The notes below the pieces were generated by a model. The model ran no database searches and was not told the origin of the DNA. It saw only the letters and a list, made by a program, of their open reading frames with translations. The position numbers and the translations under genes were made by a program. Of a stretch of 64,000 nucleotides of DNA, positions 1 through 64,000 are shown piece by piece; position 1 is the stretch's first letter; every line of letters begins with the position of its first letter. This DNA comes from Aquaticitalea lipolytica (lineage in GTDB: Bacteria > Bacteroidota > Bacteroidia > Flavobacteriales > Flavobacteriaceae), in contig NZ_BMIC01000001.1 of NCBI RefSeq assembly GCF_014641635.1, forward strand, positions 1,370,641-1,434,640. Reading direction: 5' to 3'.

Positions 1-380
1 ATTCAGAACATATTGATAACGTAACAGGATTGGTCTTAAAAGATGATGTTTTTAAAGAAATGGCCTATAAAAATGGTAAAAAAACATTATCAGATATTAA
101 AAGAGACATCATTATTGTTAGCAGACGTATTGCAATTCCAAAATTGTTTGAAAAACTTGTTGATAGTAAAAACCACATGGCTTTGGTAGTTGACGAATTT
201 GGTTCTGTTAGTGGTCTTGTTACAATGGAAGATGTTATAGAAACACTTTTAGGTTTAGAGATAATGGACGAAAGCGATAGTGTTGCCGATTTACAATCGC
301 TTGCAAGGCAAAACTGGGAAGCAAGAGCCAAACGATTGGGAATGATTGATGATGACATCAAATCGAAAACTAAAAAGTAA
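1..380 (+). CDS. CNNM/CorC-like CBS domain protein, C-terminal part
   Basis: The reading frame is open from base 3 and runs off the left edge, so only about 125 C-terminal residues are visible and the start is missing. They carry the end of a CBS pair: the segment HMALVVDEFGSVSGLVTMED followed by VIETLLG is typical of the second CBS domain of hemolysin/CNNM (CorC) family transporters, which link a DUF21 membrane domain to CBS domains in metal-ion homeostasis. The tail after the CBS domain is short and ends in a basic SKTKK, without the larger CorC-HlyC domain. The stop codon overlaps the ATG of the next gene (TAATG), so the two are probably cotranscribed. GldE-like relatives share this fold and cannot be fully excluded. 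Confidence 0.8.
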   Translation, partial: SEHIDNVTGLVLKDDVFKEMAYKNGKKTLSDIKRDIIIVSRRIAIPKLFEKLVDSKNHMALVVDEFGSVSGLVTMEDVIETLLGLEIMDESDSVADLQSLARQNWEARAKRLGMIDDDIKSKTKK

Positions 381-853
381 TGGTAGAATGCATTATCAAA
401 TCGCCATTAGGATACACTAAAATTGTCGGTGATGAAGAAGGTGTTTCTTCTGTTGTTGTTTTAAATTCTGAAGAAAAAGAAACTGATATTATTCCTGTAG
501 AATTAGAAGATTGTGTCATTCAACTTAATGAATATTTTGCAGGAGACCGAACACTTTTCGATCTTAAACTCAATCCTGAAGGGACTACATTTCAAAAACA
601 AGTTTGGAATGCACTTCAAACCATCCCTTATGGAAAAACATTGTCTTATTTAGAACTATCAAAACAACTTGGTGATGTTAAAGCTATAAGAGCTGTTGCC
701 AATGCTAATGGTAAAAACCCTCTTTGGATTATAGTGCCTTGCCACAGAGTCATTGGTAGTGATGGGAGTCTTACTGGCTATGCTGGAGGATTGCATCGCA
801 AACAATGGCTATTAGAACACGAGAGTCCTTATAAGCAACAATCTTTATTTTAA
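380..853 (+). CDS. ogt: Methylated-DNA--protein-cysteine methyltransferase
   Basis: A suicide DNA repair protein that moves the methyl group of O6-methylguanine (or O4-methylthymine) to its own cysteine. The 157-residue length matches Ogt-type proteins without an Ada domain. The C-terminal half has the winged-helix DNA-binding part with the arginine-finger region RAVANANGKNP (about residues 104-114) and the active-site motif VPCHRVIGSDG with acceptor Cys121, then the conserved LTGYAGG. The ATG overlaps the stop of the CBS protein gene by one base, which indicates translational coupling. The serine hydrolase gene follows after 32 bases. Confidence 0.93.
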   Translation: MVECIIKSPLGYTKIVGDEEGVSSVVVLNSEEKETDIIPVELEDCVIQLNEYFAGDRTLFDLKLNPEGTTFQKQVWNALQTIPYGKTLSYLELSKQLGDVKAIRAVANANGKNPLWIIVPCHRVIGSDGSLTGYAGGLHRKQWLLEHESPYKQQSLF

Positions 854-885
854 TTTCTTATATTTAATTCCTTAAAATAAATGAA

Positions 886-2037
886 ATGAAATTCTTCAAA
901 AAATTCTTGAAATGGACCATAATTATAGTAGGTCTAATAGTAGCAACATTATACATTACAGATACAGATTATTTGCTTAAAGCGGTTAGAACCATTTATC
1001 TTAAAGGTTATACTACTGCATATTTAGAAGATTATAAAGAGTTTGATAATGAAGTTGTCAATAACGGAACGCCTCAACCTTGGCCTAATCATAAAAATTA
1101 TAACTCAGTTAAAGAAACTGATAAGCTAAACGAGATTAATAAAGCCAACGGAACCATAGCATACGTCATTATCAAAAACGATAGTATTTGGTTTGAAAAC
1201 TATTATGATGGATTTGGTGAAGACTCAAAAAGCAACTCTTTTTCCATGGCAAAAAGTTATGTCTCTGGATTAATGGGAAAAGCAATAGAGCAAGGATATA
1301 TTAAAAGTCTTGATCAACCTGTTGGCGATTTCTTTCCAGAATTTAGTGAAGGTTTGGCAGCAAAAATGACTGTTGGCGATTTATCGTCAATGGCTTCTGG
1401 CACTAATTGGGATGAAGCCTATTACTCACCACTATCAATTACTACTAGAGCTTATTTTGATGATGATTTAGAAAAAGTAATTCTTGGGCTTAAAGTTGTT
1501 AATGAGCCAGGAACAGCTTACAAATATGCTAGTGGTGATACTCAATTACTAGCTATGGTAATAGAAAAAGCGACAGGTAAAAAACTATACGATTACTTAA
1601 CTGAAAGTTTCTGGAAACCTCTTGGTTCTGAAAACTCTACTTTATGGCAGGTTGATAGCGAAGCACATGATTTAGTAAAAGCTTATTGCTGTATTGCAAG
1701 TAATGCAAAAGATTTTGCGCGTTTTGGAAAACTTTATAAAGATCATGGAAAATGGAATGGCATACAGGTTTTAGATTCTGCTTTTATAGCTAAATCTGTT
1801 ACGCCTCGTTTTGCTGCAAGTCCAGAATATGGATATGGTTGGTGGCTTAAAAATGTTGGTGATAAACAATTTTTTATGATGCGTGGTCATCTTGGACAAT
1901 ACGTTATTGTTGAGCCAAATGACAATGTAATTATTGTTAGACTTGGACATTCTAAAGGCGCTGGTGACGCTATTGCAACGTTTACAGATGATATAACTAC
2001 TTATATTGATGAGGCTTATAAAATGCTTGAAAAATAA
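886..2037 (+). CDS. Beta-lactamase-family serine hydrolase
   Basis: A 383-residue membrane-anchored hydrolase of the class C beta-lactamase/penicillin-binding fold. An uncleaved-looking hydrophobic anchor spans about residues 9-24. The catalytic motifs are in order: SxxK as S120-M-A-K123, the Tyr motif YAS at 214-216, and HLG at 335-337 in the place of KTG. Relatives include 6-aminohexanoate-dimer hydrolase and esterase EstB types. The substrate cannot be told from sequence: peptide, amide or ester are all possible. It lies on the same strand as ogt and only two bases before the exonuclease gene, so they are probably one transcript. Active-site orientation should be periplasmic given the N-terminal anchor. 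Confidence 0.85.
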   Translation: MKFFKKFLKWTIIIVGLIVATLYITDTDYLLKAVRTIYLKGYTTAYLEDYKEFDNEVVNNGTPQPWPNHKNYNSVKETDKLNEINKANGTIAYVIIKNDSIWFENYYDGFGEDSKSNSFSMAKSYVSGLMGKAIEQGYIKSLDQPVGDFFPEFSEGLAAKMTVGDLSSMASGTNWDEAYYSPLSITTRAYFDDDLEKVILGLKVVNEPGTAYKYASGDTQLLAMVIEKATGKKLYDYLTESFWKPLGSENSTLWQVDSEAHDLVKAYCCIASNAKDFARFGKLYKDHGKWNGIQVLDSAFIAKSVTPRFAASPEYGYGWWLKNVGDKQFFMMRGHLGQYVIVEPNDNVIIVRLGHSKGAGDAIATFTDDITTYIDEAYKMLEK

Positions 2038-2039
2038 TT

Positions 2040-2753
2040 ATGATAACCAAACTCAATCTTGAAGACATATTGTTTTTGGACATAGAAACAGTTCCAGAAA
2101 CACAACATTTTTCTGATTTAGATAGAACCAAACAAGATCTTTGGGAGCACAAATCACAATACCAACGTAAGGAAGATATAACTGCCGAAGAGTTTTATGA
2201 ACGTGCAGGAATTTGGGCAGAGTTTGGTAAAATTGTTTGTATTTCGGTTGGTTATTTTAATATTCAAGGTGATATAAGAACCTTTAGAGTCACCTCTTTT
2301 CATGGTGAAGAAATTAAAATTTTAAAAGATTTTAAAAACTTATTATTGTCTCATTTTAGTCAGGCAAAACATTTGCTGTGTGCTCATAATGGTAAGGAAT
2401 TTGACTTCCCTTATATAGCAAGACGTATGATTATTAATAATATTGAATTGCCTTACAAACTCAATTTATTTGGCAAAAAACCATGGGAAGTACCTCATCT
2501 AGATACTTTAGAGCTGTGGAAGTTTGGCGACTATAAAACTTATACCTCTTTAAAGCTTTTAACCAACGTTTTAGGAATACCTTCTCCTAAAGATGATATT
2601 GATGGTAGTGAGGTTTGTAAAGTGTTTTATGAAGATAATGATATTGATAGGATTGTTACTTACTGTGAAAAAGATACAATAGCTGTCGCACAGATCTTTT
2701 TAAGATTACGAGGTGATGCGATACTACACGACAGTGAAATTATTCATATATAA
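2040..2753 (+). CDS. Predicted 3'-5' exonuclease (PolB-like, DEDDy)
   Basis: A 237-residue ribonuclease H-fold exonuclease of the family named for its likeness to the exonuclease domain of family B DNA polymerases. The four acidic residues of the DEDD superfamily are visible: D14 and E16 in FLDIETVPE (Exo I), D122 in HNGKEFDFPYIARRM (Exo II), and Y208-x3-D212 in YCEKDTIA (Exo III, so the DEDDy type). It should be a stand-alone nuclease acting on DNA or RNA 3' ends; the polymerase domain is absent. It is the last gene of the leftmost + group, two bases after the serine hydrolase, and is followed by a bidirectional terminator. Confidence 0.85.
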   Translation: MITKLNLEDILFLDIETVPETQHFSDLDRTKQDLWEHKSQYQRKEDITAEEFYERAGIWAEFGKIVCISVGYFNIQGDIRTFRVTSFHGEEIKILKDFKNLLLSHFSQAKHLLCAHNGKEFDFPYIARRMIINNIELPYKLNLFGKKPWEVPHLDTLELWKFGDYKTYTSLKLLTNVLGIPSPKDDIDGSEVCKVFYEDNDIDRIVTYCEKDTIAVAQIFLRLRGDAILHDSEIIHI

Positions 2754-2756
2754 TTT

Positions 2757-2868
2757 TTGCAAAAAGGATTAAAGCATTTGTTTGAGCTCTTTTGGTTTTT
2801 AACCAGAAAGCGAGTGCTGAAAGCCTGTTTTATAGCAATGCTATAAATTTGCCAAATAATAAAAACAA
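2757..2868. repeat. Candidate extragenic element with palindrome
   Basis: This gene-free stretch directly follows the exonuclease stop. It remains open for 31 codons in the exonuclease frame and is also open in another frame that continues through the terminator, although no plausible start exists. It contains a 19-base near-perfect palindrome at 2829-2847 whose arms are TTTATAGCA and TGCTATAAA around one A. The texture (open in more than one frame, palindrome, adjoining terminator) is that of an extragenic element that recurs between flavobacterial genes rather than a gene. Only one copy is in the window, so its repetitive nature is inferred. Confidence 0.35.
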
Positions 2869-2897
2869 AAAAGTCCAGACATTACATCTGGACTTTT
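2869..2897. terminator. Bidirectional intrinsic terminator
   Basis: A perfect 11-base stem, AAAAGTCCAGA and TCTGGACTTTT, around a 7-base loop. The A-run before and T-run after make it work on both strands. It sits between the convergent exonuclease (+) and metalloprotease (-) genes and can end both transcripts. Confidence 0.85.
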
Positions 2898-2916
2898 CAA
2901 ATTTAAAATAACTATA

Positions 2917-5900
2917 TTATTGCTTAATAAAGCGCTTGGTAAACGTTTCTCCGTCAGCAATGAAACGAACTTGATAAACAGCAGACTCTAGTTTGCTAAC
3001 ATCTATAGTTTCGTTAATAACTTTGCCTTTGGCAACTATTTGACCAATTCCGTTGTATATCTCATAATTTACATCTCTGAAATTAGAAACTACATTAAGT
3101 ATATTCCCTCTAACTGGGTTAGGATATAGTTTTATATCTGATATAGCATTAGAGACCTCTGTTTCTTCTCCTCTAGCTGAACTTTGAATACAGAAAGTTG
3201 TTGCTTGAGATGAACCAAAACTGCCGCCTGAAACTATTGTTCCTAATGAACCTGTTAATGTATAAGAACCACTTCCATATGAACAACATATACCATCTCC
3301 ATAACTATCTGTGATAGTAAAAGTATAATCACCAGGAGCTAAGCCTGAGAATGTTCTTGTAACTGTTGATCCATCAGGATTTGCAGTTGAATATGAAGCT
3401 GAATCTATTGTTGTACCTGACGCATTTCTAAGTGTCCAAGCAGTTTCTTCAGGATAGTTATCAAAAGTAATACTTAATGATACGTTTCCAGTGTTACAAG
3501 TTGGTGGAGGTGTAGAACCATCTACTAAACTCACATCATCTATTGCAATATCTGCTTGCCATGTACTTCCAACATTTCTGTTAAAACGTAATTGTATAGA
3601 TCCTCCTGCGTAAGCTGATAAATTGACACTTGCAGATTGCCAAGCATTACCTTTATTACCAGACTCGTTCCAAATGCTTGTCCAAGTCGCACCATTATCT
3701 GTACTAACTTCTAATGCAATCGTTCCCATATCAGAAGCGCCATACATATGGTACATAAAATTAAACGTTGGGCTGCTTAAAGCACTTAAATTAAAGCAAG
3801 GTGAATTTAAAATTGCGCGCTTACTCGGATAATTAGGACTAGATGCTTCAACATAAACATAATAACTACCTTGTGATGCACTTGATGGTCCTGTATTACT
3901 AGATGGTGTTCCATTAGCATCAACAGTCCAATCAATGTCATCTGCTGTTGACTGCGTCCAAGCTCCTAAAGTATTTTCAAATCCTTCACTATAAGGGAAA
4001 GACGAAATTCCTCCAGAACATCCACTTGAAGGTTGAGTAACAATAACTGTTCTCGTAACCTGTGTAGCTGCATTACCTGCTGCATCACTTACATTATAGT
4101 TAACTAAATATGTTCCTGCTGCAGATGTGTTTACTGTTCCTGTAATAACGATGTTAGCAGTTATGTTTCCATCAACATTATCAGTTGCTGTTGCGCCTTG
4201 TTCTGTATAAGTATCTCCAACATTTAAATTTATTGTTGATGCACCATTTAAAGTAATAACTGGTGGTGTTGTATCTGGTGGTGTAAGTGTTGTAACATTA
4301 ACCGTATTACTTGCACTTGAAACGTTACCTGCTGCGTCTTTTGCTCTTACACTAAAGCTATAAGCTGTACTTGGTGTAAGTCCTGTAACTTGACGTGTTG
4401 TTCCTGTTACAGTTGCAATTATTGTTGCACCTTGATAAACATCGTATCCTGTTACGCCTACATTGTCTGTTGAAGCATTCCAAGATAAATTTGTTGACGT
4501 TTGAGTTGTTCCACTAGCAACTAAATTTGTTGGTGCAGTAGGTGCTGTTGTGTCTGGTGGTGCTAAAGTTGTTACATTAACCGTATTACTTGCACTTGAA
4601 ACATTACCTGCAGCATCTTTAGCTCTTACACTAAAACTGTAAGCTGTACTTGGTGTTAATCCTGTTACACTTCGTGTTGTTCCTGTTACAGTTGCAATTA
4701 CAGTTGTTCCTTGATAAACATCGTATCCTGTTACTCCTACATTGTCTGTTGAAGCATTCCAAGATAAATTTGTTGACGTTTGAGTTGTTCCACTAGCAAC
4801 AAGACTTGTTGGTGCAGATGGAGGTGTAGTATCGGGTCCTGAAGCCTGAATAACAACTGTATAATCTTCAACTTCACCATAAGTAAACGATTCACAAGAT
4901 GTAGGTATACCATTATATTTCATAGAAACACGCATTCTAGTTGAGTTTTCAACAGCACTTGCAGGTATTGTAAAACTTCCACTAACTGGTGTTGCATTTG
5001 TAGCTGCTTGTGTCCATACTTGTTCACCTGCATCTGCAAAATCACCATCTCTATTATAATCAATCCAAACGGAATACCCTTCATTATAAACTGTTCCAGT
5101 CCAAGTTGGAGTTACAGTAATTGTATATTGAGTTCCTTTAGTTAATGTCGTAGATATGTTTGTAAAGTTCGAGTAAAATTGTGCTCCAGAAGCATTGTTA
5201 ATAGTATTTAATTGAACTCTGCTAATGTATTCGTCGTTAACATTTGTGCTAGCAGAGGTACAATAGTTTAATTGAACATCTGTAGTTGTAAATGTAATTG
5301 GACTACTATAAGCCGAATTGCTTCCACCACTACACTTACTTCTTACTTGAGCTTGGTATTGAGTTAAAGTGCTCAATCCTGTTAAGTTTGTAGAAACTCC
5401 AGCAACAGCAACTGTTGTCCAAGTTGATGATCCTACTACTCTGTATTGTAAATCGTAAGTTGCTCCAGGTACTGAATTCCAGCTTAATGTTGCTGAACTC
5501 GATGCTACATTTGAAGCAGCTAAACCTGTTGGCACAGTTGCATTACATACAACCGTTCCAGCTATTGTAAAGTTTGTATTAGAAATGTCAAAGAAAATAT
5601 GATTAGACCCTTTAACCATAATTCTATTTTGATTACCTTGATTATTTGGTACAGTAATTACATGAGACCCATCATTAGGTGTATTTGTTGCTAGCGTAAT
5701 TGGATAGGTATTACCTCCATCAGTAGACAGAAAAATATCTACGTTAGCTGCATTAACACCATTCCCTGTAGTTCCTGCTACACTCCAAGTTACTGTTTGA
5801 GAAGTTCCTGCATTCCAAGTAACATTTGTGTTAGGTGAGTTTACAACAAAAGGTCCAGCTGTTCCATTTACAGTTACAACCATATCATCACTATTGTTTG

Positions 5901-7482
5901 CTGCTCCACCTGCTTTATTATCTCTAACAGTCATTCTAAAAGTCATAGACCTAGCAACATTTGGCACTGCTTCCCATTGCCATGAAGTCGAACCCGCTTT
6001 AATAGTTTCAAGTCTAGGAAAATAACGCTTCGTATCTGTTGTTGGACTAAATGATCTAAACGCTGGGCCAGAAGTAGCAGTTACACTTGGGTTTGTCGTT
6101 GATGACGTTCCTGTATTATACTGTTCCCAGCAATATGTAAGTACGTCCCCTGAGTTAGCATCAGTTCCTGAACCATTTAGTACAAATGGAGTTCCTTTTG
6201 GAATTGTATAATCACTACCTGCATTAGCTGTAGGAACTGCATTACCTGTATTAATATTAGTTTGACAACTTTTAGATTTTATATAATTAGTAATCTGTTC
6301 TATTGTTCTTGCATGAAAATAAGGGTCACTATGCGCTTGCACATCTGTTGAGCCTGTAATCCCTGCATAACCCATAATTGTTGAACCACTTCCTGGTTCC
6401 ATTTGTGCGCCTGTACCACCTTCATTACTAAATGTGAATGTGTGATTACCACCAAATTGATGTCCCATTTCGTGAGCAACATAATCTATATCAAAATTAT
6501 CTCCAGTAGGAACTGTGTGTGAAGTCCAACCACTTCCTTTTTGATTGTTTGTACAAACACAACCTATACAGCCAGCGTTACCATTATTTTGTAGGTTAGC
6601 AAATAAATGACCAATATCATAATTTGCTTCTCCAATTACACTTGTTAAAGTAGATTGTAATTGGCTATTATAGCCTGAAGTATTATTCCCATAAGGATCA
6701 CTACTAGTACTTGTATAAATAACACTATCTGTATTACCTACTAAAACCATTGTAGCATTAAAATCATTTTCAAAAACACCATTTACACGAGTCATAGTTG
6801 CATTAATTGCCGCTAAAGCAAGTGCTTTTGTACCACCATGATATGCAGTATATTCTCCAGTTGCTGATACAGCTAATCTGTATCGACGAAGTATTCCGTC
6901 ATCTGCATTTCTTAATGTACTTGCATCACCATCTATGTTTTTACTCATTGAGTCAGTAACTAAACACTCAAAATCATCAGGTGTAGCAACTTTATCAGCT
7001 CTTTTATAAACAACATACTGTGATAAATCGTTAGTATATGCCTCAATGAAAGTTGCTGATTGGTTAGCTGATAATCTCATACTTTGAAACCCAAGAGGAG
7101 AAACACTAAAACGAATCACAGCAGATGGATCATCTATACCTTGACCAGCATAAGATTTAATCTCAGGAAATCGAGCCTCAAGTTCTGGAGACATATTAGA
7201 TGCTTCAACTATTCTATAACGTTCCATTTTCCCTTCAGAATTTGGAAACGATAAAATAACACTAGAAACTCTAGAAACATTCTCTCTCTTTGGCGCTTGA
7301 ATAAGTGCTTGTTTAAAAGCATTCATATTAAGGCTAAACACTTGAGATTTTGGTAAGTTAGCTTTGTCAGCTTTAACTTTAGAACTGCTAGCTAATGATT
7401 GCTTTTGCCAAAAGTTGTCCTTTTGCGAAAAAGCCAGAGTAGCACTCATAAACATGATAATACATAATAGTTTTTTTGTCAT
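2917..7482 (-). CDS. Secreted reprolysin-like metzincin protease, T9SS cargo
   Basis: A 1521-residue multidomain exoprotease. Signal peptide at residues 1-19, propeptide-like region to about 190, then a reprolysin (M12B)-like catalytic domain with zinc motif HEMGHQFGGNH near residue 337 and the Met-turn STIMGYAG some 25 residues later. Next come a PKD/cadherin-like segment, an FnIII domain (about 648-735), a GEVED domain ending YGEVEDYTVVI, two almost identical FnIII repeats of 93 residues, a DUF5011/HYR-like Ig domain, a MAM-like domain (ADDIDWTVD region), and a calcium-rich-looking C2-like segment (DSYGDGICCSYG). The last 75 residues are a type A T9SS sorting domain (KLYPNPVRGN, ending FTKRFIKQ). 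It is therefore expected to be exported by Sec, then by T9SS, and attached to or released from the cell surface. It is transcribed alone and ends at the shared terminator. Confidence 0.92.
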   Translation of the reverse strand: MTKKLLCIIMFMSATLAFSQKDNFWQKQSLASSSKVKADKANLPKSQVFSLNMNAFKQALIQAPKRENVSRVSSVILSFPNSEGKMERYRIVEASNMSPELEARFPEIKSYAGQGIDDPSAVIRFSVSPLGFQSMRLSANQSATFIEAYTNDLSQYVVYKRADKVATPDDFECLVTDSMSKNIDGDASTLRNADDGILRRYRLAVSATGEYTAYHGGTKALALAAINATMTRVNGVFENDFNATMVLVGNTDSVIYTSTSSDPYGNNTSGYNSQLQSTLTSVIGEANYDIGHLFANLQNNGNAGCIGCVCTNNQKGSGWTSHTVPTGDNFDIDYVAHEMGHQFGGNHTFTFSNEGGTGAQMEPGSGSTIMGYAGITGSTDVQAHSDPYFHARTIEQITNYIKSKSCQTNINTGNAVPTANAGSDYTIPKGTPFVLNGSGTDANSGDVLTYCWEQYNTGTSSTTNPSVTATSGPAFRSFSPTTDTKRYFPRLETIKAGSTSWQWEAVPNVARSMTFRMTVRDNKAGGAANNSDDMVVTVNGTAGPFVVNSPNTNVTWNAGTSQTVTWSVAGTTGNGVNAANVDIFLSTDGGNTYPITLATNTPNDGSHVITVPNNQGNQNRIMVKGSNHIFFDISNTNFTIAGTVVCNATVPTGLAASNVASSSATLSWNSVPGATYDLQYRVVGSSTWTTVAVAGVSTNLTGLSTLTQYQAQVRSKCSGGSNSAYSSPITFTTTDVQLNYCTSASTNVNDEYISRVQLNTINNASGAQFYSNFTNISTTLTKGTQYTITVTPTWTGTVYNEGYSVWIDYNRDGDFADAGEQVWTQAATNATPVSGSFTIPASAVENSTRMRVSMKYNGIPTSCESFTYGEVEDYTVVIQASGPDTTPPSAPTSLVASGTTQTSTNLSWNASTDNVGVTGYDVYQGTTVIATVTGTTRSVTGLTPSTAYSFSVRAKDAAGNVSSASNTVNVTTLAPPDTTAPTAPTNLVASGTTQTSTNLSWNASTDNVGVTGYDVYQGATIIATVTGTTRQVTGLTPSTAYSFSVRAKDAAGNVSSASNTVNVTTLTPPDTTPPVITLNGASTINLNVGDTYTEQGATATDNVDGNITANIVITGTVNTSAAGTYLVNYNVSDAAGNAATQVTRTVIVTQPSSGCSGGISSFPYSEGFENTLGAWTQSTADDIDWTVDANGTPSSNTGPSSASQGSYYVYVEASSPNYPSKRAILNSPCFNLSALSSPTFNFMYHMYGASDMGTIALEVSTDNGATWTSIWNESGNKGNAWQSASVNLSAYAGGSIQLRFNRNVGSTWQADIAIDDVSLVDGSTPPPTCNTGNVSLSITFDNYPEETAWTLRNASGTTIDSASYSTANPDGSTVTRTFSGLAPGDYTFTITDSYGDGICCSYGSGSYTLTGSLGTIVSGGSFGSSQATTFCIQSSARGEETEVSNAISDIKLYPNPVRGNILNVVSNFRDVNYEIYNGIGQIVAKGKVINETIDVSKLESAVYQVRFIADGETFTKRFIKQ
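4277..4834 (-). repeat. Tandem 279-bp duplication encoding two FnIII domains
   Basis: Two adjacent copies with a period of 279 bases (93 codons), at about 4277-4555 and 4556-4834. At protein level they differ at only 7 of 93 positions by my count. DNA identity is also high, including long identical runs such as the one shared at 4455-4498 and 4734-4777. This points to a recent duplication or to gene conversion inside the protease gene. Confidence 0.85.
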
Positions 7483-7603
7483 AATCTGATTTTTAAATTA
7501 TTATTATTTTTTTGAGGGAATTTATCCGAATTTAGAAAAATTTTTAAAAATTTTGTTGTGTTATTATTAAAAATAATAGCTTTTTTTAACTATTTATTAA
7601 CAA

Positions 7604-7618
7604 TACGGTTTTACCGTA
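7604..7618. promoter_or_regulatory. Inverted repeat in divergent promoter region
   Basis: TACGGT and ACCGTA around three T's form a perfect 6-base inverted repeat between the divergent protease (-) and ABC ATPase (+) genes, about 38 bases before the ABC start. It is a candidate operator. No convincing pair of -33 and -7 elements was found for either gene in this 173-base gap. Confidence 0.3.
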
Positions 7619-7655
7619 ACACTATTGAAGAAAATGACTACATTTACTTATTATT

Positions 7656-9347
7656 ATGACACAAAAAAAACTGCTTGATGTAAATAATTTATCAATTTCG
7701 TTTCAATCTGATGGAATTGACAAAGAGATTATTCATCATATTTCATATACACTTAATAAAAATGAAATATTAGGAATTGTAGGTGAATCTGGTTCAGGAA
7801 AATCAGTATCTACTTTGGCAATTTTAGGATTACTCCCAAAGCAAATTTCTAAAATTACTAGCGGAAGCATCCTTTTTAATGAAAAAGACTTAACACAGTT
7901 AAATACTAAAGATTTTCAAAACATAAGAGGGAGTGAAATTTCAATGATTTTTCAAGAACCAATGAGTTCATTAAACCCATCAATGAAATGTGGCCAGCAA
8001 GTTGAAGAAATATTATTACAACATACCAATTTATCAAAGTCTGAAGCCAAAACAGAAACCCTTTCTCTTTTTGAAAAAGTGAAATTGCCTTCACCTCAAC
8101 GTATTTACAATGCATATCCGCATGAAATTTCTGGAGGGCAAAAACAGCGTGTTATGATTGCTATGGCTATAGCTTGTAAACCAAAAATTTTAATTGCTGA
8201 TGAGCCTACAACAGCATTAGATGTAACTGTACAAAAAGAAATTATTCTATTGCTTAAACAACTTCAATCTGAAGAAGAAATGAGTATTATTTTTATTTCT
8301 CATGATTTAGCATTAGTCTCAGAAATTGCTAATAGAGTATTGGTAATGTATAAAGGTGATATTGTAGAGCAAGGTGAAGTTTTAAAAATTTTTAAGACTC
8401 CAGAGCATATATATACTAAGGCCTTATTAAGTTCTAAACCTTCATTAAGTGTGCGTTTAAAACGTTTACCTACTATTAAGGATTTTATGGAAAACATCAC
8501 AAAATCTGATATTATAACCAAAAAGGAACGTGAAAATTCTCACTCAAAACTATATGCAAAAACACCTCTATTAGAAGTAATAAATCTTGAAAAAGAATAC
8601 ATTTCAAAATCTGGATGGTTTGGTAAACCAGAATCGTTTATGGCTGTCAATAATATTAGCTTTAAGTTATATGAAGGTGAAACTCTTGGGCTAGTAGGAG
8701 AATCTGGTTGTGGAAAATCTACATTAGCAAACGCAATTTTACAATTAGATAAAGCAACTTCTGGGCAGATATTATATAGAGGGATAGATATTAATAAGCT
8801 TCCATCTTCTGAAGTAAGAAAATTAAGAAAAGATATTCAAATAATATTTCAAGATCCTTATGCGTCTTTAAACCCTAGGATTCCTGTAGGGAAAGCTATA
8901 ATGGAGCCTATGAAAGTACATCATATAGGAGAATCTAATGAGGAGCGAAAAACTATGGTTTTAGATTTACTTCAAAAAGTAGGTTTAGATGAAAGTTTTT
9001 TTAGTAGATATCCTCATGAGTTTTCTGGTGGTCAACGCCAAAGAATAGGCATTGCTAGAGCTATTGCTCTGCAGCCAAAACTTATTATATGTGATGAGTC
9101 GGTTTCAGCTTTAGATATTTCAGTACAAGCTCAAGTATTAAATTTATTGAATGATTTAAAAGACAATTTTGAGTTTACTTATATCTTTATTTCACACGAT
9201 TTATCTGTAGTGAAATATATGTCTGACCAATTAGTTGTAATGAACAAAGGGAAAATTGAAGAAATTGCAGATGCTGATAAAATATACAACAATCCAGTAC
9301 AAGAGTACACTAAAAAATTAATTCATGCTATACCTAAAGGGTTATAG
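7656..9347 (+). CDS. Dipeptide/oligopeptide-type ABC transporter, fused double ATPase
   Basis: A 563-residue protein made of two complete ATP-binding cassettes, equal to DppD and DppF fused head to tail. First cassette: Walker A GESGSGKS (43-50), signature SGGQKQR (near 158), Walker B ILIADEPT (near 180). Second cassette: Walker A GESGCGKS (near 348-355), signature SGGQRQR (near 455), Walker B IICDES (near 478). The C-terminal oligopeptide-type extension follows each cassette ([20 protein letters not shown]). It energises a peptide or related permease whose membrane subunits are not in this window, as is usual for orphan fused ATPases in this phylum. An alternative substrate such as glutathione or nickel cannot be excluded. 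The gene is monocistronic and its terminator overlaps the stop codon. Confidence 0.88.
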
Positions 9348-9363
9348 CATGAATATTTTTTTA
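9321..9363 (+). terminator. Intrinsic terminator overlapping the ABC ATPase stop codon
   Basis: Perfect 12-base stem ATTCATGCTATA (9321-9332) and TATAGCATGAAT (9343-9354) followed by a run of T's. The left arm encodes the last codons of the ABC ATPase, and the right arm starts inside the TAG stop codon, so coding and termination signals share bases. Confidence 0.85.
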
Positions 9364-9435
9364 GTTAAGGTTAAAATGTTTTTTAACAATTTAAATGTTT
9401 TTTGAAAACCAGCTAAAAACTTATTTTCAAAAAAA

Positions 9436-9604
9436 GTAGGTTTTGGTAGATTTGGGGCTGTGTTCATAAGTTAAAATTTACGATAGATTTGGGGCAAATC
9501 ATAAATCAAGTTTATGGTTAATTTGGGTAAATTTTCATAAGTCAAATTTAGGATAGATTTGGGGCTCTCTTAAATTAGGTTTATGGTAAATTTGGTTGTT
9601 TCGA
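9436..9604. repeat. Five degenerate repeats, about 35-base period
   Basis: Five units share the core GRTAGATTTGGGGC or a decayed version of it (units 3 and 5 read ATGGTTAATTTGGG and ATGGTAAATTTGG). The aligned core positions are 9449, 9486, 9520, 9556 and 9589, so the spacing is 37, 34, 36 and 33 bases. Units 2 and 4 resemble each other more than their neighbours, as do units 3 and 5, giving a higher-order period near 71. The G-runs stand out in AT-rich DNA. The function is unknown; this is not a CRISPR array. Confidence 0.75.
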
Positions 9605-9746
9605 TTTGGTTTTGTAAATATGGAACAAATTTTTGATTTATCAGTTTAAATACATTATTAATCGATGAAATACATTAAATTTTAACATTTAACATTCATT
9701 TTAGATAATTTTCCTACAAATTTAATTAAATAAGAAAAACTATAAT

Positions 9747-9772
9747 AACAAAAAAACCACTTAAAAAGTGGT
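9747..9772 (-). terminator. Intrinsic terminator after the CoA-transferase operon
   Basis: On the minus strand, ACCACTT and AAGTGGT form a stem with a 3-base loop followed by seven or more T's. It lies 28 bases past the stop of the subunit B gene. Confidence 0.8.
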
Positions 9773-9799
9773 CTTCATTATGCTCAATATGTTATAAAA

Positions 9800-10453
9800 T
9801 TAGATACTCATTTCTGGTATATCTCCTTCAATTATTAATTTACCTTCGGTTGCTTTAATTATATCTTCAACAGAAATTCCAGGGGCTCGTTCTACTAATT
9901 TAAATCCATCTTTTGTAACTTCTAAAACAGCCAAATTTGTAACAATCTTTTTTACACATGCTACACCAGTTAAAGGTAAGCTACACTTTTTTAACAATTT
10001 AGACTCTCCTTCTCTGTTAGTGTGCATCATAGCAACAATTATATTTTCAGCACTTGCTACTAAATCCATTGCGCCTCCCATACCTTTTACCATTTTTCCT
10101 GGTATTTTCCAATTAGCAATATCTCCAGATTCTGAAACCTCCATTGCTCCAAGTATAGTTAAATCGACATGCTTACCACGAATCATTGAAAAACTCATTG
10201 AAGAATCAAAAAAGCTTGCTCCTGGCAATGTTGTAATAGTTTGCTTTCCTGCATTAATTATATCTGCATCTTCATCTCCTTCAAACGGAAAAGGTCCCAT
10301 GCCTAAAACACCATTCTCACTTTGAAATTCAACTTCTATATCGTTTCTAACATAATTTGCAACTAAAGTAGGTATACCAATACCTAGGTTAACATAGTAA
10401 CCATCTTTAACTTCTTTTGCTATACGTTTTGCTATTCCTGTTTTATCTAACAT
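9800..10453 (-). CDS. scoB: 3-oxoacid CoA-transferase, subunit B
   Basis: The beta subunit of a succinyl-CoA:3-ketoacid (or acetate) CoA-transferase, which activates acetoacetate using a CoA donor in ketone-body and butanoate metabolism. At 217 residues it matches the usual length. It has the N-terminal GIGIPTLVANY region and the catalytic glutamate E46 in the SENG motif, which forms the acyl-enzyme and CoA thioester. The segment GDEDADIINAGKQT is also conserved in this family. Its start lies two bases after the stop of subunit A, so the subunits are cotranscribed. The exact acceptor acid cannot be fixed from sequence. Confidence 0.92.
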   Translation of the reverse strand: MLDKTGIAKRIAKEVKDGYYVNLGIGIPTLVANYVRNDIEVEFQSENGVLGMGPFPFEGDEDADIINAGKQTITTLPGASFFDSSMSFSMIRGKHVDLTILGAMEVSESGDIANWKIPGKMVKGMGGAMDLVASAENIIVAMMHTNREGESKLLKKCSLPLTGVACVKKIVTNLAVLEVTKDGFKLVERAPGISVEDIIKATEGKLIIEGDIPEMSI

Positions 10454-10455
10454 AA

Positions 10456-11157
10456 TTAAGACTTTTTTCTAACAGTTCGTTGTTCGATTCTCTTTTCATA
10501 TACTTCTCCTTGAAAAATACGTTGTATAAATATTCCTGGAATGTGTATTTGGTTTGGGTCTAACGTGCCTGCTGGCACTAACTCTTCAACCTCAGCAACT
10601 GTAATTTTTGCTGCTCCACACATTGCTGGATTAAAATTTCTTGCTGTGCCTTTAAAAATAAGGTTACCAGCTTCATCACCTTTCCAAGCTTTTACGAAGG
10701 CAAAATCTGCTTCAAAAGCTTTTTCTAAAACATACATTTTACCATTAAACTCTCTTGTTTCTTTTCCTTCAGCGACTTCTGTGCCAAATCCTGCTGGTGT
10801 ATAAAATGCTGGAAAACCTGATTGTGCTGCTCTACAACGTTCTACTAATGTTCCTTGAGGCACAAGTTCTACATCTAGCTCACCACTTAACATTTGACGT
10901 TCAAACTCATCATTCTCTCCAACATACGACGAAATCATTTTTTTTATTTGATGCTTATGTAATAGCAATCCTAATCCAAAATCATCAACTCCTGCATTAT
11001 TAGAAATACATGTTAACCCTTTAACACCAGTTTTTACTAAATGAGCTATTGCGTTTTCAGGAATACCACAGAGTCCAAAACCTCCCAACATAAGTGTCAT
11101 GTTATCTGTAACCCCATGCATAGCTTCGTTTATATTAGCTACTTTTTTATTAATCAT
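10456..11157 (-). CDS. scoA: 3-oxoacid CoA-transferase, subunit A
   Basis: The alpha subunit partner of scoB, carrying the CoA-binding [11 protein letters not shown] loop and the FIQRIFQG ending typical of the family. The open frame extends upstream to 11202, but the first 15 codons there would lie inside the strong terminator stem at 11193-11237. The ATG at 11157 ([13 protein letters not shown]) gives the normal length of 233 residues and is preferred. It is first in a two-gene operon with scoB and comes after the terminator of mrcA, so it needs its own promoter in the short gap 11158-11192. The best -7 match there is weak. Confidence 0.9.
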
Positions 11158-11192
11158 GTTATGCCTTTTTTGAATTTGAAAAATACAAAATA

Positions 11193-11237
11193 AAAAAGCC
11201 AATCTAAAATGTTAAACAAATTTTAGATTGGCTTTTT
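11193..11237. terminator. Strong intrinsic terminator downstream of mrcA
   Basis: An uninterrupted 18-base stem whose arms contain AGCCAATCTAAAAT and ATTTTAGATTGGCT, a 9-base loop, and A/T runs on both sides. It ends the ricT-gldH-mrcA transcript on the minus strand, just before scoA. Confidence 0.9.
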
Positions 11238-11260
11238 AAACAATTTATATACAATTAGTA

Positions 11261-13579
11261 TTAGAAATCTAATTCATCAATTATTCCTCCTTCAGTATCG
11301 GAAGTTGGTCCTTCAATTGGTGCACCACAATTAACTCGTATTGAAAGGTTTTGAGGTCTCTCAAAATCGGCTTTTGATACATCTAAAGTTTTATCGTCAT
11401 AACAGCTTTTCATATATAATCCCCAAATAGGTAATGCCATAGATGCTCCTTGTCCATATGCTGTGTTTCTAAAATGTGCAGCTCTATCATCGGCTCCAAC
11501 CCAAACTCCAGTTACCAAATTAGGAACCATACCCATAAACCAACCATCACTATTATTTTGTGTTGTTCCTGTTTTACCTGCAATTGGATTAGTAAACTCA
11601 TAAGGATAACCTGTAATTATTTCTTTATAAACTACATTCCATTGGTCAGCTCCTTTTGTTCTTAATCGTGCTCCCGAACCATCTTCGGTTACTCCTTGCA
11701 TTAGGTTTGTGGTAACATAAGCAACCTCCTCACTCAAAACATCTTTCGTTTTAGGTGTAAATTGATATAAAACTGTTCCGTTTTTATCTTCAATACGCGT
11801 TACTAAAACAGGCTCATTATAAACGCCTTTGTTTGCAAACGTTGCATAAGCAGCAACCATTTCGTAAACACTTAAATCTGGTGTGCCTAGCGCGATTGCT
11901 GGCACAGCAGGTATATCAGACTCTACACCAAGCTTCTTAGCCATATCAACTACTGGTTGAGGGCCAACTTGATCCATTAATCTTGCCGTTATTGTATTTG
12001 TAGAATTAGCTAATGCGTTTTTTAAGGTTTTAAATCCACCATATTTAAAATCTGAATTTTCTGGACTCCAAGCTTCAGGGTTTCCAAATTTACCAGCTTC
12101 GATAGTTACTTTAGTATTTGGGAAAGTATCACAAGGCGATAAGTGTAATTGGTCTATAGCTGTTGCATAAACAAATGGTTTAAATGTTGAACCTACTTGT
12201 CGCTTACCTTGCTTAACATGGTCATATTGAAAATGTTTCATATTTATACCTCCAACCCAAGCTTTAACATGACCGGTTTGTGGATCCATTGACATCATTC
12301 CTGTATGTAGGAATGATTTATAATAACGCATAGAATCCATTGGCTTCATTATGGTATCTATTTCGCCCTTCCAAGAAAACACTGTCATTGCTGTTGGTTT
12401 ATTAAATGAGGCTATAATTTCACTTTCAGATTTCCCGTTAGCTTTCATTATTCTCCATCTTTCTGATTGACGCATTCCTCTATTTAATATCGATGTGATT
12501 TCATCTGGTTTTAAATCTAAAAAAGGAGCTGTTTTATTTCTTTCTGGTGTATTTTGATTAAAAAATTCAGCTTGAAGTCTTGGCATGTGTTTTTCAACGG
12601 CATCCTCGGCATATTTTTGCATACGAGAATCTATAGTTGTATACACTTTTAAACCATCATTATATAAATTGTATTTTGAACCATCTGGCTTTGGGTTTTC
12701 ATCAATCCACTTTTTCATAAAGTCTGTAAGATAGGCTCTAAAATAGGTTGCTGTTCCTTCACGATGAGATTCTGGAGAATAGTTTAGTTCTAGTTCTAAC
12801 TTTTGAATAGAATCTCTAACTTCTTCAGTTATGAAATCATATTTTTCCATTTGACTCAAGACAACATTACGTCTGTTTCTTGTTCCTACAGGATTTCGAT
12901 GAGGTCTTGGGTTGTACAATGATGGATTTTTTAACATTCCAACAATCATTGCAGATTCTTTTACGTCTAAATCTTTTGGCTCTTTTCCAAAATAAATTCT
13001 AGCAGCACTTCGTATTCCGTCAGCATTATTATTAAAATCGACAATGTTTAAATACATTGCTATAATTTCATCTTTGGTATATTGTCGTTCTAAACGTATG
13101 GCAATAATCCACTCTTTTGCTTTTTGAAGTACTCTTTCAATTATGTTTTTAGAGCCTTCACCATGAAACAGGTTTTTTGCTAACTGTTGAGATATTGTAC
13201 TAGCACCTCCACCACTTCCAAGCTTAAAAATAGCTCTTAATGTTCCTCTTGCATCAATACCTGAATGATCACGAAAACGAGCATCTTCAGTAGCTATTAA
13301 TGCATCTACTAAATTTTGAGGTAATTCACTATAATCAACTGGAGTTCTATTGTCGTTTAAATAAAACTTTCCTAAAGTTTTATCGTCAGAAGAAATAATT
13401 TCGGTTGCTAAATTAGTTTTAGGGTTTTCTAAAACCGTATGGTCTGGCATCTCACCAAATAAGCCAAAAGACGCCAATAAAAATATTAAAACTATAAATA
13501 GAATTCCTCCTATAAATAGTTTCCAAAACCAACGTATGTACTTAGAAAAATCTTCTACTGCAGTTTTTTTTGTTGCCAT
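11261..13579 (-). CDS. mrcA: Penicillin-binding protein 1A (transglycosylase/transpeptidase)
   Basis: A bifunctional class A PBP of 772 residues that polymerises and cross-links peptidoglycan in the periplasm. A single N-terminal membrane anchor spans about residues 17-40. The GT51 glycosyltransferase domain has the catalytic Glu in ATEDARFRDHSGID (near 98) and STISQQLAKNLF. The transpeptidase domain has the active serine in GSTFKPF (SxxK, near 462), the SxN motif in NSTNT and KTGTTQ (near 670). The C-terminus is acidic. It is the last gene of the ricT-gldH-mrcA group and ends at a strong terminator. Confidence 0.95.
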   Translation of the reverse strand: MATKKTAVEDFSKYIRWFWKLFIGGILFIVLIFLLASFGLFGEMPDHTVLENPKTNLATEIISSDDKTLGKFYLNDNRTPVDYSELPQNLVDALIATEDARFRDHSGIDARGTLRAIFKLGSGGGASTISQQLAKNLFHGEGSKNIIERVLQKAKEWIIAIRLERQYTKDEIIAMYLNIVDFNNNADGIRSAARIYFGKEPKDLDVKESAMIVGMLKNPSLYNPRPHRNPVGTRNRRNVVLSQMEKYDFITEEVRDSIQKLELELNYSPESHREGTATYFRAYLTDFMKKWIDENPKPDGSKYNLYNDGLKVYTTIDSRMQKYAEDAVEKHMPRLQAEFFNQNTPERNKTAPFLDLKPDEITSILNRGMRQSERWRIMKANGKSESEIIASFNKPTAMTVFSWKGEIDTIMKPMDSMRYYKSFLHTGMMSMDPQTGHVKAWVGGINMKHFQYDHVKQGKRQVGSTFKPFVYATAIDQLHLSPCDTFPNTKVTIEAGKFGNPEAWSPENSDFKYGGFKTLKNALANSTNTITARLMDQVGPQPVVDMAKKLGVESDIPAVPAIALGTPDLSVYEMVAAYATFANKGVYNEPVLVTRIEDKNGTVLYQFTPKTKDVLSEEVAYVTTNLMQGVTEDGSGARLRTKGADQWNVVYKEIITGYPYEFTNPIAGKTGTTQNNSDGWFMGMVPNLVTGVWVGADDRAAHFRNTAYGQGASMALPIWGLYMKSCYDDKTLDVSKADFERPQNLSIRVNCGAPIEGPTSDTEGGIIDELDF

Positions 13580-13592
13580 AATATAATACTAA

Positions 13593-14081
13593 TCAATTTT
13601 TTGCAGGCTCAATTCTAAAGCCTATATCTGTAACACCCTCTAGTTCGTCAATTCCTTCAACATCTCCGTTTTTTCTCATTGCATGTTGAATATTTACTTT
13701 ATATTCTCCTGTTTCTTTAAAAATAACAGACTCTTTATACCATAGTTTATTCTCTTTTACATCTGCAAAACCAGTACCTAATAATTCTCCATTAGGTTTT
13801 GCCATTTCATACTCTAAAGTGTCTTTAATAACTTTTCCGTTAGGAAAATTCATGTCAACAATTAAAAATAAATTTCTGTATTTATAAGCACTTGTATTTC
13901 TAATATTGACAAACAAATTATATGCTTTAGTTGAATCTGGTGGTGTTATATTAAACGAAATAATTGAATCTTTATTCCATTGATTTGGCACAGTTTTATA
14001 TTCATCAAACACTTGATTAGAGTCGCAAGAGCTCAATACAATACCTGCAATTAAAACAATCCAATAACCTTTACTTGGCAT
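13593..14081 (-). CDS. gldH: Gliding motility lipoprotein GldH
   Basis: A 162-residue outer-envelope lipoprotein required for gliding in Flavobacterium johnsoniae. The signal peptide ends in the lipobox LSSC with Cys19 when the start at 14081 is used (MPSKGYWIVLIAG). The open frame extends 30 codons further upstream, but that part overlaps ricT and has no signal-peptide character, so the inner ATG is chosen. Conserved features include TPPDSTKAYNLFVNIRNT and the C-terminal GFRIEP. The start overlaps the end of ricT by 11 bases, an arrangement often seen for gldH in this family, and mrcA follows 13 bases later. It acts with other Gld proteins and T9SS at the cell surface. Confidence 0.9.
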   Translation of the reverse strand: MPSKGYWIVLIAGIVLSSCDSNQVFDEYKTVPNQWNKDSIISFNITPPDSTKAYNLFVNIRNTSAYKYRNLFLIVDMNFPNGKVIKDTLEYEMAKPNGELLGTGFADVKENKLWYKESVIFKETGEYKVNIQHAMRKNGDVEGIDELEGVTDIGFRIEPAKN

Positions 14082-15255
14082 TATTCTTTTGAGATTTATG
14101 TTGTTGAGGGTTATTTCCCTTTTTTTTGTTTCTATTATTTCTACGTTTATTTTTACGTTTTGGACTATCAAAACGAGTTAAACTGTCTTGACCAACAACG
14201 TTTTCGAAGTCTGCTTTAGTATCTTCAACAAGCTCTGAAGCATATTCTTCTAAACTGGCAATTTTTTGTTTTTTCTTATTAAGCTCAATTATTTCTCTGG
14301 CTTGAGCAGTAGTTAATTTGTGCCAGTTCATCCACTCTCCTTCATAAGCAAACCACATAAACCCTTTAAAAATATCGGTTTTTTGACACACTGCTGTTCC
14401 TTTTTCAGTATAAAGTTTTGTGTCTGTTTTTGGGAATTCTTTTAAAGCGTCTAAATAAGCATCTAACTCGTAATTTAAACAGCACTTTAGCTTACCACAT
14501 TGCCCTGCAAGTTTTAATGGGTTTAAAGATAATTGCTGATATCTAGCTGCAGATGTACTTACAGATCTAAAATCTGTTAACCATGTTGAGCAACATAATT
14601 CACGTCCACATGAACCAATACCACCAAGTCTAGAAGCCTCTTGACGAAAGCCAACTTGTTTCATTTCAATACGTGTGCGAAATTCTTTAGCAAACAATTT
14701 AATAAGCTCTCTAAAGTCTACGCGTTCTTCTGCTGTATAATAAAAGGTTGCTTTACTTGCATCACCTTGATATTCGATATCAGAAATTTTCATTTGCAAT
14801 TTTAAATCTATTGCAAATTGTCGAGCCTTAACTTTCATAGGCTCTTCTTTATCTCTAGCTTCAGACCAAATATCTATATCCTTTTGAGATGCTTTACGAT
14901 AAATTTTTAGAACATTCTCTTCGTCATCAATATTAACTTTTTTACGCTTCATTTGAATTCTAACTAATTCTCCTGTAAGCGTTACCATACCAATATCATG
15001 ACCAGATTGAGCTTGAGTAGCTACAATGTCTCCTATACTTAATGTTAAGTTTTCGGTATTTTTATAATATTCTTTTCTTCCGTTTTTAAAACGAACTTCA
15101 ACTCCAATAAAAGGCTCTTCTCCTTGAGGAAGCGACATATTGGCCAACCAATCAAAAACTGTTAACTTATTACAGCTATCTGTGCCACAAGTTCCATTGT
15201 TTTTGCATCCTTTTGGTTGACCATCTTTTCCAGTTGAGCAACTGTTACAACTCAT
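14071..15255 (-). CDS. ricT: RicT/YaaT-type PSP1 domain protein
   Basis: A 394-residue cytosolic protein of the PSP1/YaaT (RicT) family. In Bacillus, RicT forms an iron-sulfur complex with RicA and RicF that affects RNase Y-dependent RNA maturation; the role in Bacteroidota is less clear. It begins with a Cys-rich stretch (SCNSCSTG, then CxxxGTCGTDSC), and the PSP1 core has GSCGRELCCSTWL and LAGQCGKLKCCLNYE, with many cysteines able to hold a cluster. The tail is very basic (KRKNKRRNNRNKKKG), which suggests nucleic-acid contact. It heads the ricT-gldH-mrcA operon and has a perfect hairpin just upstream of its start. Confidence 0.88.
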   Translation of the reverse strand: MSCNSCSTGKDGQPKGCKNNGTCGTDSCNKLTVFDWLANMSLPQGEEPFIGVEVRFKNGRKEYYKNTENLTLSIGDIVATQAQSGHDIGMVTLTGELVRIQMKRKKVNIDDEENVLKIYRKASQKDIDIWSEARDKEEPMKVKARQFAIDLKLQMKISDIEYQGDASKATFYYTAEERVDFRELIKLFAKEFRTRIEMKQVGFRQEASRLGGIGSCGRELCCSTWLTDFRSVSTSAARYQQLSLNPLKLAGQCGKLKCCLNYELDAYLDALKEFPKTDTKLYTEKGTAVCQKTDIFKGFMWFAYEGEWMNWHKLTTAQAREIIELNKKKQKIASLEEYASELVEDTKADFENVVGQDSLTRFDSPKRKNKRRNNRNKKKGNNPQQHKSQKNNAK

Positions 15256-15274
15256 ACTATGTATGTTATATAAA

Positions 15275-15296
15275 ATTCGTTATTCTCATAACGAAT
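15275..15296. promoter_or_regulatory. Perfect hairpin upstream of ricT
   Basis: Arms ATTCGTTAT and ATAACGAAT (9 bases) around a 4-base spacer, about 20 bases before the ricT start codon. If transcription starts at the upstream promoter candidate, the hairpin lies in the 5' untranslated region and could affect stability or initiation. It could equally be a protein-binding operator. Confidence 0.5.
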
Positions 15297-15316
15297 GATG
15301 ATTAATACTGAATTTT

Positions 15317-15348
15317 AAAATGTAAAGATAAGATTATTTATCGAGCAA
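15317..15348 (-). promoter_or_regulatory. Candidate promoter of ricT-gldH-mrcA
   Basis: Minus-strand TTG, 21 bases, TACATTTT fits the Bacteroidota -33/-7 pattern with one mismatch in the last base of TAnnTTTG. It would give a leader of about 55-60 bases holding the 15275-15296 hairpin. Confidence 0.4.
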
Positions 15349-15531
15349 AAAATAGATAACAACAATCTGCTTTTTCTAAAAAGAATAAATTTATAATTAC
15401 TTGATTATTAATATAATAAAATAAATTGCTATTTTTATTATGCTATTAATCAGATACATTGTCTAAAGTAATTGTATCTATATCTAATAAACAAGCGATG
15501 TATTAGTCTAACACTTTAAAACTTCTATTTT

Positions 15532-16941
15532 ATGAAATTAAAAATTACTTTACTCATTTACATTCTTTCTTTTGTTACAAATAATTATGACGTATTTGCT
15601 CAAGAGGTTAATTTTTCGCCTATTGGTGATGAATATCAATTTAATAGAAGCAAGACTCCTTGTCTTACTGATTCACAGCGAGAGGTTATTAAGGCTGAAT
15701 TAATAAACAATGTAAGACAATTACAACAAGAAAATAGATTAGCACCTATTTCGTTAAGAGGTGCTCATCCTCTTTTTATCTGGCCTGTTCAAAAAGCTGC
15801 TGGAGTAACTTATAACGATGTGTGGTCTATTTCTAACTATGTTGACCATAATTCTGCTTATCCAAACCAATTACAAGACTATAACTGTGGTACCAAAACT
15901 TACGATACTAGTTCTGGTTATAATCATCAAGGTATAGACATTTTTACATGGCCTTTTACTTGGAAAATGGTTGATGATAATAGTGTTGAAATAATTGCAG
16001 CTGCACCTGGTCAAATAATTGCTAAAGGTGATGGGCAATTTGATAGAAGCTGTGGTTTTAATAACAATCCATGGAATGCTGTATACGTAAGGCATGGTGA
16101 TGGAAGTGTTGCTTGGTATGGACATATGAAAAACGGTTCATTAACCACAAAAAATGTTGGTGACTTTGTTAATTTAGGAGAATATTTAGGCATAGTTGGG
16201 AGTTCTGGAAACTCAACTGGGCCACATCTGCATTTTGAGGTTTACCAAAATGATACCTATACAAATTTAATTGATCCATACACAGGAGCATGTAATAGTT
16301 TAAATGTTGACACTTGGTGGCAAACACAAAAACCATATACAAATCCTAATATTAATGCTGTATTAACACATTCTGCTCCTCCTGTTTTTCCTACATGTCC
16401 AAATAGTGAAACAACTAATACAAGCAACACTTTTGATGCCTCAGCAACAATTTACTTTGCAATTTACATGAGGGATCAGGCTAACGGAACAAGTATTAAC
16501 TTAAAAATTATAAGACCTGATAATTCTGTTTTATATAATTGGAATTATAACTTCACAGCAAATTATGCTGCTTCTTATTGGTATTGGTACTATTCTGGAG
16601 TATATAATATGAATGGTCAATGGAAATGGGAAGCAACTTATAATGGACAAACAATTACACATACATTTAATGTTTCAGGAGCATTAGGAATTGATGATGA
16701 AGATTTTAATACAACTTCCGTTTATCCTAATCCATTCAATGATGCAGTAACAATTTCTTCTAATAGTTTTATAAAAAAAGCCACTGTTGTAGATATACTT
16801 GGCAAAACTGTAAAAACAATTGAAAGCCAATCTGAAAATATTACAGAGGTAAACCTAGAAACAGTTTCTAATGGACTCTACTTTTTAACTTTAGAAAGTG
16901 ATACAGGTCAGAAAAAAACAATTAAGCTTATAAAAGATTGA
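15532..16941 (+). CDS. Secreted M23 family metallopeptidase with T9SS tail
   Basis: A 469-residue exported zinc peptidase of the LytM/M23 type. Signal peptide at about residues 1-24. The zinc ligands are seen in NHQGIDIF (His and Asp of HxxxD) and in the HxH motif GPHLHFEVY, with YGHM between them, so the site is intact. A C-terminal Ig-like or carbohydrate-binding-like region rich in Trp and Tyr follows, then a type A T9SS sorting domain (VYPNPFNDAVTI, ending TIKLIKD). It probably cleaves peptide cross-links or Gly-rich proteins outside the cell. It is a single gene between a 276-base upstream gap and a bidirectional terminator. No good promoter match was found. Confidence 0.9.
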   Translation: MKLKITLLIYILSFVTNNYDVFAQEVNFSPIGDEYQFNRSKTPCLTDSQREVIKAELINNVRQLQQENRLAPISLRGAHPLFIWPVQKAAGVTYNDVWSISNYVDHNSAYPNQLQDYNCGTKTYDTSSGYNHQGIDIFTWPFTWKMVDDNSVEIIAAAPGQIIAKGDGQFDRSCGFNNNPWNAVYVRHGDGSVAWYGHMKNGSLTTKNVGDFVNLGEYLGIVGSSGNSTGPHLHFEVYQNDTYTNLIDPYTGACNSLNVDTWWQTQKPYTNPNINAVLTHSAPPVFPTCPNSETTNTSNTFDASATIYFAIYMRDQANGTSINLKIIRPDNSVLYNWNYNFTANYAASYWYWYYSGVYNMNGQWKWEATYNGQTITHTFNVSGALGIDDEDFNTTSVYPNPFNDAVTISSNSFIKKATVVDILGKTVKTIESQSENITEVNLETVSNGLYFLTLESDTGQKKTIKLIKD

Positions 16942-16942
16942 C

Positions 16943-16972
16943 AAAAAAGCTTCCAAATTTGGAAGCTTTTTT
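16943..16972. terminator. Bidirectional intrinsic terminator
   Basis: A perfect 30-base palindrome (left half AAAAAAGCTTCCAAA) between the convergent M23 peptidase and trhO genes. The symmetric A and T runs let it serve both strands. Confidence 0.9.
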
Positions 16973-18036
16973 TATTTCTTCAGAGTTTCAAAAATGTTTC
17001 TTAAATCCTTTTTATAAGGTAAATGATCTGCTCTTCCCTTTTTAAAGATATCATTACTATTTCCTTGTCCTTTTCGTAACGCTTTTTGCTCTTCGTAAGG
17101 TAATTGATGTATTTCCATACAGGTAGAAGAACAACAATTATTCATTTTTTCTTTACAATCATCACATTGAATAAATAGTAAATGGCATGCTTCATTTGCG
17201 CAATTTGTATGTAAATCGGCAGGACTACCACACTGATGACATTGAGCAATGACGTCATCAGAAATACGCTCAGATCGACGCTCGTCAAAAACAAAATTCT
17301 TTCCTATAAATTTGTTTTCCAACCCTTTTTCATTGACCTGTCTTACATAATTGATTATTCCTCCATCGAGCTGATATACATTTTTAAACCCTTTATGTTT
17401 ATAATATGCGCTAGCTTTTTCACAACGAATTCCACCAGTACAATACATCACCAGTTTTTTATCCTCTTTGTGGTCTTTTAAGTCTTCTTCAATAATATCT
17501 AACGATTCTCTAAATGTGTCAACATCTGGAGTTATTGCATTTTTAAAATGCCCTATTTCGCTTTCATAATGATTACGCATATCAACCAAAACCGTATTCT
17601 CATCTTCAATTAATTTATTGAATTTTTCTGCATCAACGTGAATTCCTTTATTAGTAACATCAAAGGTGTTATCGTTAAGCCCGTCAGCGACAATTTTGTC
17701 ACGCACTTTTACCTTTAGTTTTAGAAATGAAAAATTATCATGCTCTATGGCAATGTTTAATCTCACGTTTTCTAAAAATGTAATGGTATCTAAATGGTTT
17801 TTAAATTGATGAAAGTGATCTGCAGGAATGGATAGTTGTGCATTAATACCTTCGTGAGCGACATATATTCTTCCTAAAACTTCTAGCTCATTCCAAGCTA
17901 AAAACATATGGTTTCTAAAGATTTCGGTATTGCCAATTTTGGCATATTTATAGAAAGAGATAGTTAAACGGTCTTTTCCCGCTTTTTCAATAAGTTCTGC
18001 TCTTTCTTTAGCACTTAAGTTATTGTACAGTTGCAT
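16972..18036 (-). CDS. trhO: tRNA uridine(34) hydroxylase, rhodanese family
   Basis: A 354-residue TrhO (YceA) protein, which hydroxylates uridine 34 of tRNAs in an oxygen-dependent reaction on the way to 5-alkoxyuridine. N-terminal acylphosphatase-like half (HEGINAQLS), then a rhodanese domain (VLVDMRNHYESEIGHFKNA) with active Cys199 in the loop CTGGIRC. The C-terminal part has a cysteine cluster (CHQCG, then CxxxxC, CDDC, NCCSSTC) that could bind zinc, and is somewhat longer than in E. coli. The Rossmann-like TrhP system is a different route to the same modification. It is a single gene on the minus strand. Confidence 0.9.
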   Translation of the reverse strand: MQLYNNLSAKERAELIEKAGKDRLTISFYKYAKIGNTEIFRNHMFLAWNELEVLGRIYVAHEGINAQLSIPADHFHQFKNHLDTITFLENVRLNIAIEHDNFSFLKLKVKVRDKIVADGLNDNTFDVTNKGIHVDAEKFNKLIEDENTVLVDMRNHYESEIGHFKNAITPDVDTFRESLDIIEEDLKDHKEDKKLVMYCTGGIRCEKASAYYKHKGFKNVYQLDGGIINYVRQVNEKGLENKFIGKNFVFDERRSERISDDVIAQCHQCGSPADLHTNCANEACHLLFIQCDDCKEKMNNCCSSTCMEIHQLPYEEQKALRKGQGNSNDIFKKGRADHLPYKKDLRNIFETLKK

Positions 18037-18116
18037 GCTATACTAATTTTATAAGGTTAAAGATTAATTTTTTGCAAAGTTACAATTTTTGAATAATTAC
18101 AAGCTTGTTAAAAACA

Positions 18117-18152
18117 AAAAAAGCACCAAAGATATCTCTAAAGTGCTTTTTT
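18117..18152. terminator. Intrinsic terminator serving the small ORF at 18212
   Basis: AAAAAAGCAC and GTGCTTTTTT pair around an interior containing AGATATCT. On the minus strand it lies about 60 bases downstream of the 30-codon ORF and 80 bases upstream of trhO, so it would end a transcript of the small ORF and insulate trhO. Confidence 0.7.
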
Positions 18153-18211
18153 GAGGACTAACTCGTTATTAATATTTTTTTAAATTTTCATTCTTAAAAA
18201 TACTACACGAG

Positions 18212-18304
18212 TTACCCTCCATCGGCTTTACAATTGCTATTAACAGTAATAGCAACTGAAACGCCTAATGCGTTATTAAAAATAATTTTTCTAAAAAATT
18301 TCAT
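18212..18304 (-). CDS. Possible 30-residue peptide gene
   Basis: ATG to TAA, 30 codons, beginning MKFFRKIIFNN and ending NSNCKADGG. The basic start (K2, R5, K6) is followed by a mildly hydrophobic middle (ALGVSVAITV), a single Cys and a terminal Gly-Gly. It is too short for usual gene callers. Support: an independent terminator follows it, there is no other gene in this 456-base gap, and an inverted repeat lies upstream. Against: no clear -33/-7 pair was found, and a 30-codon frame can occur by chance. I do not recognise the peptide. A peptide signal, a small membrane-active peptide or a leader are all possible. Confidence 0.4.
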   Translation of the reverse strand: MKFFRKIIFNNALGVSVAITVNSNCKADGG

Positions 18305-18347
18305 CTGTAAAACTTTTATTAGTTAATATCATCAGATAAAATAGATT

Positions 18348-18361
18348 GTCATTAAAATGAC
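18348..18361. promoter_or_regulatory. Inverted repeat between the small ORF and recA
   Basis: GTCATT and AATGAC separated by two A's, 44 bases upstream of the small ORF and 71 bases before the recA -33 element. On the minus strand it directly precedes a weak -7-like TATTTTAT, which is a typical operator position. Confidence 0.3.
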
Positions 18362-18431
18362 CTTTTTCATAGCAAGATTTCCCAATCTTATTATGTAGAT
18401 GCAAAAAGTATAAAAAGGTTGCGTCATAAAA

Positions 18432-18462
18432 TTGTAAGATGCAAAAAGAAGTAGTATTTTAG
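18432..18462 (+). promoter_or_regulatory. Candidate recA promoter
   Basis: TTG, 20 bases, TATTTTAG, ending 30 bases before the recA start. It differs from TAnnTTTG by an A in the seventh base. The same TATTTTAG version is used by the candidate small-RNA promoter at 47968. No LexA-like box was recognised. Confidence 0.55.
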
Positions 18463-18492
18463 CTATCCGAAATAAGAAAAAGATCGAATAAA

Positions 18493-19509
18493 ATGAGTAG
18501 TGAAAAAGAAGCAAAATTAAAAGCATTAAAGCTAACTTTAGATAAGTTAGACAAAGCCTATGGTAAAGGAACAGTAATGAAAATGAGCGACCAAGCAGTG
18601 GTTGATGTCGATGCCATTTCTTCTGGCTCGTTAGGTTTAGATATTGCTTTAGGAGTTGGTGGCTATCCTCGTGGTAGGGTAATAGAAATTTATGGTCCTG
18701 AATCCTCAGGAAAAACCACATTAACATTACATGCTATTGCTGAAGCACAAAAAGCTGGTGGTATTGCTGCGTTTATTGATGCTGAGCATGCTTTTGATAG
18801 AACTTACGCACAAAAACTAGGTGTAGATATTGACAACTTAATTATCTCACAGCCAGATAATGGAGAACAAGCATTAGAAATTGCTGATAATTTAATTCGT
18901 TCAGGAGCTATTGATATTGTTGTTATTGACTCGGTTGCGGCGTTAACTCCAAAAAGTGAAATTGAAGGTGAAATGGGAGATTCTAAAATGGGACTTCATG
19001 CACGTTTAATGTCTCAAGCATTAAGAAAATTAACAGGATCGATAAGCAAAACCAATTGTACCGTAATCTTTATTAACCAATTACGTGAAAAAATTGGTGT
19101 TATGTTTGGAAATCCTGAAACAACAACTGGTGGTAATGCATTAAAGTTTTATGCTTCTGTTCGTTTAGATATAAGACGATCTACACAAATTAAAGACACA
19201 GATGGTAGTGTTTCTGGTAATAAAACCAGAGTAAAAGTTGTAAAAAATAAAGTTGCACCACCATTTAAAACAGCAGAATTTGATATTATGTATGGTGAAG
19301 GTGTGTCAAAAGTTGGTGAAATACTAGATATAGCAGTAGAAAACGAAATCATAAAAAAAAGTGGCTCGTGGTTTAGTTATGAAGACACAAAATTAGGGCA
19401 AGGAAGAGATGCTGTAAAAGCACTTATAAAAGACAATCCAGAGCTTATGGATGAGCTCGAGGCTAAGGTTAGAGTAATTGCAAAAGCAGCCTCGTCATCT
19501 GATGATTAA
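18493..19509 (+). CDS. recA: Recombinase RecA
   Basis: The DNA strand-exchange protein of homologous recombination and DNA-damage response, 338 residues, of normal length. Walker A GPESSGKT at residues 68-75, Walker [10 protein letters not shown], the L1/L2 DNA-binding loop region with [19 protein letters not shown], and the C-terminal domain are all present. No intein or insertion is seen. It is monocistronic, between its own promoter and a strong terminator. Confidence 0.98.
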
Positions 19510-19510
19510 A

Positions 19511-19549
19511 AAACAAAAAAACTCGAAATTTTCGAGTTTTTTTGTTTTT
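19511..19549. terminator. recA terminator
   Basis: AAACTCGAAA and TTTCGAGTTT with extended A and T runs on either side, starting right after the recA stop codon. The symmetric flanks would also work on the minus strand. Confidence 0.9.
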
Positions 19550-19618
19550 ACACGCAACCTTTATAATATTAATGCATCTACAACCTATAAAGGTATTTAT
19601 ATCAAAATATTTTATTTT

Positions 19619-20032
19619 ATGAAAAAACTATGTTTTTTATGTGTTATAGTGCTTTCGTTAGTATCGTGTAGTATTGATAACGATAATTCTAACGATTTTT
19701 ATTATGAAATTTTACCTGTTGAGAGTGTTGATATTCCAACAGAATTTGTTTTAGGTGAGACTTATGAAATTACTGTTGGCTATTATAGGCCTTCTGGGTG
19801 TTACATTTTTAGTGATTTCTATTATGCAAGCGAGCTTAACCAAAGAACAGTTGCAATAATAAATGCAGTTTACCCAAATCAAAATTGTCAAACTTTTGAA
19901 AATGAATTAGTAGAAGTTTCTTTTAACTTTATGGTAAATAACAATGGAACTTATGTATTTAGGTTTTGGCAAGGTCAAGATGATAATGGAAATGATTTAT
20001 ATTATATTGTAGAAGTTCCTGTAGTGAATTAA
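19619..20032 (+). CDS. Small lipoprotein, function unknown
   Basis: A 137-residue predicted lipoprotein. The signal peptide MKKLCFLCVIVLSLVSC ends in the lipobox LVSC with Cys17. The mature part begins with an acidic, Asn/Asp-rich tether (SIDNDNSND) and then looks like one beta-rich domain with conserved-looking GETYEITVGYYRPSGCY and a C-terminal YYIVEVPVVN. The frame is open upstream to 19478 but that part crosses the recA terminator, so the ATG at 19619 is chosen. It lies 33 bases before the sigma factor gene on the same strand and could be part of its regulon or operon. I do not recognise the family. Confidence 0.75.
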   Translation: MKKLCFLCVIVLSLVSCSIDNDNSNDFYYEILPVESVDIPTEFVLGETYEITVGYYRPSGCYIFSDFYYASELNQRTVAIINAVYPNQNCQTFENELVEVSFNFMVNNNGTYVFRFWQGQDDNGNDLYYIVEVPVVN

Positions 20033-20065
20033 TATAAAAATTTGGATAATTAATACTTTAAATGT

Positions 20066-20608
20066 TTGAGTTTAGAACAACTCATAGAACAGTGTAAAAA
20101 AAATGATGCTAAAGCTCAAAGCCAAATATATAAACTCTATGCGAGTAAATTGTTTTCGCTTTGCTTAAAGTATTCTAAAAACTATGCAGAAGCTGAAGAT
20201 AATCTGCAAGATGCTTTTGTGACTATTTTTACCAAAATATCACAATATAAAAGTAAAGGTTCTTTGGAAGGTTGGATGAAACGAATAACTATTAATACTG
20301 CTTTACAGCGTTATAGAAGTATAGGTGTTTTTGATATTGTAAATGAAGATAAAATAGAAGACGTATCTGTAGAAATTGATGAAGATGCAGTAAGTATAGA
20401 TTTTTTATTAGGCATTATTCAAGAATTGCCAGATAGATATAGGTTAGTTTTTAATTTATATGCTTTAGATGATTATTCGCATAAAGAAATAGCAGAAATG
20501 CTAGATATTACAACCGGAACCTCAAAATCTAATCTTGCGCGTGCAAGAATGATTTTAAAAGAAAAAATTGAACATTACAAAGCGAGCATAAGCTCGCAAA
20601 CATTATAA
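20066..20608 (+). CDS. ECF-type RNA polymerase sigma factor
   Basis: A 180-residue sigma-70 family protein with region 2 (LYASKLFSLCLKYSKNYAEAEDNLQDAF, then the -10 recognition segment GSLEGWMKRITINTALQRYR) and region 4 (LPDRYRLVFNLYALDDYSHKEIAEML, helix-turn-helix ending TTGTSKSNLARARMILK). Regions 1 and 3 are absent, as in ECF factors. The start is a TTG at 20066; the nearby ATG at 20062 is out of frame and stops after 11 codons. Its stop overlaps the ATG of the next gene (TAATG), so the two products are made together. This pairing resembles a sigma/anti-sigma unit. Confidence 0.9.
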   Translation: MSLEQLIEQCKKNDAKAQSQIYKLYASKLFSLCLKYSKNYAEAEDNLQDAFVTIFTKISQYKSKGSLEGWMKRITINTALQRYRSIGVFDIVNEDKIEDVSVEIDEDAVSIDFLLGIIQELPDRYRLVFNLYALDDYSHKEIAEMLDITTGTSKSNLARARMILKEKIEHYKASISSQTL

Positions 20609-22131
20609 TGAGCGACAAAAAACATATAGACAGACTCTTTCAAGAGAAGCTAAAAGATTTTGAAGCCAATCCTAGCGATGCAGTTTGGGAAAACATTCAC
20701 AGTAGTTTGCATGATGAGAAACGCAAAAAACGCCGAATAATCCCAATCTGGTGGAAACTTGGTGGTGCAGCAGCAATTTTATTGCTAATGCTTGCTATTG
20801 GTAACACTGTGTTTAACAATAACGAAAATAATGACTCTATAAACACAGTTGTAGATACAGAAAACAATTCTAATAGTGATGCATTTAAAAACAACTCTAC
20901 AGATAAAAATGCGTCTAATGAGGTTGATTTCGATTCTAATAATAACGTTTCAGATAAAGAAACAAATTCTGATGAAACCCTTAATAACGCCTCTTCATCA
21001 GGAAAAAATCTAATAAATTCATCAGTAAACAACCAAAGCAAAATAGCTTCAACGAAACCTGATTTGTCATCAAAAATATTTGATAAAAACAATAATAAAC
21101 AAAAAGAGTTAAGTAAAAACAATACATCAAACACCTTAAATAATAAAAAGGATGTTGTTGCAGATAATTCTTCAAACCCATTTAATTCAGAAAAGAATTC
21201 AAAAACTAAATCTGAAGACAATATAATTCCAGACTATCTTAAATCTGCATCTAAAAATGCAGTTGCTAGTAGTGATGAAAAAACTGAAGATTCTGTCAAT
21301 AAAGAAGAAGAAATCATTACAAACGAAAAAACTATAGAAGACGCTATTGCTGAAACTAATACAACTGAAGAAAAAGAAAAAGAAGAGAAACTTAACAGGT
21401 GGAACATAACACCAAATGTTGCGCCTGTTTATTTCAACACTATTGGTAAAGGGTCTCCAATAGATAATCAGTTTGTAAATAATTCAAAAAAAGGTGACAT
21501 AAATATGAGTTATGGTATTGAGGGTAGTTATGCCATTAATAAGAAATTTAAAATTAGAGCAGGAGTTAATAAAGTTGAATTAGGATATGCTACCAATAAT
21601 GTTATTTCTTATACAGATATTAATGAAACATCTGCCTTAGGGTCAATTAATGTATCCAGCTCTAATCAACTGAGTCATGTAAACATTAATCAAAATGCTC
21701 AAAACACAACGTTTATAAGTGCTCAAAGTTTTAATAGAAATGATGTTCCAGAAATTTTAAATACTAAAGAAAAAGGTTCGTTAGACCAACAATTTGGTTT
21801 TATTGAAGTGCCTTTAGAAATTGAATATACAGTTGTAGATAAAAAAATTGGGCTTAATGTTATAGGTGGTTTTAGTACCTTTTTTACAGATAAAAATGAA
21901 GTTTATTCTGTAGTAGAAGGCAATAGAATTCTTATTGGTGAAGCCAATAACCTTAACGATGTTAGCTATAGTGCTAATTTTGGTGTAGGAATAAATTATA
22001 ATGTTTCAGATAAAATAAAATTAAATCTTGAACCAAAATTCAAGTATCAAATAAACACATTTAATGACACGTCTGGTGATTTTCAGCCATATTTTATTGG
22101 CGTTTACACAGGCTTAAGTATTAAGTTTTAG
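20608..22131 (+). CDS. Predicted trans-envelope anti-sigma-like/outer-membrane barrel protein
   Basis: A 507-residue protein with an unusual layout. Residues 1-46 are a soluble, charged segment (DRLFQEKLKDFEANPSDAVWENI) of the kind seen at the start of flavobacterial anti-sigma-like proteins. Residues 47-68 are one membrane helix (IPIWWKLGGAAAILLLMLAIG). Residues 69 to about 262 are a low-complexity Asn/Ser/Lys/Asp/Glu-rich linker. From about 264 to the end is an outer-membrane beta-barrel-like domain with alternating strands and a C-terminal Phe (TGLSIKF). There is no cleavable signal peptide. Coupled translation with the ECF sigma gene suggests it holds or senses for that sigma factor. That function is inferred. 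Confidence 0.75.
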   Translation: MSDKKHIDRLFQEKLKDFEANPSDAVWENIHSSLHDEKRKKRRIIPIWWKLGGAAAILLLMLAIGNTVFNNNENNDSINTVVDTENNSNSDAFKNNSTDKNASNEVDFDSNNNVSDKETNSDETLNNASSSGKNLINSSVNNQSKIASTKPDLSSKIFDKNNNKQKELSKNNTSNTLNNKKDVVADNSSNPFNSEKNSKTKSEDNIIPDYLKSASKNAVASSDEKTEDSVNKEEEIITNEKTIEDAIAETNTTEEKEKEEKLNRWNITPNVAPVYFNTIGKGSPIDNQFVNNSKKGDINMSYGIEGSYAINKKFKIRAGVNKVELGYATNNVISYTDINETSALGSINVSSSNQLSHVNINQNAQNTTFISAQSFNRNDVPEILNTKEKGSLDQQFGFIEVPLEIEYTVVDKKIGLNVIGGFSTFFTDKNEVYSVVEGNRILIGEANNLNDVSYSANFGVGINYNVSDKIKLNLEPKFKYQINTFNDTSGDFQPYFIGVYTGLSIKF

Positions 22132-22178
22132 GTTTTTTTAGTTGGTTAGATAGTTATTGCAAACTCGCAATGATGACG

Positions 22179-22208
22179 AAAAGCTGCTCTGTGCCAAGAG
22201 CAGCTTTT
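22179..22208. terminator. Bidirectional intrinsic terminator
   Basis: AAAAGCTGCTCT and AGAGCAGCTTTT form a perfect 12-base stem around a 6-base loop between the convergent barrel protein and plsC genes. Its right end touches the plsC stop codon. Confidence 0.88.
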
Positions 22209-22945
22209 TATGTGTTATATTTTTGAAGTTGGTTGTAAATAACACTTCTAGATTGTTCATTTATTGTTTTTGTATCCTTTGTTGTTAAATCTTTTGTGTT
22301 TAAAAAATGATGAATTTTAACTCTCATTTTCCCAGGACCACCACTAAAAAACGTATATGAAAAACGCTTTTTATTATCTGCAAAAGTCATTGGAACAATT
22401 GGAATTTGATGATTGACGGCTAACCGAAAAGCACCATCTTTAAAGTCATCTAAAATAATATGCTCTTCTGGTACTCCACCTTCAGGGAAAATACAAATAC
22501 TCAACCCTTGCTTTAAGCGTTTTTGAGCTCTTAAAAACACTGCCTTTCTGCTTTTTTCAGAACTTCTATCTACCAGAATACAAGTGCGTTTATAGAAAAA
22601 TCCAAAAAGAGGAATTTTTGCCAACTCCTTTTTACCAACAAAAACAAAAGGGTTTTTAACGCTAACCAACATAAGCATTATGTCTGCCATTGAAGTATGA
22701 TTAGCAATAAACATATAGCTTTTTAAAGGATCTGGTGTTTGTTCTCTTTCTATAATCCACCTAAAACCCATACCAATTAAAATAAACTTTGCCCAAAATC
22801 TAGCAAGCTTAAAAAAGAATGGGTACCACTCTTCCTTTAAAATAGAAATTAAAAGTATAGGAAACAATATAACTATTGGCAGCCCAACAAGTATGTAGAA
22901 CCAAATACGATATAAAAGCCAGAAAATATATTTAATAACAATCAT
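22208..22945 (-). CDS. plsC: 1-acyl-sn-glycerol-3-phosphate acyltransferase family protein
   Basis: A 245-residue membrane acyltransferase that adds the second acyl chain to lysophosphatidate in phospholipid synthesis. N-terminal hydrophobic segments (about residues 6-45) precede the PlsC domain with motif I NHTSMAD (HxxxxD), motif II FKRTCILVDR and motif III FPEGGVPEEH. The frame is open three codons further upstream from a TTG, but those codons lie in the -7 promoter motif, so the ATG at 22945 is preferred. It diverges from trpS. A related lysophospholipid or ornithine-lipid acyltransferase role is possible. Confidence 0.9.
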   Translation of the reverse strand: MIVIKYIFWLLYRIWFYILVGLPIVILFPILLISILKEEWYPFFFKLARFWAKFILIGMGFRWIIEREQTPDPLKSYMFIANHTSMADIMLMLVSVKNPFVFVGKKELAKIPLFGFFYKRTCILVDRSSEKSRKAVFLRAQKRLKQGLSICIFPEGGVPEEHIILDDFKDGAFRLAVNHQIPIVPMTFADNKKRFSYTFFSGGPGKMRVKIHHFLNTKDLTTKDTKTINEQSRSVIYNQLQKYNT

Positions 22946-22951
22946 GCTCGC

Positions 22952-22959
22952 CAAAACTA
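22952..22959 (-). promoter_or_regulatory. -7 element of plsC (near-leaderless)
   Basis: Minus-strand TAGTTTTG matches TAnnTTTG exactly and ends only six bases before the plsC ATG. The transcript would begin at or next to the start codon. No TTG is at the proper -33 distance. Confidence 0.45.
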
Positions 22960-22969
22960 ATTAATTTTA

Positions 22970-23000
22970 TTGAGCTATTATACTAAAAAAATTACCTTTG
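22970..23000 (+). promoter_or_regulatory. trpS promoter
   Basis: TTG, 20 bases, TACCTTTG: an exact match to both Bacteroidota elements. It predicts a leader of about 15-17 bases before the trpS ATG at 23022. Confidence 0.75.
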
Positions 23001-23021
23001 TGACTGTTGAAATAAAATACT

Positions 23022-23990
23022 ATGGCAAGAATACTTACGGGCATACAAAGTACAGGAACACCACATTTAGGAAACATTTTAGGCGCACTAATGCCAGCAA
23101 TAGAAATGGCTAACAACCCAGAAAATGATTCATACCTGTTTATTGCAAACATGCATACATTAACACAAATTAAAGATGCTGAAACTTTACGCAATAGCAC
23201 ATATTCTGTTGCTGCAACATGGTTAGCCTTTGGATTAGATGTTGAAAAAACGGTGTTTTACAGACAAAGCGATATTCCGCAGGTAACTGAATTGTCATGG
23301 TATTTAAGCTGTTTTTTTCCTTATCAACGATTAACTTTAGCACATAGTTTTAAAGATAAAGCTGACCGATTAGAAGATGTAAATTCAGGATTGTTTTACT
23401 ATCCTATGCTTATGGCTGCAGATATTTTATTGTATGATGCAGAAATTATTCCTGTTGGAAAAGATCAACTACAACATATTGAAATGACTCGTGATGTCGC
23501 TTCTCGTTTTCATGCTAAAATGGGCGAAACTTTTGTTTTACCAGAAGGAAAAATACAAGAAAACACAATGCTAATTCCAGGTACTGATGGCGAAAAGATG
23601 AGTAAAAGTAGAGGAAACATCATTAATATCTTTTTAGACGACAAAAAATTACGCAAGCAAATTATGTCTATTGAAACAGATAGTACTCCTTTAGAGGATC
23701 CTAAAGACTGGAAAACATGTAACTGCTTTGCTATTTATAGTTTACTTGCTTCTGATGAAGAAGTTGCCGCCATGAAATCTAATTACGAAAAAGGTGGTTA
23801 TGGCTATGGACATGCCAAACAAGCTTTATTTGAGTTGATTGTCGAGAAATTTAAAACCGAGCGTGAGCGTTATCATTATTATATGAATAACCTCAACGAA
23901 ATTGATGTTGCTCTTGCTGTTGGTGCAGAAAAAGCTAAACTTGTTGCTAATGAGGTTTTAAACAGAGTGAGACATAAAGTTGGTTATTAA
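23022..23990 (+). CDS. trpS: Tryptophanyl-tRNA synthetase
   Basis: A class I aminoacyl-tRNA synthetase that charges tRNA-Trp, 322 residues, of normal length. HIGH-like motif TPHLGN at residues 13-18, the tryptophan-binding region LFYYPMLMAADILLYDA, and KMSKS at 192-196. It is transcribed alone from its own promoter and meets the convergent small membrane protein gene six bases after the stop. Confidence 0.97.
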   Translation: MARILTGIQSTGTPHLGNILGALMPAIEMANNPENDSYLFIANMHTLTQIKDAETLRNSTYSVAATWLAFGLDVEKTVFYRQSDIPQVTELSWYLSCFFPYQRLTLAHSFKDKADRLEDVNSGLFYYPMLMAADILLYDAEIIPVGKDQLQHIEMTRDVASRFHAKMGETFVLPEGKIQENTMLIPGTDGEKMSKSRGNIINIFLDDKKLRKQIMSIETDSTPLEDPKDWKTCNCFAIYSLLASDEEVAAMKSNYEKGGYGYGHAKQALFELIVEKFKTERERYHYYMNNLNEIDVALAVGAEKAKLVANEVLNRVRHKVGY

Positions 23991-23996
23991 TAAATT

Positions 23997-24233
23997 CTAA
24001 CTCTTCCTTGTTTTTTGATTCTTTAATTTTTTCTTTATAAAAATTGAGCCTTTTTTATCTATGGTTAATTGCTCGAGATTATTGTCATTAATAACAGAAA
24101 GAATTATTCTGTTCTCTTTGATGATTTTCCAAATAACAAGAATTAATTTTATTAAAACTCCTGAAATAGTAATAATTAAAGCAATTTCTGCATATTTTGA
24201 ATCAATTAATATTTCAAAGATTTCTTTATTCAT
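23997..24233 (-). CDS. Small membrane protein coupled to a response regulator
   Basis: A 78-residue protein with one clear membrane helix at about residues 16-36 (ALIITISGVLIKLILVIW) and a basic C-terminal tail (IFIKKKLKNQKTRKS). Its ATG overlaps the stop of the response regulator gene by one base (TGATG), so the two are translated together. A GTG one codon upstream is also possible. I do not recognise the family. Its position suggests a part in the same signalling route, such as a membrane sensor adaptor, but this is inference from linkage alone. Confidence 0.65.
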   Translation of the reverse strand: MNKEIFEILIDSKYAEIALIITISGVLIKLILVIWKIIKENRIILSVINDNNLEQLTIDKKGSIFIKKKLKNQKTRKS

Positions 24234-24862
24234 CACAACAATTTATTTTCAATTGCATATCTAACAAGCAATATGGTATTTGAAGTCCCTGTTTTTGTCA
24301 TTAAACTTCTTTTGTGAGTTTCAACTGTTCTTGGAGATATCGATAGAATTTCAGAAATTTCTTTACCACTTAATCCTTCAGAAATTAACTTTAAGACTTC
24401 CACTTCTCTACTGGTAAATTTGTTTTCAAATTCATTTTTTAAAGAATTCTTGTATTCGTTAATTAAAGCGTCGCTAATTTCTTTTTGATAATAAAATTTT
24501 CCTTTTCTAACTTCATCAATAGCTTGCAAAATTTCTGTTAAAGCAAATTCCTTATAAATATAACCCAACGCTCCTTCAAGTAAAGTGGCTTTAACCGAAT
24601 TAATGTCTTTATCAAAAGTCATAATAATAACTTTTGTTTTGGGAAACTTTGTTGTAATTATTTTAAGTGTTTCTAACCCACTTAATATAGGCATTTCTAA
24701 ATCTAATATGACTAAGTCTATGTCTCTTCCCTTAAGTATTTTTAAAACTTCTTCACCATTTCTAGCTTGAAATATTTCAACGTTTTTAATCTTTTCAATT
24801 AAGAAATCTGAAAGACCTTTTAAAATTAAAGGGTGATCGTCAGCTGTTATTATTTTTAACAT
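24233..24862 (-). CDS. LuxR/NarL-type response regulator
   Basis: A 209-residue two-component regulator. The receiver domain has the acidic pair in TADDHP (residues 8-9), the phospho-acceptor Asp in DLVILDLEMP (near 56) and the conserved Lys in YIYKEF (near 106). The C-terminal LuxR helix-turn-helix runs from FTSREVEVLKLISEGLSGKEI to SPRTVETHKRSL. No histidine kinase gene is adjacent, so the partner kinase is elsewhere. The only linked gene is the small membrane protein just downstream. A 73-base gap separates it from dprA downstream of which it does not appear to be cotranscribed with certainty. Confidence 0.92.
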   Translation of the reverse strand: MLKIITADDHPLILKGLSDFLIEKIKNVEIFQARNGEEVLKILKGRDIDLVILDLEMPILSGLETLKIITTKFPKTKVIIMTFDKDINSVKATLLEGALGYIYKEFALTEILQAIDEVRKGKFYYQKEISDALINEYKNSLKNEFENKFTSREVEVLKLISEGLSGKEISEILSISPRTVETHKRSLMTKTGTSNTILLVRYAIENKLL

Positions 24863-24935
24863 TTCACGTAGGTATTATTCTCTTTTTCAAATATACTAAA
24901 AAAATAAATATACTTACGTAATTTATGCAATAATT

Positions 24936-26039
24936 TTAAATAACCTCAAACAACTTACCAGGAAGTGGTCTGATTACACCTTTAAGCTCCATGTTTAAAA
25001 GCAAGCTTGCAACTTTAAAAATTGGCATCTCGCATTCTAAAGCAATAGTATCTAATTGTTGTTTGCTGTTGTCTTTTAAGTAATTATAAATTGCTATTTC
25101 ATCAACCTCCAACTCAACAAATAACTGTTTTTGTATTGCAGGTTTTTTGTCGTCTTCTAGTTGCCAATTTAATATATATGGAATATCCATTGGATTAGTA
25201 AGCATTTGTGCTTTTTGGTATTTTATTAAATTATTACAACCAACACTTTGACTATCGGTTGTTCTACCAGGAACCGCAAACACATCTCTATTGTATGAGT
25301 TTGCTATATCTGCTGTTACTAAGCTTCCTCCTTTTTCGGCAGACTCAATTACAATAGTAGCTTCACTAAGTCCAGCGATAATTCGATTTCGTTTTAAAAA
25401 ATTTTCTCTATCAGGATTTGAAGTGCTCCAAAATTCTGTTAAAAACCCACCATGTTTCTCTATATCTGCAACATATTTTTTATGTACTTTAGGATATATT
25501 TGGTTTAAGCCATGTGCCAAACAACCTACTGTTTGCAAGTTATGTTTTAAGGCTGCCTTTTGTGCTGTAATATCGGTTCCGTAAGCAAAACCAGATACAA
25601 TTACTGGATTAAAAGGAGCTAACTGCTCAACTAATTGCTCACAAAAAGCCGTACCATAGGTTGTAATTTTACGTGTTCCTACAACACTAATAATACGTTG
25701 CTTTTTAAGATTAATCTCTCCTGACTGAAACAATAATATTGGTCCATCAATACAATGCTTTAGTTTTTCAGGATAGTTTTCATCCATAAAATACAGGCAC
25801 TTTATATCATTGTCTTTAATAAATTTTAATTCTTTTTCTGCCTCTTCAAAATGATATGTGCTAAAAACATCACTAATGGTTGTAGTTCCTATGCCATCTA
25901 TTTTTAAAAGGTTACTCTTCTTTTCTTTGAAGATTGCTTCAGCAGAACCACAATTATTAATTAGCTTTTTGGCAGTAATATCTCCAATTCTGGCTACATT
26001 TTGAAGTGCTAATACATAAAGTAAATTGTGTTCTGTCAT
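24936..26039 (-). CDS. dprA: DNA-processing protein DprA
   Basis: A 367-residue DprA/Smf protein, which binds incoming single-stranded DNA and loads RecA during natural transformation; many non-competent bacteria also keep it. N-terminal helix-hairpin-helix/SAM-like part (ARIGDITAKKLI, IDGIGTTTISD), then the Rossmann-like core with VVGTRKITTYG, SGFAYGTDITAQ, and TVGCLAHGLNQIYP. A C-terminal winged helix (about residues 305-367) follows. No other competence genes are in the window. It lies divergent to the HU/SPOR gene. Confidence 0.95.
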   Translation of the reverse strand: MTEHNLLYVLALQNVARIGDITAKKLINNCGSAEAIFKEKKSNLLKIDGIGTTTISDVFSTYHFEEAEKELKFIKDNDIKCLYFMDENYPEKLKHCIDGPILLFQSGEINLKKQRIISVVGTRKITTYGTAFCEQLVEQLAPFNPVIVSGFAYGTDITAQKAALKHNLQTVGCLAHGLNQIYPKVHKKYVADIEKHGGFLTEFWSTSNPDRENFLKRNRIIAGLSEATIVIESAEKGGSLVTADIANSYNRDVFAVPGRTTDSQSVGCNNLIKYQKAQMLTNPMDIPYILNWQLEDDKKPAIQKQLFVELEVDEIAIYNYLKDNSKQQLDTIALECEMPIFKVASLLLNMELKGVIRPLPGKLFEVI

Positions 26040-26130
26040 TATATTGTACTGATTTTTAGATGTAAAACATAAAATCTTTGCAATGTTAATAAATACTAGT
26101 GCTTAAGTTTTATTCCAAATCAAAAATTTT

Positions 26131-26138
26131 TAACTTTG
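26131..26138 (+). promoter_or_regulatory. -7 element of the HU/SPOR gene (near-leaderless)
   Basis: TAACTTTG matches TAnnTTTG and ends five bases before the ATG at 26144. This supports that ATG over the longer frame from 26099 and predicts almost no leader. No TTG at the -33 distance was found. Confidence 0.45.
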
Positions 26139-26143
26139 TTTCA

Positions 26144-27082
26144 ATGCAATTAGAAACTTACATAAGCGATTTATTATACCGTTACGACTGTGTAGCGATA
26201 CCAGAATTTGGTGCTTTTTTAACCAATCGTGTGTCTGCAAAAGTACACGAAACTACAAATTCTTTTTATCCTCCAAAAAAAGTATTGTCTTTTAACGAGC
26301 AATTACAGCATAACGATGGATTACTATCTAGTTATATTGCTGAGGTTGAAAAAATTCCTTATGAAGTTGCTGTTCAGAAAATTAGCAAACATGTTAAGTC
26401 GATAAAATCATATTTAGTTGAAGGTGAAACTATCACTTTTCAAAATATTGGTGATTTGATGCTAAATAATGAAGGTAAAATTATTTTTGAGCCTTCTTAT
26501 CATATCAATTACTTAACAGATGCTTTCGGACTTACTCAATTTGTTTCTCCTTCTGTTAGCAGAGAAGCTCACAAAGAAAAGGTAGAGGCTATTGAAAAAG
26601 TAATTCCTTTAACAATTACTCCTGAGAAACGTAAATCTCGTCCTTATCTTAAGTATGCTGCTATAGCTGTAGTAGCTTTAACACTTGGTGGTTTTGCAGC
26701 TTCTAATTATTATGTTAATCAAATTGAATCTCAAAATAAAATAGCACAAGAAAAAGCAAACGAGCAATTAGATACTAAAGTGCAAGAAGCTACTTTTGTA
26801 ATTAGCAACCCTTTGCCAGCTGCAACTTTAACTGTAGATAAGCAAGTTGGTATTTACCATATTGTTGCTGGTGCTTATCGAGTAGAAGCTAATTCAGATA
26901 AAAAAGTAAAGCAATTGCAAGATTTAGGTTTCAAGGCTAGAACTATTGGTGAGAATAAATATGGTCTTCATGAAGTTGTTTATTCAACTTTTGATACTGC
27001 TGAAGAAGCTTTAAAAGAATTACGCCAAATACGTATTAATCATAATCCTGATGCTTGGCTACTAGTTAAAGAATTAAATTAA
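26144..27082 (+). CDS. HU (CCDC81-type)/SPOR domain membrane protein
   Basis: A 312-residue protein of a layout common in Bacteroidota. The N-terminal 125 residues form two CCDC81-like HU domains (YISDLLYRYDCVAIPEFGAFL and YLVEGETITFQNIGDLML). One membrane helix lies near residues 168-187 (LKYAAIAVVALTLGGFAAS). The C-terminal SPOR domain (IYHIVAGAYRVEANSDKKVKQ to WLLVKEL) binds denuded peptidoglycan glycans at division sites. So a cytoplasmic HU part is joined through the membrane to a periplasmic cell-wall reader. A start at 26099 is possible but lies upstream of the -7 motif. It diverges from dprA and precedes the thioesterase. Confidence 0.88.
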   Translation: MQLETYISDLLYRYDCVAIPEFGAFLTNRVSAKVHETTNSFYPPKKVLSFNEQLQHNDGLLSSYIAEVEKIPYEVAVQKISKHVKSIKSYLVEGETITFQNIGDLMLNNEGKIIFEPSYHINYLTDAFGLTQFVSPSVSREAHKEKVEAIEKVIPLTITPEKRKSRPYLKYAAIAVVALTLGGFAASNYYVNQIESQNKIAQEKANEQLDTKVQEATFVISNPLPAATLTVDKQVGIYHIVAGAYRVEANSDKKVKQLQDLGFKARTIGENKYGLHEVVYSTFDTAEEALKELRQIRINHNPDAWLLVKELN

Positions 27083-27114
27083 TTGTTTTCTTTCTTTAAT
27101 TTTTAAAAGCAACT

Positions 27115-27122
27115 TACCTTTG
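27115..27122 (+). promoter_or_regulatory. -7 element of the thioesterase gene
   Basis: TACCTTTG, an exact TAnnTTTG match identical to the trpS -7 element, 22 bases before the ATG at 27145. The nearest upstream TTG is 29 bases away, longer than usual. Confidence 0.5.
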
Positions 27123-27144
27123 CACTTCATTAAATTAATGACAG

Positions 27145-27654
27145 ATGCAAGCAAAAACTCCAGAACAATCTAAAACCATAATGACCGACTTGGTATTACC
27201 AAGCGAAACTAACCCGTTAAACAACTTATTTGGTGGTGAGTTATTAGCTCGTATGGACAGATGTGCTAGTATTGCAGCACGTCGCCATTCGCGTCGTATA
27301 GTGGTAACAGCTTCTGTAAACCATGTTGCCTTTAATCGTTCTGTCCCATTAGGAAGTGTTGTAACTGTTGAGGCTAAAGTTTCTAGAGCTTTTAAGACCT
27401 CTATGGAAGTGTTTATTGATGTTTGGATAGAAGATAGAGAATCTGGCTTAAGAGATAAGGCTAATGAGGCCATTTATACCTTTGTTGCTGTAGATGAAAC
27501 AGGTCGCCCAACAACTGTTCCAGAAATTAATCCAGAAACCGAATTAGAACAACAACGATATGCTGCTGCTTTACGTCGTAAACAATTAAGTTTAGTTTTA
27601 GCAGGTAAAATGAAACCTAACGAAGCTACTGAATTAAAAGCGTTGTTTTCTTAA
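27145..27654 (+). CDS. Acyl-CoA thioesterase (YciA/BFIT-like hotdog)
   Basis: A 169-residue single hotdog-fold enzyme that hydrolyses acyl-CoA to free acid and CoA. The family segment NPLNNLFGGELLARMDRCASIAA carries the hotdog helix and active-site region (N, GG, and D), followed by VVTASVNHVAFNRSVPLGSVV, the substrate-binding beta strand. The length agrees with YciA-type hexamers. Chain-length preference is not visible. It has its own -7 element and is followed 49 bases later by a small lipoprotein gene. Confidence 0.88.
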   Translation: MQAKTPEQSKTIMTDLVLPSETNPLNNLFGGELLARMDRCASIAARRHSRRIVVTASVNHVAFNRSVPLGSVVTVEAKVSRAFKTSMEVFIDVWIEDRESGLRDKANEAIYTFVAVDETGRPTTVPEINPETELEQQRYAAALRRKQLSLVLAGKMKPNEATELKALFS

Positions 27655-27703
27655 TAATTAAACTTTTAAACTTTTTTTTAGTCTTATAGTAAATCCCAAA
27701 GCT

Positions 27704-27916
27704 ATGAGAGTACTAATAATATTACTTGGAATACTATTTACTATGAACATTACTTCTTGTAGAAGTAGAGTAGTAGTTTCAAATCCTAATGTTAAAGTAA
27801 TTACTGTTGCCCCTAAAAATCATAAAGTAGTTTATTTAAAAGGTAAACGTTATTATTTTTGGAATGGTAATTACCACAAAAAAACTCGAAAAGGATACGT
27901 TATCGTAAGACTGTAA
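27704..27916 (+). CDS. Small basic lipoprotein, function unknown
   Basis: A 70-residue predicted exported protein: signal peptide MRVLIILLGILFTMNITSC with a lipobox-like ITSC (Cys19), then about 50 residues that are very basic and rich in Tyr and Trp (KRYYFWNGNYHKKTRKG). Similar small proteins with a YYFWNGxYY-type motif are found in Bacteroidota but have no known role. It is on the same strand as the thioesterase and ends flush with the convergent EnvC-like gene, leaving no intergenic bases. Confidence 0.65.
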   Translation: MRVLIILLGILFTMNITSCRSRVVVSNPNVKVITVAPKNHKVVYLKGKRYYFWNGNYHKKTRKGYVIVRL

Positions 27917-29191
27917 TTACATTTTATAAATCCAGCCTGAAGGGTCTTGGTATTCTGAGTTTTTTGAGTCTACTTTATAAATACTAAAACTTAAAATAGT
28001 TTCGCCATTAGACGATGTAAACACTTCACCAATCACTTGTTTTGTGCTCACCTTATCGCCTTTTTTTACATATACTTTTGATAAGTTTTTATAAACAGTA
28101 AAATAATTACCATGCTCAATTAGAACTGCTGGATTACTATTTTTAATTGCAATTACCGCACTTACAGTTCCTTCAAATACCACTCGCACTTTAGAGCCTT
28201 CTTCGGTTGCTATACGAACACCATTACTCTTTATTGTTAAAGATGGGTCTATTGGTGATGGTTGTGTGCCAAATCGAGTTTTTACTATCCCTTTCTCTAC
28301 AGGCCAAGAAAATTTACCTTTATTAGATTCGAAATTAGCAGCCAAAATTTTAGCTTCTGGAGTTAATGCAAAACCAGATGACGATGCTTTAGTTTCTTTT
28401 GTATTTGTGTTTCCGTTTTTATTGGCTTCCGCCAAAGCTTTTCTGTTAGCCTCTGCAATAGCTTCTCTAATTAAACGCTCAATCTCTCTATCGATTTTAT
28501 CGACTTCTTGTTGTTTTGTTTTAATCTGCGAAGTGTATTTACTTAAGTCTTTTTTAATAGAAGCAACTAAGGCTTGGTGTTCTTTCATGTCTTCTTCAAG
28601 TTTGGCTTTTGCAAGTCTATTCTCTTGAATAAGTCTGTCTTTATCTTTCTTTTGTTGAAGTAATGATGTGTTAAGTTCTTGTAATTTTTGAGTTTTATTC
28701 TTTATTTCTTCGCCTTGTTGCTCTTGGTACTTTGTGTATTGTCTGATATACTGTAAACGCTTATAGGCTTGTTTAAAATTTTCTGATGACAATAAAAACA
28801 TAACTCTGCTTTGCTCAGATTTACTTTTATAAGACTTTACCACCATTGCTGCATAATCTTCTTTAAGATCTTTTAATTGATCTCTAAGGTGAGAAATTTC
28901 TTTTTGGTTAGTGTTAATTTCTCTGCTTAATAAATTAGCCTGATCGTTAGTGACTTTTATTAAATTTTGACGCACTTTAACTTTGTAATTTAAATCTTCA
29001 ACAACAGTTACAATCGATTTCTCCTTTTTCTTATTAGATGAAATTAGCTGGTTATATTGATTGATTTCTTTTAGTATTTCTTGTCGTCTTTCCTCTAGCT
29101 CTTGTTGTTTTTTACTTTGAGCATTAGTGTTTAAAATACACAAAAGAAGGAGTGTAATTAAACTAAAATATGTTGGTTTGGTAAATTTCAT
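27917..29191 (-). CDS. EnvC-like murein hydrolase activator (degenerate M23)
   Basis: A 424-residue periplasmic protein: signal peptide (to about residue 24, LCILNTNAQ), a long coiled coil (about 25-250, KKQQELEERRQEILKEI onward), and a C-terminal LytM/M23 domain. The catalytic residues are lost: where active enzymes have HxxxD and HLHFE it has SNGVRIA and ILSFSIYK, with only LIEHG left. This matches EnvC/NlpD proteins, which do not cut peptidoglycan but activate amidases at division. It is the last gene of the envelope operon 34459 to 27917. Confidence 0.87.
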   Translation of the reverse strand: MKFTKPTYFSLITLLLLCILNTNAQSKKQQELEERRQEILKEINQYNQLISSNKKKEKSIVTVVEDLNYKVKVRQNLIKVTNDQANLLSREINTNQKEISHLRDQLKDLKEDYAAMVVKSYKSKSEQSRVMFLLSSENFKQAYKRLQYIRQYTKYQEQQGEEIKNKTQKLQELNTSLLQQKKDKDRLIQENRLAKAKLEEDMKEHQALVASIKKDLSKYTSQIKTKQQEVDKIDREIERLIREAIAEANRKALAEANKNGNTNTKETKASSSGFALTPEAKILAANFESNKGKFSWPVEKGIVKTRFGTQPSPIDPSLTIKSNGVRIATEEGSKVRVVFEGTVSAVIAIKNSNPAVLIEHGNYFTVYKNLSKVYVKKGDKVSTKQVIGEVFTSSNGETILSFSIYKVDSKNSEYQDPSGWIYKM

Positions 29192-29277
29192 GTGTTAATA
29201 TTTATTGTTTTTTAAATGGTCACATGGAACATCCTTATTATCATATCGTTTTGAGTTTAAAATTAGATATTGATGTT

Positions 29278-30051
29278 TCATTTAAAAGTAATTTCTTTAT
29301 AGTTTGAAGGAATTGAAAATGGGAAACGTAATTTTTCGTTAAGACTTACTGATTTAAATTCTAAATCGATTAGTATTTCTTCGTTGTCTTCAACTGCAAT
29401 TATATTTATTATTTCTGGCACAATTTGTTTATCTACCAATTGATATGATTTATAGTCTATTTCTAAAAATCGTTTCTCTAAAGGCTGAGCTAATTGTTGT
29501 GAATCTAGTTTAAAATGCCCAGGATTTAATAAATAAAAGATTTCGAAAAGGGTATTTTGATCTTCTGGTGATAAGATGTATGAAGCTTCATTATTAGACA
29601 CTACATGTTTTTGTTCTTTTAAGTCGAATAGTGTTTCACCTAATAACAAATTCTGAACTTTTGTAAAATCTAATTCGGTTCCTAATAACTCACTTAATAA
29701 CGAAAAATCGCCATCAAAGTATACATTCTCCCAATTATTGTAATAACTTACTTTGTCTGGAGTTATCATTACTTTTGCAACAGATAATGGAGCGCTTAAC
29801 CAGATGATTTTATCTTTCTCCATTCGTAGATTTACAGAAACACCATTAGATTTATTGTTTTCTGTATAATCTATTTTTACTCTTGCTTGTAGAGTTCTAA
29901 ACTTTGCTGTTTGTTTATGATTATCATTAATTAATTGCTTTGCAGTTATACCTTCTTTTATTGACCCAGAAGATGTTAAGCTTTTAGCTGATTTGCAGCC
30001 AACTAAAGAAGTAACTATGAATAATAATAAAAGCGTTTTTAATAACTTCAT
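29278..30051 (-). CDS. DUF4292 lipoprotein
   Basis: A 257-residue lipoprotein with lipobox LVGC (Cys19) of the DUF4292 family. The fold resembles LolA/LolB-like lipoprotein carriers (LRMEKDKIIWLSAPLSVAKVMITPDKVSYYNNW), so a role in carrying hydrophobic molecules through the periplasm is possible but unproven. It lies between the TPR protein and the EnvC-like gene, an order conserved in this phylum. Confidence 0.82.
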   Translation of the reverse strand: MKLLKTLLLLFIVTSLVGCKSAKSLTSSGSIKEGITAKQLINDNHKQTAKFRTLQARVKIDYTENNKSNGVSVNLRMEKDKIIWLSAPLSVAKVMITPDKVSYYNNWENVYFDGDFSLLSELLGTELDFTKVQNLLLGETLFDLKEQKHVVSNNEASYILSPEDQNTLFEIFYLLNPGHFKLDSQQLAQPLEKRFLEIDYKSYQLVDKQIVPEIINIIAVEDNEEILIDLEFKSVSLNEKLRFPFSIPSNYKEITFK

Positions 30052-30092
30052 AATCTTAGAAGATTCATATAATTAAAATGTTTTTTAGACAC

Positions 30093-31457
30093 TTATTGTT
30101 GTTGTTTTATTAATGCTTCGGCCTTTTTAGTAAACGCTTCTGATTTGGTAATATTATTGTTGAGTTTATGAGCAAGGCTTAATTGTGTGTAAAAATCTGC
30201 TTCCATTTTAGCATCATCAATAACATAATCTAAACCTGTTTCCAAACTTTCTATTGCTTTTTTAGGTTGTTTTAACTTGTTATTTGCTACGCCATTAATG
30301 AGATATAATATTGGTTGCGCAGGAAACAACTCAATGGTTTCTTTGCTTTTTGCAACCACCTTATCATCCATATTTAAATCAAGTTGAAGCAATAAAACAT
30401 CTTTAATAATAGCAAAGTTTTTAGTGTCTTGTTTTAATGCTTCTTCAAAATATTGAAGTGCTTTTGGCTTATCGTTAAGCTTTAAATAATACTGTCCTAA
30501 CTCTGTAAGTGTTTTGGTGCTTTTATCTGTGTCAATAAGCGCTGTGATTTCTATTAAATCTTTTTCGTATTCAGGATTTTTAGATACAAAATTAACAAAG
30601 TCGTTAAACACCTTTGCTTTAGCATCTGGGTTTATTTCTGGGCTTTGAAGCACAGTTTTCATAGATAGTATAGCGTTTTTTGGCTCATTAGCATCTAGGT
30701 AAAACTTATACAACGCTAAATGCACCAATCTAGATTCTGGATGAATTTTTAATAACTCTTTTGCTGTTTCAAAAGCTTTTTTTGTATCTCCTGTTTCGCT
30801 ATATCTGTAAATGAGATTTAAATAATTAGTTTCATTACCTGGATTTGCTTTTACGCGCTCTTCAAGATTTTCTATTCTATCATCATCATTCCCAGTAAGG
30901 TTATAAATCTCATTTCTTAAGTAATCTCTATCTTGGTTTACACCAAACTCTGCATCTAGATCATCTAAAATTTTGAGTGCGTCTTTATATTTTTTTGCTT
31001 TGATGTATAATGAAGCTAAATCTTGTCTGTAATCTGGGTGATATTTAACAAGTTGCTTAACTGTTTTTATTGCTTTATCTGTATCATTTTGAAGATTATA
31101 TACTTCATACAACTGATCTAAATACCATTCATTTTCAGGCTCTTTAGAAGTTGCTTTTTTTAGAGCATCTTCAGCAGCTCCAAAATTTTTGAGTGCTATA
31201 TAATTTTTACCCAACTCATAATACACAACTGTTTTAGAGTTGTCGAGTTTTTCGCATTTTAAAAGCGCATCGATAGCCCTTTGATGATTTTCAATTCCTG
31301 ATTGTTTTAGAGCTTCAAAAAAATTCTCTTGAAACATGTCTTCAACATCGCCAAGGTCGTCGTTTGGACGTTTATTAAAATCGACCTGAGCATAATTCAC
31401 CTGAGGAATGATTAGTATTCCTAAAAGAAGAATTACAATGTTAAGCTTTCTTTTCAA
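30093..31457 (-). CDS. Exported TPR repeat protein
   Basis: A 454-residue protein with a signal peptide (cleaved after about residue 23, PQVNYAQ) and many tetratricopeptide repeats over most of its length (for example YYELGKNYIALKNFGAAEDAL and LGQYYLKLNDKPKALQYFEEAL). TPR arrays serve as protein-binding scaffolds; the partner is not known. The start codon is TTG at 31457 since no ATG fits the signal peptide. It lies in the envelope operon between the nucleotidyltransferase and DUF4292 genes. Confidence 0.85.
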   Translation of the reverse strand: MKRKLNIVILLLGILIIPQVNYAQVDFNKRPNDDLGDVEDMFQENFFEALKQSGIENHQRAIDALLKCEKLDNSKTVVYYELGKNYIALKNFGAAEDALKKATSKEPENEWYLDQLYEVYNLQNDTDKAIKTVKQLVKYHPDYRQDLASLYIKAKKYKDALKILDDLDAEFGVNQDRDYLRNEIYNLTGNDDDRIENLEERVKANPGNETNYLNLIYRYSETGDTKKAFETAKELLKIHPESRLVHLALYKFYLDANEPKNAILSMKTVLQSPEINPDAKAKVFNDFVNFVSKNPEYEKDLIEITALIDTDKSTKTLTELGQYYLKLNDKPKALQYFEEALKQDTKNFAIIKDVLLLQLDLNMDDKVVAKSKETIELFPAQPILYLINGVANNKLKQPKKAIESLETGLDYVIDDAKMEADFYTQLSLAHKLNNNITKSEAFTKKAEALIKQQQ

Positions 31458-31526
31458 TGTGATTAATTATAAAAACAACTGTAATTAAGTTTAAAATATT
31501 CCATTTTTTAAGGGAATGGACAAAAA

Positions 31527-32546
31527 CTATTCCAATACTGAATAATCGCCAATACTTACAGTTTTAAAATTACCATCGTATTGTACATGATTACCAATCA
31601 TTGCTTGGTCTAAATTAGTATTTTTAATTGTGTTTTGGCTTTGTATTAGGCTATTTTTAACGATTACATTACTTAAAGTACAGTCATTACCAATAGATAC
31701 ATTTGGGCCAACTGTAGAATTGTTTAACACCACGTTTTCACCAATAAAGCAAGGTTCAATAATTTTTGAGTTGTTTAATTTTACTGTTGATGCTATCATT
31801 TGTTCTTCTCCATCAGCTTTTAAAAACCCTAGCATACGTGTGTTAGTTTCGACAGTTACTGCTTTGTTTCCACAATCCATCCACTCACTAACTTCACCTG
31901 TTTTAAATATTTTTCCTTTTGCCATCATGCCTTTAATACCATCATTAATTTGATATTCTCCACCATTAACTATATTATTATCTAAAACGTGCTGCAGCTC
32001 ATTTTTAAGAACGTTTACATCTTTAAAGTAGTATATGCCAATAACTGCTAAATCGCTAACAAAATCTTTAGGTTTTTCAACCAGTTCAATAATTTCATTT
32101 TTCTCATTTAACTTAACCACTCCATAAGCTTCAGGTTGGTCAACTTGTTTTACCCAAATAACTGCATCAGCTTCTGGATCTAGATTAAAGTTTGCTCTAA
32201 TTAATGTGTCTGCATATGCTATTACTGCTGGTCCAGATAAAGATTCTTTTGCACACATAATGGCATGACCTGTACCTAGAGGTTGGTCTTGACGATATAT
32301 AGATGCTTTTGCACCAAGGTTTTCTGCTAATTTTGTTAAGCTATTAACTACATCATCACCAAAAAATGCTGGATCGCCAAGAATAAAGGCTATTTCTTCA
32401 ATTGGTTGATTAAGAACCTTTACAATGTCTTTTACAAGTCTATGTACAATAGGCTCGCCTGCAACAGGAATTAATGGTTTTGGTGTTGTTAATGTATGTG
32501 GACGAAGACGAGAACCTCGTCCTGCCATTGGTACTATTATTTTCAT
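31527..32546 (-). CDS. Sugar-1-phosphate nucleotidyltransferase
   Basis: A 339-residue enzyme that joins a sugar 1-phosphate to a nucleotide, giving an activated sugar for LPS or capsule. The N-terminal GT-A-like domain has the signature MAGRGSRLRPHTLTTPKPL with catalytic Arg and Lys, and GTGHAIMCA. The C-terminal part has left-handed beta-helix hexapeptides (VVLNNSTVGPNVSIGN). The sugar and base are not certain: glucose-1-phosphate thymidylyl- or uridylyltransferase, or GDP-mannose type, are all possible. It is in one operon with the flippase and dut. Confidence 0.85.
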   Translation of the reverse strand: MKIIVPMAGRGSRLRPHTLTTPKPLIPVAGEPIVHRLVKDIVKVLNQPIEEIAFILGDPAFFGDDVVNSLTKLAENLGAKASIYRQDQPLGTGHAIMCAKESLSGPAVIAYADTLIRANFNLDPEADAVIWVKQVDQPEAYGVVKLNEKNEIIELVEKPKDFVSDLAVIGIYYFKDVNVLKNELQHVLDNNIVNGGEYQINDGIKGMMAKGKIFKTGEVSEWMDCGNKAVTVETNTRMLGFLKADGEEQMIASTVKLNNSKIIEPCFIGENVVLNNSTVGPNVSIGNDCTLSNVIVKNSLIQSQNTIKNTNLDQAMIGNHVQYDGNFKTVSIGDYSVLE

Positions 32547-32595
32547 TGAAATTTATATTTTGGTTTCTTCAAAAGTAGAAAATCCATTTATAGTT

Positions 32596-33030
32596 TTATT
32601 TTGTTCCTGTACTTCCAAAACCACCTTCTCCACGAGAGGTTTCCGAGAGTTGTTCTGCTTCAATCCATTCTGCACGTTCATGTTTTGCAATAACAAGCTG
32701 CGCAATACGCTCACCATTATTAACTACAAAGTCTTCATTAGACAGATTAACTAAAATAACACCTATTTCACCTCTATAATCAGCATCAATAGTTCCTGGA
32801 GCGTTTAAAACTGTTATTCCCTTTTTTGCCGCTAAGCCACTTCGCGGTCTTACTTGGGCTTCATATCCTATTGGAAGCTCAATAAATAAACCTGTTCCAA
32901 CAATACTTCTTTCAAGAGGTTTTAAAATTCTTGATTCTGATAAACTTGCGCGTAAATCCATTCCTGCTGAAGCTATGGTTTCATAGTTTGGCAATGCATG
33001 GTTTGACTTATTGATAATTTTAATATTCAT
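32596..33030 (-). CDS. dut: dUTP diphosphatase
   Basis: A 144-residue trimeric dUTPase that keeps uracil out of DNA and makes dUMP for thymidylate synthesis. All five motifs are present: AGMDLRA (1), RPRSGLA (2), [11 protein letters not shown] (3), RIAQLVI (4) and the P-loop-like [10 protein letters not shown] (5). It sits one base after the flippase gene and 49 bases before the nucleotidyltransferase gene. Confidence 0.97.
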
Positions 33031-33031
33031 T

Positions 33032-34459
33032 CTATTTTTTTAATAACTGTTTTATTTCATTTCTTTCTAATAAGAAAATAATAGTCAAAAATACTAAAAC
33101 TAAAACTGTACTTATGAAGTAATCTTCATTAAAAAAGTAATACGATACAGCCGAAATAATTGTTGAGAAAACTAAATAGCCTGAAATTCTAAATATGTCA
33201 TAAGGTACAGGATAATACTTTTTGCCCATTTGATAAGAGATTAGCATCATGCTTCCATAAGCTAAAAGTGTTGCCCAAGCTGAAGCCATAAACCCTATTT
33301 TTGGAATCATAACATAGTTAAAAATAATAGTTACTATTGCTCCAACTATTGAAATATACATTCCATATCGTGTCTTATCGGTAAGTTTATACCAGATTGC
33401 CAAATTGAAATAAATTCCTAAGCATAAATTTGCAAGTAATACAATAGGTACAATGTCTATAGCAATCCAGTACGATTCGTCTCTAACTATTAATTCTTTA
33501 AAAAGGTTTAAGTATACAACAGTAAAAACAAACATTAAGCTTCCAAGAATTACAAAGTATTTCATAATTCTGGCATACGTTTCTTTTGCATTTAGCTCTT
33601 TGGCATGATTGAAAAAGAAAGGTTCTGCTCCTAACCTAAATGCTTGAATAAAAATAGTCATAAACACTGCTATCTTATAACAACCACTATAAGCGCCATT
33701 AATATCTTTTCCAAGCATCTCAGGTAATAACCACTTGTCAAAATTTTCATTTATAACATACGCTAAACCAGCCACCATTATAGGCCAACCATAATTTAAT
33801 AGTTGTTTAAAAATAGTTATGCTAAACTGCAGTTTTGTTTTGAAAAAATATGGAGATAATAGCAAAAGTGTAATAATGCTCGCTACAAGATTAGACACAA
33901 ATATATACTTGACTAAGTCGTTACTATCATAATTGGGAAAGTTTAAAGCAAACCTTGGGATTGCCCAAAGAAAAAAGAAGTTTAGAGCAACGTATACTAA
34001 AATATTAGATAATTTAATTGCTGTAAACTTTATTGGTCTTCCAGTAGCTCTTAAATATGCAAAAGGAGCTACCACAAGAGCATCTAAAACTAAAACTCCT
34101 ATTAATAAATTAAAATATGTTTGATTTAAATTTACTAAAGCCGCTAATTGTTCATTAAATAAAACCACTATTAGTAAAAACACAATAGTTGTAACTGTTA
34201 AACTTATTAGCGTAGTAGAAAACACCTTGCCCTTCTCTTCGCTTTTACTAAAAAACCTAAAAAAAGCCGTTTCCATTCCGTAGGTTAAAAGCACATTAAA
34301 AAATGCTGCATACACATAAAATGTGGTGTTATCTGAATAACTTGCCGTTTCTAATGTGTCTGTGTGAAGTGGTACTAAAATAAAATTCATTAGTCGTGGC
34401 AATACAGTTGCCAAACCATAAATAATTGTATCCTTAAAGAAGGTTTTTATTGTACCCAA
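33032..34459 (-). CDS. Polysaccharide flippase (MATE/MVF-type, Wzx-like)
   Basis: A 475-residue polytopic membrane protein with about 12-14 helices, of the oligosaccharide flippase superfamily with a polysaccharide synthesis C-terminal domain. The start region [21 protein letters not shown] is typical of this family. It moves lipid-linked sugar units across the inner membrane. It starts with TTG at 34459; no nearby ATG is in frame. It heads the minus-strand envelope operon, although it is about 19 kb from the main polysaccharide locus. Confidence 0.87.
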
Positions 34460-34478
34460 GAGTTGTTTTTTGTTATGC

Positions 34479-34486
34479 TAAATATA
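34479..34486 (-). promoter_or_regulatory. -7 element of the flippase-dut operon
   Basis: Minus-strand TATATTTA (TAnnTTTR), 19 bases before the TTG start at 34459. No clear -33 TTG. Confidence 0.4.
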
Positions 34487-34517
34487 CAGTTTTATAAACC
34501 TATATGCAATGCATAAT

Positions 34518-35027
34518 TTATTGTTTGTCTGGGCGAGCACTTGGGTAGTGTTCTGGTTGAATTTCAACTATATTTTCAATTTTATAGTACTGTGTTTTGT
34601 TTCCGTTTTTATAACTGATAACGCATTCATTCTCTTTAAGTTTAAAAGGAATTTTCGTGGTTTTTTTTGGAAGTGCGTTACCATACTCTTCTTGAGCATT
34701 ACCACTCATTATTATGTCTGTTTTCTGGTTAAATTCAGTTCTAAAATATGCTACATATATAATTTTTTCACCTCCTTTACGCTGCATTTTAGCCACTTTG
34801 TCACGAAAATACACTGAGTCTAACTGAATAGTATTAGGTAGCTCTGATGGTGTTGAAATAAATAAATTTATTCCAGATCCTCCTCCTTGTACTCCCGCAA
34901 CCCAACTTTGACAATATACTTCATCAAACACTATTGGTGCTGCTTTTTGTAACTTCTGGGCTGATGAGCAATTCGTAAAACTAATTAAGATAATTATACT
35001 AAAGACTAATGTTGTAAAAGCTTTCAT
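34518..35027 (-). CDS. Exported lipoprotein, paralog of the 35126 gene
   Basis: A 169-residue predicted lipoprotein (signal peptide with SFTNC, Cys20). The longer frame starting at 35078 adds 17 codons without signal-peptide character, so the ATG at 35027 is used. The mature part shares with its neighbour the pattern VYxQxWxAGxxGGGxGINxF, a DSVYFRDKVAKMQ block, and the ending FKLKENECVISYKNGNKTQ YYKI. The two genes are therefore tandem paralogs. Function is unknown. Confidence 0.75.
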   Translation of the reverse strand: MKAFTTLVFSIIILISFTNCSSAQKLQKAAPIVFDEVYCQSWVAGVQGGGSGINLFISTPSELPNTIQLDSVYFRDKVAKMQRKGGEKIIYVAYFRTEFNQKTDIIMSGNAQEEYGNALPKKTTKIPFKLKENECVISYKNGNKTQYYKIENIVEIQPEHYPSARPDKQ

Positions 35028-35078
35028 TATATGGCAATTTATTGTTCTATAAAGATAATAAATCAAATAGTGTTCCAT

Positions 35079-35104
35079 AAAAAAAGCCTTACTAAAAGTA
35101 AGGC
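35079..35104 (-). terminator. Terminator between the two paralogous lipoprotein genes
   Basis: GCCTTACT and AGTAAGGC with a 3-base loop, followed on the minus strand by seven T's. It lies 22 bases after the stop of the upstream paralog, so the paralogs are separate transcripts. Confidence 0.85.
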
Positions 35105-35125
35105 CCTAATAAAACTTTAGTGCTT

Positions 35126-35611
35126 TTATTCTATGTCTACAGTTACTACTCTAGATGGAGGACCATTTTCATAGTAAATACCTTCTCGTTCTGTAACATT
35201 TACAATTTTAAAATATTTAGTTTCACCATCTTCAATATAGCTAATCACACATTCATTACCAGATAATTTAAATGGATATTTAACCGCTTTGGTTATTGGT
35301 GTAGAATCGTATGGAGATCTGTTTTTTAAAATTGCAGAATACATTGATCTTTCTTTAGTAAGCTTGCCTTTTAGGTTTCTAAAAAACACACTATCTACAA
35401 CTACTTTGTTGTTACTGTTAAGATTAGGGAAGTAAATATTAATTCCTGTACCACCAACTTTAATTCCTGCATACCATTCTTGAAAGTAAACACGATCTAA
35501 TTGCAAAGTTGTTTTTTCTTGTAATTTATACTTTGTGCTAGAACACTGATATGTGCTCATAACAGCAATAGTAAAAAAGAGTAAGTAGGTTACTTTTTTT
35601 ATTGTTTTCAT
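35126..35611 (-). CDS. Exported protein, paralog of the 34518 gene
   Basis: A 161-residue exported protein. The signal peptide ends near STYQC (Cys23), a poor lipobox, so lipidation is uncertain. It shares VYFQEWYAGIKVGGTGINIYF, VDSVFFRNLKGKL and FKLSGNECVISYIEDGETK with the next gene downstream. It has its own -7 element and terminator. I do not recognise the family. Confidence 0.75.
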   Translation of the reverse strand: MKTIKKVTYLLFFTIAVMSTYQCSSTKYKLQEKTTLQLDRVYFQEWYAGIKVGGTGINIYFPNLNSNNKVVVDSVFFRNLKGKLTKERSMYSAILKNRSPYDSTPITKAVKYPFKLSGNECVISYIEDGETKYFKIVNVTEREGIYYENGPPSRVVTVDIE

Positions 35612-35637
35612 TTGGTAATTGGTTAAGATTTGGACTC

Positions 35638-35645
35638 TAAATATA
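35638..35645 (-). promoter_or_regulatory. -7 element of the 35126 gene
   Basis: Minus-strand TATATTTA (TAnnTTTR), 26 bases upstream of the ATG at 35611. No -33 TTG at the right distance. Confidence 0.35.
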
Positions 35646-35671
35646 TGAAAATTAATTTATTACAAACAAAA

Positions 35672-35699
35672 AAGCCTCACTTTTTAAAAAGTGAGGCTT
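35672..35699. terminator. Terminator of the atp operon
   Basis: A perfect 28-base palindrome (left half AAGCCTCACTTTTT) 43 bases after the atpG stop, followed on the minus strand by T's. It closes the operon after atpG, confirming that atpD and atpC are not part of it. Confidence 0.88.
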
Positions 35700-35742
35700 A
35701 ATTTATATTACATCTCGCAGTACAGCGAAATTAAAAAATTTA

Positions 35743-36603
35743 TTAGTTATTCAATGCTTCAGCACCACCAACAATCTCTAAGATTTCATTAGTAATAGAA
35801 GCTTGACGCGCCTTATTGTAAGTTAATTTTAATTGATCTCTTAATTCAGTCGCATTATCAGTTGCCTTATGCATCGCTGTCATACGTGCACCATGCTCAC
35901 TAGCAAAAGAATCTCTTATAGCCTTAAACAATTGCGTTTTTAAAGACTTAGGAATTAATTGTTCAACTATTTCAACTTTAGAAGGTTCAAAAATATAATC
36001 TAAATTAACATTCGCGTCATTTGCCACAGGAACAATTGGTAAAAACTGCTCAGTCATTACTTCTTGAGTTGCAGCATTTTTAAATTTATTGTAAACAAGT
36101 TCAACTTTATCAAACTCACCAGATATAAATTTATCCATTAATAACTCAGCAATTTCTGCAACATTATCAAAAGTTAAATCATCATATATAGCACTTTTAT
36201 TTGCAATTACTTTGTTAGATTTTTTAAAAGCGTCATTAGCTTTTTTACCTAACACTAAAAATGATACTTCCTGATTTGCATAGGTAGTAGCCACTAAAGT
36301 ATTTACTTGCTTAATAATGTTAGAGTTGAACGCTCCAGCTAAACCTCTGTTAGAAGTGATAGGAACTATCAAAACTTTTTTAACTTCTCTTTGATTAGCA
36401 AATTTACTTCCTGAATCTGCATCTAACGTTGCACTTAAACTCTGTAAAAGCTCAGTTAGTTTATCAGAATAAGGACGCATTGCTGTAATAGCATCTTGTG
36501 CCTTTTTTAACTTTGCAGCAGATACCATTTTCATGGCACTAGTAATCTGCATCGTAGATGACACCGATGATATTCTGTTACGTATTTCTTTTAAGTTTGC
36601 CAT
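35743..36603 (-). CDS. atpG: ATP synthase F1, gamma subunit
   Basis: The central rotor stalk of F1, 286 residues. The N- and C-terminal helices that form the coiled coil are evident (NLKEIRNRISSVSSTMQITSAMKMVSAAKL and ARQASITNEILEIVGGAEAL), with the conserved SNRGLAGAFN in the globular part. It is the last gene of the operon; 55 bases separate it from atpA. Confidence 0.97.
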   Translation of the reverse strand: MANLKEIRNRISSVSSTMQITSAMKMVSAAKLKKAQDAITAMRPYSDKLTELLQSLSATLDADSGSKFANQREVKKVLIVPITSNRGLAGAFNSNIIKQVNTLVATTYANQEVSFLVLGKKANDAFKKSNKVIANKSAIYDDLTFDNVAEIAELLMDKFISGEFDKVELVYNKFKNAATQEVMTEQFLPIVPVANDANVNLDYIFEPSKVEIVEQLIPKSLKTQLFKAIRDSFASEHGARMTAMHKATDNATELRDQLKLTYNKARQASITNEILEIVGGAEALNN

Positions 36604-36658
36604 TTTACTATCCTAAATCTTTTCTTAAGAAAAGAAGTATTGGTTTATTGATTAGGTC

Positions 36659-38239
36659 TTACTTTCTGTACTTAGCTGATAATTCTTTAGCTACAGTAGT
36701 TAATGTATCTGTAACCTCATCAGTAAGTTTTCCTGCTTTTAAAGTGCTAAGTACATCTGCATGCTTAGCTTTTAAGAACTCAATGTAATCTCTTTCAAAT
36801 TCTTTAACCTTTTCAACAGGCACATCTCTTAATAAGTTTTTAGATCCTGCATAAATAATTGCAATTTGATCTTCAACTGTAAATGGATCATTTTGTGCTT
36901 GTTTTAAAATCTCCACGTTACGTTTTCCTTTTTCAATTACATTTAAAGTAACCGCATCAAGATCAGAACCAAACTTAGCGAATGCTTCTAATTCACGATA
37001 TTGTGCTTGGTCTAATTTTAAAGTACCTGCTACTTTTTTCATTGATTTAATCTGAGCATTTCCTCCTACACGAGATACTGAAATACCTACGTTAATTGCT
37101 GGACGAACACCAGAGTTAAATAAATCACCATCTAAGAAAATTTGACCGTCTGTAATAGAAATTACGTTGGTTGGAATATATGCTGATACGTCACCTGCTT
37201 GAGTTTCGATAATTGGTAATGCAGTTAACGAACCACCACCTTTAACGATAGATTTTAATGAATCTGGTAAATCGTTCATGTTTTTAGCAATCTCATCATT
37301 TGCAATAACTTTTGCAGAACGCTCTAATAAACGAGAGTGTAAGTAGAAAACGTCTCCAGGATATGCCTCACGTCCTGGTGGGCGACGTAATAATAAAGAT
37401 ACCTCACGGTAAGCTACAGCTTGCTTAGATAAATCATCATAAACAATTAATGCAGGACGACCAGTATCTCTAAAATACTCACCAATTGCAGCACCAGCGA
37501 AAGGCGCATATACTTGCATAGGTGCAGGATCTGATGCGTTTGCTGCTACTATTGTAGTATAAGCCAAAGCTCCTTTTTCTTCTAATGTTTTTGCAATTAA
37601 AGCTACTGTAGATGCTTTCTGACCTACTGCAACATATATACAATATACAGGCTCACCTGCATCATAAAATTCTTTTTGATTTAAAATGGTATCAATACAA
37701 ACCGCTGTTTTACCAGTTTGACGGTCACCAATAACCAACTCACGTTGACCACGACCTACAGGAATCATCGCATCGATTGACTTAATACCTGTTTGTAATG
37801 GCTCAGTAACTGGCTGACGAAAAATAACTCCAGGCGCTTTACGCTCTAAAGGCATTTCATAAAGTTTACCTCCAATTGGTCCTTTACCATCTATTGGGTT
37901 ACCAAGTGTATCAACAACACGCCCAACAATCTCTTCTCCAACTTTTAAAGAAGCGATACGATTAGTACGTTTTACTGTTGATCCTTCGCTAATTGTCTTT
38001 GAAGGTCCTAATAATACAACACCTACGTTATCTTCTTCAAGATTCAATACGATGCCTTCAAGACCATCAGCAAATTCAACTAATTCTCCATATTGAACGT
38101 TTGATAATCCATAAACACGTGCAATACCATCTCCAACAGTTAGTACTGTTCCTACTTCGTCTAATGAAGCACTTGCTTCAAAACCTGAAAGTTGTTGCTT
38201 TAAGATTGCTGAAATTTCAGCTGGTTTTACTTCTGCCAT
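36659..38239 (-). CDS. atpA: ATP synthase F1, alpha subunit
   Basis: The non-catalytic nucleotide-binding subunit of F1, 526 residues, slightly longer than in E. coli (513). Walker A GDRQTGKT near residue 170, and the alpha-specific arginine finger region with [14 protein letters not shown]. It partners the beta subunit, whose gene is not in the window. Confidence 0.98.
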
Positions 38240-38281
38240 TTTTATTAATTTTAAATTCAGAATTGAAAAATCTGAATCATT

Positions 38282-38818
38282 TTAGTTTAATGTAAATTCT
38301 CTTTTTAGTTTACTCAATTTATTAGCAATACTAGCATTGTATTGAATGTCTCCAACACGTAAAATAAAGCCTCCAAGAATTGATTCATCAATGATGCTTT
38401 CAATCTCAGCGTCTTTACCTGTTAGTTCTTTAACTTTAGCTAATACTTTAGTTTTTAAATCGTCTGTTAAAGCTACTGCTGTTGTTACTTTTGCAACTTG
38501 AGTTCCTTGAGACTGATCAAATAACTGATTATATTTTTGAGCGACATCACCTAAAATATTAATACGCTTATTTTCAATAAGTGTATCTATTAGGTTAACG
38601 CTTAACTTGTTTAAATCTTTAAATACTGCTAGTAAAGCAGATTTTTTTGTTGCAGTACGAACAATAGGGCTTTGTAGCATATCGCTTAAGTCTTTGCTCG
38701 TCGAAACAGCATTAGCAATAGCTTTCATGTCTGTATTAACAATTTCTGCTGATTTTTGATCTTTTGCTAGATCAAAAATTGCTTTTGCGTATCGTATTGC
38801 TGCTCTTGTTTGTGCCAT
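38282..38818 (-). CDS. atpH: ATP synthase F1, delta subunit
   Basis: The stator cap subunit, 178 residues (OSCP/delta family). N-terminal helical domain (AAIRYAKAIFDLAKDQ) and the C-terminal signature ILGGFILRVGDIQYNASI. It is flanked by atpF (9 bases) and atpA (42 bases). Confidence 0.95.
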   Translation of the reverse strand: MAQTRAAIRYAKAIFDLAKDQKSAEIVNTDMKAIANAVSTSKDLSDMLQSPIVRTATKKSALLAVFKDLNKLSVNLIDTLIENKRINILGDVAQKYNQLFDQSQGTQVAKVTTAVALTDDLKTKVLAKVKELTGKDAEIESIIDESILGGFILRVGDIQYNASIANKLSKLKREFTLN

Positions 38819-38827
38819 TTCTTAAAT

Positions 38828-39322
38828 TTAGTTTAGTGTTGCTTCACTTAACATAGACTCAACTAATTTCAATTGTTTGTCTTTGTTAGATAATTCTTCA
38901 CGCACTACTTTTTCTGCAATATCAACTGATAAGCTAGCAACTTGGTTTCTAAGTTCAGCCATAGCTGCCTTTTTCTCACTTTCTATTGCTGTTTGTGCTT
39001 GCTCAATCATTTTTGCCGCTTGAGTTTGTGCTTCCCCTTTTGCATCAGCAATCATCTTAGCTTTAATTTCGCGCGCCTCTTTTAACATAGCTTCACGCTC
39101 AGCACGTGCTTCATTAAGAATACGCTCATTATCAGCTTTAAGATTTTCCATTTCTTTACGAGCATTTTCAGCAGAAGCTAAAGCGCTTTTAATCCCTTCT
39201 TCTCTGTCTTCAACGGCTCCTAAAATTGGTTTCCAAGCGAATTTTCTTAAAATCAAAAGCAAAAACAAAAATGTAATTGCTGTCCAGAATACAAGTCCAA
39301 AACCTGGTGTAATTAACTCCAT
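38828..39322 (-). CDS. atpF: ATP synthase F0, b subunit
   Basis: The peripheral stalk, 164 residues: one N-terminal membrane helix (about 7-25, GLVFWTAITFLFLLLILRKFAW) then a long charged coiled coil (ENARKEMENLKADNERILNEA onward) reaching to the delta subunit. Only one b-type gene is present in the operon. Confidence 0.96.
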   Translation of the reverse strand: MELITPGFGLVFWTAITFLFLLLILRKFAWKPILGAVEDREEGIKSALASAENARKEMENLKADNERILNEARAEREAMLKEAREIKAKMIADAKGEAQTQAAKMIEQAQTAIESEKKAAMAELRNQVASLSVDIAEKVVREELSNKDKQLKLVESMLSEATLN

Positions 39323-39360
39323 TTTCTTTATTTATTTATAATTTAAATTTTAGTTTAAAA

Positions 39361-39389
39361 TACAGAGGCAACCAACCGTTACCTCTGTA
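39361..39389. promoter_or_regulatory. Hairpin between atpE and atpF
   Basis: TACAGAGG and CCTCTGTA arms, extended inward by AAC/GTT across one mismatch, in the 81-base gap after atpE. The run of T's on the minus strand is poor (TTTTAAAC). It looks like an mRNA-stabilising or partial attenuation hairpin that could give more c subunit than the other proteins. Confidence 0.6.
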
Positions 39390-39403
39390 TTTAATAATCA
39401 TAA

Positions 39404-39610
39404 TTAAACGATTAATGCAGCAACAACACCAAATAGTGCTACCGCTTCTACGAAAGCTGCTAAAATAAGCGCTGAAGTTTGGATTTTTCCTTGGATTTCT
39501 GGTTGACGTGCCATGGCATCCATAGCTGATCCACCAATTCTTCCAATTCCCATTCCTGCTCCGATTGCTGCTAAACCAGCTCCGATTGCTGCGATTCCTG
39601 TAATAGTCAT
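39404..39610 (-). CDS. atpE: ATP synthase F0, c subunit
   Basis: The rotor ring proteolipid, 68 residues, two membrane helices with the polar loop ARQPE. The ion-binding carboxylate is E55 in AAFVEAVALFG. The following residue is Ala rather than Thr/Ser, and the helix-1 partner Gln of sodium types is not evident, so a proton ring is most likely. The N-terminal glycine-rich helix is typical. Confidence 0.97.
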   Translation of the reverse strand: MTITGIAAIGAGLAAIGAGMGIGRIGGSAMDAMARQPEIQGKIQTSALILAAFVEAVALFGVVAALIV

Positions 39611-39630
39611 AGTTATAAAATTTAAATTAA

Positions 39631-40716
39631 TTAATGATGTGCTTCTTCGGTCGCCATACCAATATACAAGGCAGACAACACGGTAAATATATAGGCTTGA
39701 ATTGCGGTAACCACAATTTCTATTAATCCGATAAATAATGAAAATGCTACAGATACTGGCGCTACTGCAATAGTCTCAAAAATAAATATTAAAGACATTA
39801 ACGCTAATATAATTATATGTCCAGCAGTAATGTTGGCAAATAAACGAATCATTAAAGAGATAGGTTTAACAAACATTCCTACAATTTCTATAGGCATTAA
39901 AAATATTTTCATTGGTATTGGAACTCCTGGCATCCAGAAAATGTGTTTCCAGTAATTTTTATTTCCGCTAACATTGACAACTATAAAAGTAAATACTGCC
40001 AACGTAAGAGTAAATGCAATATTACCACTAACGTTTGCACCATTTAAAATAGGTATTAACCCAAAAATATTATTAACCCAGATAAAGAAAAAGATTGTCA
40101 ACAAAAATGGCATATACTTTTTGTACTTATGATCACCAATCATTGGTTTAGCAATATCATCTCTTACAAAAACAATAAGTGGCTCTATGAAACCTGCGAT
40201 TCCTGTTGGTACATTATCTTCAGTTTTTTTGTAGCGTCTAGCTGATAAAATAAAAATTGATAGTAATACTAAAACAGACACCCACATCATAAAGACGTTT
40301 CTTGTTATTGAGAAATCTAAAGGCATTGATGCATTTGTTGGGTGATGCTCATCATCAAAAGCAACTTCATTAGCATCTGCATTTAATTGATATATTTTTT
40401 CGTGAAACTTCACGAATTTTTGACCATCTTTTTTAACTATATGGTGACCCGAATCATCATGATGAAATTCGCTAGACATAAACACTGTCAACCCATTATC
40501 AGTATAAAGAATAATAGGTAAAGCAATAGTTACTGGTTTTTCATTCCAATCAAAAACATGAAATTCATGAGCATCCTTAACGTGATGCATAATCATTTCT
40601 TTAGCATTGAACCCTTCCTTTTCTTGGTCTTTATTATCTTCTGAAGCAAACCCAACTGTTGTGATTACTGTAGAAAAAACTAAAAATAATACGGTTCTTA
40701 AAGTGTTTAATGTCAT
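39631..40716 (-). CDS. atpB: ATP synthase F0, a subunit with N-terminal extension
   Basis: The proton-channel stator subunit, 361 residues, about 90 longer than in E. coli. The core from about residue 135 has the helices and the essential Arg in MIRLFANITAGH (near 290). The extra N-terminal part begins with a signal-like sequence (TLRTVLFLVFSTVITTVGFASED) and has a His- and Asp-rich region (MIMHHVKDAHEFHVFDW, FHHDDSGHH) expected in the periplasm. This extended form is known in Bacteroidota. It begins the F0F1 operon behind a near-perfect promoter. Confidence 0.95.
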   Translation of the reverse strand: MTLNTLRTVLFLVFSTVITTVGFASEDNKDQEKEGFNAKEMIMHHVKDAHEFHVFDWNEKPVTIALPIILYTDNGLTVFMSSEFHHDDSGHHIVKKDGQKFVKFHEKIYQLNADANEVAFDDEHHPTNASMPLDFSITRNVFMMWVSVLVLLSIFILSARRYKKTEDNVPTGIAGFIEPLIVFVRDDIAKPMIGDHKYKKYMPFLLTIFFFIWVNNIFGLIPILNGANVSGNIAFTLTLAVFTFIVVNVSGNKNYWKHIFWMPGVPIPMKIFLMPIEIVGMFVKPISLMIRLFANITAGHIIILALMSLIFIFETIAVAPVSVAFSLFIGLIEIVVTAIQAYIFTVLSALYIGMATEEAHH

Positions 40717-40754
40717 TATGAATTGCTTAAAAATTCCTTGCTCTAAATTCCGTG

Positions 40755-40784
40755 CAAATGTACGTACATTATATTAATTGTCAA
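40755..40784 (-). promoter_or_regulatory. atpB operon promoter
   Basis: Minus-strand TTTG (40782-40785) with TTG 19 bases from TACATTTG (40755-40762): a full match to both Bacteroidota elements. It predicts a start near 40750 and a leader of about 33 bases. It is the best promoter in the window, as expected for ATP synthase. Confidence 0.85.
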
Positions 40785-40840
40785 ACACTTTTTTAATGAT
40801 TATTAAAAGCCTTATTTTTTAAGGGTATAGATGTGTTTTA

Positions 40841-41242
40841 TTAAGCGTTTTTCTGAAGAAAAAGAGTAAGGGAATAGACTTCAAAAAACAAGTACAAGAA
40901 GTAAGGAATAAAAAAATTAAACACGTCTGCTTGTTTTTTTTCTAAATCAGACATTAATAATGGTAGTAAAAACAAAATAGCTAATGCCATTTTTAAAAAA
41001 GTGCTTACCATAAACGTATTGAAAATATCTTTTTTTCCATTAGAGTATTTGTAATTAATAACAGTGTATAATAGTGTAGTAATCACAAAATGAAATGTAT
41101 AAATTTGCCATAAAGGAAAGAAAAAAGCACTAGAATCAGCGAAATAAGACACTAAATACGCGTGTATTGCGAATACAACTAAAGTGAAAATTATATTCTG
41201 AACTAAAAATGATAGTTGTCTTGATTTAAATGCTTGATTCAT
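40841..41242 (-). CDS. Membrane protein next to ATP synthase genes (DUF6168-like)
   Basis: A 133-residue protein with four membrane helices (FLVQNIIFTLVVFAIHAYL, WQIYTFHFVITTLLYTVI, FLKMALAILFLLPLL, FIPYFLYLFFEVYSLTLF). The family DUF6168 seems likely from its position and topology, but I am not certain. The ATG at 41242 lies one base after the stop of the AtpZ/AtpI-like gene; the frame from 41287 would overlap that gene deeply. The position matches the AtpI-like region upstream of atpB in other bacteria, so a role in ATP synthase assembly is possible. Confidence 0.7.
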   Translation of the reverse strand: MNQAFKSRQLSFLVQNIIFTLVVFAIHAYLVSYFADSSAFFFPLWQIYTFHFVITTLLYTVINYKYSNGKKDIFNTFMVSTFLKMALAILFLLPLLMSDLEKKQADVFNFFIPYFLYLFFEVYSLTLFLQKNA

Positions 41243-41243
41243 A

Positions 41244-41486
41244 TTATTTATCGTCTTTTGAAGCTGCAATAATCTGCCTAATAACAAATAGCATAGACAC
41301 TATTACAGAGGTCAAAGATAATACTAAAGTAAATAGATTATGGTTGTTTGGAAACTTTTCGTCTAGTTTTACACCTGCAAAAGCACCAATACCAATAATT
41401 ATAATCATTTGTATAGCTATGCCTGAATATTTTGCGTAAGAATTAAGCTGATTGCTCTTCTTTTTGTGGTCTTTGTCCTCCGCCAT
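41244..41486 (-). CDS. AtpZ/AtpI-like ATP synthase accessory protein
   Basis: An 80-residue protein with two membrane helices (YSGIAIQMIIIIGIGAFAGVKLD and LVLSLTSVIVSMLFVIRQI) and the family pattern GxxxGxxLDxxF between them. AtpZ/AtpI proteins help c-ring assembly or magnesium supply for ATP synthase. Its start is inside the bactofilin gene, in another frame, with 44 shared bases. The lack of a later in-frame ATG supports this start. Confidence 0.85.
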   Translation of the reverse strand: MAEDKDHKKKSNQLNSYAKYSGIAIQMIIIIGIGAFAGVKLDEKFPNNHNLFTLVLSLTSVIVSMLFVIRQIIAASKDDK

Positions 41487-41862
41487 TATTAAGCTCTTTT
41501 ATAGACCCTTTCATTACACATGTGGCATTAAATGTTGCGCCAGGCTCAACTGCTAATTTTCCAACTTCAACTTCGCCTTCAACATAAGCTGACGATTTTA
41601 AAGTTAATGTATCTGAAAGGCTTAATTTTCCAGAAAATTTACCTTCAATATCGGCATTAGCACTTGTTAATGTACCTTTTATATAGCCTGTTTTTCCTAA
41701 AACAACTTTACCTGGTGTTTTTACGTTGCCTTGTACAGTTCCTTCTATTCTAAAGTCGCCATCACTAACAATATCACCTGTAATATTTGTGCCATGCGCT
41801 ATTGTGTTTTGTTGAGTTAAAGTTTCTGTTGCCATTTTTCCTTTTTTAGTACCTGAAAACAT
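41443..41862 (-). CDS. Bactofilin (polymer-forming cytoskeletal protein)
   Basis: A 139-residue bactofilin: a beta-helical core made of short repeats (GDIVSDGDFRIEGTVQGNVK, then KVVLGKTGYIKGTL, ADIEGKFSGKLSLSDT, VEGEVEVGKLAVEPG) flanked by short disordered tails. Bactofilins form nucleotide-free filaments at the membrane that place cell-wall enzymes. The C-terminal tail (GGGQRPQKEEQSA) is encoded by bases that also encode the start of the AtpZ-like protein. The gene lies 14 bases after porW. Confidence 0.9.
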   Translation of the reverse strand: MFSGTKKGKMATETLTQQNTIAHGTNITGDIVSDGDFRIEGTVQGNVKTPGKVVLGKTGYIKGTLTSANADIEGKFSGKLSLSDTLTLKSSAYVEGEVEVGKLAVEPGATFNATCVMKGSIKELNNGGGQRPQKEEQSA

Positions 41863-41876
41863 AGGGATTATTAAGT

Positions 41877-44423
41877 TTATTGAGATTCTAGATACTCACT
41901 TAGGTTTTTATGCCTTTGTAGTATCTCATAATTTGGAGATGAAATTGCAAAATAAGGTCTGACTATTTTAGACTTGCGTTCTTTAAGCAACTCTCCAAAC
42001 CCTTTTGCTCCTTCTATACTTTTTAGACCATGAACAACAACAAAAGTAGTAGTGTTGTTGTAAACATCTACAGAAGATGAAAGGTCAAAATATTTTATCT
42101 GTTCTATTTCTTCGTTTAGCTTTTTTATAAATTCATTAATATCTTCACCTGATGTCTTATCAAATTGATAAATTACATTGAAGTTTTTGCCTTGATTATT
42201 ATCAACAAACGCTTTGTTTTCAAGTATTGGTATAACCACTTGCATTATTTCTTGAGCTTGTTTTCCTTCTGGCGAATTTGGGTATGATAATGAAATGAAA
42301 CTTACGCCTTCTTTATAGGCTTCAAAGCCATATAAGCGTCCTTTTGCAGATGCTTTTAATATTTCAAATTTTGGAACTATAGGATCGCCTTCAAAATCAG
42401 AAATATATTTTTCAGATTGAGTTATTACATCTTGAAACTTTTGTCCTTCATATTGCTCGTAAAGTTTTTCATAAAGGCTTTCTGGGCTTTTTTCATCTTT
42501 TGCTAAGCCTGAAGAAGGGTTTTTAAGCAGTTCTGCATAACGAGAGTCTGGGTAATTAGATATTATGTCGTTTTTAGCTATTTCAGCTTCGTCGCTTAAA
42601 TTAAGCTCTTCGTATATTTTATATAAATTATATTTTGCAGGAAGGATTAAACGCTCTTCAGGATTGTTTTTTAACAATTGCTGAAGTTTGTTTTTAGCAA
42701 GGTTAAGTTCTTTAAACTTTTCTTTATAAATAACACCTAATTGATAATAGGCAAAGTTTCTATCTTTTGATAAACTATCGATTACTTTTTGATCGGTCGG
42801 AATTTTTGCAATATAAAACTCTGGATTAAAAAGTTCTTCTTCTGTAGCATCAGTAAATAATGTGTTTATCACTTCATCGTTTCTAGAAATTGTTCTAGTG
42901 TCAGAACGTCTCCAATTATCTTTTAATGAGCGCTCTCCCCAAATTTTTAAAAACTCATTTTTACCAAACGCAACAGTAGTTGGGTTATAAAAGTAAAATT
43001 GTTGCTTTCCTTGATTTGATGATGCTTCAGCTCTGTTTATTCCTTTATTAACTTCATCAATTGTCTTTAACCCTGTGTTTTGGAGTTTTCTTGCTTCTTC
43101 TTTGTCTTTAATTTCTTGAGCTTTTGCTTTTAACTCATCTGTATACGTTGTAAAATATGCTAATTTATCTGCTGCAGAAAGGTTTACTAAATTGAGAATA
43201 CTATCATTAACCTGAGCTATTGTTTCGTAGTAAATTACATCTTCTAAGTTGTCTCTTTTTCGTTTAATTGTACGATATGGTTTTGAATTTAGCACCATAT
43301 TATTCATTGTGCTATCATAATAGGCTCCTGCAATTTTATATTCAGAATTATCAAAACTCATATCACCAAGTATAGAGTAATCAAAAGCCTTTAATTGCTT
43401 ATCACTTGTTGGCGATCTGAGTGATTTATTATAATACGCAATTGCCAACGAGTCCGATTTGTTGGTTCTATGATATTCTGCTATTTGATAATAAATTTTA
43501 CCTAAAAATGGTCTGTTTTCTCTGTCTTCTTCTAAATCGGTTAAATACTCCAAAAACTCAAGTTTATTACCATTTTCGTAATCGAAGTTATTTGCTTTTG
43601 CTAAATGCGCATTAATATAATATGCTCTAGGTATTTTGCGATGTAGTTCTATAACCTTATCAAATGCTAAATTAGCACTGTCTTTATAACCAAACTCATT
43701 ATATAATTGACCTCTTATGTAATTGTAACGTGCTTTTTCGTTGTTTTTTTTCGTGTAGCTAGCTGCTATTTCCAATTGGGTTAAAGCACTATCTTTAGAT
43801 TTTGTGTTTATGTAGGCTTGAGCTAGACTAGATGTAGCGTCTGCTAAATCTTGATCGTCCAATACTTCTTGCTCTAATAAACGCTTTAGATTTTTTATAG
43901 CTAAATCGGTATTTTCCATACGAATATTAGCTTTTTCTCTCCAAACTTTTGCTTCATTTATTTTGTCGCTAGCAGGATATTTATAAAGTATATAATTAAA
44001 TGCCTCTAATGAAGGAACAAACCTTTGGTCAAAATAACGTGCTTTGCCTAGAAGCAAATACGCCTCATCTATTTGAGGATTTTTTTCTTTCCCCTGAATA
44101 TTCATTCCGTGTGTTTGAACTGCTTTAACAGCTTTCTCTTCTGCACGTTCAAAATCTGCGTTTTTAGATTGTCCTGGCAATAAAATTTCATCCGACAACT
44201 GCATGCGCTCTACTGGAAGTAACTCCCAATAGTTATCTGTAAAAGCATCATCAACAGTTGCTCTCCCATTTTCTAAAGCAATATTACCATTATAAAGAAT
44301 GTTATATTTTGTACCTAGAGCATGAAAGTTACGATTGATAAACTTATCCTTCTTTCGCGAACAGCTTGTTACCATTAACGCAGTGCAAAATATTATAAGT
44401 ATGGCTTTTAAAGATGTATTCAA
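41877..44423 (-). CDS. porW: T9SS/gliding lipoprotein PorW/SprE
   Basis: An 848-residue lipoprotein (signal peptide with VTSC, Cys21) full of TPR repeats, of the PorW/SprE family required for type IX secretion in Porphyromonas and Flavobacterium. The start of the mature part, FINRNFHALGTKYNILYNGN, and the conserved C-terminal block (KFEILKASAKGRL, then ISSPNYEILQ) fit SprE. PorW links the outer ring to the PorLM motor. The start codon is TTG at 44423. The two T9SS-sorted proteases in the window would depend on it. Confidence 0.9.
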   Translation of the reverse strand: MNTSLKAILIIFCTALMVTSCSRKKDKFINRNFHALGTKYNILYNGNIALENGRATVDDAFTDNYWELLPVERMQLSDEILLPGQSKNADFERAEEKAVKAVQTHGMNIQGKEKNPQIDEAYLLLGKARYFDQRFVPSLEAFNYILYKYPASDKINEAKVWREKANIRMENTDLAIKNLKRLLEQEVLDDQDLADATSSLAQAYINTKSKDSALTQLEIAASYTKKNNEKARYNYIRGQLYNEFGYKDSANLAFDKVIELHRKIPRAYYINAHLAKANNFDYENGNKLEFLEYLTDLEEDRENRPFLGKIYYQIAEYHRTNKSDSLAIAYYNKSLRSPTSDKQLKAFDYSILGDMSFDNSEYKIAGAYYDSTMNNMVLNSKPYRTIKRKRDNLEDVIYYETIAQVNDSILNLVNLSAADKLAYFTTYTDELKAKAQEIKDKEEARKLQNTGLKTIDEVNKGINRAEASSNQGKQQFYFYNPTTVAFGKNEFLKIWGERSLKDNWRRSDTRTISRNDEVINTLFTDATEEELFNPEFYIAKIPTDQKVIDSLSKDRNFAYYQLGVIYKEKFKELNLAKNKLQQLLKNNPEERLILPAKYNLYKIYEELNLSDEAEIAKNDIISNYPDSRYAELLKNPSSGLAKDEKSPESLYEKLYEQYEGQKFQDVITQSEKYISDFEGDPIVPKFEILKASAKGRLYGFEAYKEGVSFISLSYPNSPEGKQAQEIMQVVIPILENKAFVDNNQGKNFNVIYQFDKTSGEDINEFIKKLNEEIEQIKYFDLSSSVDVYNNTTTFVVVHGLKSIEGAKGFGELLKERKSKIVRPYFAISSPNYEILQRHKNLSEYLESQ

Positions 44424-44537
44424 CGTGGTTGTTATTTGGTTAATAGATAACTAAAAACGTCTACAAATATTATGTAGTGCTGTAAAAATAAGCATCTTTT
44501 TGAATTATTGAGAAAAAATGAATGACTTTTAGCCGAG

Positions 44538-45236
44538 TTACTCTCCAGAGAAATGTGCTTCTAATTCTTTTAATGTAGCTTCACTTGTAGCTAAATCTTT
44601 TACTATTTTCCCTTTTTCGAGTACCACTATACGCTCACAAACGTCTGTAACATGCATTAAATCATGGCTAGATATAAGGACAGTTACGCCTTTTGTTTCG
44701 GCTAAATCTTTAATAATTTTTTTAAGTCTAATTTGTGTTGTTGGATCGAGATTAGCAAAAGGTTCGTCTAGAATAATAACTTCTGGATTGCCTAATAATG
44801 CAGATACTATTCCCACTTTTTTCTGGTTTCCTTTACTTAAGTCACGAAGGTATTTTTTCTGATTTAATATTTCGCCATGAAAAAAGTCTTCAAATTGTGA
44901 AACTAATGCATCAACATCTGCTTTATTTTGCCCTCTTAATTCACCAATAAAATAAAAATATTCTTCTGGTGTTAAATAGCCTATAAGGAAACTCTCATCA
45001 ATAAATGAAGATGTAAATGGTTTCCAGTCTTCACTTTGGTGAACTAATATATTATTGTTTTTAATGTGTCCTGATGTAGGCTGAATTAAATCTAACAGCA
45101 AACTAAAAAAAGTGGTTTTACCTGCTCCATTATTACCAACTAAACCAAAACTTTGTCCTTTTGGTATATCTAAATTATCGATATGTAAAACAATGTTGTC
45201 GTTATATTTTTTTGAAAGGTTTGAAGTCGTTATCAT
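44538..45236 (-). CDS. ABC transporter ATP-binding protein
   Basis: A 232-residue ATPase: Walker A GNNGAGKT (near residues 35-42), a signature written DLSKGNQKK (rather than LSGGQ), Walker B EVIILDEPFANLDP and the switch His in ISSHD. This LSKGNQKK signature is common in multidrug or bacteriocin export ATPases. It lies 12 bases after the DUF5687 permease gene and works with it. Confidence 0.92.
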   Translation of the reverse strand: MITTSNLSKKYNDNIVLHIDNLDIPKGQSFGLVGNNGAGKTTFFSLLLDLIQPTSGHIKNNNILVHQSEDWKPFTSSFIDESFLIGYLTPEEYFYFIGELRGQNKADVDALVSQFEDFFHGEILNQKKYLRDLSKGNQKKVGIVSALLGNPEVIILDEPFANLDPTTQIRLKKIIKDLAETKGVTVLISSHDLMHVTDVCERIVVLEKGKIVKDLATSEATLKELEAHFSGE

Positions 45237-45248
45237 GTGTTATGTGTA

Positions 45249-46727
45249 TTAATTATCTTGACTAAAAGCGTTAATCATTTTATATTTTGAATCTAAATAT
45301 TTTTCTGTGATGAATTTCATTAGTTTTTGGTGAAAAACCATTCCTAATAATCCTAAAATAGTAAGTGCAGCAATACCACTTTCAAAATTGATAGTGTAAT
45401 AAAACAATGCAAAAATTCCCATTGGCAAAAACATTAAAGGAAACCCAATAAGCCATTGCATTGCACCTGTGCCTTGGTAGTTAAATGCAGCTCTTTGGTT
45501 TAAATCTATTTTTTTTCGATTGAAAGATCCTCCAAACAAAATAACATGTGTATTAACACCAATATTATAAATAGCTGCAGCAAAATGCGCAAGTAAAATA
45601 TCCCAACCAAAATACACGTAAGGTATACTCAATACAAAAAGGATTATAACACTTAGTGACATTAAAGTAAATTTAGATTTCAGATAATCTTGATAAGTGA
45701 TGTTTTGACTCATTAGCATTTTGTAATAACCACTATCCCAAGCAGGAACAAACTGCCCAAAATTGATAAGAAAAATACCTGTTACAAAAATCCCTACAAA
45801 GGCAAAAAACCAAGGCATATTTTGGTAGACTGGATTTGGATAAAAGAACAACCCATAAAGCAATCCAACAACTATTAAAAATACACTCGATCTGGGTCTT
45901 TTATTTCTCCAGATTAGTTTTAAATCGAGTTGCATAAAAGGTGCTACTTTGCCAAAACGTCTTGTCCAAGCCATATCTGCAACCTTCACTTCCTGAGTTT
46001 TAGATTTTAATGAACTATCTAAAAACAGTTTTGCTCGTAATATTCTATAATTATAAAGATATAATCCAACCAATAGAAGAATAGGTATACAAAGCAATAA
46101 AGGGTTTTCAGCAATACTTAAAACTGCTTTTGACACAATTTCTGAAAAAGAAACAATATTAAAGTAATTAAGAGCAAACAAAACTGATGTTGTCGCTATT
46201 AATGGTAAAAACGATAAGTCGCTTTCTGCTGTAAGACTTTCAATAATAAAATTTAAGAAGTTGATAATAAGTGTTATCAATAACATAACAAACATCCAAA
46301 CGATTGTTGTTGATACGTTATAACCTTCTGAAATTAATACTAGCCCAAACGGAATTACTGCAAAAAGAGGTAAAAAGTTAAGGAACGAAAGTGCAGATTT
46401 GCCTAAAACAAAATTAACCACACTACTTCTTTTAATTGGAAGTGTTAACAAGGGTTTTACACTCATTACTGGCAGTTTCTGAAAGAAAAAACGCATGAGT
46501 AAATCAGCAATAATCCAATAGAATATAAAACCATTAACAATCACAAACGGATCATTATCTGGATACATTTTTTTAAGAATTGGATAAAGTGCAAGTCCGC
46601 CTAATAAAAACATTGCAATGAAATAAAGTGCAAAAAACACCAATAGTATATTTAATCCAAGACTCTTTTGCCAATAAGACGATCGGAAGTATTGTTTCCA
46701 CTCTAATCTTAAAAAATGTTTAATCAT
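45249..46727 (-). CDS. DUF5687 membrane protein (ABC permease)
   Basis: A 492-residue protein with about 12 membrane helices belonging to DUF5687, the permease partner of the ATPase that follows it. The N-terminus (MIKHFLRLEWKQYFRSSYWQKSLG) is cytoplasmic with aromatic and basic residues. The substrate is not known. The two genes form an operon and diverge from the reductase gene. Confidence 0.85.
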   Translation of the reverse strand: MIKHFLRLEWKQYFRSSYWQKSLGLNILLVFFALYFIAMFLLGGLALYPILKKMYPDNDPFVIVNGFIFYWIIADLLMRFFFQKLPVMSVKPLLTLPIKRSSVVNFVLGKSALSFLNFLPLFAVIPFGLVLISEGYNVSTTIVWMFVMLLITLIINFLNFIIESLTAESDLSFLPLIATTSVLFALNYFNIVSFSEIVSKAVLSIAENPLLLCIPILLLVGLYLYNYRILRAKLFLDSSLKSKTQEVKVADMAWTRRFGKVAPFMQLDLKLIWRNKRPRSSVFLIVVGLLYGLFFYPNPVYQNMPWFFAFVGIFVTGIFLINFGQFVPAWDSGYYKMLMSQNITYQDYLKSKFTLMSLSVIILFVLSIPYVYFGWDILLAHFAAAIYNIGVNTHVILFGGSFNRKKIDLNQRAAFNYQGTGAMQWLIGFPLMFLPMGIFALFYYTINFESGIAALTILGLLGMVFHQKLMKFITEKYLDSKYKMINAFSQDN

Positions 46728-46807
46728 AATTTTGGTTGGGTTTATAGCATTAGTAATAATATTCTCTTTTTTGTTACAATCAAATCTTAAATGGCATTAT
46801 ACTTTCT

Positions 46808-46815
46808 TATTTTTG
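46808..46815 (+). promoter_or_regulatory. -7 element of the PaaE-like reductase gene
   Basis: TATTTTTG, a full TAnnTTTG match, 14 bases before the ATG at 46830. It supports that start over the earlier ATG at 46791. The nearest TTG is too far upstream for a standard -33 element. Confidence 0.5.
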
Positions 46816-46829
46816 CAAAAAAAAAAGTA

Positions 46830-47885
46830 ATGTCACATTTTTATAAACTTACAATAAAAGATATTCATAGAGAAACAGACAAAGCTGTAGTTTTAAGTTT
46901 TGATGTACCTCAAGACAAAAAAGCCGAATTTAAGTTTAAAGCTGGTCAGTATATCACTTTAAAAACAACCATCGAAGAAAATGAAGTGCGCAGAGATTAT
47001 TCTATTTGCTCGTCTCCTAAAAGTGGTGATTTAAAAGTAGCTGTTAAAGAAGTTGAAAACGGAACCTTTTCGTCTTATGTAAATAATACCCTTAAAGTTG
47101 GCGATAGTTTAGAGGTTGCTATACCAAAAGGTCGTTTTGTTTTTGAGCCTAACGATAATAAAACAAAAAACATTGCTGCCTTTGCTGCAGGTAGTGGAAT
47201 TACTCCTGTTTTAAGCATTATAAAATGTGCTTTAGAAGAAGAAGTTTATAGTAAAGTAATACTTGTTTATGGCAACAAAACAACTAGTGATACTATGTTT
47301 TTAAACGAGTTACTAGAACTTCAACATGCATATAAAGATCGTTTTTCAATTCAATTTGTATTTAGCCAGGCAGATGAAGATGAAGCTATTTTTGGACGAA
47401 TAGAAAAAAGCACTGTTAACTATGTAATGAAAAACAAGCACAAGAATATCGATGTTGACGCTTATTACCTATGTGGACCAGAAGCAATGATTTATGCTGT
47501 AAAAGATGTGTTAACAGACAGTAATATTGATAAAGAAAGAATTCATTTTGAACTGTTTAAAGCAGCAAAAACAACAGATGTAGAACAAACTTCGGTATCT
47601 GATGGTAAAACTAAGATTACTATTATTTTAGATGAAGAAACATCTACTTTCGAAATGTCTCAAAAACAATCTATACTTGAAGCTGCTTTAGATGAAGACC
47701 TTGACGCACCTTATTCTTGCCAAGGCGGAATTTGTAGTAGCTGTTTGGCTAGACTAACTGAAGGAGAAGTTAAAATGCGTCAAAACAATATTTTAACTGA
47801 TAGTGAACTTGCAGAAGGTTTAATTTTAACTTGTCAGGCTCATCCAACAACCTCAACAATTAAAGTAGATTACGATGATATTTAA
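46830..47885 (+). CDS. PaaE-like ferredoxin/flavin reductase
   Basis: A 351-residue NAD(P)H oxidoreductase of the phenylacetyl-CoA epoxidase subunit E/ferredoxin-NADP reductase type. Order: FAD domain with RDYSICSSP (residue 54 on) and GTFSSYV, NAD(P)H domain (AAGSGITPVLSII, YLCGPEAMIYAV), and a C-terminal plant-type [2Fe-2S] domain with cysteines in SCQGGICSSCLARL and LTCQAHP. It passes electrons from NAD(P)H to an oxygenase or other acceptor. paaABCD genes are not in the window, so phenylacetate degradation is not shown. The start at 46830 is chosen because the -7 motif lies before it. Confidence 0.9.
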   Translation: MSHFYKLTIKDIHRETDKAVVLSFDVPQDKKAEFKFKAGQYITLKTTIEENEVRRDYSICSSPKSGDLKVAVKEVENGTFSSYVNNTLKVGDSLEVAIPKGRFVFEPNDNKTKNIAAFAAGSGITPVLSIIKCALEEEVYSKVILVYGNKTTSDTMFLNELLELQHAYKDRFSIQFVFSQADEDEAIFGRIEKSTVNYVMKNKHKNIDVDAYYLCGPEAMIYAVKDVLTDSNIDKERIHFELFKAAKTTDVEQTSVSDGKTKITIILDEETSTFEMSQKQSILEAALDEDLDAPYSCQGGICSSCLARLTEGEVKMRQNNILTDSELAEGLILTCQAHPTTSTIKVDYDDI

Positions 47886-47967
47886 TGTTGCTTGTCGAAT
47901 AAATTTGTTTTTTATCGCATTTAAGCAGCCTTTTGTCGAAAATGCATAACATTTTCCTACAAAAACA

Positions 47968-47997
47968 TTGCGCATCGTTTTAAACAAAATATTTTAG
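47968..47997 (+). promoter_or_regulatory. Candidate promoter of a small RNA
   Basis: TTG, 19 bases, TATTTTAG. The -7 version and spacing are nearly the same as for recA (TTG, 20, TATTTTAG). It lies in a gene-free stretch and points at no gene, only at the terminator at 48049. Confidence 0.5.
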
Positions 47998-48001
47998 AGC
48001 A

Positions 48002-48076
48002 GATTTAATCGTAATTTAGGGATTATCTATTGCAAAGCGATAAATCGGCCCTACTCTTCGGAGTAGGGTTTTTTAT
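48002..48076 (+). ncRNA. Candidate small RNA of about 75 nt
   Basis: Between a -33/-7 promoter candidate (47968-47997) and a strong intrinsic terminator (48049-48074), with no start codon and long ORF between. A first hairpin can form from TTATC (48023-48027) and GATAA (48039-48043), extended by TAGGG (48017) with CCCTA (48049). That outer stem uses the same bases as the left arm of the terminator, so the two folds exclude each other. The right end overlaps the last codons of the opposing GT9 gene by a few bases. It is not a known RNA family to me. Confidence 0.4.
48049..48074 (+). terminator. Intrinsic terminator with a UUCG loop
   Basis: CCCTACTC and GAGTAGGG close a very stable UUCG tetraloop, followed by six T's on the + strand. 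There is no T-run on the minus strand, so it is directional. It is 164 bases past the reductase gene, which is far for a gene terminator. Confidence 0.9.
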
Positions 48077-49092
48077 ATTAAGCTATTAATTTTATTGATA
48101 ACTAACTCTGGCGAAATAGACTTCATGGCATTTTTGTAACTCTCTGGGAATTTGTTGCCATATATAGAGGTTGGAATTTCTGGATATATATTTCTATTTG
48201 CTAAAAGCGCGTTTTCGGGATTCTGATTAAAGGGATAGAAACCTGCAAAAGGATGTGTAACACCCCAAAGTGTCACAACATTAATTCCTAACATTGCTGC
48301 TATGTGAGCATTCCCAGAATCCATAGACAACATTACATCAAGATTAGAAATAACATCTAGTTCTTCATCTAAACTTAACATTCCAGCTACATTTACAACA
48401 TTATTAAATTTAGATTCGAAATCATTTAAAATTTTGATTTCATGTTCTCCTCCTCCAAATAGTAACACTTTGTTGTTTTTAGACAACTCCTTTATTACTT
48501 CTTCCATAAGATGTAAAGGATACATTTTAGACTCATACGTTGCAAAAGGAGCTATTCCAATCCATTTTTTTGAATCGTTTCCTACAATAGCAAGTGTTTT
48601 TGATGCCAACTCTTTTCGTTTTGGAAAACTAGGTTTTGATAAGTTTATAGGGAAACCTAATTGCTTAAAAACTTCAACATATCGTTGATGAGTTGTTATA
48701 AGTTGTACAAAATTTTTACCATTAATGAGGGCTTTTTTATCTTCCCTTCCTTTGTCTATTTGTACAACATTAATTCCAAAGAAAAAGAATTTTAAAATAT
48801 TTGTTCGCAATACATTATGCAAATCGGCTACTGCATCAATATTAAGTTTTGCTAATGCTCTTGATAATTTTAAAAGTCCAAAAATGCCTTTGTGTTTTCC
48901 TTTTAAATCTGGAGAAAACACAGTAACATTTGGTAAATCTCTAAAAAATGGATTAAAAAAACCTCTTGTTAAAACTGTAATTTTTACGTTAGGATATTGC
49001 TGTGTAAAGGCTCTTAAAACAGGAATAGTCATTGCCACGTCTCCCATTGCCGAAAGACGAATAACTAATATATGTTTTATTGTTTTAGGCAT
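48073..49092 (-). CDS. Glycosyltransferase family 9 (heptosyltransferase-like)
   Basis: A 339-residue GT-B enzyme of family GT9, which adds heptose or a related sugar to the LPS core in the cytoplasm. N-terminal HILVIRLSAMGDVAMTIPVL and the C-terminal ligand region VMLSMDSGNAHIAAMLGINVVTLWG are typical. The DUF4254 gene lies 47 bases upstream and is in the same operon. Confidence 0.88.
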   Translation of the reverse strand: MPKTIKHILVIRLSAMGDVAMTIPVLRAFTQQYPNVKITVLTRGFFNPFFRDLPNVTVFSPDLKGKHKGIFGLLKLSRALAKLNIDAVADLHNVLRTNILKFFFFGINVVQIDKGREDKKALINGKNFVQLITTHQRYVEVFKQLGFPINLSKPSFPKRKELASKTLAIVGNDSKKWIGIAPFATYESKMYPLHLMEEVIKELSKNNKVLLFGGGEHEIKILNDFESKFNNVVNVAGMLSLDEELDVISNLDVMLSMDSGNAHIAAMLGINVVTLWGVTHPFAGFYPFNQNPENALLANRNIYPEIPTSIYGNKFPESYKNAMKSISPELVINKINSLI

Positions 49093-49139
49093 CTCAACTT
49101 CGCTTGAAGAGTTTCTGAAGTAGCTTCAGAATTATAAGA

Positions 49140-49748
49140 TTATTTTTGACTTCTTAAAACTGGGTTAAGTTCATCGTCATTATACATCTTCATTTGCTTG
49201 TATACCTTCATATACTTGTCTCCTTTTTTAATATCATTTAGCAAAGTATCTATCGCAGTCGATAAATCAACTCGCTGCTCTAATAAAATGTCTAATTTTT
49301 TCTGGCAAGCATTTCTGTGTGATTCAGAAGCATCTTTACGCGTTGCTTCTTCATTCATATGATATATTTTAAGAGCTAAAATTGACAATCTATCAATTCC
49401 CCATGCTGGACTTTCGGTATTAATAGTTGCATTTTCTTTTGGAGTTACATGTTTATATTCTTCAAGAAAATAACTATCAATATACTCAACCATATCTGTT
49501 CTATCTTGATTAGATGCGTCTATTTGGCGTTTAAGTTTTAAAGCAGCAACAGGGTCTATTTGAGGGTCGCGAATAATATCTTCATAATGCCATTGCACTG
49601 TATCTATCCAGCATTTACGATACAATAAGTGCTCTAACAAATTGGTGCTCTTGTCGTAAATGTTTGTGAACGGCTGGTCTACAGTGTTTTTTATATGATA
49701 CGTTTTAATAACGTCTTGAAAAATACTATTGGCTTTACTCGTAAACAT
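49140..49748 (-). CDS. DUF4254 protein
   Basis: A 202-residue soluble, helical protein of DUF4254, found next to heptosyltransferase genes in Bacteroidota. Conserved parts are LLYRKCWIDTVQWHYEDIIRDP and WGIDRLSILALKIYHMNEEA. No catalytic motif is known. Start chosen at 49748 because the frame upstream (to 49799) crosses a -7 motif. It diverges from upp. Confidence 0.85.
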   Translation of the reverse strand: MFTSKANSIFQDVIKTYHIKNTVDQPFTNIYDKSTNLLEHLLYRKCWIDTVQWHYEDIIRDPQIDPVAALKLKRQIDASNQDRTDMVEYIDSYFLEEYKHVTPKENATINTESPAWGIDRLSILALKIYHMNEEATRKDASESHRNACQKKLDILLEQRVDLSTAIDTLLNDIKKGDKYMKVYKQMKMYNDDELNPVLRSQK

Positions 49749-49766
49749 GATATTAATTTTAGAGCA

Positions 49767-49774
49767 CAAATATA
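49767..49774 (-). promoter_or_regulatory. -7 element of the DUF4254-GT9 operon
   Basis: Minus-strand TATATTTG, an exact TAnnTTTG, 18 bases before the DUF4254 ATG. On the opposite strand a TAACTTTA (49788-49795) is a possible -7 for upp. Confidence 0.5.
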
Positions 49775-49821
49775 AGCCTAAATTAATTAACTTTACCACT
49801 CAAAACCTCAACAATTGCCTT

Positions 49822-50481
49822 ATGCAAATTCATAATCTAACTGAAAAAAATTCAATACTAAATACTTTTATTTCTGAATTAAGAGATGTTAATGTTCAAA
49901 AAGACAGAATGCGTTTTAGACGAAATATTGAGCGTGTTGGTGAGGTTTTAGGTTATGAGTTAAGCAAAGTTTTAAATTATACACCATCTGATGTAAAAAC
50001 TCCATTAGGAAAAAGTCGTGTCAATTTACCTCAAAATGATATTGTTATCTGTTCTATTTTAAGAGCTGGTGTGCCTTTGCATAATGGGCTTTTAAATTAT
50101 TTTGACAACTCTGAAAATGCTTTTATTTCAGCATATAGACATCATAAGGATAATCCTGAAGATTTTGAAATTATTGTTGAGTATTTAGCGTGTCCAAATC
50201 TTGATGGAAAAACGTTAATCTTAGCCGATCCAATGTTAGCAACAGGTCAATCTTTAGTTTCTACCTACAAAGCTTTAAAGCCTTATGGAACACCAAAAGA
50301 AGTACATTTAGTAAGTGTAATTGGCGCCAAACCAGGCGTTGATTATGTTAAAAAACATTTTAATGAAAACACACATCTTTGGATAGCAACAATAGACGAT
50401 GAGTTAAATGACAAAGGTTATATTGTGCCTGGACTTGGAGATGCTGGAGATTTAGCGTTTGGGAATAAGTTACAACACTAG
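49822..50481 (+). CDS. upp: Uracil phosphoribosyltransferase
   Basis: Salvages uracil to UMP with PRPP. 219 residues from the ATG at 49822; the longer frame from 49729 overlaps the DUF4254 gene and promoters, so it is rejected. The PRPP loop is LADPMLATGQSL and the uracil-binding end is YIVPGLGDAGDLAFG. Conserved ILRAGVPLHNGLL is also present. The 3' end overlaps the convergent DUF6427 gene by 12 bases. Confidence 0.96.
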   Translation: MQIHNLTEKNSILNTFISELRDVNVQKDRMRFRRNIERVGEVLGYELSKVLNYTPSDVKTPLGKSRVNLPQNDIVICSILRAGVPLHNGLLNYFDNSENAFISAYRHHKDNPEDFEIIVEYLACPNLDGKTLILADPMLATGQSLVSTYKALKPYGTPKEVHLVSVIGAKPGVDYVKKHFNENTHLWIATIDDELNDKGYIVPGLGDAGDLAFGNKLQH

Positions 50482-51393
50482 TGCTATAATTGGAGTTATT
50501 ACCAAAACCCAAACAATAACTTCTTTAAACCAAGTTTCTTCAATAACTTCTAAATAATTGGTCATTATAATAGCTAATGGTGCAAAAAGAAATAAAAACT
50601 CACTACCAGTTTTGTTTGGAGAAACAGCTATAATTAATAGCCCAATTAATGACGATATAATAACCAGCACAAAAGAAGGTCTGTAAGTTTTAGCCTTATT
50701 TTTTATATGCTTTATAAAAAAGAATGATGCCCAAGTTCCGTAAGAAATTAAAATTGTAGTTGCTATTATTATTCGTTTAGAATTTAGCCCTGTAAAATCG
50801 AAACTATACGCCCAGAAATCGTTTAAATATGCAACAAAATCTATATTAAATATCATCATTAAAGACATTGTAATTACAGCTACAGCAATTACACCTGTAA
50901 ATGGAACTATCCAGTTTTTAACACCTGTTATTGAATATAAAATCATTGCGGCAAAAATGAGAATAAAAAATAATGATGCCCAGAAATAAAGAAGAGCAGC
51001 AAGGCTTATCCAAAACGCAGAATCAAAAAGCTTCTTTTTTATTTCTTTTTGTGATCTTAAACTAATAATTCTTCTGAATGCTAATAAAATAAAAAGGTTG
51101 GCTAATAGTATTTTTGTGTTACATAGTGTTTCTGGTAAAACAGTAATAAACAGTCCAAACATCAATATTTTATAGCTATTTTTTTTAGTGAGGTTATTTC
51201 TGCTTACTAAAAAATCTAATAAAAATAAAGATGCTAAAACAAATGAAAAGTACAGTGTTTGTTCAAAAAATAATTGAAAAGTAAGAGGCTCACTTAATGT
51301 ATTTGTTTTAGTAATAATAAAAACAAAAAGCAATAACACACATATAGTTGCAATGTGAATAGGTTTTGCTTTACTAAAAAAACTTGAAATCAT
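50470..51393 (-). CDS. DUF6427 membrane protein
   Basis: A 307-residue protein with about eight or nine membrane helices and few charged loops, best matched to DUF6427 from its position (between upp and DUF6341/purD) and topology. Function is unknown. It overlaps the end of upp by 12 bases in the convergent sense. Confidence 0.72.
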   Translation of the reverse strand: MISSFFSKAKPIHIATICVLLLFVFIITKTNTLSEPLTFQLFFEQTLYFSFVLASLFLLDFLVSRNNLTKKNSYKILMFGLFITVLPETLCNTKILLANLFILLAFRRIISLRSQKEIKKKLFDSAFWISLAALLYFWASLFFILIFAAMILYSITGVKNWIVPFTGVIAVAVITMSLMMIFNIDFVAYLNDFWAYSFDFTGLNSKRIIIATTILISYGTWASFFFIKHIKNKAKTYRPSFVLVIISSLIGLLIIAVSPNKTGSEFLFLFAPLAIIMTNYLEVIEETWFKEVIVWVLVITPIIALVL

Positions 51394-51470
51394 ATATTCA
51401 ATTTAAACGAATTACCTAAAACATGAGGAAATTACTATTAATCTTTTTAATATTTAAAATAAAAAATATG

Positions 51471-51478
51471 TAATTTTG
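51471..51478 (+). promoter_or_regulatory. -7 element of the DUF6341 gene
   Basis: TAATTTTG, an exact TAnnTTTG, 23 bases before the ATG at 51502. No TTG lies at the -33 distance. Confidence 0.45.
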
Positions 51479-51501
51479 CAGTGTAAATATATAATTATAC
51501 T

Positions 51502-51729
51502 ATGAAAGATTTCTTTTACGCTATACAAGATTTATTTGTAAATGTTTTATTTGCTCCATTTGATGCACTACGTTCTTTAGAATTAACAAACTGGTGGTCT
51601 GCAAATTTTATGTCTTGGCTTTTTATTGTTATTGGAATGGTTGCATTTGTTTATTGGATGTTACAACTTAAAAAATACAATGATAATGGAGAAGAAGATA
51701 AAAGTATTTCTTCTCATTCATATTTATAA
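51502..51729 (+). CDS. DUF6341 small membrane protein
   Basis: A 75-residue protein: an amphipathic N-terminal part (FFYAIQDLFVNVLFAPFDALR), one membrane helix (FMSWLFIVIGMVAFVYWML) and a short acidic tail. It resembles DUF6341, a flavobacterial family of unknown role found beside purD. Its stop overlaps the convergent purD stop by six bases. Confidence 0.75.
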   Translation: MKDFFYAIQDLFVNVLFAPFDALRSLELTNWWSANFMSWLFIVIGMVAFVYWMLQLKKYNDNGEEDKSISSHSYL

Positions 51730-52995
51730 ATCAAAACCAATATCCTTACGATAATTCATCTTATCGAAATGTAGTTTTTCTATATTTTGATAAGATTTTT
51801 TTATGGCTTCTTGGTAAGTATTTCCATAAGACGTTATAGCCATAACACGGCCTCCTGAAGTTATAACTTTACCATCTTTAAGTACTGCTCCTGCATGAAA
51901 TGGTATTGAGTCTTTTATACTATCAATTCCTTTAATTTCTTTTCCTTTTTCATAAGCCTCAGGATATCCACCAGACACTAACATAACTGTAGTAGCAGCT
52001 CGTTGGTCAATTTCTATGTTAATCTTATCTAATGTTTGGTTTGAAATCGCTTGAAAAATTTCAACTAAATCATTTTTAAGCCTAGGTAAAACAACTTCCG
52101 TCTCAGGATCTCCCATTCGTACGTTGTACTCAATAACTTTAGGGTCATTGCCAACTTTAATTAAGCCTATAAACACAAAACCTTTGTACGGTAAATTATC
52201 TTTTTGAAGACCAATAATTGTTGGTTTTACAATACGCTCTTCAATTTTAGTTAAAAACTCATCTGTTGCAAAAGGGACTGGAGATACTGCTCCCATTCCT
52301 CCTGTGTTTAATCCTGTATCACCTTCGCCTATTCGCTTGTAGTCTTTTGCTGTAGGCAGAATTTTGTAATTTTTACCATCAGTTAACACAAAACAACTTA
52401 ACTCTATACCGTCAAGAAATTCTTCAATAACTACTTTAGTGCTAGCTTCGCCAAATTTAGCATTAATCAGCATGTTTTTTAGTTCTGATTTTGCTTCGTT
52501 TAAGTCATTCAAAATTAAAACGCCTTTACCAGCAGCTAATCCATCTGCTTTTAAAACGTATGGAGGGTTTAATGTTTCTAAAAATTTATAGCCTTCTTCA
52601 ACATTATTCTTATTAAAACTTTTATATGCTGCTGTTGGAATATTATGACGATACAAAAACTCTTTAGCGAATTCTTTGCTTCCTTCTAGTTCTGCGGCAG
52701 CTTTTTGTGGCCCAATTACTGAAACATGCTTTAAATCATCATCATTCAAAAAGTAGTCATGAATACCTAACACTAAAGGGTCTTCTGGCCCAACCACAAC
52801 CATATCTATTTTTTTAGATATTACTAAATCTTTTATGGCTTTAAAATCGGTAACTTTTATCTCAATATTTGTTGCAATTTGCGCAGTTCCAGAGTTTCCT
52901 GGAGCAACATAAAGTGTTTCACATAAAGGGCTTTGGGCGATTTTCCACGCGAAAGTATGTTCTCTTCCACCTGAACCAAGAATTAAAATTGTCAT
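51724..52995 (-). CDS. purD: Phosphoribosylamine--glycine ligase
   Basis: The second step of purine synthesis: 5-phosphoribosylamine plus glycine plus ATP to GAR. 423 residues with the N-terminal ILILGSGGREHTFAWK, the ATP-grasp part LKADGLAAGKGVLI, and NVRMGDPETEVVLPRL. The frame from 53034 adds 13 residues and crosses a -7 motif, so the ATG at 52995 is chosen. Other pur genes are not nearby. Confidence 0.95.
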   Translation of the reverse strand: MTILILGSGGREHTFAWKIAQSPLCETLYVAPGNSGTAQIATNIEIKVTDFKAIKDLVISKKIDMVVVGPEDPLVLGIHDYFLNDDDLKHVSVIGPQKAAAELEGSKEFAKEFLYRHNIPTAAYKSFNKNNVEEGYKFLETLNPPYVLKADGLAAGKGVLILNDLNEAKSELKNMLINAKFGEASTKVVIEEFLDGIELSCFVLTDGKNYKILPTAKDYKRIGEGDTGLNTGGMGAVSPVPFATDEFLTKIEERIVKPTIIGLQKDNLPYKGFVFIGLIKVGNDPKVIEYNVRMGDPETEVVLPRLKNDLVEIFQAISNQTLDKINIEIDQRAATTVMLVSGGYPEAYEKGKEIKGIDSIKDSIPFHAGAVLKDGKVITSGGRVMAITSYGNTYQEAIKKSYQNIEKLHFDKMNYRKDIGFDL

Positions 52996-53013
52996 GTTGT
53001 GTGTTGTTTGCCG

Positions 53014-53021
53014 CAAAAATA
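53014..53021 (-). promoter_or_regulatory. -7 element of purD
   Basis: Minus-strand TATTTTTG, exact TAnnTTTG, 18 bases before the ATG at 52995. No purine riboswitch-like structure was seen in the short leader. Confidence 0.5.
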
Positions 53022-53081
53022 AAACTAATGCCACTAATACACGAATAATTTTTATTTACTTTACATAAATTATGTTTTAGC

Positions 53082-54401
53082 TTGAATTTATTTGATCTTT
53101 CATTACGTTTAAATGGCTTTCCTATAAGAAAAGCTGAAATTGCCTTAGAAGAAATTCAGCAAAAAAATGATGTTGCATTTGAGGATTACATAATTTATAA
53201 AAAACAGGAGATTGTAGCTTACCACTTAAAGCATACTCCATTTTACAAATCACTTGCCAAAAGTATTAACCTTGAAGATTGGAATACTGTTCCAATTATG
53301 ACAAAGCGTAATTTACAGCAACCTCTAAACGAACGTTTGTCTGAAGGGTTTAGCACTAATAATGTTTACATAAATAAAACTTCTGGCTCATCTGGTGACC
53401 CATTTATTTTTGCAAAAGATAAGTTTTGTCACGCATTGACTTGGGCAATTATTAAAGATAGATTTGGATGGTTTAATTTAGATTTTAACGCATCTAAACA
53501 AGCTCGCTTTTACGGAATTCCGCTAGACAAAAAAGGCTATTATAAAGAGAGAGTTAAAGATGCTTTAAGTAATCGTTTTCGATTTTCGGTTTTTGATTTA
53601 AGTGATGCTGCATTTGATAATCTATTGAAGAAATTTTCGTCTACTTCGTTCGATTACATTAATGGTTATACAAGTGCCATTGTACAATTTGCAAAATTTT
53701 TAGAACGAAAAAACATAGTTTTAAACTTAATTTGCCCATCATTAAAAGCTTGTGTTGTTACATCAGAAATGCTGTTTGATGATGACAAGACTCTTATGGA
53801 AACACAATTTGGAGTTCCTGTAATTAACGAGTATGGTGCATCAGAACTTGATTTAATTGCATTTCAAAATCCAAAAGGCGAATGGCAAATTAATAGCGAA
53901 ACTTTGTTTGTAGAAATACTAGATAAAAATGACAATATTCTTCCTTTAGGTGAAGAAGGTCGAGTTGTTATCACTTCTCTCTATAATAAAGCACATCCTT
54001 TTATTAGATATGATATTGGAGATATTGGGACGCTGTCTAAACAAAGTACAGCTAAAAAACCTGTATTAGAAACATTAATAGGAAGAACTAACGATATTGC
54101 AATTTTACCAAGTGGGAAAAGAGCAGCTGGTTTAACTTTTTACTACATCACCAAAAGTATTATTGAAGATGATGGCAATGTAAAAGAGTTTGTAATTGAA
54201 CAGCATAAAAAAGACACATTCAAAATTATTTATGTGAGCTCTGAAGAATTATCAGAAGAAAATAAACTTATTATTTCAAATGAAATGGAGCGTTACCTAG
54301 AAAAAGGGCTTCAAATTATTTTTGAACGCCAAAACCAGCTACAACGCTCAAAAAGTGGTAAATTGAAACAGTTTTCATCATTAATAAATGTAAAGCTTTA
54401 A
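53082..54401 (+). CDS. CapK/PaaK-like adenylate-forming enzyme
   Basis: A 439-residue member of the phenylacetate-CoA ligase superfamily, often called CoF synthetase or CapK in polysaccharide loci. The AMP-binding motif is NKTSGSSGDPF, followed by INEYGASELD and RYDIGDIG. In capsule loci such proteins are thought to activate or transfer acyl groups onto sugars. The start codon is TTG at 53082; there is no in-frame ATG nearby. The GT4 gene begins on the base after its stop. Confidence 0.82.
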   Translation: MNLFDLSLRLNGFPIRKAEIALEEIQQKNDVAFEDYIIYKKQEIVAYHLKHTPFYKSLAKSINLEDWNTVPIMTKRNLQQPLNERLSEGFSTNNVYINKTSGSSGDPFIFAKDKFCHALTWAIIKDRFGWFNLDFNASKQARFYGIPLDKKGYYKERVKDALSNRFRFSVFDLSDAAFDNLLKKFSSTSFDYINGYTSAIVQFAKFLERKNIVLNLICPSLKACVVTSEMLFDDDKTLMETQFGVPVINEYGASELDLIAFQNPKGEWQINSETLFVEILDKNDNILPLGEEGRVVITSLYNKAHPFIRYDIGDIGTLSKQSTAKKPVLETLIGRTNDIAILPSGKRAAGLTFYYITKSIIEDDGNVKEFVIEQHKKDTFKIIYVSSEELSEENKLIISNEMERYLEKGLQIIFERQNQLQRSKSGKLKQFSSLINVKL

Positions 54402-55568
54402 ATGAAGAAGGATATACTTATTATAACAAGTTATTTTCCTCCTGAAATTGGAGCGGCATCAAATCGTATTTATCATTTAGCTGAGGGGTTAGAAAAAAGA
54501 GGGTTTAAAGTTCAAGTGATTACACCCTTACCTAACTACCCAACAGGTAAGATTTTTGATGCTTATAAAGGAAAGTTTAAGGATTCAACATTAAAAGATA
54601 ATATTACTATTCATCGTTTATGGATTTTTGCTAGCAACTCTAAAAACAAGCTTTTAAGGTTATTTGCTATGATGTCTTACGGTTTTAGTCTGTTTTGGTT
54701 TTTCCTTTGGAATAGAATTCCAAAAACTGTCATTGTGCAATCTCCTCCTTTGTTAGTTGCCTTTATTTCAATGCTTTTTTTGCGCTCAAAAAAAAGAAAA
54801 CTCATTTTAAATGTTAGTGACTTGTGGCCAATTGCTGGTTTAGAATTAGGTGCTCTTAAAAAGAATTATAGCTACAAACTATTAGAAAAAATTGAACGTT
54901 TTAATTATAAAAAAGCAAATTTAGTTTTGGGACAAAGTGATGAAATTCTCACTCATATAACCAAATTGTTTCCTGAAAAAGAAACCTTTTTGTATCGAAA
55001 TTATCCAAATTTTGAAGCACCACAGCTTAAACCTATACAAAGTTCATCAAATAAAATAAAATTAGTTTATGCTGGTTTGTTGGGAGTTGCGCAAGGCATT
55101 TATAAGTTGTGCCAAGAGCTAGATTATAGTAATGTTGAATTTCATATTTATGGCTCAGGAGCAGAGCAAAAGCAAACAGAGTCCTTTATTATAGATAATC
55201 CAAACTTGCCAATAGTATATCATGGCGAACTATCAAGAGAAGAACTTCATAAAGCGTTATTAAAATACGATTTAGCTATAATTCCGTTGTTAAATAGAAT
55301 TTATGGATCTGTTCCATCAAAAATATTTGAATATGCAAAATTAGGGCTTCCAATGCTTTATTTTGGTGGTGGAGAAGGTGAAACTATTATTAATAAAAAT
55401 AGATTGGGTTGGGTTGCAGAAGCAGGAAATTATAAAGAATTAAACTCTGTTTTTTCTAAAATAAAAAAAGATGAATTAAATCTAGACTTGATGAATAGAA
55501 TAAAAAGCATTGCTGTAAATAATTTTGATTTTGATAATCAATTAGATGGACTAGAAAAAAAACTTTAA
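54402..55568 (+). CDS. Glycosyltransferase family 4 (WbuB-like)
   Basis: A 388-residue GT-B enzyme. N-terminal LIITSYFPPEIGAASNRIYHLAEGL with the acceptor domain, and a hydrophobic patch (about 86-130) typical of the membrane-bound WbuB type; C-terminal donor domain with VYAGLLGVAQG, and the Glu motif in VPSKIFEYAKLGLPML. It probably adds a sugar (often N-acetylfucosamine-like) to the lipid-linked unit. Its stop overlaps the stop of the convergent glycosylphosphotransferase gene. Confidence 0.88.
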   Translation: MKKDILIITSYFPPEIGAASNRIYHLAEGLEKRGFKVQVITPLPNYPTGKIFDAYKGKFKDSTLKDNITIHRLWIFASNSKNKLLRLFAMMSYGFSLFWFFLWNRIPKTVIVQSPPLLVAFISMLFLRSKKRKLILNVSDLWPIAGLELGALKKNYSYKLLEKIERFNYKKANLVLGQSDEILTHITKLFPEKETFLYRNYPNFEAPQLKPIQSSSNKIKLVYAGLLGVAQGIYKLCQELDYSNVEFHIYGSGAEQKQTESFIIDNPNLPIVYHGELSREELHKALLKYDLAIIPLLNRIYGSVPSKIFEYAKLGLPMLYFGGGEGETIINKNRLGWVAEAGNYKELNSVFSKIKKDELNLDLMNRIKSIAVNNFDFDNQLDGLEKKL

Positions 55569-56923
55569 TAGGCTTTTTCCTCTCCTCTTACTGCATTCAA
55601 AAAAGTCTTAGTTATAATTTTTAAATCTAATAGCAGTGACCAGTTTTCGATATAAAAAATATCATACTTAACTCGTCCAATAATGTCTTTATCTGTTTCT
55701 ATTTCTCCTCTAAAACCACTTATTTGTGCTAAACCTGTTATTCCTGGTTTAACAAAATGTCTTACCATAAATTTATCGATTTTTTTTGCATACATATTTG
55801 TATGACTTACCATATGTGGTCTTGGTCCAACTACAGACATATCCCCAAAAAGAACATTAAAAAACTGAGGTAACTCATCAATACTTGTTTTTCTAATAAA
55901 TTTCCCAATTCTAGTAACCCTTTGATCGTCTCTAGTAGCTTGATGAATGTTCGCATCTTTATTTGGCGTCATAGACCTAAACTTATAACAATCAAACTCT
56001 TTGTAGTTAAACCCATTTCTAGATTGTTTAAAAAAAACTGGACCTTTAGATTCTAACTTAATAAGTATTGCAATTAAAGGGGTTAGCCAAGACAAAATAA
56101 AAATGACAACTAAACTAGAAAACATAATATCAAAGCTTCTCTTAACAACCATATTTATAGAGTCTTCTAGCGGTATGTTTCTTAAAGACAAAATAGGTAT
56201 ATAATCATAATACTCATATTTAAGTTTTTTTGAATAAATGTCTTTATTGTCTGGTAAGAATTTTAAAATTTTTAAGTTGTTATCTGCAAAATCAACAATT
56301 TCGCTTATCTGATTATTAGTTAATTCTGTAATTGAGCAGTATATTTCATCAATAGAATTATTCAAAATAAACTCAAAACACTCATCGAGATCAATTTCAT
56401 TTTTATCTTTAAAATTAAAAGTCTTTTTATGTATGTATCCATACTCTGGGTTTTTGTTAAAAAAATGTTCTAAAGCCAGCGTTTTTTTGTTTGCACCAAA
56501 TACTACAGTTGTTCTATAATTACCTCCGAAAGACGTTCTATATTTTTGAAGCAGATAATATAGTGCAAACTTAAATATAGTAATCCCTAAAAACACTAAA
56601 AAAACATACTTAAAAATTGTTGCTGGATAAATGTTTAAAGTATAATGGTATCCAGAAAAAGCAAACATAATTAAGATAAACAAAACAAGTTGCCTGAAAA
56701 TTAATGAGAAAATAGTAACCTCTCTTGTATATCTGTAAACTTCATAAAATTTTGATGCTATTGATAATATAATCCAAGCGATAGATATAATAGGGATAAA
56801 AATAAGAGGGTCGATATTTTTTATAAAGTAGAAAATAGCCAAACCATTAATAATACTTAAATCGATTAAGTATGAAATTGGTCTTAAATACCCTGAATAT
56901 CTTCCTTGTTTAAATAAACTCAC
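55565..56923 (-). CDS. Polyprenyl glycosylphosphotransferase (WcaJ-like)
   Basis: A 452-residue initiating enzyme that moves a sugar 1-phosphate onto undecaprenyl phosphate. N-terminal four membrane helices and a CoA-binding-like domain (TTVVFGANKKTLALEHF), then one helix and the catalytic bacterial sugar transferase domain (KRSFDIMFSSL, FFKQSRNGFNYKEFDCYKFR, VVGPRPHM). Start codon GTG at 56923, one base from the stop of the SDR gene that precedes it in the operon. Confidence 0.92.
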   Translation of the reverse strand: MSLFKQGRYSGYLRPISYLIDLSIINGLAIFYFIKNIDPLIFIPIISIAWIILSIASKFYEVYRYTREVTIFSLIFRQLVLFILIMFAFSGYHYTLNIYPATIFKYVFLVFLGITIFKFALYYLLQKYRTSFGGNYRTTVVFGANKKTLALEHFFNKNPEYGYIHKKTFNFKDKNEIDLDECFEFILNNSIDEIYCSITELTNNQISEIVDFADNNLKILKFLPDNKDIYSKKLKYEYYDYIPILSLRNIPLEDSINMVVKRSFDIMFSSLVVIFILSWLTPLIAILIKLESKGPVFFKQSRNGFNYKEFDCYKFRSMTPNKDANIHQATRDDQRVTRIGKFIRKTSIDELPQFFNVLFGDMSVVGPRPHMVSHTNMYAKKIDKFMVRHFVKPGITGLAQISGFRGEIETDKDIIGRVKYDIFYIENWSLLLDLKIITKTFLNAVRGEEKAY

Positions 56924-56924
56924 C

Positions 56925-57911
56925 TTAAATTTTTATGTGTTTAGTAAAGTCTTTATGCTCGCTTTTATATAGTTCTTCTTTAGATAGCCCCTTAAAATAG
57001 TTAAAAGTAATCTTCATTCCTTCAGCCCTGTGTGTTTTAGGTTCCCAGTCTAATAACTTTTTTGCCAAACTAATATCTGGTTGACGTTGCATGGGGTCAT
57101 CAACAGGCAAGTCTTTATATACTAGTTTTTGATTTGTCCCTGTTAGTTTAATAATCTCTTCTGCAAAATCTTTTATTGTTATTTCGTGAGGATTTCCAAT
57201 ATTAACAGGGTATGAATAATCACTAAATAGTAATCTGAAAATACCTTCTACTTGATCGTCAACATAACAAAACGAACGTGTTTGTAATCCATCACCAAAA
57301 ACGGTTAAATCTTCACCTCGTAAAGCTTGCCCCATAAATGCTGGTATAACACGACCATCATTAAGCCGCATTCGTGGGCCATAGGTATTAAATATTCTAA
57401 CTATACGTGTTTCTAATCCGTGAAACCTATGATAAGCCATAGTGATTGATTCTTGAAAACGCTTAGCTTCATCATAAACCCCTCTTGGGCCTATTGTATT
57501 TACATTGCCATAGTAGTCTTCTGTTTGTGGGTGTACTAAAGGATCGCCATATACTTCAGATGTAGATGCTATTAAAATACGTGCTTGTTTAGCTTTGGCT
57601 AAACCTAATAAGTTATGCGTTCCTAAAGAACCTACTTTTAAGGTTTGGATTGGAATTTTTAAATAATCTATTGGGCTTGCTGGTGATGCAAAATGTAAAA
57701 TATAATCTAACTCTCCGTCAATTTTTACAAATTCGGTAACATCATGTTCAATAAAATGAAAATTTGGATGTTCTAATAAATGAGCAATATTTTTTATATC
57801 TCCAGTTATAAAGTTATCCATACCAATAACTTTAAAACCTTCATTTATAAACCGATCACTCAAATGAGAGCCTAAAAAACCTGCGGCTCCAGTAATTAGA
57901 ATTTTTTTCAT
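56925..57911 (-). CDS. UDP-glucuronate decarboxylase-like SDR (UXS)
   Basis: A 328-residue extended short-chain dehydrogenase. NAD motif [11 protein letters not shown] (Gly-rich), the STSEVYGDP segment, and the catalytic Tyr/Lys in [11 protein letters not shown]. The sequence order ([37 protein letters not shown]) is that of UXS enzymes, which turn UDP-glucuronate into UDP-xylose. It lies 9 bases after ugd, whose product is the substrate. A 4-epimerase is less likely. Confidence 0.87.
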
Positions 57912-57920
57912 TTGTTATTT

Positions 57921-59318
57921 TTAATATCCACTTCCTATTTTGTAATATGAAAATCCTATATTTTCTAATAAGTCTTTATTCAAAATTCCTCTTCCGTCAA
58001 ATATAAAAGCTGGCTTTTGCATAGCCTTATGTATTTTGGCCCAATCGTAGTTTACAAATTCATCCCATTCTGTTAACACTGCAATTGCATGTGAATCTTT
58101 ACAAGCTTCATAAGCATTGGTGTGAACTTTTAACAATGTTTTATTTTCTTCATCTGAACGAGTCTTTAAGTTTTCTAAATCGGCATAAATTCTTTCTTTT
58201 TTAACTTTAGGATCATAAACTGAAACCAATGCGCGTTCACTTAATAGGTTATCGGCCACTTTAATAGCAGCAGACTCTCTCGTATCATTTGTGTCTTTTT
58301 TAAATGCCCAACCTAAAAAAGCAATTTTTTTTCCTGATACAGTATTAAATAATGTTTGAACAATATTATCAGAAAATCGTTGTTTTTGGTGTTCATTCAT
58401 AATAATTACTTGTTCCCAATAATCTGCTACTTCATCTAAACCATAACTCTTAGCAATATATACCAAATTAAGAATATCTTTTTGAAAACAAGATCCACCA
58501 AATCCAACAGAAGCTTTTAAAAATTTTGGCCCTATTCTCGAATCCATTCCTATGGCTTGTGCGACTTCATTAATATCTGCACCTGTTTTTTCACATATTT
58601 CTGACATAGCGTTAATAGAAGAAACGCGTTGAGCTAAAAAGGCATTTGCTGTTAGTTTTGAAAGTTCAGAAGACCATACATTGGTTGTTAATATTTTATT
58701 TTTTGGAACCCAATTTGAATAAATCTCTACAAGTTGGTTTACTGCTTTTTGCCCTTCTTTAGTATTATCTCCACCAATTAATACTCTATCTGGCATTAAT
58801 AAATCATTAACTGCAGTTCCTTCAGCTAGAAATTCTGGGTTAGATAATATTTGAAACTGTACGCCATTACCTGTATTGTCTAATATATTTTTAATGGCTG
58901 ATGCCGTTCTAACTGGTAGTGTAGATTTTTCAACAACTATTTTATTGTTTTTTGATACACTTGCTATTTGTCTAGCACATAATTCAATATACTTTAAATC
59001 AGCAGCCATACCTTTGCCTTTGCCATATGTTTTAGTAGGTGTATTTACAGAAATAAATATCATATCGGCTTTATCGATTGATTCTTCTACATTACTAGAA
59101 AAAAATAAATTTCTTCCTCTTGCTTCTTTAATAATTAAATCTAAACCAGGTTCAAAAACAGGTAAACTACTTAAATCATCATTATTCCAAGCTGCTATTC
59201 GTTCTTTATTAATATCAACTACTGTCACATTAATGTGAGGGCATTTTTGAGCTATAACAGCCATTGTAGGGCCTCCAACATATCCTGCTCCGATACAACA
59301 AATATTTTTTATTGACAT
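57921..59318 (-). CDS. ugd: UDP-glucose 6-dehydrogenase
   Basis: Oxidises UDP-glucose to UDP-glucuronate with two NAD+. 465 residues, of the longer type like that of animals rather than the short bacterial form. N-terminal [14 protein letters not shown], central VERSTLPV-like [11 protein letters not shown], catalytic Cys in [10 protein letters not shown] (near 276), and C-terminal [19 protein letters not shown]. It is first in a short operon ugd, uxs-like, glycosylphosphotransferase. Confidence 0.95.
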
Positions 59319-59353
59319 ATTAAATTTTTCTAAATAATATAATTTTATATTTA

Positions 59354-59361
59354 CAAATATA
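59354..59361 (-). promoter_or_regulatory. -7 element of the ugd operon
   Basis: Minus-strand TATATTTG, exact TAnnTTTG, 35 bases before the ugd ATG. It allows ugd-uxs to be transcribed apart from the upstream polymer genes. Confidence 0.5.
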
Positions 59362-59384
59362 TCATTCCATTATTATAGTTAACA

Positions 59385-60125
59385 TTAGCTTTTCTTAAAT
59401 CTTTCTTTTAATACAAGAATAATAAATTTAGTGTTTCCAACTAAATATCTCCTCCACATTCGTTTAGGTTCTTGTATAAAACGGTAAAACCACTCAAGTC
59501 CGTTTTTTTGCATCCATAATGGTGCTCGTTTAACTTTTCCAGAAACAACGTCAAAACTACCTCCAACTCCCATTATAAAGTTTACATTACTTAATAATGC
59601 TTTATTTTGATAGAGGAAATTTTCTTTGGTAGGAGAGCTAATTGCTACAAATAGAATATTGGCACCACTTTCTGATATCTGCTTTGCAATATCCTTTTCT
59701 TCTTCTTTTTTGAAATAACCATTTCTATAGCCTGCTATTATATTGGGGGAATATTTTTCTGAATATTTTTTAACAACCTCTTGAACTATTTCTTCTTTAG
59801 CCCCAAAAAAATAGACTTTGTGGTTTTTTTTATGCGCTAATTCAACTAGGTTTTGCATTAAGTCAATACCTGCAACACGCTCTTTTAAAGGTTGTTTTAA
59901 TAGCTTTGAGGCCCATACAACTGCTTGACCATCGGCATTTATTAAATCGCTTTCGTTAACGCTTTTTCTTAATTGTAAATCTGTTTGCATCGCTACAATC
60001 TTACCAGCATTTACAACTACATGGTGTAATTGTGTTTTATTTGCAATTGCTTTTTCAATAGTCTGAAGTGTTTCTTGTATCGAAAGGTTGTCTATGGTGG
60101 TGTTTAAAATATTGACTCTACTCAT
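59385..60125 (-). CDS. WecG/TagA/CpsF-family glycosyltransferase
   Basis: A 246-residue GT26 enzyme, which adds N-acetylmannosamine(uronate) or a similar sugar to a lipid-linked acceptor. VNILNTTIDNLS at the start, the NADGQAVVWASKLL motif with the key Asp, and VGGSFDVVSGKVKRAPLWMQ are conserved. Its start overlaps the upstream toroid-like gene by 8 bases. Confidence 0.9.
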   Translation of the reverse strand: MSRVNILNTTIDNLSIQETLQTIEKAIANKTQLHHVVVNAGKIVAMQTDLQLRKSVNESDLINADGQAVVWASKLLKQPLKERVAGIDLMQNLVELAHKKNHKVYFFGAKEEIVQEVVKKYSEKYSPNIIAGYRNGYFKKEEEKDIAKQISESGANILFVAISSPTKENFLYQNKALLSNVNFIMGVGGSFDVVSGKVKRAPLWMQKNGLEWFYRFIQEPKRMWRRYLVGNTKFIILVLKERFKKS

Positions 60126-61290
60126 TCTCGCTGGTTTCTAAAAGGTAAAAACTGAATGCATAAAACATCCAAGATTGCGCCCAACGAATATATGAAATTC
60201 TTGAAGTTACTAATTTCTTTTTTTGATAATAAAAATACCCTTGGGGAGATTGCATATTGTTAATTGTCCATATCAAAACTTTATCTATGAGATCTTTATT
60301 TTCGTTAAAGTTTCCAAATTTAGAGAGAGTTACCACTAATTGGGCTGGTGCATGTATATCTATTGGAAATGTTTGATTATTATAATATTTAGATATGCCT
60401 TCTGATGTAAAAAAGGTTTTTAAATAATAATCCATCCCTTTTTTTAAATGTCTGTCGTAAGAGCTATCATTGGAAACCTGCTTGTAAATATGGATACATT
60501 CTAAATTATAACCTGTATGGAAATTATCAATCCATTGATGAAAGGGTAGTGTCCCATAACTCCATGAGCCATCTTCATTCTGCTTTTTGCACACATATGC
60601 AACCACTTTTTTTGCGATTTTCAGTAAAGTCTCATCTTTAGTATACTTATAAGTAAGACTTAATAATTTTGCCCCTAGAAGCCCTGCGTTGTATACTTGA
60701 GTATGGTCTAATGGTGAGTATGAAAATGTATAATTGCCATCATTGTCATAAGACTTATTAAGATCATTTAAAACAAATTTTGAAGCGCTAATAACTGTGT
60801 CTAAGTATAGCTTATTTTTGGTTATTTCGTAAGCTTCTAACAATGCGTCTGCAATAAATGTGGTAGCAACAACCGTGGGTGTATACTTGGGTTGGAAAAA
60901 CGCTCTAGCTTGCCAATCGAAATTATAGCCCCAACATGCGCCAGAGTAACCTTCTGTTTTAAGCTCAATTATTTGAGTTGCAAGTAGATTAATTTGCTTT
61001 AAATATTCTTCCCTCTTTTCAATTTTATAAAGATTACAATACCCTATTAAAAACAAACCTAACCCTTTTGGATTATAGGCCTTTTTTACACCAAATAACC
61101 GCCTTAAGTTTATAGGGTTTCTTTTAAAAAGCTGAATCCATGCTAATCTAAAAAAACGCGATTTTCCTAAAACGGTTTTTTGTATTATCCAACTGTTTAA
61201 GCCATCGTAAGGGTCCCACCCTTTAAAATCTTCTTTTTCGCAATATGCTTTTAGTTTGTTAAAACTTTCTCTTACTTGATGATGACTCAC
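60118..61290 (-). CDS. Uncharacterised toroid-like protein of the polysaccharide locus
   Basis: A 390-residue soluble protein without a signal peptide. Its pattern of paired helices with aromatic-rich loops (WGYNFDWQARAFF, YSPLDHTQVYNAGLLGAKL, HQWIDNFHTGYNLECIHIY) suggests an alpha/alpha toroid like those of glycoside hydrolases, polysaccharide lyases and sugar epimerases. Possible acid/base residues are the His and Asp in DNFHTGYN and the Asp in DWQ. It starts with GTG and overlaps the neighbouring genes by 32 and 8 bases. Some databases may give it an unrelated label, so no name is assigned here. Confidence 0.6.
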   Translation of the reverse strand: MSHHQVRESFNKLKAYCEKEDFKGWDPYDGLNSWIIQKTVLGKSRFFRLAWIQLFKRNPINLRRLFGVKKAYNPKGLGLFLIGYCNLYKIEKREEYLKQINLLATQIIELKTEGYSGACWGYNFDWQARAFFQPKYTPTVVATTFIADALLEAYEITKNKLYLDTVISASKFVLNDLNKSYDNDGNYTFSYSPLDHTQVYNAGLLGAKLLSLTYKYTKDETLLKIAKKVVAYVCKKQNEDGSWSYGTLPFHQWIDNFHTGYNLECIHIYKQVSNDSSYDRHLKKGMDYYLKTFFTSEGISKYYNNQTFPIDIHAPAQLVVTLSKFGNFNENKDLIDKVLIWTINNMQSPQGYFYYQKKKLVTSRISYIRWAQSWMFYAFSFYLLETSENE

Positions 61291-62467
61291 TTTTTTCTGA
61301 TAATTTAAATATTAAGCTGAAAAATATAATCCAGAATATTGATGAAGAATGTGGTAGTTCTAAAATGACATTAAAGCATGAAAAAACTACTATTCCTAAT
61401 AAACTTAATGACAAAAATAAAATTTCTTTGTCCATTATTAAGGTTTTATTATGGAAAAGACTTTTTATTGGGTAAATTAAAAGAATTAGTGATGGTATCC
61501 CAATATGAATTACCATAGATAAAAAAGAGTTGTGTGGTGCAGTCAAGTATATATCCTCTCCTCTTATTAATGGGCTATACTTTGTGTCTGGGAAAAGCCC
61601 GTTTAATTTTTCAACTGTTTCTGTCGAAGCATAAGGTATTCCAAATCCCTCGCCAAATATGAAATAATTATTAGCGATTTTTATTAAAGAATCTTTCCAA
61701 AAAACAAAGCGCCATTGAGCATTAACATCAGTAAATGAAGGTAAAAAAATAAAAATTATAATTATAATAACAAACAAAGTGAGAGCTAGTCTTATTCTAT
61801 GTTTTTTTTTACTTATAATAAATAAATATGTAAAATAAATTAACCCCAAGCTTAAATATACAGAGTCGTGCCCAATAGAGAATGAAACCAAAAATAACAT
61901 TAAAAAAAATAGGTGTTTAATCCTTATATTACTTGTTTGTGATAAAATATAGCTTGCTGTCACAAAAAAACCCATAACAATGATTGGAGAAAAATAATTC
62001 CTATCAAAAAAAACTGTAGATGAATAAAAAGTAAAGAGATAAAATATATAAATCATCTGAACGACAATAGAAGTCATACTGAAATATATTATCCACTTAA
62101 TTATATTTTTTTCAATAACCTCTATACTAAAAAGTACATTCATAATTATATAAAGGTATATACCATATCCAAAAAGCATAAATTGTCTAATCGTTAAAAT
62201 GCTTTTATGGAAATTAAAATCTATTCTGAAAAAAGAAATTATAAGATATAAAATTGCAAGAAAAAATAAGACTTCAACGCTCTTTACTCTATTTTCTTTT
62301 TTTGCGTACCATATCCCAAAAATTGACAATAACAATAGTGCAAGATCATGTATATAAAAAAAAGGAGGAAACAGAGTTAATTTTGTATAAGATTTGCCAA
62401 AAATAATAAGACAAGATATATCTAGTAAAAAAATTATAGTGATAATTATACCTGTTTTATTTTTCAT
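61259..62467 (-). CDS. O-antigen polymerase/ligase-like membrane protein
   Basis: A 402-residue protein with about 11 membrane helices and a large periplasmic loop between late helices (GFGIPYASTETVEKLNGLF to APHNSFLSMVIHIGIPSLI), with the HN motif typical of WaaL/Wzy proteins. It either polymerises repeat units or joins the polymer to its acceptor. It overlaps the next O-antigen ligase-like gene by 11 bases and the toroid-like gene by 32 bases. Confidence 0.8.
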   Translation of the reverse strand: MKNKTGIIITIIFLLDISCLIIFGKSYTKLTLFPPFFYIHDLALLLLSIFGIWYAKKENRVKSVEVLFFLAILYLIISFFRIDFNFHKSILTIRQFMLFGYGIYLYIIMNVLFSIEVIEKNIIKWIIYFSMTSIVVQMIYIFYLFTFYSSTVFFDRNYFSPIIVMGFFVTASYILSQTSNIRIKHLFFLMLFLVSFSIGHDSVYLSLGLIYFTYLFIISKKKHRIRLALTLFVIIIIIFIFLPSFTDVNAQWRFVFWKDSLIKIANNYFIFGEGFGIPYASTETVEKLNGLFPDTKYSPLIRGEDIYLTAPHNSFLSMVIHIGIPSLILLIYPIKSLFHNKTLIMDKEILFLSLSLLGIVVFSCFNVILELPHSSSIFWIIFFSLIFKLSEKSESSSSKRKF

Positions 62468-63680
62468 CGCTTTTTGTCTTTATTAACAATAACGAATAAA
62501 AGAAACTAAAAAACACAATACCTTGTTGTCCTTCTAAAACATCTTCGGTTAAAAAAAACAAAAGTACGATTAACAAAAACCAGCTGTAAAGACTATTGAT
62601 TTCTATGTGTTTACAATAGGGCAGGAATATAACAGCAAAAAACAAGAATAATCCAATAACACCAAAAGCTACTAGAAATTGAAGAAATTGATTGTGAGGA
62701 CCAAACCTATTAGCTGCTGCATATTCATAGCTGTTTTCTGTGTACTCATCAACTAGTTCTTGCTTTAAATCACCTGGCGCAACACCAATAATCGGATTTT
62801 CTTTAAATAAACTTAAAGCAGAACTCCATTTTACCAATCTAATAGATAGTACATTCCTTCTATCTTCATTATCAGTAATTTCTATTTTCGTTTTTTTTAA
62901 TTGTTGGATCTTATCTATTTTAAAAGGATTAAAAAAATAAAAAACACTTGCTAAAGACACTACAAAAACTACTAAAAAAAATTTATAACTATTCTTTTTA
63001 ATCAACATAACTAAAAAAAGCGAAATAACTAGAACCAAGCACAAAATACCAATTAATGATTTTATTAAAAATACATTTAAAATGATAAATAAAATTATAA
63101 ATAGGGCGTATTTCTTTTTTGTTTCAAGAAAGTGTTTTACAATTATTGCTAAACTCATAATCAAAAACAAAGAAACGAGTGTTGGATGCCAATCTGAAAA
63201 AATTCTTGTAAGTCCAAAGGAAAGAAACTTGTAATAGTCACCTTGACCAACTCTTACAATATAACTATCTGTTTTAAGAATATCCATAAGAGCATACACG
63301 TCTGCAATGCATAAAAATAAAACAGTCGAATACATAAACACCAATAACATATTTCTCTTTATGCTTTTATCAATCAAATTGGTTATGAAAATCAAAGGAA
63401 TAAATAGATACGACACGTGCATTGTTAATTGATTTATCCCCTTAGGAATATTACTAGTATATACTAAACTTACAATATATAGTAAGAAAAATAAGGGTAA
63501 CAAAAACGGAAGCATTGTTGACTGTTTTGTAATACCTTTATATTGCTTTGTTAACAACCAAACCACTAAAAGCAAAACTATGACAACACCTTCAAGGTTA
63601 TAAACTCCTGATGGTATCAAAAAAGCCAACCCATATAATAAATATATATATAGATTATTCAACTTTGGTTGTGACAACAT
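62457..63680 (-). CDS. O-antigen ligase family protein
   Basis: A 407-residue polytopic protein of the Wzy_C/WaaL family, with about 10-11 helices. The conserved block ENPIIGVAPGDLKQEL and RFGPHNQFLQFLVAFGVIGL, the ligase His signature, is clear. It comes directly after the partial oxidoreductase gene (2 bases) and before a second member of the same superfamily. Confidence 0.88.
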   Translation of the reverse strand: MLSQPKLNNLYIYLLYGLAFLIPSGVYNLEGVVIVLLLVVWLLTKQYKGITKQSTMLPFLLPLFFLLYIVSLVYTSNIPKGINQLTMHVSYLFIPLIFITNLIDKSIKRNMLLVFMYSTVLFLCIADVYALMDILKTDSYIVRVGQGDYYKFLSFGLTRIFSDWHPTLVSLFLIMSLAIIVKHFLETKKKYALFIILFIILNVFLIKSLIGILCLVLVISLFLVMLIKKNSYKFFLVVFVVSLASVFYFFNPFKIDKIQQLKKTKIEITDNEDRRNVLSIRLVKWSSALSLFKENPIIGVAPGDLKQELVDEYTENSYEYAAANRFGPHNQFLQFLVAFGVIGLFLFFAVIFLPYCKHIEINSLYSWFLLIVLLFFLTEDVLEGQQGIVFFSFFYSLLLIKTKSDEK

Positions 63681-63682
63681 AT

Positions 63683-64000
63683 TTAGCTAATGTTTTGTGG
63701 TAAGCCTGTCTTTAAACTATCTATTATTTTAAATGTTGCTTTAGTCGTTAAACAGATAGACTCAAATGAAATTGGATTCTCTTTTCCTTCTTTTAAAGCT
63801 GATAAAAATGCCTCTACTTCTTGTTTATGTCCTTTAGAAGTCGATTTTAATTTTGTGGTTTTATTTCGTTCGTGTATTTCACCCGATCTAAAATCATGAA
63901 TACGGCCTATTTTACCTCCTCCAAACACTTCAATTAATTCTTTAGGTAATGACTTATCGCCATTAGCTAAATAATTAAGGTTGCCAACGGAGCCGTTTTT
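63683..64000 (-). CDS. Gfo/Idh/MocA-type oxidoreductase, C-terminal part
   Basis: Only the C-terminal 105 residues are in the window; the frame is open to base 64000 and the start is off the right edge. The segment NGSVGNLNYLANGDKSLPKE followed by LIEVFGGGKIGRIHDF is typical of the substrate domain of Gfo/Idh/MocA proteins, most like those fused behind an alcohol dehydrogenase domain (bi-domain oxidoreductases) in capsule loci. The GTG at 63928 is an internal codon, not the start. Confidence 0.75.
   Translation of the reverse strand, partial: KNGSVGNLNYLANGDKSLPKELIEVFGGGKIGRIHDFRSGEIHERNKTTKLKSTSKGHKQEVEAFLSALKEGKENPISFESICLTTKATFKIIDSLKTGLPQNIS

Follow-up and report, generated by a model that had tools for sequence, protein, structure and literature searches.

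A presumed trans-envelope anti-sigma factor of the Dma/Reo kind, encoded with an ECF sigma factor beside recA in flavobacteria, and its candidate lipoprotein regulon

RpoE-RseA pairs an ECF sigma factor with a membrane anti-sigma factor, responds to envelope stress and regulates its own synthesis; in FecI-FecR-FecA, an outer-membrane event governs an ECF sigma factor via an inner-membrane anti-sigma factor. To our knowledge, little is known of sigma-E counterparts in the Bacteroidota. Envelope-spanning anti-sigma factors themselves are already known and have been studied in gut Bacteroides. In published work, Bacteroides proteins of such anatomy serve as anti-sigma factors, and losing them has effects that depend on the sigma factor (PMC13088901, PMC9308784, PMC13114119): the effects of losing dma2 require das2, and anti-sigma insertions in Phocaeicola vulgatus switch the regulon on (PMC13088901, PMC9308784). 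As described, Dma proteins have an N-terminal sigma-binding segment, one transmembrane helix, a long disordered tether and a C-terminal barrel, and they are encoded next to an ECF sigma gene in small operons of Bacteroidota, three genes in the case of Dma2; Dma3 is described with an N-terminal sigma domain (PMC13088901). Likewise, the anti-sigma factor of EcfO-Reo (Bacteroides fragilis, P. vulgatus) is said to run from the cytoplasm to the surface and is proposed to sense outer-membrane stress, and the system is reported to have a regulon with surface lipoproteins of the NigD family (PMC9308784, PMC13114119).

Here, we describe a flavobacterial branch of such systems, together with probable sigma sites in the DNA and the surface-protein genes behind them. 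We consider it likely that, in this branch, a trans-envelope anti-sigma factor senses the outer membrane and frees its sigma factor for the expression of surface-lipoprotein genes. In the window (the whole analysed stretch of 64,000 nucleotides from Aquaticitalea lipolytica), the operon and the parts of its long protein are as follows.

19552..19580, + strand: promoter-like motif ACGCAACCTTT-N11-TGCATCTA before the operon (core GCAACC-N15-CATCT)
19619..20032, + strand: lipoprotein gene, 137 aa, first in the operon; lipobox LVSC identified by eye, predicted Ig-like beta-sandwich
20066..20608, + strand: ECF sigma factor gene, 180 aa, TTG start; Pfam and NCBIfam matches
20608..22131, + strand: presumed trans-envelope anti-sigma factor gene (Dma/Reo kind), 507 aa; from alignments, AlphaFold2 and profiles
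20608..20715, + strand: residues 1-36, presumed cytoplasmic sigma-binding segment; from alignments A1 and A2 and a profile match
20746..20814, + strand: residues 47-69, single transmembrane helix; from the AlphaFold2 helix and hydropathy
20815..21330, + strand: residues 70-241, disordered tether, presumed periplasmic; from pLDDT, low identity and variable length
21334..21381, + strand: residues 243-258, short helix right before the barrel; from AlphaFold2, with I243 near-invariant in A2
21400..22128, + strand: residues 265-507, predicted eight-stranded outer-membrane beta-barrel; from AlphaFold2, structural matches and Pfam

The original prediction had placed two ORFs at 20066-20608 and 20608-22131, positions with which ours agree, and had called the first an ECF sigma factor, an assignment borne out by Pfam (Sigma70_r2, E 1.2e-12; Sigma70_r4_2, E 1.2e-15). 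Mean column identity in the sigma alignment A3 (25 sequences) is 82%. Among the 25 NCBIfam matches listed, the general sigma70-ECF model was the sole one passed; TIGR02985 reached 79.6 bits against a cut-off of 126.4, and these matches do not establish group ECF21, the group of the sigma factors paired with Dma/EcfO-Reo proteins. The A at 20608 is common to the sigma stop codon TAA and the ATG of the long gene (TAATG), which had been read as a sign of coupling. This reading holds: all 80 titled loci have a sigma-like ORF immediately before the long gene, so that the coupling is not a matter of chance. The junction ranges from a 4-nt overlap to a 3-nt gap, a 1-nt overlap being the commonest (35/80). 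Judged by genus names, most of these loci presumably belong to Flavobacteriaceae; some are labelled just Bacteroidetes or Bacteroidia, and two MAGs are labelled Algicola.

In tblastn searches, the lipoprotein gene precedes the pair in 78 of the 80 titled loci, and in the two loci without it (L083, L106) the motif stands directly before the sigma gene. C17, C61 and C90 are invariant in the lipoprotein alignment A5. The AlphaFold2 model of the lipoprotein has a pLDDT of 90.6, and a fold search of the PDB with it gave only weak, mostly Ig-like matches, none of which reached E 0.001. We rejected the protein as a NigD, as its profile aligns with nine NigD-like proteins in the signal peptide only. 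NigD_N (PF12667) has no match in the A. lipolytica genome and none in 118 genomes across the phylum; because the phylum-wide search was empty, 395 genomes of the class were searched, of which 13 were positive at E 0.001, 12 of them over the cut-off. Among Pfam and NCBIfam models run on lipoproteins and 30-residue peptides, nothing exceeded the cut-off except the general lipoprotein attachment site (6 of 49 lipoproteins, best E 0.00011). The original prediction had dispensed with a separate relay protein; the conserved upstream lipoprotein could be one.

The AlphaFold2 model of the long protein, built from 56 aligned sequences, has helices at residues 5-16, 24-35, 47-69 and 243-258 and eight long strands between 265 and 506, and pLDDT is below 50 at residues 71-241. 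The N-terminal helices and the transmembrane helix are modelled at middling confidence (10-residue blocks of 50-76), and confidence is low in some loops of the barrel (blocks of 50 and 68). Residues 1-36 form two short helices and include W27, which is invariant in A1 and A2. A basic stretch lies on the N-terminal side of the hydrophobic helix, and in all 30 proteins scanned, this one included, the hydropathy maximum of the whole chain falls within residues 41-70. Asn, Ser, Lys and Thr are abundant in the tether, which is poorly conserved: its mean majority-residue fraction is 0.28 versus 0.75 for residues 1-36 and 0.64 for residues 260-507. The stretch between the end of the transmembrane helix and W265 measures 195 residues in this protein and 104 to 271 in aligned relatives. 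Just outside the membrane, V82-D83-T84 is relatively conserved (fractions 0.86, 0.64 and 0.73). These data support the idea, at the level of prediction, that anti-sigma segment, membrane helix, linker and barrel are joined in one chain as originally proposed; the linker had been put at about 190 Asn/Ser/Lys-rich residues. Structure prediction of the C-terminal domain, suggested in advance as a check, returned an eight-stranded outer-membrane barrel and not a soluble periplasmic fold. By this model, one long protein probably reaches from the inside of the cell to the outer membrane, holding the sigma factor.

Profile comparisons support the assignment of the pair to the Dma/EcfO-Reo kind, an architecture already published from Bacteroides. 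They used 17 Dma-like proteins from NigD-bearing Bacteroidia genomes, whose genes follow those of the nearest relatives of the sigma factor; the named Dma1, Dma2 and Reo were likened by their published descriptions. The barrel matches the Dma/Reo-like barrels of Bacteroidia with a profile probability of 99.3% (E 6.2e-21), and residues 1-72, i.e., the N-terminal segment and the transmembrane helix, match the 17 proteins at 98.5% in hhalign (E 2.9e-15), so that the N-terminal segment, originally termed anti-sigma-like, is homologous to that of Dma/Reo-like proteins. Five other proteins behind sigma-like genes gave 9.9, 27.7, 52.2, 0.5 and 1.3% in the same comparison, a weaker control in that they were entered as single sequences. 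Searched with Pfam and NCBIfam to E 1, the long protein matched no FecR family, nor did any PDB sequence match it up to that E value. The window pair differs from Dma in that the flavobacterial branch sits beside recA, has a lipoprotein gene first in the unit, and comes with a predicted regulon of varied lipoproteins and a proposed promoter motif. With EcfO-Reo it would share an envelope-spanning anti-sigma factor, the proposed sensing of outer-membrane stress and a regulon with surface lipoproteins; NigD_N has no match in its genome. While sigma and anti-sigma factor are two overlapping genes in the window, two genomes (L244, L255) have natural ORFs of 553 and 574 codons that join sigma domain, transmembrane helix, linker and barrel; these fusions, like the published Dma3, argue for a functional link between the sigma factor and the long protein. 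In the better-known systems, the barrel of FecI-FecR-FecA is a separate TonB-dependent receptor and RseA stops in the periplasm without a barrel, whereas in the window the barrel belongs to the anti-sigma chain.

The core GCAACC-N15-YATCT occurs 500-1500 nt upstream of the long gene in 79 of the 80 titled loci, which fits autoregulation. In the A. lipolytica genome, the exact core GCAACC-N15-CATCT has nine sites versus none for the reversed control, and seven of the nine precede genes for lipoproteins or other envelope proteins. A relaxed pattern gave eight sites, six without mismatch (reversed control, none), and a control with the spacing shifted by one extra free base found just two sites, both poor, with up to 2 mismatches allowed. 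In a first set of 59 relatives, the motif was present in 30 of 34 genomes with the long protein (the other four carriers lack the exact motif) and in 0 of 25 without a detected long protein. Part of this co-occurrence is trivial: of the 107 sites found in relatives, 42 fall in the 3.6 kb that precede the long gene. In a second set of 33 genomes (32 from one list, plus members of its groups with a weak match or none), 23 had the motif and the link to the long protein was looser: by hand count, among the 15 strong carriers, whose match to the long protein is strong, eight show a site in the 3.6 kb ahead of it, seven do not (G126, G142, G164, G187, G198, G273 and G289), and one genome without a long-protein match (G210) has one site. 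In G160, two repeated sequences account for most of the 25 sites.

Of 74 sites, nine from the A. lipolytica genome and 65 distant ones from relatives, 38 have a lipoprotein-like first ORF, versus 33 of 526 flanking ORFs under the same rule. The p-values of this enrichment are overstated: related genomes do not supply independent sites, the background ORFs of neighbouring loci include some genes repeatedly, and the lipobox rule is coarse. Possible non-lipoprotein signal peptides are not enriched (17/74 versus 135/526), no suitable ORF follows 16 of the 74 sites, and several sites lie inside coding sequence. Lax patterns, run without a shuffled control on 23 Bacteroidia loci, picked up similar sequences (GCAACA or GCAACT, 15 or 16 bases, CATCT or CATCA) in four of them (L235, L238, L239, L248), 61-72 nt ahead of the sigma match, and none near the sigma gene in the other 19. 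A literature search for GCAACC-N15-YATCT or any ECF21 promoter motif returned nothing relevant in text, a search that logos in figures escape. A report on Flavobacterium psychrophilum describes a different ECF motif, with a CGT box and T9SS genes (PMC9723704).

We suggest that one helix holds the long protein in the inner membrane, that the N-terminal segment lies on the cytoplasmic side and there binds and blocks the sigma factor, and that the disordered tether crosses the periplasm and the eight-stranded barrel inserts in the outer membrane. A disturbance of the outer membrane, i.e., a damaged or misassembled membrane or a ligand of the barrel, would alter or cut the chain and free the sigma factor, which would then read ACGCAACC-N15-CATCTA promoters. 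Its targets would be its own lipoprotein-sigma-anti-sigma operon, a short unit beside trhO and a further set of genes, mostly for lipoproteins and other envelope proteins.

Other readings differ from this model at single steps. The chain might normally be cut in the linker, so that barrel and anti-sigma anchor are separate, no polypeptide spans the envelope, and the barrel acts on the anchor through association alone or not at all. A tether this long, predicted to be disordered and poorly conserved, would be easily cut, and the conserved V82-D83-T84 could be a protease site; nevertheless, we hold this reading to be unlikely, as anchor and barrel share one stop-free frame in all 80 titled loci and in the 17 Bacteroidia proteins and stay joined in the sigma fusions. 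That the C-terminal domain stays out of the outer membrane, as a periplasmic sensor or a misfolding probe that never inserts, seems very improbable to us. A barrel anchored in the inner membrane is unusual, and the window protein's own barrel match in Pfam is OmpA_membrane alone, at E 0.0058 and under the cut-off. However, the predicted barrel is of the OmpA/OmpW type: its best structural matches are the outer-membrane barrels OmpA, NspA and OmpW (Z 14.4-15.5), versus only about 7.5 for the soluble beta-barrels PsbO and YceI-like proteins, in a VIA list from which a missing family is not thereby excluded. Moreover, the chain ends in a Phe that A1 and A2 show to be invariant, and among the 56 family proteins OMP_b-brl matches 48 and OMP_b-brl_2 matches 30 (E up to 0.1).

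The sign of action and the identity of the reader of the motif call for the same weighing. Sequence cannot tell inhibition from activation, and coupled translation fits both, but the published relatives are anti-sigma factors, as the das2-dependent effects of dma2 loss and the P. vulgatus insertions indicate (PMC13088901, PMC9308784), and there is little chance, in our judgement, that the long protein instead serves to activate the sigma factor or to deliver it. Alternatively, the motif may be that of a different sigma factor or of some other regulator, with the window pair as just one of its targets. The genome has 21 Sigma70_r2 matches, including the sigma factor of a second lipoprotein-sigma-anti-sigma unit, so that another sigma factor could read the motif; in line with this, seven of the 15 strong carriers of the second set have no exact site at the pair, and overlap of ECF regulons is discussed for F. 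psychrophilum (PMC9723704). Against it stand the motif upstream of the operon in nearly all titled loci, its absence from the 25 non-carriers of the first set and the similar motif before the sigma gene in the four Bacteroidia loci, and we regard this alternative as quite unlikely. The preferred reading, in which the pair's own sigma factor would read the motif, proposes an outer-membrane response for the phylum. The flavobacterial branch offers a machine of the same kind as in Bacteroides, placed beside recA in many species, and its sharp motif and compact predicted-target list make the signal of the barrel and the targets of the sigma factor directly testable in tractable flavobacteria.

The short unit beside trhO lies on the other strand; the names recA, trhO, trpS, dprA, SusC and "acyltransferase" are presumptive, given by eye.

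18396..18424, - strand: second motif copy, divergent from recA and reading towards trhO
18212..18304, - strand: 30-codon ORF behind the second motif
18116..18152, - strand: terminator-like hairpin and T run between the short ORF and trhO, from the sequence

In enterobacteria, sigma-E-dependent small RNAs tune outer-membrane genes. A tentative extension of our model, which we find rather doubtful as a whole, is a circuit for surface-lipoprotein homeostasis in Flavobacteriaceae: the barrel would sense the operon lipoprotein, or the lipoprotein load, through the continuous chain, and the sigma factor would reset supply and drive the recA-side unit as an RNA or peptide that tunes outer-membrane genes. 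An Rfam scan of 17900-22300 gave five matches, all below gathering scores and taken as chance. The divergent core, with C or T before ATCT, is present in 68 of the 80 titled loci; of 66 sequences that carry the divergent motif, the window among them, 25 have a similar short ORF, and GTGCTTTTT of the hairpin is present in 49 of 69 corresponding segments.

By all predictions, the 507-residue protein encoded directly behind the ECF sigma factor is a conserved, envelope-spanning anti-sigma factor. AlphaFold2, supplied with an alignment of 56 sequences (the window protein and 55 from the best 80 loci of our scan of titled genomes), predicts helices at residues 5-16 and 24-35, a 23-residue helix at 47-69, no order across residues 71-241, a short helix at 243-258, and a barrel of eight long strands spanning residues 265-506. 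The pLDDT of the barrel exceeds 89 in most ten-residue blocks, with loops as low as 50. The nearest folds are OmpA, NspA, OmpW and OprF (Foldseek, VIA-align 2; Z 13.9-15.5, rmsd 2.2-3.6); the outer-membrane barrel-like domain that the original prediction had placed at residues ~260-507 is thus borne out by structure prediction. A basic stretch precedes helix 47-69, which, by the positive-inside rule, suits an N-in topology. The linker has low identity and a length of 104-271 residues in alignments of 29 and 56 proteins; because an extended chain covers ~0.36 nm per residue, even the shorter linkers could cross the periplasm. The N-terminal segment and transmembrane helix also occur in shorter frames of ~170-300 codons with the barrel unmatched, e.g., at G000:C7:68347-68970 in the same genome and in other N-terminal-only matches listed, which suggests that this anti-sigma segment has been combined with different sensor domains as well.

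The locus is arranged as follows.

18116-18424, minus strand: short unit behind a second motif copy, divergent from recA, with a terminator-like hairpin before trhO (named by eye)
18493-19509: recA (named by eye), flanking the three-gene unit
19619-20032, plus strand: lipoprotein gene, first of the three genes between recA and the acyltransferase-like gene
20066-20608, plus strand: ECF sigma gene with a TTG start, second of the three
20608-22131, plus strand: 507-codon ORF, third of the three; its ATG shares one base with the sigma stop codon
22208-22954, minus strand: acyltransferase-like gene (named by eye), divergent, flanking the three-gene unit

The sigma gene matched Pfam Sigma70_r2 and r4_2 and the general NCBIfam sigma70-ECF model; the genome contains 21 Sigma70_r2 matches. 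Of 60 genomes searched, its own included, 35 encode a relative of the long protein, and a profile search of the phylum gave matches in at least 74 of 296 genomes, many of them confined to the N-terminal part. In the scan of titled genomes, at least 520 among at least 595 candidate stretches were confirmed, from which the best 80 loci were retained; going by their titles, these are presumably mostly Flavobacteriaceae, some being titled just "Bacteroidetes" or "Bacteroidia". A sigma-like ORF stops next to the start of the long gene in all 80, its end lying anywhere from 4 nt inside that gene to 3 nt ahead of it. By tblastn, 78 of the 80 have the lipoprotein gene (not found at L083 and L106), 78 have recA and 77 have the acyltransferase-like gene; at the two loci lacking recA (L048 and L114), the available sequence extends little over 1 kb ahead of the long gene.

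The predicted window anti-sigma factor belongs to an already described kind rather than a new one. Dma proteins have the identical order of parts (PMC13088901), and P. vulgatus Reo has been portrayed as a protein that reaches from the cytoplasm to the cell surface (PMC9308784, PMC13114119). The named Dma and Reo proteins were compared by description, with Dma-like proteins from NigD-bearing genomes as stand-ins. A NigD_N search of 395 genomes of the class gave 13 positives, 12 of which were searched with the sigma profile (25 sequences); 30 loci were retrieved and 27 read. At 17 of the 27, a closed downstream protein had the expected anatomy, and at the remaining 10 it was cut, fused, short or of another kind. 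Profile comparison of these 17 proteins with the window family gave 99.3% (E 6.2e-21) for the barrel and 98.5% (E 2.9e-15) for the N-terminal segment with the transmembrane helix; five other proteins behind sigma-like genes, a weaker control being single sequences, gave 9.9, 27.7, 52.2, 0.5 and 1.3% for the N-terminal part.

In 8 of the 12 genomes, a NigD gene has a sigma match no more than ~0.6 kb away, which follows NigD on the same strand in six and is divergent in two; at three loci (L243, L245, L252), NigD is followed by sigma and then by a Dma-like gene. Together with the flavobacterial order, these arrangements indicate that a lipoprotein gene ahead of sigma recurs. The flavobacterial lipoprotein itself was rejected as a NigD by profile comparison. 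Two loci (L260, L261) have NigD, sigma and a short anti-sigma factor without a barrel; NigD is therefore not restricted to partners with a barrel-type anti-sigma factor. At L244 (553 codons) and L255 (574 codons), sigma, transmembrane helix, tether and barrel form a single ORF that resembles Dma3, the N-terminal anti-sigma segment apparently missing. The window genome contains a second lipoprotein-sigma-anti-sigma unit (L008 983-3154; G000:C1 ~905.3-907.5 kb) whose relative of the long protein has 388 codons; none of the sites of the window motif in this genome lies there.

What is added here is a conserved promoter-like motif and a predicted lipoprotein regulon, for which a search of largely open-access literature found no published description. 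Upstream of the lipoprotein gene lies ACGCAACC, followed by 15 bases mostly ending in G or A and then CATCTA. In 79 of the best 80 titled loci, the core, GCAACC-N15-YATCT, precedes the long gene by 500-1500 nt; at the exception, L114, just 662 nt of upstream sequence is available. At L083 and L106, the motif stands ~110-150 nt before sigma. In a second genome set, the motif occurs in 23 of 33 genomes, with repeated copies in one (G160). Of 15 genomes with a strong long-protein match, 8 have a site no more than 3.6 kb ahead of the long gene (hand count among the matches listed); another genome (G210) has one site and no long-protein match among those listed. A similar sequence precedes sigma in 4 of 23 Bacteroidia loci, with 15 or 16 bases between blocks, using lax patterns without a shuffled control. 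These second-set misses and the few Bacteroidia cases suggest that the motif-sigma link is strong near the window's relatives and less certain further out.

GCAACC-N15-CATCT has 9 sites in the window genome versus 0 for the reversed control: before five lipoprotein genes (including the operon's own), an outer-membrane-like protein, a SusC-like protein and the short unit beside trhO, and once within a coding region. Among relatives, 30 of 34 genomes that encode the long protein contain CGCAACC-N15-CATCT, versus 0 of 25 that do not (within the family, 28 of 30 versus 0 of 6). Of its 107 sites there, 42 are the operon or divergent copy, no more than 3.6 kb ahead of the long gene; the other 65 were all read and, with the 9, gave 74 classed sites. 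The first ORF is lipoprotein-like at 38, has a possible signal peptide at 17 and neither at 3, and 16 sites have no suitable ORF. By the same crude rule, 526 flanking ORFs include 33 lipoprotein-like and 135 with a possible signal peptide. Thus, lipoproteins are enriched at motif sites, by a Fisher test whose significance is overstated because sites and ORFs are non-independent, and other secreted proteins are not (17/74 versus 135/526). At one site (L150, G000:C1:1347392), the motif, a lipoprotein gene and an acyltransferase-like gene (by eye) follow in one direction; such a gene also adjoins the window pair. Elsewhere in the window, two adjacent minus-strand genes (34518-35078 and 35126-35611) have similar small lipoprotein-like products by eye.

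The pair most likely works as follows. The N-terminal segment would keep sigma bound at the inner membrane, and the barrel would report the state of the outer membrane. Upon outer-membrane disturbance, the chain would release sigma; membrane-proximal proteolysis may be the means, with V82-D83-T84 as one candidate place. Freed sigma would then induce both its own operon and surface lipoproteins. In Bacteroides, a NigD lipoprotein appears upon loss of Reo (PMC13114119); nigD1 and vesicle output both rise when dma1 is lost, and loss of dma2 raises vesicle output but not nigD1 (PMC13088901). The mechanism fits these data. It also fits a report of outer-membrane damage and increased outer-membrane lipoproteins upon depletion of TamL in F. 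johnsoniae (PMC12045153); this report cites the Dma paper and, in the available passages, does not discuss a window-type pair.

The second motif copy, reading away from recA, is found in 68 of the best 80 titled loci. A 30-codon ORF (MKFF...CKADGG) occurs in 25 of 66 short units, its C-terminal end mostly CKADGG. Codon position 3 is the most variable, which favors a peptide; codon pairs comprise 3070 residue-changing versus 1356 silent, and an RNA function may be an alternative. TTGCTATGA stands near the start of the short unit in 45 of 69 segments; 49 of the 69 contain GTGCTTTTT, part of the terminator-like hairpin.
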